A stretch of 32,760 bases of DNA from an uncultured Corynebacterium sp. (GTDB lineage Bacteria; Actinomycetota; Actinomycetes; Mycobacteriales; Mycobacteriaceae). The stretch spans positions 1 through 32,760 of the forward strand of contig NZ_CALZFS010000013.1 of assembly GCF_945649885.1 (NCBI RefSeq), in the 5' to 3' direction. The position numbers were made by a program, and so were the translations under genes. Of the stretch, positions 1 through 32,760 are shown piece after piece. Position 1 is the stretch's first letter. Each line of letters starts with the position of its first letter. A model generated the notes under the pieces. That model had not been told where the DNA came from and did not search any database. It saw only the letters and a list, made by a program, of their open reading frames with translations.

Positions 1-44
1 CTAAGTGACTGCAGGCACAGAGATTTTCGGGTAGAAGTGGGGTT

Positions 45-578
45 ATGACTGATTACAATGATTCCCGTTTCCCCGGCCCGGATCCTTATGCGCCATTGGG
101 TGATGTTTCCAGCTTCACACTGACCTCCACTGACCTGAGCAATGGTGAGAAGCTCAAAGAACCGCAGCTGGGTGGAAACGATGTTTCCCCACAGTTGTCC
201 TGGTCCGATCTGCCAGAGGGTACCAAATCCCTTGCCATCACCTGCTTTGATCCGGATGCACCCACAGGTTCTGGCTTCTGGCACTGGGCTGCATTCAACA
301 TTCCCGTCAGCGTGACGGAACTGCCTACCGGTGCAGGTGATGAAACCCTCGGTGGAATTGACGGTGTGGTCTCCCTCAAGGGTGATTCCGGCAAGCGTGG
401 TTTCTACGGTGCCCAGCCGCCAGCTGGCCATGCGCCCCACAGGTACCTGTTCGCGGTGCATGCGGTGGATGTGGAAAAGCTTGACATTGACCCCGATTCC
501 ACCCCCACTGTGCTCGGTTTTAACCTCTATTTCCATACTCTTGGGCGATCCATTGTGTGGGGTTGGTACGAGAACTAG
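45..578 (+). CDS. YbhB/YbcL family Raf kinase inhibitor-like (PEBP) protein
   Basis: 177-aa ORF with PEBP motifs (SPQLSWSDLPEGTKSLAITCFDPDAPTGSGFWHWAAFNIP, HRYLFAVHAVD). Confidence 0.93.
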   Translation: MTDYNDSRFPGPDPYAPLGDVSSFTLTSTDLSNGEKLKEPQLGGNDVSPQLSWSDLPEGTKSLAITCFDPDAPTGSGFWHWAAFNIPVSVTELPTGAGDETLGGIDGVVSLKGDSGKRGFYGAQPPAGHAPHRYLFAVHAVDVEKLDIDPDSTPTVLGFNLYFHTLGRSIVWGWYEN

Positions 579-594
579 TAGGGTAAGTCACATT

Positions 595-1020
595 ATGAGT
601 GCTGCATCGGGTAAATCAAAGCTTAAATTAAACATGGACGAACGCATGGGTTGGCGTCGCGTCCCTACAGCAATCCGCGTGGGCGGTGCATTTGTGGCAC
701 TGGGAGTGGTTCTCATCGTTTTCGGTGTCATTGAACTCGTCACCAGTGGTATGGGTGCGCCTTTTGCCGTCACCCCGGGATTCCTGTTGATCCTGCTGGC
801 AGCAGTCATCCTCGGTGGTTTTGCCACCGTGAGCAGATATGAGGAGAGCTCACGCACCCAGGTGATCACCTTGGGTATCGCCGTGGTGTTGGTCGGTCTC
901 AGCCGTTTCCTTCCCAATGATCCCCTGATGTGGGTGGAGCAGTTCTGGCTGAGTGCCTGGGCTGTCACCGCCATCATCTGTGGTCTGATTATGCGCCGCG
1001 CGATGATGCCGAAGGGCTAG
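595..1020 (+). CDS. Small integral membrane protein, conserved actinobacterial type
   Basis: In-frame ATG at 595 inside the longer ORF 331-1020; 141 aa with about four hydrophobic segments. The upstream extension overlaps the PEBP gene, so the internal start is preferred. Confidence 0.75.
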   Translation: MSAASGKSKLKLNMDERMGWRRVPTAIRVGGAFVALGVVLIVFGVIELVTSGMGAPFAVTPGFLLILLAAVILGGFATVSRYEESSRTQVITLGIAVVLVGLSRFLPNDPLMWVEQFWLSAWAVTAIICGLIMRRAMMPKG

Positions 1021-1036
1021 GTGTAGAACTCCGAAG

Positions 1037-1072
1037 AAAGGGCCACTGTCAAAGACAGTGGCCCTTTCTTCC
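1037..1072 (+). terminator. Rho-independent terminator, likely bidirectional between convergent genes
   Basis: Perfect 14-bp stem AAAGGGCCACTGTC / GACAGTGGCCCTTT with AAA loop, followed by a pyrimidine/T-rich tract. Confidence 0.9.
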
Positions 1073-1170
1073 TTTATTCTGCCAACCTGGGGGGGGGGCA
1101 AGCCGAACGTGAAAATCAGTGGACTATACGACATTGTTGCTCGGACAACAATGGAACGGCTGGGTCGGAA

Positions 1171-2292
1171 CTAGGAGGTTGCCTTCCACGGCAGGTCGGA
1201 GCCGACAGCCTCCGAGATGTTGGCCAGTCCGTGGGCACGGATCTGGGCTGCGATACCGAGATGAATGTCACGGATCCAGTCCGGGCCACCGTAGATGAAA
1301 CCGGTGTAGCCCTGCAGGAGGGTGGCTCCGGCGGTGATGCGCTCCCACGCCTGCTCCGGCGTGCTGATGCCACCGACACCGATGAGGACGAGCTGATCAC
1401 CCACACGGGCGTAGAGCTGCTTGAGCACCTCGAGGGCACGGTCAGCCACCGGCGCACCCGAGATACCACCGGCCCCCATGTCCGCCACCTCATTGGCCGG
1501 GGTGGACAGCCCCTCACGGGAGATGGTGGTGTTGGTGGCGACGATGCCTGCCAGGCCCAGTTCAAGGGCGAGATCGGCAACCGCGTCCACGTCCTCATCA
1601 GAGAGGTCCGGGGCGATCTTCACCAGCACAGGCACTGAGGTGGATTCCTGCACGGCGGCCAGGATAGGGCGTAGGGACTCCACGGCCTGCAGATCGCGCA
1701 GTCCAGGGGTATTCGGGGAGGAAACATTCACCACGAGGTAATCAGCCAGATCACCCAGCAGGGAAGCGGAACGACGGTAGTCGTCCACAGCCTGGTCCGC
1801 CGGGACAACTTTGGTCTTGCCGATGTTGATGCCGATCACGTCATCAGTTTTACGGCGACGCAGGTTATCCGCCGCATCCGCGGCACCCTCGTTGTTGAAG
1901 CCCATGCGGTTGAGAATGGCTTTGTCCGCAGGCAGACGGAACAGGCGGGGAGTGGGGTTACCGGCCTGCGGTGATGCTGTGACCGTGCCCAGCTCCGCAT
2001 AGCCGAAACCGAGTCCGGTCCAGGTATCTGCCGCGGAGGCGTTCTTATCAAAGCCTGCGGCCAAGCCCAGGGGGCGGGGGAAGGTGATGCCGAAAACTTC
2101 CTGGGACAGGACAGGGTCATTGACCCCGAGGACCTTACCCATCGCACGGTTGAGCGGGGTGGCCACCTGCAGCAACCCCAAGCCATCGTTGATGATGCCG
2201 TGGATACGTTCCGGGCGGAGGGTGAACATGGCCTTCAGGCTGGTGTCATACACCTTCTGGCGGAGCTTAGGGGTATGGGATGGCTTGCTCAT
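1171..2292 (-). CDS. pyrD: Dihydroorotate dehydrogenase (quinone), class 2
   Basis: 373 aa; [77 protein letters not shown] motifs. Confidence 0.96.
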
Positions 2293-2328
2293 AGGGGGTT
2301 CAACTTTCTACAGAAGGTGTGCGGGAAG

Positions 2329-3354
2329 TTATGCGGGGTTGTCGATGATCTGCAATCCGTCACCGGAGGCAGAAGCCACCACCAAGGTGCCATCTTCCAG
2401 TGCCACGATGTTCTGGGCATCGGCGACGGTGTCCAGGCGGTGCTGTTCTTCTGGGACACCTTCAGCGATCCGGTAGCCGGCGAGCTGATTGTTGGACAGG
2501 GTGGTGATCCAGGCCAGGGAGTTCTGACTATCCCAGGCAACACCCCAGGGGTCACTGTCCACCGGGGCAGTCATCTGGAGACGGATGATGTCATCGGCAT
2601 TGTAGATGGCAATCTGGCCACCACGGTTATCAGAGACCACCAACAGCCCATCCTCGCCGGCGGCCATCTGTGCCACACCGAGTCCCACGCGCAGGGTCGC
2701 ACCAGCACGGTCATTGGGGTAGTCGATGTCCTGGATGGTGGTGGGGCCATTGGAGATGCGCACCACGGCGTCGTGGCGCTCATCCACAGGAACAGCGATC
2801 ATCTCAGTGCCCGGGTCCTGGACCTCGAAGTTCACCGGTTCCTGGCCATCGCGGTAGACGGTGACATCTTCATCAACATCATTGCCCACGAGCAGTTGAC
2901 CATCGGTGGTCAGTGCCGCAACGGTGGTGGGCTTATCGGTTTCCTGCAGGTTGTCCAGGTTCGGGTTGTTCGCATCAATCAGATAAACACCCTGTTCACA
3001 GGCGAGAATGAACTGATCTCCGGTCACGGTGAGGTCACCGCACTGGGAAGCAACCTCCAGTTCCACCTGTTCGCCGGCTTCGAAATCAGCGAGGGTGCCA
3101 ATGGCGAGGGACTGATCAGAGCGCACCCCCAGGATATCGCCGTCAGCCACTTCCATGTCGGTGACATTGGCTGCAAAGTCCAGGACTGTTCCAGCAGGGT
3201 TCTCGGCGGCGGGGGATGCTACCGGGGTGGCCTGCCCCATGTCTGGGGACTCTGGAAGATTCTGGCTACAGGCGGTGGCAAGCATCGCGGTGGTGGCCAG
3301 CACAGAGGTTGCCAGGAGTGGACGGTAGACACGGGAACGACGGCGCATATTCAC
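2329..3354 (-). CDS. Secreted lipoprotein with YncE/beta-propeller-like repeats
   Basis: 341 aa; N-terminal signal with lipobox-like LATAC; repeated propeller-like strands. Lies 36 bp upstream of pyrD on the same strand. Confidence 0.75.
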   Translation of the reverse strand: MNMRRRSRVYRPLLATSVLATTAMLATACSQNLPESPDMGQATPVASPAAENPAGTVLDFAANVTDMEVADGDILGVRSDQSLAIGTLADFEAGEQVELEVASQCGDLTVTGDQFILACEQGVYLIDANNPNLDNLQETDKPTTVAALTTDGQLLVGNDVDEDVTVYRDGQEPVNFEVQDPGTEMIAVPVDERHDAVVRISNGPTTIQDIDYPNDRAGATLRVGLGVAQMAAGEDGLLVVSDNRGGQIAIYNADDIIRLQMTAPVDSDPWGVAWDSQNSLAWITTLSNNQLAGYRIAEGVPEEQHRLDTVADAQNIVALEDGTLVVASASGDGLQIIDNPA

Positions 3355-3392
3355 AATGTGTCAGATTACCAGCAGCCTGAAAATGGTAGGTA

Positions 3393-4364
3393 CTAGAGGG
3401 AGACATCGTCCAGCGCTTTTGTGATTGGGGAGGGCAGGACCACATCCTCGGCCTTGAGCAGCTGCTGTAGTTGAGCCGGTGTTCGGGCACCCACGATCAC
3501 GGAGGTGACCCCCGGGCGATCACGAACCCAGGTGGTGGCTGTGACAGCAGGACTCAGGCCCAGGCCACGTGCGGCGGTATCCAGGGCATCGACAATCGTG
3601 TGGGAACGGCCGTCCAGGTATCCCTGGACCTCAGCATCACGTTCGGAGGAAGCCGCGCGGGAATCCTGCGGGATCTCTGAACGGTACTTGGCGGTCAAGA
3701 CACCCTGGCCCAGTGGCGCACCGGCGAAGAAACCAACACCCAGGTGCTGGGTGGCGGGGAGAAGTTCTTCCTCGGCGCGGCGGACCAGGAGACTGTATTC
3801 ATTCTGGGCCACCACGATGGGACGGGCTGCCGCTGCCGCATGATTGGAGGCCGCGTGAGTGACAGCCAGCTGCCATCCGGAATAACCACGAACACCGGCA
3901 TAGCGCACCCGTCCGGTACGCACTGCATAGTCCAGGGTGTCCGCCACCTCATAGGGCGGGGTGCGGTCATCCCAATAACCCACCGACCACAGATCCAGGT
4001 AGTCAGTACCCAGTGAGTGCAGGGTCGCATCAAGTTGTGCGATGAGTGAGCGACGGGAACAGTCCACCCGTTGCCCGATGGGCAGATCAGGATTCACCCC
4101 GGCGCATGAGGAGATCACCAGATCCGGTCGGGGAGCCCGCGTGCGCAGCAGATCACCGAGCATTTCCTCGGCCATGCCATTGGCATAGGTCGGGGAGACG
4201 TCGATAAGCGTTCCACCTGCGCCGATGAAATCAGTGAGGATCGTCGATGCCTCAGCAAGCTCTGTACCCATGCCCCACGTGGAGGTGCCTAAACCAATGC
4301 GCGTGACGCGCAGACCACTTGTGCCCACCATTCGCTGTTTCACGCCAACCACACTACTTATCAA
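3393..4364 (-). CDS. Aldo/keto reductase
   Basis: 323 aa; [66 protein letters not shown] start at the internal Met (MVGTSGLRV) is possible. Confidence 0.9.
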
Positions 4365-4443
4365 TAGCGGTAGTAAGGTCTATCGGGTGAATGAACAGAC
4401 CTATCACCTAGCCTCTGCCGTGGAGCCTGCGGTAGCTGAGAAC

Positions 4444-5268
4444 ATGAGCTGGGCGCAGACGATCGTCCTCTCATTGGTCCAGGGACTCACCGAATTCCTG
4501 CCCATCAGCTCCTCGGGTCACCTCCGAATTATTTCTGAACTGTTCTGGGGTGTTGATGCCGGTGCCTCCTTCACCGCCGTGGTGCAGCTCGGAACCGAAG
4601 CCGCCGTCCTGGTGTACTTTGCCAAGGAGATCTGGCAGATCCTCACCGGATGGTTCGCCGGCGTCTTCAATAAGGAACGTCGCGGACGTGACTACAAGAT
4701 GGGGTGGATGATCATCGTGGCCACCATCCCCGTGGTGGTCCTGGGCGTGTTGGGCAAGGACCTCATCCGTGAGGCACTACGCAACATGTGGATCACCGCC
4801 ACCGTCTTGGTGCTGTTCTCCTTTGTGTTCATCCTCGCTGAAAAGATGGGCAAGAAGGACCGCGGATACGATGACCTGAACATGAAGGATGCCCTGGTCA
4901 TGGGATTTGCACAGTGCCTTGCGCTGATCCCCGGTGTCTCCCGTTCCGGTGGCACCATCTCCGCCGGCCTGTTCATGGGCCTCAACCGTGAAGTGGCGGC
5001 GAAGTTCTCCTTCCTGCTGGCCATCCCGGCTGTCCTGGGATCCGGGCTGTACTCATTGCCTGATGCCTTCGACCCTGCAGCAGGGCAGGCAGCCTCCGGC
5101 CTGCAGTTGACCATCGGCACCCTGCTCGCCTTCATCGTGGGTTATATCTCCATTGCCTGGCTGATGAAGTTCGTGGCCAACCACTCCTTCTCCTGGTTCG
5201 CCGCCTACCGCATCCCGGCAGGCCTGATCGTCATGCTGCTGCTGGCACTGGGATATCTGAATCCTTAA
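4444..5268 (+). CDS. uppP: Undecaprenyl-diphosphate phosphatase (BacA/UppP)
   Basis: [29 protein letters not shown] and [18 protein letters not shown] motifs. ATG at 4444; an upstream in-frame GTG at 4387 is also possible. Confidence 0.95.
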
Positions 5269-5279
5269 GTCGTAGCTAC

Positions 5280-5316
5280 AACACCCCGCACACTGCGAGT
5301 GTGCGGGGTGTTTTTT
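5280..5316 (+). terminator. Rho-independent terminator after uppP
   Basis: ACACCCCGCACAC-tgcga-GTGTGCGGGGTGT followed by a T run. Confidence 0.93.
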
Positions 5317-5465
5317 GCGGGCGTCGATGAGCACTTCCCACTAGACGACGCTGGGGGAATAACCGACGACCTGGGACAGTTGAGGTGGACAGGCGCGTCA
5401 GTGGCGCGCGGCTTAATCATGCCCTCAATATTCCCTTACCGTGGAAAGTAGCTAGAGTTAGATCC

Positions 5466-6761
5466 ATGCATTCTTGGCCCACTCCTGAAATCCCAGCCCT
5501 GGACGGCACCCCGGTGTCCCTGGACCTCTTCGACACTGCCGATCAGCAGGTTAAGCCTTTGGAGGTGCCACCCAGCGGCTCTGGAATCCCGGTGGGCATG
5601 TACGTCTGCGGCATCACCCCCTATGACTCCACACACCTCGGGCACGCCGCGACCTACCTGGCATTCGACCTGATTTACCGCATCCTCCTGGACAACGACC
5701 AGGAGGTCCACTATGTCCAGAACATCACCGATGTGGATGATCCACTCTTTGAACGCGCCGCACGTGATGGCGTGGATTGGCGTGATCTGGGCACCAGCCA
5801 GATCAATCTCTTCCGTAGTGACATGGAAGCGCTGAGCATTATCCCGCCGCAGGACTATATCGGTGCGATTGAGTCCATCGACGAGGTGATCACAATGGTC
5901 TCCACGCTGCTGGAGGAGGGTGCGGCCTATGTGGTGGATGATGCTGAGTACCCGGATGTCTACGCCTCCATCCATGCGACTGAGAACTTCGGCTATGAGT
6001 CGAACTATGACTCCGCCACCATGGCCCAGTTCTTTGCCGAACGCGGCGGCGATCCGGACCGTGAAGGCAAGCGCAACCCGATGGATGCGCTGCTGTGGCG
6101 TGCCGCCCGTGACGGTGAACCCAGCTGGGATTCCCCCTTCGGTGCAGGCCGCCCAGGCTGGCACATTGAGTGTTCCGCCATCGCCACCAACCGACTGGGA
6201 CCAAGCTTTGACATCCAGGGCGGGGGCTCTGACCTGATGTTCCCTCACCACGAGTTCTCCGCAGCACATGCTGAGGCCGCACACGGTGTGGAACGCATGG
6301 CCAAGCACTATGTGCATGCCGGCATGATCTCCCAGGACGGCGTCAAGATGTCCAAGTCCCTGGGTAACCTGGAGTTCGTCTCCCGCCTGACAGCCTCAGG
6401 CCATGAGGCAGCAGCCATCCGCCTGGGCGTGTACTCCACCCACTACCGTGGCGACCGCGATTGGAACACCGAGGTTCTCAAGGCGGCAGAAGAACGACTG
6501 GCACTGTGGCGTGCCGCAGTCGCTATCGCTCAGGACCGTGCAGTCGCTGTGGATGCAGTCACCGAGCTGCGCGCCCACCTGTCCAATGATCTGGACACCC
6601 CCGCAGGCCTGGCAGCAGTGGACGTCTGGGCCCGCACCGTACTGGATGGAACCCCTGACACGGACCGTGAATCAGCAGGTCAGTTGCCTGCTTCAGAGAT
6701 CCCGCCAGCAGGTCGCATCATCGCTGCGGCCGTCGATGCACTTCTGGGAGTGCACCTTTAG
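5466..6761 (+). CDS. mshC: Cysteine:1D-myo-inosityl 2-amino-2-deoxy-alpha-D-glucopyranoside ligase (mycothiol biosynthesis)
   Basis: 431 aa from ATG 5466; CysRS-like [43 protein letters not shown]. Size and the short C-terminus fit MshC rather than CysS. Confidence 0.93.
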
Positions 6762-6776
6762 CCAAATTCGTGGACA

Positions 6777-7166
6777 ATGTCTGGCATGAGCATTCGCGCA
6801 ACATTTCAGCCAACTGTCAACGAGTTCATCTCCACCCTGGAGGAATTCGCCACCGGTTCCTACCTCAAAGCAGATGAGAAGGAATTCTGGGATGAGCCCT
6901 TCGATGTAAAGGCACTTCCAGAACTCCGTAAAATCCTGGAAAACTACCTGGGCACCCTGGATGAGATCGGTCAGGGCCCGGAGCTGGATGCCCTGAACAC
7001 CGCTGCTCAGAACACCCTTGATGAGCTGGATAAGTTCAACACCAAATACCACGGTGCAGTCATTGAGCCGGAGGAGAAGGAAGAAATCTCCGAGCTGCTT
7101 TTCGACGCAGCCAAGCTCACCGGTGCCGATGATCTCTCCCTGGAGAGCTTCCCGGAATTTGAATAA
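6777..7166 (+). CDS. Conserved hypothetical protein
   Basis: 129-aa acidic ORF directly downstream of mshC, followed by a terminator; coding-like composition. Confidence 0.75.
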   Translation: MSGMSIRATFQPTVNEFISTLEEFATGSYLKADEKEFWDEPFDVKALPELRKILENYLGTLDEIGQGPELDALNTAAQNTLDELDKFNTKYHGAVIEPEEKEEISELLFDAAKLTGADDLSLESFPEFE

Positions 7167-7186
7167 CCCTCCGAGGCCTATGGATT

Positions 7187-7222
7187 TGAGAGACACCCAC
7201 ATTCCAGGGGTGTCTCTTTTTC
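7187..7222 (+). terminator. Rho-independent terminator
   Basis: GAGAGACACCC / GGGTGTCTCTTTTTCT hairpin with T tract. Confidence 0.85.
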
Positions 7223-7486
7223 TATTGGTATGGGGCCAGGGAGTGGGTGAGGAGCGTCGGTGGACCAGTGCAAGGTGATGCAGTCGCCATAGTGCAACAG
7301 CATGTTCCCAGGTCACATGCCCTGGGGCGGTTGAGAGCGTGGTTTATCAGTCCGTACCGAACCCTCAATCTGCTTCCGGCACTGGTCGGGAAGGTAAGGA
7401 GTCTGCGGGTGTGCATGAATGAAAATAGACTCTGAACAGGCTGAAAAGTTTAATTAAGAATGAAAGCGTACTAAGCTGTCTACCTA

Positions 7487-10400
7487 ATGTCTGATACAGC
7501 TACCTCCCCCACATTCCTTGAAGCTCTCCGCAACCACGTACTCATTGGCGATGGCGCCATGGGAACCCAGTTGCAGGCCTTTGATCTCGACGTTGAAGAT
7601 GACTTCCTCGGGCTCGAAGGATGTAATGAGATTCTCAACCACTCCCGACCGGATGTTCTGCGCCAGATCCACCGTTCCTACTTTGAGGCTGGCGCCGACC
7701 TGGTTGAAACCAACACCTTCGGTTGTAACCTGCCTAACCTCGCTGACTATGACATCGAGGACCGTTGCCGCGAACTTGCCTACAAGGGCACGGTGGTGGC
7801 GCGTGAGGTAGCCGATGAGATGGGGCCGGGCCGTGATGGTATGCGCCGTTTCGTCGTGGGTTCACTCGGACCAGGTACCAAGCTGCCATCCCTGGGTCAT
7901 GCCCCCTATGACAAGCTGCGTGGACACTACAAAGAAGCAGCCCTTGGCATCATCGAAGGTGGTGGTGATGCCTTCCTGCTGGAAACCGCACAGGATCTGC
8001 TGCAGGTCAAGGCCGCTGTTCACGGCGTCCAGGACGCCATGGAAGAACTCGACGTGGTTCTGCCGATCATCTGCCATGTCACCGTGGAAACCACCGGCAC
8101 CATGCTCATGGGTTCAGAAATCGGTGCCGCGCTGACTGCGCTGCAGCCACTGGGTATTGACATGATCGGCCTCAACTGTGCCACCGGCCCGGATGAGATG
8201 AGCGAACACCTGCGTTACCTGTCCAAGCACGCCTCCATCCCGGTATCCGTCATGCCGAACGCCGGCCTGCCGGTACTGGGTAAGAACGGTGCGGAGTACC
8301 CACTGGGTGCTGAGGAGCTGGCCAAGGCACTGCGTGGTTTTGTTAGCGAATATGGTCTGTCCATGGTCGGTGGCTGCTGTGGCACCACCCCGGAGCACGT
8401 CCGTGCGGTTCGCGACGCCGTGGTTGGTGTTCCAGAGGGAGAGACCTCATCGCTGACCACCGTCCCTGAAGGACCTGCCATTCCGGCTGAGCGTGAGATT
8501 GAGCTCGAGGATGCCGTGGCATCTCTTTACACCTCGGTGCCGCTGACCCAGGTCACCGGCATCACCATGATCGGTGAGCGCACCAACGCCAATGGTTCCA
8601 AGGCTTTCCGCGAGGCCATGCTCGCCGGCGACTGGGAAAAGTGCGTGGATATTGCCAAGCAGCAGACCCGCGATGGTGCCCATATGCTCGATCTCTGCAT
8701 CGACTACGTCGGCCGCGATGGCCGCGAGGACATGGCCACCTTGGCAGCACTGCTGGCCACCAGCTCCACCCTGCCGATCATGATTGACTCCACTGAGCCG
8801 GAGGTCATCCAGGTCGGTCTGGAGCACCTGGGCGGCAGAAGCATCGTCAACTCCGTGAACTTTGAAGATGGCGATGGGCCAGAATCTCGTTACCGTCGCA
8901 TCATGGCCATGGTGAAGCAGCACGGTGCCGCCGTGGTTGCACTGACCATTGATGAAGAAGGACAGGCACGTACCGCTGAACACAAGGTGCAGATCGCGGA
9001 ACGCCTGATCACGGACATCACGCAGACCTACGGGCTGACTGAATCCGACATCGTGGTGGACTGTCTCACCTTCCCGATCTCCACCGGCCAGGAAGAGACC
9101 CGACGCGATGGCATCGAGACGATCGAGGCTATCCGTGAACTGAAGAAGCGTTACCCGGGCATCCACACCACTCTGGGACTGTCGAATATCTCCTTCGGTC
9201 TCAACCCGGCGGCACGCCAGGTGCTCAACTCCGTGTTCCTGCATGAGTGTGTTCAGGTTGGCCTGGACTCCGCCATTGCACACAGCTCCAAGATCCTGCC
9301 GATGAACCGCATCGAGGAACGTCAGCGTGAAGTTGCCCTGGACATGGTCTATGACCGCCGCACTGAAGACTACGATCCACTGCAGGAGTTCATGCAACTC
9401 TTCGAAGGTGTCTCTGCTGCTGATGCCAAGGACGCCCGTGCCGAGGCACTGGCTGCCATGCCACTGTTTGAACGTCTCGCTCAGCGCATCATCGACGGCG
9501 ATAAGAACGGCATGGAAGAAGACCTCGAGGCCGGCATGAAGGAAAAGAAGCCGATTGAGATCATCAACGAGGATCTCCTCAACGGCATGAAGACTGTCGG
9601 TGAGCTCTTCGGCTCCGGACAGATGCAGCTGCCGTTCGTGCTCCAGTCCGCAGAGACCATGAAGATCGCCGTGGCTTATCTCGAACCCTTCATGGAAGAA
9701 GAAGCGGAAGCCAACGGTGAAGAGAAGTCTGATGGTAAGGGCCGCATCGTGATTGCCACCGTCAAGGGCGATGTCCACGACATCGGCAAGAACCTGGTAG
9801 ACATCATCATGTCCAACAACGGCTATGACGTGATCAATCTGGGTATCAAACAGCCAATCTCCAACATGCTGGAAGCTGCCAAGGAGCACAGGGCCGATGC
9901 CATCGGTATGTCCGGTCTGCTGGTGAAGTCCACGGTGGTGATGAAAGAAAACCTCCAGGAGATGAACAACGCGGAGATGGCGCACTTCCCGGTGATGCTC
10001 GGTGGCGCCGCCTTGACCCGCACCTATGTGGAAAATGACCTGGCAGAGGTCTACAACGGCGATGTCTACTACGCCCGAGATGCCTTCGAATCCCTGCGTC
10101 TGATGGATGAATGGATGGCGGAGAAGAGGGGAGAGGCCGCTGATCCAGATTCCCCTGAGGCAATTGAAGCTGCCCGTAAGAAGGAGGAGCGCAAGGCACG
10201 CAGCGAGCGTTCCAAACGTATCGCCGCCGAGCGCAAGGCCAATGCAGTTCCGGTTGAGGTTCCTGAGCGTTCTGACGTGGCCATCAACACTCCGCTGGCT
10301 AACCCACCGTTCTGGGGCACCCGCATTGTCAAGGGCCTGCCGCTGGCTGAGTACCTGCCGAACCTGGATGAGCGTGCCCTGTTCATGGGACAGTGGGGCT

Positions 10401-11128
10401 TGAAGTCCACCCGCGGTGGTGAGGGACCAACCTATGAGGAGCTCGTGGAGACCGAGGGCCGCCCACGGTTCCGCTACTGGATCGATCGCCTCAAGTCAGA
10501 GGGCATCCTCGACCACACCGCCATTGTCTACGGCTATTTCCCCGCTGTATCTGAAGGCGATGACGTGATCATCCTGGAATCCCCCGAGCCGGACGCCCCG
10601 GAGCGCATGCGTTTCAGCTTCCCGCGTCAGCAGCGGGGCCGTTTCCTGTGCATCGCGGACTTCATCCGTCCACGTGAGCAGGCGATTGCTGATGGTGAAG
10701 TGGATGTCTTCCCATTCCAGCTGGTGACCATGGGTGATCCGATCGCACAGTTCGCCAATGAGCTCTTCGCGGAGAATGAATATCGTCAGTACCTGGAGGT
10801 CCACGGCGTGGGCGTTCAATTGACCGAGGCCATGGCTGAGTACTGGCATTCCCGTATCCGCAAGGAGCTGCACCTGAGCACCGGTGGCACCGCAGGCGAT
10901 GAGGACTCCGATGACATGTCGAAGTTCTTTGACCTGGATTACCGCGGCGCCCGTTTCTCCTTCGGTTATGGTTCCTGCCCGTCCCTGGAGGACCGCGCCA
11001 AGATGGTTGAACTGCTCGAACCTGAGCGGATCGGCGTGACCCTGTCTGAGGAGCTTCAGCTGCACCCGGAACAGTCCACCGATGCTTTCGTGCTTTATCA
11101 CCCGGAGGCGAAGTACTTCAACGTCTAA
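7487..11128 (+). CDS. metH: Cobalamin-dependent methionine synthase
   Basis: 1213 aa; N-terminal Hcy-binding domain (IGDGAMGTQLQ, GGCCGTTPEH), pterin domain (IGERTNANGSKAF), B12-binding DVHDIGKN motif, C-terminal activation domain. Confidence 0.98.
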   Translation: MSDTATSPTFLEALRNHVLIGDGAMGTQLQAFDLDVEDDFLGLEGCNEILNHSRPDVLRQIHRSYFEAGADLVETNTFGCNLPNLADYDIEDRCRELAYKGTVVAREVADEMGPGRDGMRRFVVGSLGPGTKLPSLGHAPYDKLRGHYKEAALGIIEGGGDAFLLETAQDLLQVKAAVHGVQDAMEELDVVLPIICHVTVETTGTMLMGSEIGAALTALQPLGIDMIGLNCATGPDEMSEHLRYLSKHASIPVSVMPNAGLPVLGKNGAEYPLGAEELAKALRGFVSEYGLSMVGGCCGTTPEHVRAVRDAVVGVPEGETSSLTTVPEGPAIPAEREIELEDAVASLYTSVPLTQVTGITMIGERTNANGSKAFREAMLAGDWEKCVDIAKQQTRDGAHMLDLCIDYVGRDGREDMATLAALLATSSTLPIMIDSTEPEVIQVGLEHLGGRSIVNSVNFEDGDGPESRYRRIMAMVKQHGAAVVALTIDEEGQARTAEHKVQIAERLITDITQTYGLTESDIVVDCLTFPISTGQEETRRDGIETIEAIRELKKRYPGIHTTLGLSNISFGLNPAARQVLNSVFLHECVQVGLDSAIAHSSKILPMNRIEERQREVALDMVYDRRTEDYDPLQEFMQLFEGVSAADAKDARAEALAAMPLFERLAQRIIDGDKNGMEEDLEAGMKEKKPIEIINEDLLNGMKTVGELFGSGQMQLPFVLQSAETMKIAVAYLEPFMEEEAEANGEEKSDGKGRIVIATVKGDVHDIGKNLVDIIMSNNGYDVINLGIKQPISNMLEAAKEHRADAIGMSGLLVKSTVVMKENLQEMNNAEMAHFPVMLGGAALTRTYVENDLAEVYNGDVYYARDAFESLRLMDEWMAEKRGEAADPDSPEAIEAARKKEERKARSERSKRIAAERKANAVPVEVPERSDVAINTPLANPPFWGTRIVKGLPLAEYLPNLDERALFMGQWGLKSTRGGEGPTYEELVETEGRPRFRYWIDRLKSEGILDHTAIVYGYFPAVSEGDDVIILESPEPDAPERMRFSFPRQQRGRFLCIADFIRPREQAIADGEVDVFPFQLVTMGDPIAQFANELFAENEYRQYLEVHGVGVQLTEAMAEYWHSRIRKELHLSTGGTAGDEDSDDMSKFFDLDYRGARFSFGYGSCPSLEDRAKMVELLEPERIGVTLSEELQLHPEQSTDAFVLYHPEAKYFNV

Positions 11129-11166
11129 ACGTTGCGGTTTGAGCCATTCCCATTAGTGTTGTCTTC

Positions 11167-11862
11167 ATGGTTAAGGCAATCTTCTGGGACATGGACGGCA
11201 CGATGGTGGATACAGAGCCCCAGTGGGGGCTTGTCACCTATGAACTGAGTGAGCTGATGGGCAGGCGTCTGACCCCGGAGCTGCGGGACACCACTGTGGG
11301 CAGCAGCTTGCCCCGCACAATCCGGATTTGCGCTGAACATGCCGGAATCTCCGTGGATGAGGCAGACTACCAGCGCTACCGTGCATTCATGCTGGGACGC
11401 GTCGCTGAGCTTTTCGACGGCGTACTGGCCCCCAACCCGGGCGTGGTCCCGCTGCTTGCGGAGCTTGCCGAACAGAAGGTGACCATGCTGGTCACCACCA
11501 ACACCGAACGTTCCCTTGCCGCTCGTTGTATCGACGTGGTCGGGAGGAATTACTTCACTGATTCCATCACCGGTGATGAAGTGCCCAACCCTAAACCTGC
11601 ACCGGATATGTATCTCGAAGCTGCCCGCAGGGTGGGACTACCCCCATCCGAGTGTCTCGTTTTTGAGGATTCTTTCAATGGCATGATCGCTGCGGTGGAG
11701 GCCGGCTGCCGGGTCATCGGCCTTCATCCGGAGGAGGTCACCCCACCTGAAGGTGTGGTGCCCCTGCGTGAACTGCACGGTAGTGACACTTTTGAGGGTG
11801 TTGACGCAGAAATGATCAACACCTGGTTTGATCAGATCGCCCCGGCAGTACTGCCCAATTAG
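11167..11862 (+). CDS. HAD-superfamily phosphatase
   Basis: [12 protein letters not shown] (motif I), [39 protein letters not shown]. Confidence 0.95.
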
Positions 11863-11932
11863 CCGCACACCACAAAGAAAACCATGTGCCCCAAAAACAC
11901 AACCGTGGATTCAGTATGGAATGATGTACTCC

Positions 11933-12196
11933 GTGAAGACATTTGACTCGCTGTACGAAGAACTTCTTGACCGTGCCCAGAACCGCCCTGAGGGCTCTGG
12001 GACTGTAGCCGCGTTGGACAAGGGCGTCCATCATATCGGCAAGAAGGTCATCGAAGAGGCCGGCGAGGTCTGGATTGCAGCTGAGTACCAGTCCGATGAA
12101 GAGCTGGCCGAGGAAATCTCCCAGCTGATGTACTGGACCCAGGTCATCATGGTGGCTCGTGGTATCAAGCCCGACGACGTCTACAAGAACCTGTAG
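11933..12196 (+). CDS. hisE: Phosphoribosyl-ATP pyrophosphatase
   Basis: 87 aa from GTG 11933 ([52 protein letters not shown]...); immediately upstream of hisG. Confidence 0.95.
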
Positions 12197-12212
12197 GAGA
12201 AATTAGACAGCC

Positions 12213-13058
12213 ATGCTGAAAATTGCTGTGCCCAACAAGGGCTCCCTATCTGAGCGTGCCATGGAGATCCTCGACGAAGCTGGCTACGCCGGCCGCGGTG
12301 ACTCCAAGTCACTCAACGTCCTGGACACCGCCAACGAGGTGGAGTTCTTCTTCCTTCGCCCCAAGGACATCGCCATCTATGTGGCTGGTGGCCAGCTGGA
12401 TCTCGGCATCACCGGCCGTGACCTGGCGTTGGACTCCCGCGCTGATGTCCACGAGGTACTTTCCCTCGGTTTTGGTTCATCCACCTTCCGTTACGCCGCT
12501 CCCATGGGCGAGGAGTGGACCGTCGAAAAGCTCGACGGCAAGCGCATCGCCACCTCCTACCCGAACCTGGTGCGCGATGACCTGGCCTCCCGCGGTATCG
12601 ACGCCGATGTGATCCGCCTTGATGGTGCTGTGGAAATCTCCATCAAGCTCGGTGTTGCCGATGCCATCGCCGATGTGGTGTCCACTGGCCGCACGCTGCG
12701 CCAGCAGGGACTTGAACCTTTCGGCGACTCCCTGTGCACCTCTGAGGCGGTCATCGTTGGTCGTCGCGACGAAGAGGTGACCCCGGCCCAGCAGGTTCTG
12801 CTCAGCCGTATCCAGGGCATCCTGCACGCGCAGACCTACCTCATGCTTGATTACAATGTCAGCCGTGACAACCTCGAGGAGTCCAGTGCGGTCACCCCGG
12901 GGATCTCCGGACCGACTGTCTCTCCGTTGGCACGTGACAACTGGGTTGCTGTTCGCGCCATGGTTCCACGCAAGTCTGCCAACTCCATCATGGACAGGCT
13001 CTCCAGCATCGGTGCAGAAGCCATCCTGGCCTCTGATATCCGCATCGCCCGCATCTGA
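12213..13058 (+). CDS. hisG: ATP phosphoribosyltransferase, long form
   Basis: 281 aa; [52 protein letters not shown]-terminal regulatory domain present. Confidence 0.97.
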
Positions 13059-13245
13059 ATCCTTCAACAAGAGAGGTAGGGGGTCATTGCCAGGTTTTTC
13101 CTGGCGAGGCCTCCTTTTTCCATTCTCAGGGAACTTGTCAGCCCAACCGGGGTTAATGCATCACCTGCTTTTTCCCCTCTGATCATTGTTACGTAGGATG
13201 AGCGATATTAGTTTCGTGATTTCAACCACCGGTGAAAGGCAGAAC

Positions 13246-14844
13246 ATGTCGTCCAAGACGAATAAGGTTTCCGAAGACACTTCAAAGGATGAGCAGACAT
13301 CCACCACTCCGGAGCCTCCTGTAGTAGATGGCGAGGCACTGGTAGAAACCACGGAAACCACGTCAACAGGTGAGAAGACCGCAGCAGCCAAGGCCGCGGA
13401 GGTACGTCGCAAGACCAAGCGGAATTTCAGGATCGAATCCGACCTGCTCGGTGATCTTGAGATCCCGGCTGACGCCTATTTCGGAGTTCACACCCTGCGT
13501 GCGGTGGACAACTTCCAGATTTCACGCACCACCATCAACCACGTCCCGGAATTCATCCGCGGCATGGTCCAGGTGAAGAAAGCGGCAGCGTTGGCTAATC
13601 GCCGCCTCCACACCCTGCCGGCAGAAAAAGCCACGGCGATCGTCTGGGCCTGTGACCAGATCCTGGTCGAGGGACGTTGCATGGACCAGTTCCCGATCGA
13701 TGTGTTCCAAGGTGGTGCCGGCACCAGTACCAACATGAACACCAACGAGGTGGTGGCCAACCTCGCGCTTGAGCATATGGGTTATGAAAAGGGCCGTTAT
13801 GACATCCTGCACCCGATGGATGATGTCAACATGTCCCAGTCCACCAACGATGCCTACCCAACCGGTTTCCGCCTGGGCATCTATGGTGCGATGAGCACCC
13901 TCATCTCTGAGATCGATCAGCTCCAGGTAGCTTTCCGCGAAAAGGGTACCGAGTTCGTCGACATCATCAAGATGGGTCGTACCCAGCTCCAGGATGCGGT
14001 GCCGATGAGTCTGGGTGAAGAATTCCAGGCTTTCGCAGCCAATCTTGCTGAAGAACAGTCTGTCCTGCGTGCCGCCATGGAGAAGCTGCTTGAGGTCAAC
14101 CTCGGTGCCACCGCCATCGGTACCGGCGTGAACACCCCTTCCGGTTACCGCCACCAGGTGGTTGCCTCCCTGTCTGAGGTCACTGGTCTGGACATCAAGT
14201 CTGCCCGCGACTTGATTGAAGCAACCTCTGACACCGGTGCCTATGTTCTGGCGCACTCAGCAGTCAAGCGTGCTGCCATGAAGCTGTCCAAGATCTCTAA
14301 CGACCTACGTCTGCTCTCTTCCGGCCCACGTGCAGGACTCAACGAGATCAACCTGCCACCACGCCAAGCTGGTTCTTCAATCATGCCGGCCAAGGTCAAC
14401 CCGGTCATCCCGGAGCTTGTCAACCAGGTCTGCTTCAAGGTTTTTGGCAATGACCTCACCGTCACCATGGCTGCTGAAGCAGGTCAGCTCCAGCTCAACG
14501 TTATGGAACCAGTCATTGGTGAGTCCCTCTTCCAGTCCATCCGCATCCTGGGAAATGCCGCTAAGACGCTGCGTGAAAAGTGTGTTGTTGGCATCACCGC
14601 CAATCCGGAGGTTTGCCGCGCATATGTGGATAACTCCATCGGCATCATCACCTACCTCAACCCATTCCTGGGCCATGACATTGGAGATGCGATTGGTAAG
14701 GAAGCCGCCGAAACTGGCCGTTCCGTCCGCAAACTTATCTTGGAGCGCAACCTCATGGATGAAGAGACCCTGAATACCGTATTGTCCAAGGAGAACCTCA
14801 TGCACCCGATTTTCCGGGGCAAGCTCTACCTGGATCAGAACTAG
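13246..14844 (+). CDS. aspA: Aspartate ammonia-lyase (aspartase)
   Basis: ATG 13246, 532 aa; signature [29 protein letters not shown]; Thr/Glu-rich N-terminal extension before the conserved core ([22 protein letters not shown]). Confidence 0.94.
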
Positions 14845-15055
14845 TAGTTCTGAGCTGTATGTTTTATTGAGATCGTCTCAGAGGACGGGGGATAGTACTA
14901 CTGGCAAATGATGAAATGTGCAGTTCATGTCTGTGCTCTGGGGTTTCCCCATCCAGTAGGATCGGGTCTTCGCATACGTTGCGGCAGTCCATTCAGGAAG
15001 CTGAGGGGTTCAAATAAAAGCACTCGTTTCGAACCTGTACCTTTAAGGGGAAGTT

Positions 15056-15427
15056 ATGAAGAACGAATCTCCGGTTCCATTCATTGTTTTACTGGTGCTT
15101 TATGTGGGTCTCTTCATAGCTCTGTGGATATTTATTCCGATAGCTTCACTGCTTGATGCGATGGTGATTGGGATCGTCCTTTCAGTATCCGGTGTGGCTG
15201 CAGTGATAACAGCAGCTTTCTCGCGTAGTGCTTCCGTTCAGGTACTGGCGGGGATCGGGTTGACAGGACTTATTGCCGTCGGCATTGGTGTGTATTTCTG
15301 GATTACCGTCCCGGAAGGAATCCTTGACGCATTCATCCTTGTCATCGGCGGTGGAGTGCTACTAGCTGCAATCGCAGTGGCTGGAGATCGGCTCTGGCAG
15401 GGGAGCCGAAAAGGGCTGAAGCCCTGA
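15056..15427 (+). CDS. Small integral membrane protein (about four TM segments)
   Basis: 123-aa hydrophobic ORF with a good SD (AAGGGGAAG) and a strong terminator downstream. Confidence 0.75.
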   Translation: MKNESPVPFIVLLVLYVGLFIALWIFIPIASLLDAMVIGIVLSVSGVAAVITAAFSRSASVQVLAGIGLTGLIAVGIGVYFWITVPEGILDAFILVIGGGVLLAAIAVAGDRLWQGSRKGLKP

Positions 15428-15464
15428 TGCGAGGAAGGTTGCCCTGGTCGTTGCAGTGTCAATA

Positions 15465-15515
15465 AAAACTGGTTCGCATTTCTCACCATCAGAATGCGAA
15501 CCAGTTTTATTTTTC
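15465..15515. terminator. Bidirectional Rho-independent terminator
   Basis: Perfect 16-bp inverted repeat AAAACTGGTTCGCATT / AATGCGAACCAGTTTT with 12-nt loop and flanking A/T tracts. Confidence 0.92.
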
Positions 15516-15640
15516 ATCACCCAGATTCAATGATGCTGCAGTGCCCATGACACGGACCAGCTCATCCGCATCAAGGCAATACTGCTGAAGGACATAGTTC
15601 CAAACTCGGTAGCCTTCTTCTAGACGGGGTCCTCCCCAGG

Positions 15641-16114
15641 TTATGTTTCAGTGGGGTAGGGGCGGGGCCACTGGGTGCCCCGTAATGCCTCCAGATCCTG
15701 ATTGAATCGGGTCAAAAGACGCAGGAAAGTTCTTAAGTCCTCATCGGACCAATCTGCGGTGACCTGGCGGGAGATCTCATCGCGGCTGTTGAATTCTGAT
15801 TGCAGTTGTTCCAGGCCCTTGACGCTGGGCTGGTGCTTGCGGGCAGGTCCACCTGAGGGGTCGGGCATCCGTTCAATCAGTCCGACTTTCATGGCGGCTG
15901 CGACCTGGCGGTGGACGGTGGAGATATCAAGCGACATTGCAGAAGCCAGCTCACTGATGCTCATGGGGCCTTCCACATCCAGGCGGGAGAGCAGGAGGGC
16001 GGCACTGCGGTCCAGTGCCCATTCTCTTTCATGGGGTGGGGCGTTGTGCAGGGCGTACCTGGAGGACAGCATGTTCTCATAGGAGAGTTGCGTGAGTGGT
16101 CCGTATTTCTCCAC
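15641..16114 (-). CDS. MarR-family transcriptional regulator
   Basis: 157 aa winged helix (SALLLSRLDVEGPMSISELASAMSLDISTVHRQVAAAMKVGLIERMPDPSGGPARKHQPSVKG); divergent from the MFS gene. Confidence 0.9.
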   Translation of the reverse strand: MEKYGPLTQLSYENMLSSRYALHNAPPHEREWALDRSAALLLSRLDVEGPMSISELASAMSLDISTVHRQVAAAMKVGLIERMPDPSGGPARKHQPSVKGLEQLQSEFNSRDEISRQVTADWSDEDLRTFLRLLTRFNQDLEALRGTQWPRPYPTET

Positions 16115-16160
16115 GAAGAGTCCTTTCGTTGTTCGTCTCAGGTTACAGTGAGCTTTCTAT

Positions 16161-16186
16161 TTGTATCATACAATTGCATGATACAA
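16161..16186. promoter_or_regulatory. Palindromic operator candidate between marR-like and MFS genes
   Basis: TTGTATCAT-ACAATTGC-ATGATACAA: perfect 9-bp arms with 8-nt spacer, in the divergent intergenic region. Confidence 0.8.
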
Positions 16187-16242
16187 TTCCGGAAAACCAG
16201 TAGGTGACTGGGAGTGATCAAAAATTTAAGGAGTATCAGCCT

Positions 16243-17448
16243 GTGACAGGTTCGGCAGCAGGGGAGAGTTCTTCGCAACCAGGAGATGGGCAGAAGCTGT
16301 TTAGCCGCACTTTTGCGTTGGGATGGCTCATCACCTTCTCCTTTTATCTGGTGTTTTATTTCCTCATCACCATCATGGCGCTGTATGCCATCAAGGAGTT
16401 CGCCGCATCGGACCTGGTTGCTGGTTTCGCCTCGAGTTCCTTCGTGGTGGGAGCTACCATCGCACGGTTTTCCTGTGGCTATATCGTGGACCGCTTCGGA
16501 CGTCGACGCGTGTTGATTCTCGCGTCGATACTCGCTGTCATCGCCTCGGTTCTCTACATTCCTGCCGATTCCCTCGTGCTGTTGATCGGCGTCCGACTTC
16601 TCCACGGTTTCGCCTTCTGCTTTGCCAGTACCGCGGCCATGGCAGTGACCCAGTTGGTGATCCCGCCATCACGGCGTGCTGAGGGTACGGGTTATCTCTC
16701 GCTGACTTCCACGTTGGCTACCGCTGTCGGTCCGGCACTGGCGCTGTTCCTGGTGGGCACCTTCAACTACCAGTTCATCTTCTGGGTGACCCTTGTAGTC
16801 ACCGTGGCAACCCTGGTGTTGTCCCTCCTGGTCGAGGATCCGATGCCGCGGCAGGAGGGTGCACCAACCCGATGGTCGATAAAGACCATCGTGCATCCGG
16901 CAGTTGTTCCGGTTGCGGTCTTCATGATGATGATCGGACTGTGTTATGCCGGAGTGATCACCTATCTCAACCCCTATGCCGAGAACCGTGATGTCATCGC
17001 GGGAGCCGGACTCTTCTTCATTGCCTATGCCACATCCATGCTGATCATGCGTACGTTCCTGGGTAGGGTTCAGGACCGTCATGGTCCGACCCCGGTGATC
17101 GTCTCCGGTCTGGTGGCGTTCGCCATTGCTCTGGCTATTCTTGCCGTGGCAGATACGGACTGGCTTGTGGTCGTTGCCGGTGCATTGACTGGAATGGGTT
17201 ATGGAACGCTGATGCCGGCAGCCCAGGCGATCACGGTCGATGCGGTTCCTGCCGCACAGATCGGCACAGGCCTGTCCACCCTGTTCCTGTTCACGGACCT
17301 CGGCTTCGGCCTGGGGCCAGTCCTGCTGGGCGTTCTGCTCGGAGGGGTTGGCTATGGTGGCATGTTTGCCATGTTGTCTGGTGTGGTGGTGCTTGCTGGA
17401 ATCTATTACGCAGCCACTCGTGCCTGGCGCCAACGGCCGGCGCGCTAG
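16243..17448 (+). CDS. MFS transporter
   Basis: About 401 aa, 12 TM-like segments; GYIVDRFGRRRVLI motif. GTG 16243 has an AAGGAG SD at suitable spacing; the ORF extends to GTG 16204. Confidence 0.93.
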   Translation: MTGSAAGESSSQPGDGQKLFSRTFALGWLITFSFYLVFYFLITIMALYAIKEFAASDLVAGFASSSFVVGATIARFSCGYIVDRFGRRRVLILASILAVIASVLYIPADSLVLLIGVRLLHGFAFCFASTAAMAVTQLVIPPSRRAEGTGYLSLTSTLATAVGPALALFLVGTFNYQFIFWVTLVVTVATLVLSLLVEDPMPRQEGAPTRWSIKTIVHPAVVPVAVFMMMIGLCYAGVITYLNPYAENRDVIAGAGLFFIAYATSMLIMRTFLGRVQDRHGPTPVIVSGLVAFAIALAILAVADTDWLVVVAGALTGMGYGTLMPAAQAITVDAVPAAQIGTGLSTLFLFTDLGFGLGPVLLGVLLGGVGYGGMFAMLSGVVVLAGIYYAATRAWRQRPAR

Positions 17449-17458
17449 CAAACGAAGA

Positions 17459-17497
17459 GAAAACCGCGCACTCCACAGTGGAGTACGCGGTTTATTT
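17459..17497. terminator. Terminator-like hairpin between convergent MFS and higA-like genes
   Basis: AAACCGCGcACTCCA / TGGAGTaCGCGGTTT imperfect stem with a following T-rich stretch. Confidence 0.75.
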
Positions 17498-17506
17498 CAC
17501 TTCAGG

Positions 17507-17803
17507 CTATGCCGACTGACGGTGGGAATTGTCATAGTCCCGCTGGAGGGCAATCCAGTCCTGTGCGCTGAGCGAGAAAGCTCGGGCAAGTCTCATGGCC
17601 AGACCAACGGTTAAGTTGCTGCGTCCTTCGACCAGGTTGGTGATGGTTGCTTCGGTGATATGCAGGCTCTTGGCCAGGTCATAGTGGGTGATCCCGCGGG
17701 GTTTGAGGAATCGCTCATTCAGGACCTCACCAGGGTGTTGCGGATTCCGGGGCTGCGGAGAGATCGCAAACACTCCTTTCGAGATGAAGGGGTGAATTGT
17801 CAC
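17507..17803 (-). CDS. HigA-family XRE-type antitoxin / HTH regulator
   Basis: 98 aa; HPGEVLNERFLKPRGITHYDLAKSLHITEATITNLVEGRSNLTVGLAMRLARAFSLSAQDWIALQRDYD, typical of HigA/VapI. Confidence 0.88.
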   Translation of the reverse strand: MTIHPFISKGVFAISPQPRNPQHPGEVLNERFLKPRGITHYDLAKSLHITEATITNLVEGRSNLTVGLAMRLARAFSLSAQDWIALQRDYDNSHRQSA

Positions 17804-17983
17804 ATTTCGAGTACCTTCAAGTCCGAAAACTTATAGGTATTTAATTAATGAAAGCTAAATCTAATAATATTCTCGAACTAAAGCTTCGCAACATAGGCAA
17901 TGGCTACCTAAGCTGCATTTCCCCATGTCGATTCGAACACCGTTGAAATATCATCCTTTGGAATGACCACGAACAGCGCAGTT

Positions 17984-18877
17984 TTAAGACTCTCCGGAAA
18001 CCTTGTCTGCAGTGCTTCCTGGCCACCCCGGATACTCTGGCGGCACTCCACCAAACTCCGGGCACAGGGCCTGGTGCGGGCACCAGCCGCATAACTTAGA
18101 GGTCTTGGTGCGGAAGCGGCCTGATTTACCGTCCATCTCGATCTTCGCCCAGAGATCAGCCAGGTCCCGTTCGAAGTACTCCAGCTGTTCGCGGGAGGGC
18201 TTGAGGAACATGGAATCATTGACCTTCAGATACATCAGACGCAGCTGGGCCGGGATCTGATCATAGAGGCGCCAGTAGGCCAGGGCGTAGAAGAGCATCT
18301 GGAACTGGGCCTGTTGGCTCCACTGAGGCTTGGGCTTCTTGCCGGTCTTGTAGTCAACAACCCGGACTTCACCGGTGGGGGCGGTATCCACGCGGTCGAT
18401 GAAACCACGTACCGGAACGCCGTTGGGTAGCACGGTGTCCACGTACATCTCCACGTCACTGGCATCAAAGCCTTGCGGGTTCTCCATCTCGAAGTATCCC
18501 CGCAGCAGGGAACGGCACTCCACCAGGAAGTCATAGAGCTGATCCTCAGGTACCAGATCATTCAAATCTGGATCCTGCTCGCACATTTCCACCCAGTGGG
18601 GCTTCAATCGCTTGACCATCGCCGGGTAATCACGTTGTTCGCGGGGGAGTTTGTGCATTTCCTCCAATACGGCATGGACCAGGGTGCCCTTGACCTGTGC
18701 GACGGTCTTGGGCTCCGGGAGACGGTCGATGGCACGCAGTCTGTACAGCAGGGGACACTGCTGATAATCCCCGGCGCGGGAGGGGGAGAGTGCCAGCGGC
18801 CGTGGTTTGGACGGTGCGACTGGCTGCTGGGTGGATGCTTGAGTGGTTTCTTCTGTGGGTTTTTCAGAGCTGGTCAT
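17984..18877 (-). CDS. RecB-family PD-(D/E)XK exonuclease-like protein
   Basis: LALSPSRAGDYQQCPLLYRLRAIDRLPEP, GTLVHAVLEEMH, VRVVDYKTGKKP, C-terminal Cys cluster (CGWCPHQALCPEF) suggesting an Fe-S site. Start at internal Met (MTSSEKP) preferred over 18919. Confidence 0.9.
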   Translation of the reverse strand: MTSSEKPTEETTQASTQQPVAPSKPRPLALSPSRAGDYQQCPLLYRLRAIDRLPEPKTVAQVKGTLVHAVLEEMHKLPREQRDYPAMVKRLKPHWVEMCEQDPDLNDLVPEDQLYDFLVECRSLLRGYFEMENPQGFDASDVEMYVDTVLPNGVPVRGFIDRVDTAPTGEVRVVDYKTGKKPKPQWSQQAQFQMLFYALAYWRLYDQIPAQLRLMYLKVNDSMFLKPSREQLEYFERDLADLWAKIEMDGKSGRFRTKTSKLCGWCPHQALCPEFGGVPPEYPGWPGSTADKVSGES

Positions 18878-18968
18878 GATGATTGACACCTTAGCCAATG
18901 GGATGGACACGTTTGCCAATTCAGGCGGAGCCCTGCGGTGCTGGTGGGATGTTGGCTAGCCTGGGTTC

Positions 18969-20231
18969 ATGCATGTGACTGATGATTTCCTTAGTTTCCT
19001 GGCGTTGAGCCCGAGTTCTTATCACGCGGCTGAGACCGTGACCCGTCGTCTGATCCATGAGGGTTTTGTGCGTCAGGATGATACTGATGCTTGGGACGCC
19101 TCTCCGGGGGGACATGTGATGGTGCGCGGTGGCGCGGTCATGGCCTGGTGGGTTCCGGAAAATGCCTCCCCGGATTCGGGGTTTCGTATCATCGGTTCCC
19201 ATACTGATTCTCCGGGTTTCAAGCTCAAGCCCCGTGGTGATCTGCAGTCCCATGGTTGGCAGCAGGCTGGTGTAGAAGTCTATGGCGGGCCGATTTATCC
19301 GTCCTGGTTGGATCGTGAGTTGTCCCTGGCTGGGCGTGTGGCATTACAGGATGGTTCGGTCAAGCTGGTCAACACCGGTGCTATCATGCGTATCCCGAAT
19401 GTTGCCATCCACCTGGACCGTTCGCTGAACTCCAACCTGACGCTCAACCCGCAGTCGCACCTGCAGCCGGTGTTTGCGGTGGGTGATCCAGATGTCTCCA
19501 TCATGGATGTGCTGGCAGAGGCAGCGGGTGTGGAACCACTGGATATTGTTGCCCATGACTTGATCACGGTGGATACCCAGGTTCCAGAGATTTTCGGGGC
19601 ACATGGTGACTTCATCGCCTCCGGCCGTCTGGATAACCTCTCTTCCGTGCAGCCCTCCATGACTGCTCTGATTGCAGCAGCCACCTCGGATGATGCCAGC
19701 GATGACATCTTGGTTCTGGCTGCCTTTGATCATGAGGAGGTCGGCTCCAACTCCACCACCGGTGCGGGTGGACCGCTCCTGGAGGACGTGCTCAACCGCA
19801 CGGCACGTGCACTGGGTGCTGATGAGGATCAGCGCCGGCGGATGTTCAACCGCTCCACCATGGTTTCTGCTGATGCAGCACACTCCATCCACCCGAATCA
19901 CCCGGCCAAGCATGATCCGGTCAACTATCCGATCATCGGCCAGGGCCCGGTGCTCAAGGTCAACGCCAACCAGCGCTACACCTCTGATGCGGTGACCTCC
20001 GGCATGTGGGTCCGTGCCTGCCAGACCGCAGGGGTTCCACACCAGGTGTTTGCTGGCCGCAATGACGTGCCCTGTGGTTCCACCATCGGACCGATCAGCG
20101 CCACCCGCCTGGGTATCGCATCAGTGGATGTGGGCATCCCACTGTTGTCCATGCACTCGGCACGTGAGATGGCCGGGGTGAAGGATCTGGGATGGTTTGA
20201 ACAGGCACTGGAAGCCTATCTGGTAAATTAA
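18969..20231 (+). CDS. M18-family aminopeptidase
   Basis: 420 aa; GSHTDSPGFKLKP, DHEEVGSNSTTGAGGPLLEDVLNR, SADAAHSIHPN, VPCGSTIGPI. Confidence 0.95.
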   Translation: MHVTDDFLSFLALSPSSYHAAETVTRRLIHEGFVRQDDTDAWDASPGGHVMVRGGAVMAWWVPENASPDSGFRIIGSHTDSPGFKLKPRGDLQSHGWQQAGVEVYGGPIYPSWLDRELSLAGRVALQDGSVKLVNTGAIMRIPNVAIHLDRSLNSNLTLNPQSHLQPVFAVGDPDVSIMDVLAEAAGVEPLDIVAHDLITVDTQVPEIFGAHGDFIASGRLDNLSSVQPSMTALIAAATSDDASDDILVLAAFDHEEVGSNSTTGAGGPLLEDVLNRTARALGADEDQRRRMFNRSTMVSADAAHSIHPNHPAKHDPVNYPIIGQGPVLKVNANQRYTSDAVTSGMWVRACQTAGVPHQVFAGRNDVPCGSTIGPISATRLGIASVDVGIPLLSMHSAREMAGVKDLGWFEQALEAYLVN

Positions 20232-20291
20232 CGCCGATTAGTCGTCGACTTTTTGACGCAGCTCTACCCACAAGCGAGAAAGCGAGGGCAC

Positions 20292-21128
20292 ATGCCCTAT
20301 TCCGGTCCGTTTCAACCAGGTGACCGCGTCCAACTGACCGACGCCAAGCGCCGCCACTTCACCATCGTCTTGGAGCCGGGAGGCAGCTACCACACCCACC
20401 GTGGCCAGATCCCCCACGATGAGATCATCGGCGCCGATGAGGGCACCGTCGTCCAGTCCACCATGGGCTCGGACTTCCTGTGCTTCCGCCACCTCATGGT
20501 CGACCACGTTCTCTCCATGCCCCGTGGTGCAGCGGTGATCTACCCGAAGGACTCCGCACAGATCCTGGTGGAGGGAGATATCTTCCCCGGCGCCCGCGTG
20601 CTGGAAGCAGGTGCTGGATCAGGTGCCCTGTCCATGGCGCTGCTGCGCGCCATCGGCCACGACGGCAAGCTGATCTCCTATGAGATCCGCGATGACCACC
20701 TTGAATACGCCGTCAGCAACGTCGAGGAATACTTCGGTGAACGCCCCGCAACCTGGGACCCACGCCTGGGTGACCTGAAGGAAGTCACCGTCGACGACCT
20801 CGGCGGACCGGTGGACCGTATCGTGCTGGACATGCTCGAACCATGGGAATGCCTGGAAACCTGCAAGGATCTCCTCATCCCCGGTGGTGTCTTCATGACC
20901 TATGTGGCCACCGTGCCACAGCTGATGAAGGTCATGGAAGGCCTGCGCGAACTACAGTGCTTCACCGAACCACGCGCCTGGGAATCCCTCATCCGTGACT
21001 GGAAGGTCGAAGGCCTGGCCACCCGCCCAGAACACCGTATGAATGCCCACACCGCATTCCTCGTGCTGGCACGACGCCTTGCCGACGGCGTCACCCCACC
21101 ACGCCCGCAGCGACGCGCACGTCGCTAA
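20292..21128 (+). CDS. trmI: tRNA (adenine-58-N1)-methyltransferase
   Basis: VLEAGAGSGALSMALLRAIG SAM motif, SYEIRDDHLEYAVSNVEEYFG, LDMLEPWECLE; conserved position upstream of arc/mpa in actinobacteria. Confidence 0.92.
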   Translation: MPYSGPFQPGDRVQLTDAKRRHFTIVLEPGGSYHTHRGQIPHDEIIGADEGTVVQSTMGSDFLCFRHLMVDHVLSMPRGAAVIYPKDSAQILVEGDIFPGARVLEAGAGSGALSMALLRAIGHDGKLISYEIRDDHLEYAVSNVEEYFGERPATWDPRLGDLKEVTVDDLGGPVDRIVLDMLEPWECLETCKDLLIPGGVFMTYVATVPQLMKVMEGLRELQCFTEPRAWESLIRDWKVEGLATRPEHRMNAHTAFLVLARRLADGVTPPRPQRRARR

Positions 21129-21175
21129 GCACCAGCCCTTAAAGACCAACAAACCCCGGCCTTCAAGGGACTACA

Positions 21176-22759
21176 GTGGCAGACATGGCCACACCAACAC
21201 ATTCTGAGGCAACCGGTTCCTTCTCCGAATTCAACCAGGAGGAGATGACCCGGCTTGCCGACAGCGTGCGCCAACTCAAACGCACCAACCAGGATTTAAG
21301 CTCCCGGAACTCCAAACTGGCGGACATGCTGAAATCATCACGCGACAAACTGTCCATGATGTACGAACAGCTCGAAGACATGTCCCAACCACCCTCGCTC
21401 TACGGAACCTACCTGGAAGCCTCCCGCGACGGCACCAGTGCCGAAATCTTCGCCGGAGGCAGGCGCATGCGAGTAGCCATGTCACCCATGCTCTGCGCCG
21501 GCGACCTCATGCCCGGCGTCCAGGTACGCCTCGGTGAAGGCAACCAGATCCTGGAGGCCTGCGAGTACGAACAAACCGGTGACCTGGCAACACTGATGGA
21601 AATGATCGGCCGTGACCGCGCCCTCATCTCTGACCGTTCCGGGGAAGAACGCGTGGTCAAACTCGCAGGCCCCCTGATGGACCGCACCCGCAAACTCCCA
21701 CGCCCCGGCGACACCCTCCTGGTTGACCGCCGCGCAGGCTACGCCTTCGAGAACATCCCCAAGACGGAGATCTCCAAGCTTGCCCTCGAAGAAGCCCCTG
21801 ATGTCTCCTATGCCGATATCGGTGGCCTGGATGATCAGATCGAACTGATCCAGGACGCAGTTGAACTGCCCTTCCTGCACCCGGAGATGTACCGTGCCTA
21901 TAAACTGCACCCACCCAAGGGCGTGCTGCTCTACGGACCTCCCGGTTGTGGCAAGACATTGATTGCCAAGGCGGTGGCGAACTCACTGTCCCAGCGCATC
22001 GGGGATGCCGGAACCTCCTACTTCATCAACGTCAAGGGACCGGAGCTGCTCAACAAGTACGTGGGCGAAACCGAACGCCAGATCCGTGTGATCTTTGAAC
22101 GCGCCCGCGAACTGGCAGGCGACGGCCGCCCCGTGATCATCTTCTTTGATGAGATGGAATCCATCTTCCGCACCCGCGGTTCAGGGGTGAGCTCCGATAT
22201 GGAAACCACCGTGGTCCCACAGCTGCTTGCTGAACTCGACGGTGTGGAGGACCTGTCCAATGTGATCGTCATCGGTGCCACCAACCGCGAGGAACTGATT
22301 GATCCCGCCATCCTGCGTCCGGGACGCCTGGACATCAAGATCCGCGTCCAACGCCCCAACCGCAAGGGATCCCGTGATATCTTCGCCCGCTACATCACCG
22401 ACACCATCCCGCTGGCAGTGGAGGTTGATGAGCTCATCGACAGCGCCGTGGAACATCTGTTCACCCCGCGGCCCTATGTACGCCTGACGCTTGTCGACAA
22501 CACCCAGGAAACCCTCAATTACCACGACTTCGTCTCCGGTGCGATGATCGCCAATATCGTCGACCGCGCCAAGAAAAGCGCCATCAAGGACCACATCGAG
22601 GGCAAGGGGATCGGCCTGACCATCGCCCACCTCACCGACGCCATCGACCAGGAGCACCAACAGAGCGAAGATCTACCCAATACCTCCAACCCGGATGAGT
22701 GGACCAAGATCATCGGCCGCCAGGGCAAGCGCGTCACCAACGCTGAAGTCGTGCAGTAG
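21176..22759 (+). CDS. arc: AAA ATPase forming ring-shaped complexes (ARC/Mpa)
   Basis: 527 aa; N-terminal coiled coil, OB-like region, Walker A GPPGCGKT, Walker [10 protein letters not shown]. The C-terminus EVVQ lacks a GQYL-type proteasome-docking motif. Confidence 0.96.
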
Positions 22760-22876
22760 CAGGGAAGCGCTGGGCGCGCGGTTAAAGAGAGCTTGTCGGC
22801 GTCCTTGTCCTGCACGCTGATTCAACGAAGTGTAAAGTTGTTTGCAAAACGTAAAGTCGCAGTTAGGGGCACTGAA

Positions 22877-23317
22877 GTGGATCAGACGAGCGCCCGTTTC
22901 TCCCATGCCGCAGCGCAGGCACGTGAGCGGAACCCGCGAGGAGTATCAAAGAAGGAAGGATGGCTCATCATCCTCCAGGCGAGCGCCAGTGTGGTGATGA
23001 TGTCGATCTTCTTCCAAGCACACAACTGGTACTGGGGTGGCATCCTCAATTTCGCCAGTGTCGGAGTATTCCTCATCCTCGCTGTCATGATGTCCACAAG
23101 GATGGCACGAGTGCGCGCAGTCCATCCCGCTGGGCATAGACGACGTCTCCTACTGGCAAGCCTTCTTCCGCTTTTAGCTATCGCCATCGGTGGGTGGTAC
23201 TGGACTTCCCATGCGCCACACAGTGGTTCCTGGCTGTTGACCACCTCAGTTGCCGTGCTCAGCTGTGTCCCGCTGGTGGTGCTTGGATATTCCCTGGTTG
23301 CCAGGGGCAACCGGTGA
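22877..23317 (+). CDS. Small integral membrane protein of unknown function
   Basis: GTG 22877 (MDQTSARFSHAAAQ...), 146 aa, about four hydrophobic segments; stop overlaps the downstream start. Confidence 0.75.
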   Translation: MDQTSARFSHAAAQARERNPRGVSKKEGWLIILQASASVVMMSIFFQAHNWYWGGILNFASVGVFLILAVMMSTRMARVRAVHPAGHRRRLLLASLLPLLAIAIGGWYWTSHAPHSGSWLLTTSVAVLSCVPLVVLGYSLVARGNR

Positions 23318-23619
23318 ATCTGTCCCAGGCACGCAAAGCTCTCGATGACATGATCCACTCTCCTGTGCGTTTCACTCTGGCAGCGGCCCTGAACTCGGTG
23401 GACTCCGCGGACTACCAAACGCTGAGGGAAGAACTGGGTGTCAGCTACTCTCTGCTCTCCAAACATGCAGGCATCTTGGAGGAGACAGGTTATCTGAAGA
23501 TCACGAAAGAATTTGATGGTCGCACCCAGATCACCAGGATGAGCCTGACCCGCCAGGGGAGAGAGGCATTTCAACAACACCTGACCGCCCTGGACAGAAT
23601 TGTGCAAGGCTTGACCTGA
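23314..23619 (+). CDS. Winged-helix (MarR/ArsR-like) transcriptional regulator
   Basis: 101 aa; MIHSPVRFTLAAALNSVDSADYQTLREELGVSYSLLSKHAGILEETGYLKITKEFDGRTQITRMSLTRQGREAF; GTGA overlap with the preceding gene. Confidence 0.88.
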   Translation: MNLSQARKALDDMIHSPVRFTLAAALNSVDSADYQTLREELGVSYSLLSKHAGILEETGYLKITKEFDGRTQITRMSLTRQGREAFQQHLTALDRIVQGLT

Positions 23620-23644
23620 TGCTGTGCTGAAACAGAAGGAGAAT

Positions 23645-24289
23645 ATGGGCATGGGACTGACACCGGAACAGATGCTGGAACTCCAGGAACTCAGTGAGGC
23701 TGCAACCCGCCTGGATAGAGATATTCAAGAACTCCTGCAGCAACGCCAGGAAATATCAGCCCGGGCTGGAAACCTGACCGCAATTCAGATGAGACAACGC
23801 CAGGATGAGATCAAGAAGGCATCACCGGCAACCTCTGACATGGACCTGGAACTGCTGTCCAGATGGCTCATCACCAAAGTCCAACGACTTGAGGATGAGA
23901 ACCTTATCGCACTCAAAGGCAGGTTCCGTGCCCCTCACATCATGCCCGGCATGGTCCCGATCATGATCAACGATGACGGCTACTGCACACAGCTGGTGAT
24001 CCATTTCGATGCAGACCACTTCCAGGGCATGGTCGGGGTCTCCCTGGAGGAAGAAGGCCGCCGCACACAAGCTGGATATGACGAAGAACTTCATGCCTCC
24101 ACAATCATCGTCGCTTTGATGGGTGAATTCCCGATCACCCTCGCAGAACAATGCCAACCAGGTGAAATCAAGTGGCTTTTTGACGCGCCGGGTTATCCCC
24201 ACCCTGATAACCTCGGTGCCCTGATTGCCATGGCGCAGGAAACGGGTGCCTGGCTGCACCCGCAGATTGATGAGATTCCACATTCCTGA
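23645..24289 (+). CDS. Hypothetical protein, tandem paralog 1 (coiled-coil N-terminus + uncharacterised C-terminal domain)
   Basis: ATG 23645 preceded by AAGGAGA SD; about 214 aa; high similarity to the next ORF (PGMVPIMINDDGYCTQLVIHFDADHFQGMVG ... DEIPHS). Confidence 0.8.
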   Translation: MGMGLTPEQMLELQELSEAATRLDRDIQELLQQRQEISARAGNLTAIQMRQRQDEIKKASPATSDMDLELLSRWLITKVQRLEDENLIALKGRFRAPHIMPGMVPIMINDDGYCTQLVIHFDADHFQGMVGVSLEEEGRRTQAGYDEELHASTIIVALMGEFPITLAEQCQPGEIKWLFDAPGYPHPDNLGALIAMAQETGAWLHPQIDEIPHS

Positions 24290-24318
24290 CGGATGTTTAA
24301 CCAAGAGACGGAAGAAGA

Positions 24319-24966
24319 GTGGGTATGAGGTTGACATCAATGCAGATGCAGGAACTCCATGAACTCGAAGAACGCGCTGCGTGGTTGGATGCTGAGATAC
24401 AGAAGCTTCTATTGGAACGTCAGCAGGTTTTCCAGCGGACAGAAGACTTGAATATGATCCGCTTGGAAGGGCTGCAATCCGAGAGGATGAAGGAAGCACC
24501 CACTACCTCCACGATGGAACTTGAAGTATTAGCACACTGGCTCACTGTCCAGGTTCAACGCCTGGAAGAGGAAAATCTTGGACGCACAGGCAGTGGTGTA
24601 CCCCGGAGCTACCGAGTCCTGCCGGGGATGGTTCCCATCATGGTCAATGATGACGGCTACTGCACACAGCTGGTGATCCATTTTGATACCGAGCAGTTTC
24701 AGGGCATGGTGGGCTTTTCTTTCGATGACCGTGGTGGTCAGGGGCAACCGGAATATGACGAGAAGGATCATGCCGAATTTCTCGGTTTACTGCTGATGGG
24801 CGAATACCCGGTTACTCTCGCAGAACAGTGCGAACCAGGTGAAATCAAATGGTTCCTTAAAACCGCCGGGTATGCACACCCAGACAATATCGGTGATCTC
24901 ATCACTGCAGGACAGACATTTGGTGCCTGGCTGCACCCACGGATCGAGGAAATTCCACATTCCTAG
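24319..24966 (+). CDS. Hypothetical protein, tandem paralog 2
   Basis: 215 aa; PGMVPIMVNDDGYCTQLVIHFDTEQFQGMVG, TLAEQCEPGEIKW, GAWLHPRIEEIPHS shared with paralog 1. Confidence 0.8.
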   Translation: MGMRLTSMQMQELHELEERAAWLDAEIQKLLLERQQVFQRTEDLNMIRLEGLQSERMKEAPTTSTMELEVLAHWLTVQVQRLEEENLGRTGSGVPRSYRVLPGMVPIMVNDDGYCTQLVIHFDTEQFQGMVGFSFDDRGGQGQPEYDEKDHAEFLGLLLMGEYPVTLAEQCEPGEIKWFLKTAGYAHPDNIGDLITAGQTFGAWLHPRIEEIPHS

Positions 24967-25009
24967 CCGATGCTCAGACAACCACTGTTAATCGCGATAG
25001 ATTCATAAC

Positions 25010-26029
25010 ATGCCATTGATCAGTGATCTGCTTGATGGCCCCAGGGGCCGGGACTTTCTCATGGAGGTGGCCCTTGCCTCAGAGGGGCTGGGTGGACCCT
25101 TATTTCAGGCCACCTGGCGGCTTAGTAGCTATATGCGGCGTAACGTAGACACATTCGGGATCAGCAGGAAGCACTCTGCGGAAGCTCTATCCAGGAAAGT
25201 GGCACCCCTGCTGGAACAGGTGCCCTTGGGGGAGATTACTCCCACACTGCTTTATGACGCTCTGGAAAGCCCTGTCTTCCGGGCGACCTACTGGGTATCA
25301 CCTAGTGATGAGAATGTGTTCCTGAGATCACAGTCTCTTAAGACCGGCCTGCGGCGTATTGCCCGTCATATTGCCAGCTCTGAGGTTGTATCTGACTGGT
25401 CTGATTCCTTCCAGCTGGATTGCCCGCAGGCTGCAGTGAGCTGGAAGGCACCAGGAGAAGAACCACCTGAACCACCAATTGAGGAGGCCTTGGAGAAGTG
25501 GCGGGAGGAGGCACGTACCGATAAGTTGTGGTGGTCCATGCCTCCGTGGCCGCTGATCGCCACCTCCGGGAAGCTCAAAGATGGCACTCCGGGGGCACTG
25601 CGTTTCCTTGAGGATGGTTTCGGATGGACAACCGGTTGGGTACGTGGAGCAACCGTGTCTCCTGATGCGAGGGTATTCACCATCCATGGATCGCGAGACT
25701 GGGCGCAGCTGTGCCAGCGCTTCCCACTGGATGTTACCGCCAGTAAGGGTGTGGACTGGCATGAGGTCACGGGATTTCCCCACAGGTGGGTGATGCCGGA
25801 CTATGTGGAGGTAGCTCAATATTATGATGGGGTCCATTTAAGTATGGCGGGTTATCTCGCCACTGTGGAAAGGGTCATCCCCGTAGACGATAAACGTGCC
25901 AGTATGCTGGCACGGTGGAACCCGGGGCAGACCTTCTGGTTCACCGATGCTGTGTCACTGGATGACACACCTGTGGTGTGGCGTGATCGCGGCGATCAGG
26001 ACTGGTGGCCTTGCGTCGATAAGCTTTAA
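25010..26029 (+). CDS. Hypothetical protein of unknown family
   Basis: 339-aa ORF filling the space between the paralogs and dop; coding-like composition, Trp-rich C-terminal half, no family recognised. Confidence 0.78.
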   Translation: MPLISDLLDGPRGRDFLMEVALASEGLGGPLFQATWRLSSYMRRNVDTFGISRKHSAEALSRKVAPLLEQVPLGEITPTLLYDALESPVFRATYWVSPSDENVFLRSQSLKTGLRRIARHIASSEVVSDWSDSFQLDCPQAAVSWKAPGEEPPEPPIEEALEKWREEARTDKLWWSMPPWPLIATSGKLKDGTPGALRFLEDGFGWTTGWVRGATVSPDARVFTIHGSRDWAQLCQRFPLDVTASKGVDWHEVTGFPHRWVMPDYVEVAQYYDGVHLSMAGYLATVERVIPVDDKRASMLARWNPGQTFWFTDAVSLDDTPVVWRDRGDQDWWPCVDKL

Positions 26030-26096
26030 GCGAGAGCCAGGCAGTGTCCCGCTAATCCCACCCCCAGCGTCCACCTCTGCCGATAAGCTGTCACCC

Positions 26097-27641
26097 ATGG
26101 AACGGTTCATCGGTACTGAGACCGAATACGGAATTTCAACACCCGGCCACAATCATGTGAGCCCGATCGTCACCTCCACCCATGCGGTGGTCTCCTATGC
26201 CAGTGCGCGTGGCTTCGGCCAGCACCGTGTGCGCTGGGATTTCACCGATGAATCCCCGCTGCGGGATAGTCGTGGCTTTGATCTGCGTCGTTATCACCAG
26301 GCTCCCGTGGTGGATCCCCATGCCATCGGGGTGGCCAATGTCTTTGTCACCAACGGTGCGCGTTTCTATGTTGATCACGCCCACCCGGAGTATTCCTCCC
26401 CGGAGGTCACCAACGCCTGGGATGCCATGGTCTATGACACCGCTGGTGATCATATCCTCATGCAGGCAGTAGCTGACACCGCCGCCTTCTCCAGTCAGGG
26501 TAAATCTGTACTCGATGGCCATGAACCCTGTCCCCCCTTGAAGATCTACAAGAACAATGTGGATGGCAAGGGTGCCAGCTACGGGGCCCATGAAAACTAC
26601 CGTTACCGCCGTGACATTGACTTTGATGTGATCGCCCAGGCACTGATCCCCTTCTTTGTAGCACGTCAGGTCATTATCGGTGCGGGACGTGTGGGACTGG
26701 GGCAGCAGGGGGACAAACCCGGTTTCCAGATCAGCCAGCGTGCTGACTATATCGAGCAGGAGATCTCCTTGGAGACCACCCTTAACCGTGGCATCATCAA
26801 CACCCGCGATGAACCCCACACCAATGCTGATAACTGGGGTCGCCTGCATGTGATCATCGGTGATGCGAACATGTCCCAGACCGCCAACCTGCTGAAATTC
26901 GGCATGACCACACTTGTCCTTGATGCTCTTGAAACCGGCTGTGACTTCACGGATCTGAAGCTGAAAAATGCTGTGAGTGAAGTCTCTCAGGTTTCCCATG
27001 ACCTGGAGCTCACCCATAAGCTCACCTTGGCAGATGCCCGCACCCTCACCGCAGTGGAGCTGCTGGGAATCTACCGCGATCGCATCATCACCACCCTCGC
27101 AGGTCAACTCACTGAGGTTGACCATAAGGTTCTGCAGCTGTGGGAAGAAGTCATGCTTCTTTTGGCAGAGGATCCTCTCAAGACCTCCCACCTGTTGGAC
27201 TGGACCGCCAAGTGGGCCCTGATCAAGTCCTTTGTGAGCCGGGGACTGGCCATTGATGATGCCAAGATCAAATTGGTGGACCTGCAGTACTCCGATATTG
27301 ATCCCGCACGCAGCCTCCACCATGCTCTGGTGGCCAAGGGGCGCATGAGGGAACTGGCTTCCCGTGAGGAGATCGCACATGCTGCCACCACGCCTCCCGT
27401 CGGATCCCGCGCCTATTTCCGGGGTGAGATGATTGCCCGCTTCCCAGAAAGTATTACAGCCGCCAACTGGGAATCACTCATCGTCAAAGATGCCACCGGC
27501 CGGGAATTCCGGATCCCCACCACGGAACTGGATGGACTCACCAAACAGGAAGTCGGGGGGATCCTCACCAACGCCACCACTGTGGACGAAGTTCTCAAGG
27601 CTTTGGAAGCAGGCGAACTCACACCTCTGCGAGAGCTCTGA
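26097..27641 (+). CDS. dop: Pup deamidase/depupylase
   Basis: 514 aa from ATG 26097; MERFIGTETEYGIS, RWDFTDESPLRDSRGFDLRR, NNVDGKGASYGAHENY, TRDEPHTNADNWGRLHVIIGDANMS. Confidence 0.97.
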   Translation: MERFIGTETEYGISTPGHNHVSPIVTSTHAVVSYASARGFGQHRVRWDFTDESPLRDSRGFDLRRYHQAPVVDPHAIGVANVFVTNGARFYVDHAHPEYSSPEVTNAWDAMVYDTAGDHILMQAVADTAAFSSQGKSVLDGHEPCPPLKIYKNNVDGKGASYGAHENYRYRRDIDFDVIAQALIPFFVARQVIIGAGRVGLGQQGDKPGFQISQRADYIEQEISLETTLNRGIINTRDEPHTNADNWGRLHVIIGDANMSQTANLLKFGMTTLVLDALETGCDFTDLKLKNAVSEVSQVSHDLELTHKLTLADARTLTAVELLGIYRDRIITTLAGQLTEVDHKVLQLWEEVMLLLAEDPLKTSHLLDWTAKWALIKSFVSRGLAIDDAKIKLVDLQYSDIDPARSLHHALVAKGRMRELASREEIAHAATTPPVGSRAYFRGEMIARFPESITAANWESLIVKDATGREFRIPTTELDGLTKQEVGGILTNATTVDEVLKALEAGELTPLREL

Positions 27642-27781
27642 ACCACCTGTCACTGTGATCCCGCCCGAAGTACCCCCACCCCAAGTGAGGTACCTAACGT
27701 TGGTGTCTAAACTGTGGCAACTAAAGTAGACCTAATAAGCACCAAGCACAATGGCTAGACACATATCAGGAGTGTGATTTT

Positions 27782-27973
27782 GTGAGCGGCAAGCAGACGC
27801 AGATCTCCGCTGGGGGCGGACGCGAGGACGATCATGATGATCAGGTCCAGTCCGCAGGACAGGTACAGGTCAACACCGAAGGCGTAGACGATCTCCTCGA
27901 TGAGATCGACGGTCTCCTGGAGAACAACGCCGAGGAGTTTGTACGCTCCTACGTTCAAAAGGGTGGCGAGTAA
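27782..27973 (+). CDS. pup: Prokaryotic ubiquitin-like protein
   Basis: 63 aa, GTG start with CAGGAG SD; acidic, coiled-coil DDLLDEIDGLLENNAEEFVRSYVQKGGE ending in GGE. Confidence 0.98.
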   Translation: MSGKQTQISAGGGREDDHDDQVQSAGQVQVNTEGVDDLLDEIDGLLENNAEEFVRSYVQKGGE

Positions 27974-27978
27974 CCCCC

Positions 27979-29484
27979 TTGAACGCAGATAGCGAGACAA
28001 CAGGACACCCCCTATCGCAGGAGCACCCGGAAACGGGGGCACTGACGCGAAGGATCATGGGTGTGGAAACCGAATACGGTCTCACATGCATGGACGGGGA
28101 GATAAGAAAACTCCGCCCCGATGAGGCCGCCCGGTATATGTTTCGACCAGTCGTGGATAAATATTCCAGTTCGAATATCTTCATCCCGAATGCCTCCCGC
28201 CTGTACCTCGACGTTGGCTCCCACCCGGAATACGCCACCGCCGAGTGCGATAACCTCACCCAGCTGATCAACTATGAAAAAGCCGGGGATGTTATCAGCA
28301 ACCGCATGGCTGTGGCAGCAGAAGCCACCCTGGCCAAGGAAGGCATCGGTGGTCAGGTCTACCTGTTCAAAAACAATGTGGACTCCATCGGCAACTCCTA
28401 TGGTTGCCACGAAAACTACCTGGTCCGCCGTGAGGTATCCCTCAAGGCACTGGGACGCAGGCTCATGCCCTTCCTGATCACCCGCCAACTCATCAGTGGC
28501 GCCGGGATGATCCACCATCCAAACCCCATGGACAAGGGTGAGGGCTTTCCTTTAGGGTATTGCATCTCCCAACGCGCAGATCATGTGTGGGAGGGTGTCT
28601 CCAGTGCCACCACACGTTCCCGCCCGATTATCAACACCCGCGATGAGCCCCATGCGGATTCCCACCGTTACCGTCGCCTGCACGTGATTGTCGGGGATGC
28701 CAACATGGCTGAACCCACGATCGCGCTGAAGATCGGTTCCGCCCTGTTGGTGCTGGAGATGATCGAGGCTGATTTCGGCCTGCCGGATATGGAACTATCC
28801 AATGATATTGAATCCATCCGGGAGATCTCCCGTGATCTCAGCGGCCGGATTCCACTGAAACTCAAGGACGGTACCACCATGTCCGCCCTGGAGATCCAGC
28901 AGATTGTCTTCGAGCATGCCCAGCGCTGGTTGGAACACCGCGTGGAAAACATCGGCCCGGATGGTCAGATCAGAGGCACCTCCAATGAGGAGATGGCCCG
29001 TGTGGTTGATCTGTGGGGCCGCACCCTGGAGGCAATCCACACCCAGGACTTCTCCCAGGTGGATCAGGAGATTGACTGGGTGATCAAGAAGAAGCTCCTG
29101 GACCGCTATCAGTCTCGCGGCAACCTGGGACTGGATGACCCCCGTCTGGCGCAGATTGACCTCACCTATCATGACATCCGTCCTGGCAGGGGACTGTTCA
29201 GTGTATTGGAGACCCGCGGTATGGTTAAGCGCTGGACCACCGATGAGGCCATCGCACATGCCGTGGATCATGCTCCGGAAACCACCCGTGCCCATCTTCG
29301 CGGGCGGATCCTCAAAACAGCCGATAAGCTGGGAGCTCCGGTGACAGTTGATTGGATGCGGCACAAGGTCAACCGCCCAGAACCGCAGTTTGTGGAACTG
29401 GGAGATCCTTTCTCTTCCATCAGTAAGGACGCGGAAGAACTGATCACCTATATGGAATCCCATGCGGACAGTTACCGCACCTAG
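27979..29484 (+). CDS. pafA: Pup--protein ligase
   Basis: 501 aa, likely TTG start 5 nt after pup; RRIMGVETEYGLT, LYLDVGSHPEYATAECDNL, NNVDSIGNSYGCHENYLV, TRSRPIINTRDEPHAD. Confidence 0.97.
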   Translation: MNADSETTGHPLSQEHPETGALTRRIMGVETEYGLTCMDGEIRKLRPDEAARYMFRPVVDKYSSSNIFIPNASRLYLDVGSHPEYATAECDNLTQLINYEKAGDVISNRMAVAAEATLAKEGIGGQVYLFKNNVDSIGNSYGCHENYLVRREVSLKALGRRLMPFLITRQLISGAGMIHHPNPMDKGEGFPLGYCISQRADHVWEGVSSATTRSRPIINTRDEPHADSHRYRRLHVIVGDANMAEPTIALKIGSALLVLEMIEADFGLPDMELSNDIESIREISRDLSGRIPLKLKDGTTMSALEIQQIVFEHAQRWLEHRVENIGPDGQIRGTSNEEMARVVDLWGRTLEAIHTQDFSQVDQEIDWVIKKKLLDRYQSRGNLGLDDPRLAQIDLTYHDIRPGRGLFSVLETRGMVKRWTTDEAIAHAVDHAPETTRAHLRGRILKTADKLGAPVTVDWMRHKVNRPEPQFVELGDPFSSISKDAEELITYMESHADSYRT

Positions 29485-29514
29485 CACTGTCACTGAATGA
29501 ATTACGGAGGGTTG

Positions 29515-30489
29515 ATGGACAAGAGGGAAGTCCTGGAACGGCAAATCAACCTCACCTTCGCATTTCTCAGTGCGGAATCCTATGACCGTAAATACCTCAC
29601 CCAGTCATGGATCTGGGAGAACCTCGAGGGTTATAAGCATCTGGAAAATGATGCTTTCCGCAAGGCTTTGCAGCGTGATCTCGCAGCGTTACAGCAGGCC
29701 GGTGTGCCCATTGAGAAGTGCACCCTCACCAGTGGCCAACATGAAGGAAAACCAGCCTACCGACTTGATTCAGAAGGGTATGAGCTCAAAGATGTTGAGT
29801 TCACTCCGGAAGAGGCAGCTGTGTTGGGGTTGGCTGGTGAGATGGGCCAGGGCCTGGAGCTGGGGGCCTTTGCCCGTTCCGGGTGGACCAAAATTGCAGC
29901 CAGTGGCGCGAACCGTGATCTGGGTGCCGCCGGTGCTGCCCTAAGCAACACCGGTGATCTCCGTGTCCTGTCCGCCCGTGACCTGGATGCCATCATGCGG
30001 GCCCGGAGGTTGGGGCGACGCATCAGTTTCACCTATACCCGCAGCAGAACTGAAGTACCTCACCTACGCACCATGGATGTCTGGGGTCTGGTTCCGGAAC
30101 GGGACCGTATCTACCTCGTCGGATACGATATTGACCGTGATCAGGTCCGCACCTTCCGTATCACCCGCATCACTAATGTCATCCTGCTGAATGAACCAGC
30201 GGAACATCCGGCACCCCGGGATGTGGACCTGCAGGAGGTCGTGCGCTCGGCGCTGCGACGCGGCAGTGAGCTTATCGACGCCCACCTTGTCGTCGAGAAG
30301 GGCCGCGCGGTGGCACTGACCTCAGAAGGCAGGCCCCAAGGCGATGGTGGCACCTGGGAGCTGAAGGATGTTGACCGTAACTGGTTGATCCGTAATGCTG
30401 CCGCACATGCGCCGGAGGCGATCGTGACGTGGCCACGGGATGTCATTGATGAAGTCATCGCGCTACTTGCCACCGCGCAGAAGGGGTAG
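29515..30489 (+). CDS. pafB: WYL-domain transcriptional regulator
   Basis: ATG 29515 with GGAGG SD, 324 aa; MDKREVLERQINLTFAFLSAE, WYL-type RRISFTYTRSRTEVPHLRTMDVWGLVPERDRIYLVGYDIDRDQVRTFRI; downstream of pafA. Confidence 0.94.
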   Translation: MDKREVLERQINLTFAFLSAESYDRKYLTQSWIWENLEGYKHLENDAFRKALQRDLAALQQAGVPIEKCTLTSGQHEGKPAYRLDSEGYELKDVEFTPEEAAVLGLAGEMGQGLELGAFARSGWTKIAASGANRDLGAAGAALSNTGDLRVLSARDLDAIMRARRLGRRISFTYTRSRTEVPHLRTMDVWGLVPERDRIYLVGYDIDRDQVRTFRITRITNVILLNEPAEHPAPRDVDLQEVVRSALRRGSELIDAHLVVEKGRAVALTSEGRPQGDGGTWELKDVDRNWLIRNAAAHAPEAIVTWPRDVIDEVIALLATAQKG

Positions 30490-30499
30490 AGGTAGCGAC

Positions 30500-31489
30500 A
30501 TGTCACGTTCTGCTAGAAAAATCAGTGATCTGACCCGGCAGCTGAACCTGCTGCCATATTTTCAACAGCACCCCGATCGTACCGTGATGGAGGCTGCCCG
30601 CGACTTCGGCCTGCCGCCGGAGGAGATCATGGCGGACCTCAACAGGCTATGGATGTGTGGTCTGCCGGGTCTGCTGCCGGGTGATCTCGTGGAGCTGGAA
30701 CATTCCTACACCTCAGTGAAGATCCACAATGCCCAGGGCATGGACAAGGCTCTGCGCCTGACTCCCACGGAAGCAGGTGTGTTGCTGCTGACCTTGGAGT
30801 CTTTGGAGAACCTCCCGGGTTTGACTGATCAGCAGGCGGTGATCTCCGCCGCGGAGAAGCTGCGTGGGGTCATGGGGGAGTACACCTCGGCGGTTTTTGA
30901 TACTGCAGCGCAGGGCGATGCTAGTGGCAACGGAGTGCTTGCCATCATCCGCGAGGCATTGAACCGGGGCAAGCAGGTGAGCTTTACCTATCACTCCCAC
31001 AGTTCTGATTCCACGAGCATTCGGCAGGTCAGCCCGGCACATGTCTTCACCAACGAGGGGGAAGCCTATGTTCGTGCCTGGGATGATGCAGTGCATGGTC
31101 ATCGCACCTTCCGGGTGGATCGAATCAGGGATATGTCCTTGACTGATGAGCCTGCAGATCCACACTTAAAGCAGTTGAACTTCTCTGCTGATAAGCCCTT
31201 TGAGTCATCTCCGGCATCCGAGCAGGTGCAGTTCCTCCTGCGTGAGGATGCCACCTGGCTGGCGGATTATATGTCCATGGATCTTGCTGGTGAGTCCGAC
31301 TACATCACTGATGGGCAGGGGATCACGTGGGTTCCGGCCTCCCGTCCCCTGTACTCGCGGGACTGGTTTATCAGGTTTAGTATCAGCCAGGCAGACAGAA
31401 TCATCGTCACCGGGCCAGAAACTCTGGTGGAATCCATCAGGTCAAAGGCAGATGCAGGTTTGTCAGCGTATAAAGATCAACTAAGCTAA
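30500..31489 (+). CDS. pafC: WYL-domain transcriptional regulator
   Basis: ATG 30500, 329 aa; RKISDLTRQLNLLPYFQQHPDRTVMEAARDFG, WYL-type KQVSFTYHSHSSDSTSIRQVSPAHVFTNEGEAYVRAWDDAVHGHRTFRVDRI. Confidence 0.94.
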   Translation: MSRSARKISDLTRQLNLLPYFQQHPDRTVMEAARDFGLPPEEIMADLNRLWMCGLPGLLPGDLVELEHSYTSVKIHNAQGMDKALRLTPTEAGVLLLTLESLENLPGLTDQQAVISAAEKLRGVMGEYTSAVFDTAAQGDASGNGVLAIIREALNRGKQVSFTYHSHSSDSTSIRQVSPAHVFTNEGEAYVRAWDDAVHGHRTFRVDRIRDMSLTDEPADPHLKQLNFSADKPFESSPASEQVQFLLREDATWLADYMSMDLAGESDYITDGQGITWVPASRPLYSRDWFIRFSISQADRIIVTGPETLVESIRSKADAGLSAYKDQLS

Positions 31490-31588
31490 AATCAGCTCTT
31501 CACCCGCCCCCCGGTATATCTACCCACAAGTAGAAGCACATGTGGCTTCAGGACTGCTTGTACAACGTGAATTTGGAGTAAGACACCA

Positions 31589-31909
31589 ATGCCTAGTCTT
31601 GGACCTATGGAAATCGTGATCATCGTTTTGTTGATCATCGTCTTGTTCGGATCTAAGAAGCTCCCGGATGCCGCCCGATCAATCGGTCGTTCCATGCGCA
31701 TCTTCAAGTCCGAAGTCAAGGAAATGAAGAATGATGACCAGACTCCTGAGCAGCCCCAGGAACAGGGCTACCAGCAGCCCCAGCAGATTGCTCCACCACA
31801 GAATGTGCAGCAGCCGAACTTCCAGCAGCACTACCAGAACCAGCCTCAGCAGCCATCACAGCAGCCTGACTACCGTCAGAACTACGAGGATCCTCACCGT
31901 CCCGCTTAA
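31589..31909 (+). CDS. tatA: Sec-independent protein translocase subunit TatA
   Basis: [40 protein letters not shown], then a Gln/Pro-rich tail. Confidence 0.96.
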
Positions 31910-31953
31910 ATCAGCGTTGAGTTAGATCCTTTTGCATTGAGTTTTACTTGAAG

Positions 31954-31992
31954 CGCACCGCAACGTTGTCAAATCTGTTGCGGTGCGTTGTT
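31954..31992 (+). terminator. Terminator/attenuator-like hairpin between tatA and tatC
   Basis: CGCACCGCAAC / GTTGCGGTGCG, 11-bp perfect stem; weak T tract after it. Confidence 0.6.
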
Positions 31993-32062
31993 GGTTGATA
32001 TCGCACACGGTCCATATCCTTCAAGGTGTGGGCCCCTCTATCGGATAAGAGGGTTGTAGGAA

Positions 32063-32760
32063 TTGTCTGATTCGAATAACGCCGAGGTGGCAAAGCCCCG
32101 GAAGAAGATTCTCACGCGTGGCAGGAAGAAATCCGCCACGGGGGATATGTCTATTGTTCAGCATATCCAGGAGCTTCGTCGACGTCTGCTGGTCTCCATG
32201 GCGGGCATCATGGTGGGCACCATCATCGCCTTCATCTGGTACCAGACCTCCTTCTGGGGTACCCCAACCTTGGGCGAGATTTTGCGCGATCCCTACTGTT
32301 CCCTTCCTCCAGAGGCCCGTGCCTCCTTCTCTGCATCTGAGATTGATGATTGCCGTCTGCTGGCAACAGGGCCCTTTGATCCCTTCATGTTGCGGTTGAA
32401 GGTCTCCGCCCTGGTCGGCCTGGTCATTGGATCACCGGTGTGGCTGTATCAGGTGTGGGGTTTTATCACTCCGGGCCTGATGAAAAATGAACGGCGCTGG
32501 ACCTTCGTCTTCGTGGCCATCGCCGTCTTGCTTTTTGTCGCCGGTGCAGTGCTTGCCTACTTTGTGGTGGCTTATGGTCTGGATTTCCTGCTCACCATTG
32601 GTGATGAAGCCAGCATGGCCGCGCTGACCGGTGATCGTTATTTCAACTTCCTCCTTGCTCTGCTGCTTATTTTCGGCGTCAGTTTTGAGGTTCCCCTGGT
32701 CATCATGATGCTCAACATCGTGGGCATCCTGCAGTATGAGGCGATCAAGGACAAGCGTCG
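32063..32760 (+). CDS. tatC: Sec-independent protein translocase subunit TatC (truncated by window end)
   Basis: Open frame from TTG 32063 to the window end: DMSIVQHIQELRRRLLVSMAGIMVGTIIAFIWY..., MLRLKVSALVGLVIGSPVWLYQVWGFITPGL, FNFLLALLLIFGVSFEVPLVIMML. Confidence 0.93.
   Translation, partial: MSDSNNAEVAKPRKKILTRGRKKSATGDMSIVQHIQELRRRLLVSMAGIMVGTIIAFIWYQTSFWGTPTLGEILRDPYCSLPPEARASFSASEIDDCRLLATGPFDPFMLRLKVSALVGLVIGSPVWLYQVWGFITPGLMKNERRWTFVFVAIAVLLFVAGAVLAYFVVAYGLDFLLTIGDEASMAALTGDRYFNFLLALLLIFGVSFEVPLVIMMLNIVGILQYEAIKDKR

Follow-up and report, generated by a model that had tools for sequence, protein, structure and literature searches.

The five genes that separate arc from dop in the pupylation locus of a draft genome of Corynebacterium (contig C13 of G000, of which a stretch of 32,760 nucleotides, here called the window, was analysed) probably constitute a composite accessory insertion, which is under its own control and sits where the pupylation operon tolerates it, rather than an added part of the pupylation machinery. 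An earlier note on this DNA had offered two readings, accessory cargo or a functional addition to pupylation. The cargo reading is borne out, since the modules of the block recur away from arc and dop, the block is absent from one genome of the same clade (G144) and decayed in another (G044), and it has promoter-like elements of its own. The five-gene set was seen at no place other than the arc-dop junction, and its three sub-modules were found separately, unlinked to arc and dop.

Five same-strand genes do lie between arc and dop (22877-26029), as claimed previously, and the assignments of arc and dop are correct according to the NCBIfam models used for them (Table 1); the identity of arc across the six nearest relatives is 83-91%. 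The gap between the two measures 3.3 kb, compared with the insertion of about 3.2 kb that had been proposed. The hth gene indeed encodes a winged-helix regulator; it starts at the GTG at 23314 and not at 23194. The stop of mem and the start of hth overlap by 4 bp (GTGA), and the same overlap was observed in C. gallinarum and in G178, a genome that we take to be C. glutamicum. Comparison of the window species with C. gallinarum gave dN/dS values of 0.09-0.21 for all five block genes; since this indicates purifying selection, the genes are real and coding, and therefore do something useful. The statement that no integrase, IS or flanking direct repeat is present also held: family searches matched none of the five block proteins to a recombinase, and no flanking direct or boundary repeat was found at the block edges, hence the block does not show the combination of integrase or transposase and boundary repeats that marks an integrative mobile element. 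No tRNA genes were found in the window, and no Rfam families in three arc-dop loci.

Table 1. Features of the arc-dop region, in window coordinates.
Feature	Position	Strand	Evidence or remark
arc (left flank; pupylation AAA ring ATPase)	21176..22759	+	TIGR03689, 774 bits
Candidate operator, two tandem imperfect palindromes 19 bp apart, upstream of mem	22822..22855	+	consensus TTTACGAATCGTAAA
mem, small membrane protein, 146 aa, GTG start	22877..23317	+	four predicted TM segments (hydropathy)
hth, HTH_34 winged-helix regulator, GTG start	23314..23619	+	PF13601, E=2.1e-25
parA, acidic, N-terminal coiled-coil helix, first of tandem pair	23645..24289	+	55-56% identical to parB
parB, tandem paralogue of parA	24319..24966	+	likelier start ATG 24325
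Candidate leaderless promoter of p339, TAGATT	24992..25012	+	6 nt before ATG 25010
p339, 339 aa, scattered actinobacterial family	25010..26029	+	family spread over genomes, genera and plasmids
Candidate leaderless promoter of dop, TAAGCT	26084..26099	+	7 nt before ATG 26097
dop (depupylase/deamidase; right flank)	26097..27641	+	TIGR03688, 771 bits

To place the split within the genus, dop and arc were located in 150 other Corynebacterium species in addition to the window, and the gap was measured wherever the two genes shared a contig, which was the case in 147 species. It was shorter than 200 bp in 116 of the 147 and 200-400 bp in 2, while no species fell between 400 and 1500 bp and 29 had a gap of 2-18 kb; given this distribution, the split in the window is well outside the norm. 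Besides the window and G044, 27 species are widely split, and in all 27, relatives of pdxR and pdxS stand between arc and dop (loci L148-L174), often together with pdxT, HNH-type proteins and transporters, one such set reaching 18 kb (all these names were assigned by eye from the sequences). Since the pdxR-pdxS species form one clade, apart from that of the window, the junction between arc and dop has been split on at least two occasions, and the cargo differs between them. In the nearest outgroups of the window clade arc and dop are 7-12 bp apart and the block is confined to that one small clade, thus confirming the lineage-specific insertion that had been proposed.

The window species, C. 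gallinarum, G044 and G144, the last of which we take to be C. efficiens, form this clade with 100% support, within which the branching order of the window species and G044 is less certain (76-84% support). All five genes are intact at arc-dop in only 2 of 242 species, namely the window species and C. gallinarum (L038, G172), whose block proteins are 79-89% identical to those of the window. The third species, G044, retains only decayed remnants, namely the final codons of a parA/B gene and a p339 with a frameshift, and the C. efficiens-like genome has 278 bp between arc and dop with no remnant of the block beyond the dop promoter box. Since one clade species is without the block and another has let it decay, the block appears dispensable, and the ancestor of the four species would already have carried it or had it in circulation.

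A serious alternative to loss in G144 is suggested by sequence composition and divergence, namely that recombination through the flanking arc and dop would have brought the block into C. gallinarum (or into the lineage of the window) at a late stage, G144 never having had it. C. gallinarum and G144 are close sisters in the tree, with 97.6% identity over arc, dop and pafA, and the block-less state of G144 fits a late transfer into C. gallinarum as well as a loss. What makes this alternative serious is that the block of C. gallinarum, with a GC content of 0.54 (0.52-0.56), fails to track its higher flanks (0.62-0.67), that dS of p339 is only 0.34 as compared to 0.61-1.07 for arc, pafA and dop, and that the p339-dop spacer is 95% identical; in the window, block and flanks are closer in GC. 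On the other hand, G044 has remnants of the same genes in the same place, indicating that the block is old in the clade, and the TAAGCT box of dop is common to all four species, indicating that the junction was already split. On balance we lean slightly against a recent arrival, which in any case concerns how the cargo got there and does not conflict with a composite accessory insertion.

The first module of the insertion is the mem-hth pair. The hth product is a member of HTH_34, matching PF13601 with 89.1 bits against a cut-off of 27 and over profile positions 1-80 of 80. Homologues of mem occur in 13 of 242 Corynebacterium genomes, and in at least nine other species mem is found with an adjacent hth relative away from arc and dop, in unrelated places. 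A palindrome resembling TTTACGAATCGTAAA was present just upstream of the mem homologue in the seven loci examined, being the best match in each stretch searched, and it is doubled with a 19-bp spacing in both the window and C. gallinarum. Since conservation covers the promoter region and ends beyond it, where the DNA is unrelated, the palindrome travels with the pair. Coupled genes (GTGA) and a conserved inverted repeat over the promoter are what an autoregulated pair would display, and the palindrome is probably an autoregulatory operator of the HTH_34 regulator.

The coiled-coil-fronted tandem paralogs, for which we use the labels parA and parB, belong to a very rare Corynebacterium family, as 6 of 242 Corynebacterium genomes contained relatives, in two cases as remnants only, and none was found in 249 other genomes sampled across the order. 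The p339 family is scattered: relatives were detected in 28 of 242 Corynebacterium genomes and in 16 of 68 genera of the order, and 16 plasmid records, most of them from Rhodococcus, carry relatives as well. The neighbourhoods of these relatives differ and are unrelated, and on plasmids integrase and transposase genes lie nearby. The window genome itself carries two further p339 relatives (G000:C15:16547-17580 and G000:C63:4968-5636), both with broken or split frames. Profile searches of Pfam, NCBIfam, PADLOC, PHROGs and PDB found no family for parA/B or p339, and a conjugation protein (TIGR03750) and chorismate mutase were rejected as identities for them, the matches being weak and below cut-offs. 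AlphaFold2 yielded low-confidence models from 4- and 2-sequence alignments (mean pLDDT 54 and 33), and the parB model is partly confident over its N-terminal helix alone (residues 7-56). The idea that p339 is an immunity protein beside toxins was dismissed, as no recurring neighbours bear it out. An uncharacterised family of about 125 aa was observed in G178 near a p339 relative and a parA/B remnant (L066 6693-7094 and L074 5165-5536).

The pupylation genes of C. glutamicum are part of an 11-gene operon, cg1683-cg1693, and in this species 33% of mRNAs are leaderless and the -10 motif is TAnnnT, located 3-11 nt before the start site (PMC3890552). Judged by the same TAnnnT rule (PMC3890552), p339 and dop each have their own candidate leaderless -10 box. 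The dop box and its 7-nt spacing are identical in all four clade species, the block-less G144 included, and the p339 box, which in the window precedes the ATG by 6 nt, is also present in G044 and, at a shifted position, in C. gallinarum; a TAnnnT box at such a distance is found at 3.7% of window positions. A simple sigma-70 scan showed no excess of promoters over chance, as expected for this promoter type. On this view mem-hth with parA/B, p339 and dop would be transcribed separately.

Two further observations were made around the flanking genes. A hairpin-like element with the core TTAACCCAGACATCRCTC lies after arc; the C. efficiens-like genome has two copies (L033 4279-4296 and 4402-4419, minus strand) and G044 has one (L032 6226-6243, minus strand). 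A search of seven genomes from the clade and its near outgroups showed no other copy, and being confined to the arc-dop locus in the clade it was rejected as a dispersed element. Moreover, the dop DNA of the window (26097-27641) and of C. gallinarum (L038) is 85% identical in the first half and 71% in the second, which suggests either recombination or relaxed constraint.

A functional addition to pupylation would have parA/B acting as adaptors or substrates of ARC, with the block co-expressed with arc and dop. The position and orientation of the block between these two genes fit such a role, as do the purifying selection on its genes and the coiled-coil N-terminal helix of the parB model, ARC receiving Pup by its own N-terminal coiled coil. 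However, parB showed no sequence similarity to ARC (BLASTP E=0.87), and none of the block proteins matched the family models of Pup, PafA/Dop, ARC or the proteasome. Linkage of the block genes with arc, dop, pup and pafA is not conserved either, the block being intact in 2 of 242 species and a remnant in a third, with relatives elsewhere unlinked. Since relatives of every module occur away from arc and dop, since the block is absent or decayed in two of the four clade species, all of which have retained arc, dop, pup and pafA, and since it has its own promoter-like elements, the functional addition put forward in the earlier note was not borne out and we consider it highly improbable. What speaks for a pupylation role is position; it is not supported, the pattern of presence and absence argues against it, and we infer that the block has none. 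A more elaborate version is a shade less probable still: as lineage-specific adaptors or decoys, parA/B would dock to the coiled coil of ARC and change the set of pupylated proteins that it unfolds, and the HTH/membrane pair would make their expression dependent on a signal from the envelope.

A mobile or defence island, whether an integrated element, a toxin-antitoxin system or an anti-phage system, would account for the patchy distribution and for the transposase and integrase genes that adjoin plasmid-borne p339 relatives. Nevertheless, integrase, transposase and bounding repeats were not found, PADLOC returned weak HTH matches only, without a defence model, and relatives of p339 or parB were found in 0 of 50,697 phage records, with neither family in viral contigs. 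We therefore regard an island as unlikely, although less so than a part in pupylation.

The composite accessory insertion remains the best explanation. According to this model, arc and dop would have been pulled apart in the ancestor of a small Corynebacterium group, and dop would have gained its own leaderless promoter. Module 1 would be the translationally coupled membrane protein/HTH_34 pair, probably self-regulated by binding of the regulator to the palindrome over the promoter of the pair; module 2, the duplicated acidic coiled-coil-fronted gene of a rare Corynebacterium family, would be read on from module 1; and module 3 would stand alone, as a member of an actinobacterial family that is scattered and in part carried on plasmids, with a candidate promoter of its own. 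The cargo would be dispensable and most likely a harmless passenger. Counting against this explanation, the block genes are under purifying selection, they are co-oriented with the pupylation genes and separated by short gaps so that read-through from arc is possible, no mobility gene or boundary repeat explains how the block arrived, and the lack of the block in G144 may reflect a late transfer into C. gallinarum instead of a loss.

These results halt an attractive but unsupported link of five uncharacterised genes to pupylation, and show that the genus has split the arc-dop junction, which in C. glutamicum lies within one operon, on at least two occasions. Furthermore, the candidate leaderless promoter of dop predicts for the window clade that expression of the unfoldase (ARC) is uncoupled from that of the depupylase.

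The mem-hth module resembles other pairs of an HTH_34 (PF13601) regulator and a small membrane protein in its full-length domain, its GTGA overlap with a 4-TM gene and its upstream palindrome. The pair at 187 kb of G178 encodes proteins 76% (hth) and 42% (mem) identical to those of the window, but it sits between cold-shock-like and methyltransferase-like genes (named by eye), whereas the window pair lies in the pupylation locus. The locus as a whole shares with the C. glutamicum pupylation operon the order arc, dop, pup, pafA, with flanking proteins 72-91% identical; in contrast, arc and dop are 7 bp apart in C. glutamicum, while in the window they are split by 3.3 kb and dop has a candidate leaderless promoter. 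A further parallel is the arc-pdxR-pdxS(T)-dop clade, where a multi-gene insertion likewise sits exactly at the arc-dop junction, although the cargo there consists of vitamin B6 synthesis genes with variable extras and the clade is a separate one.
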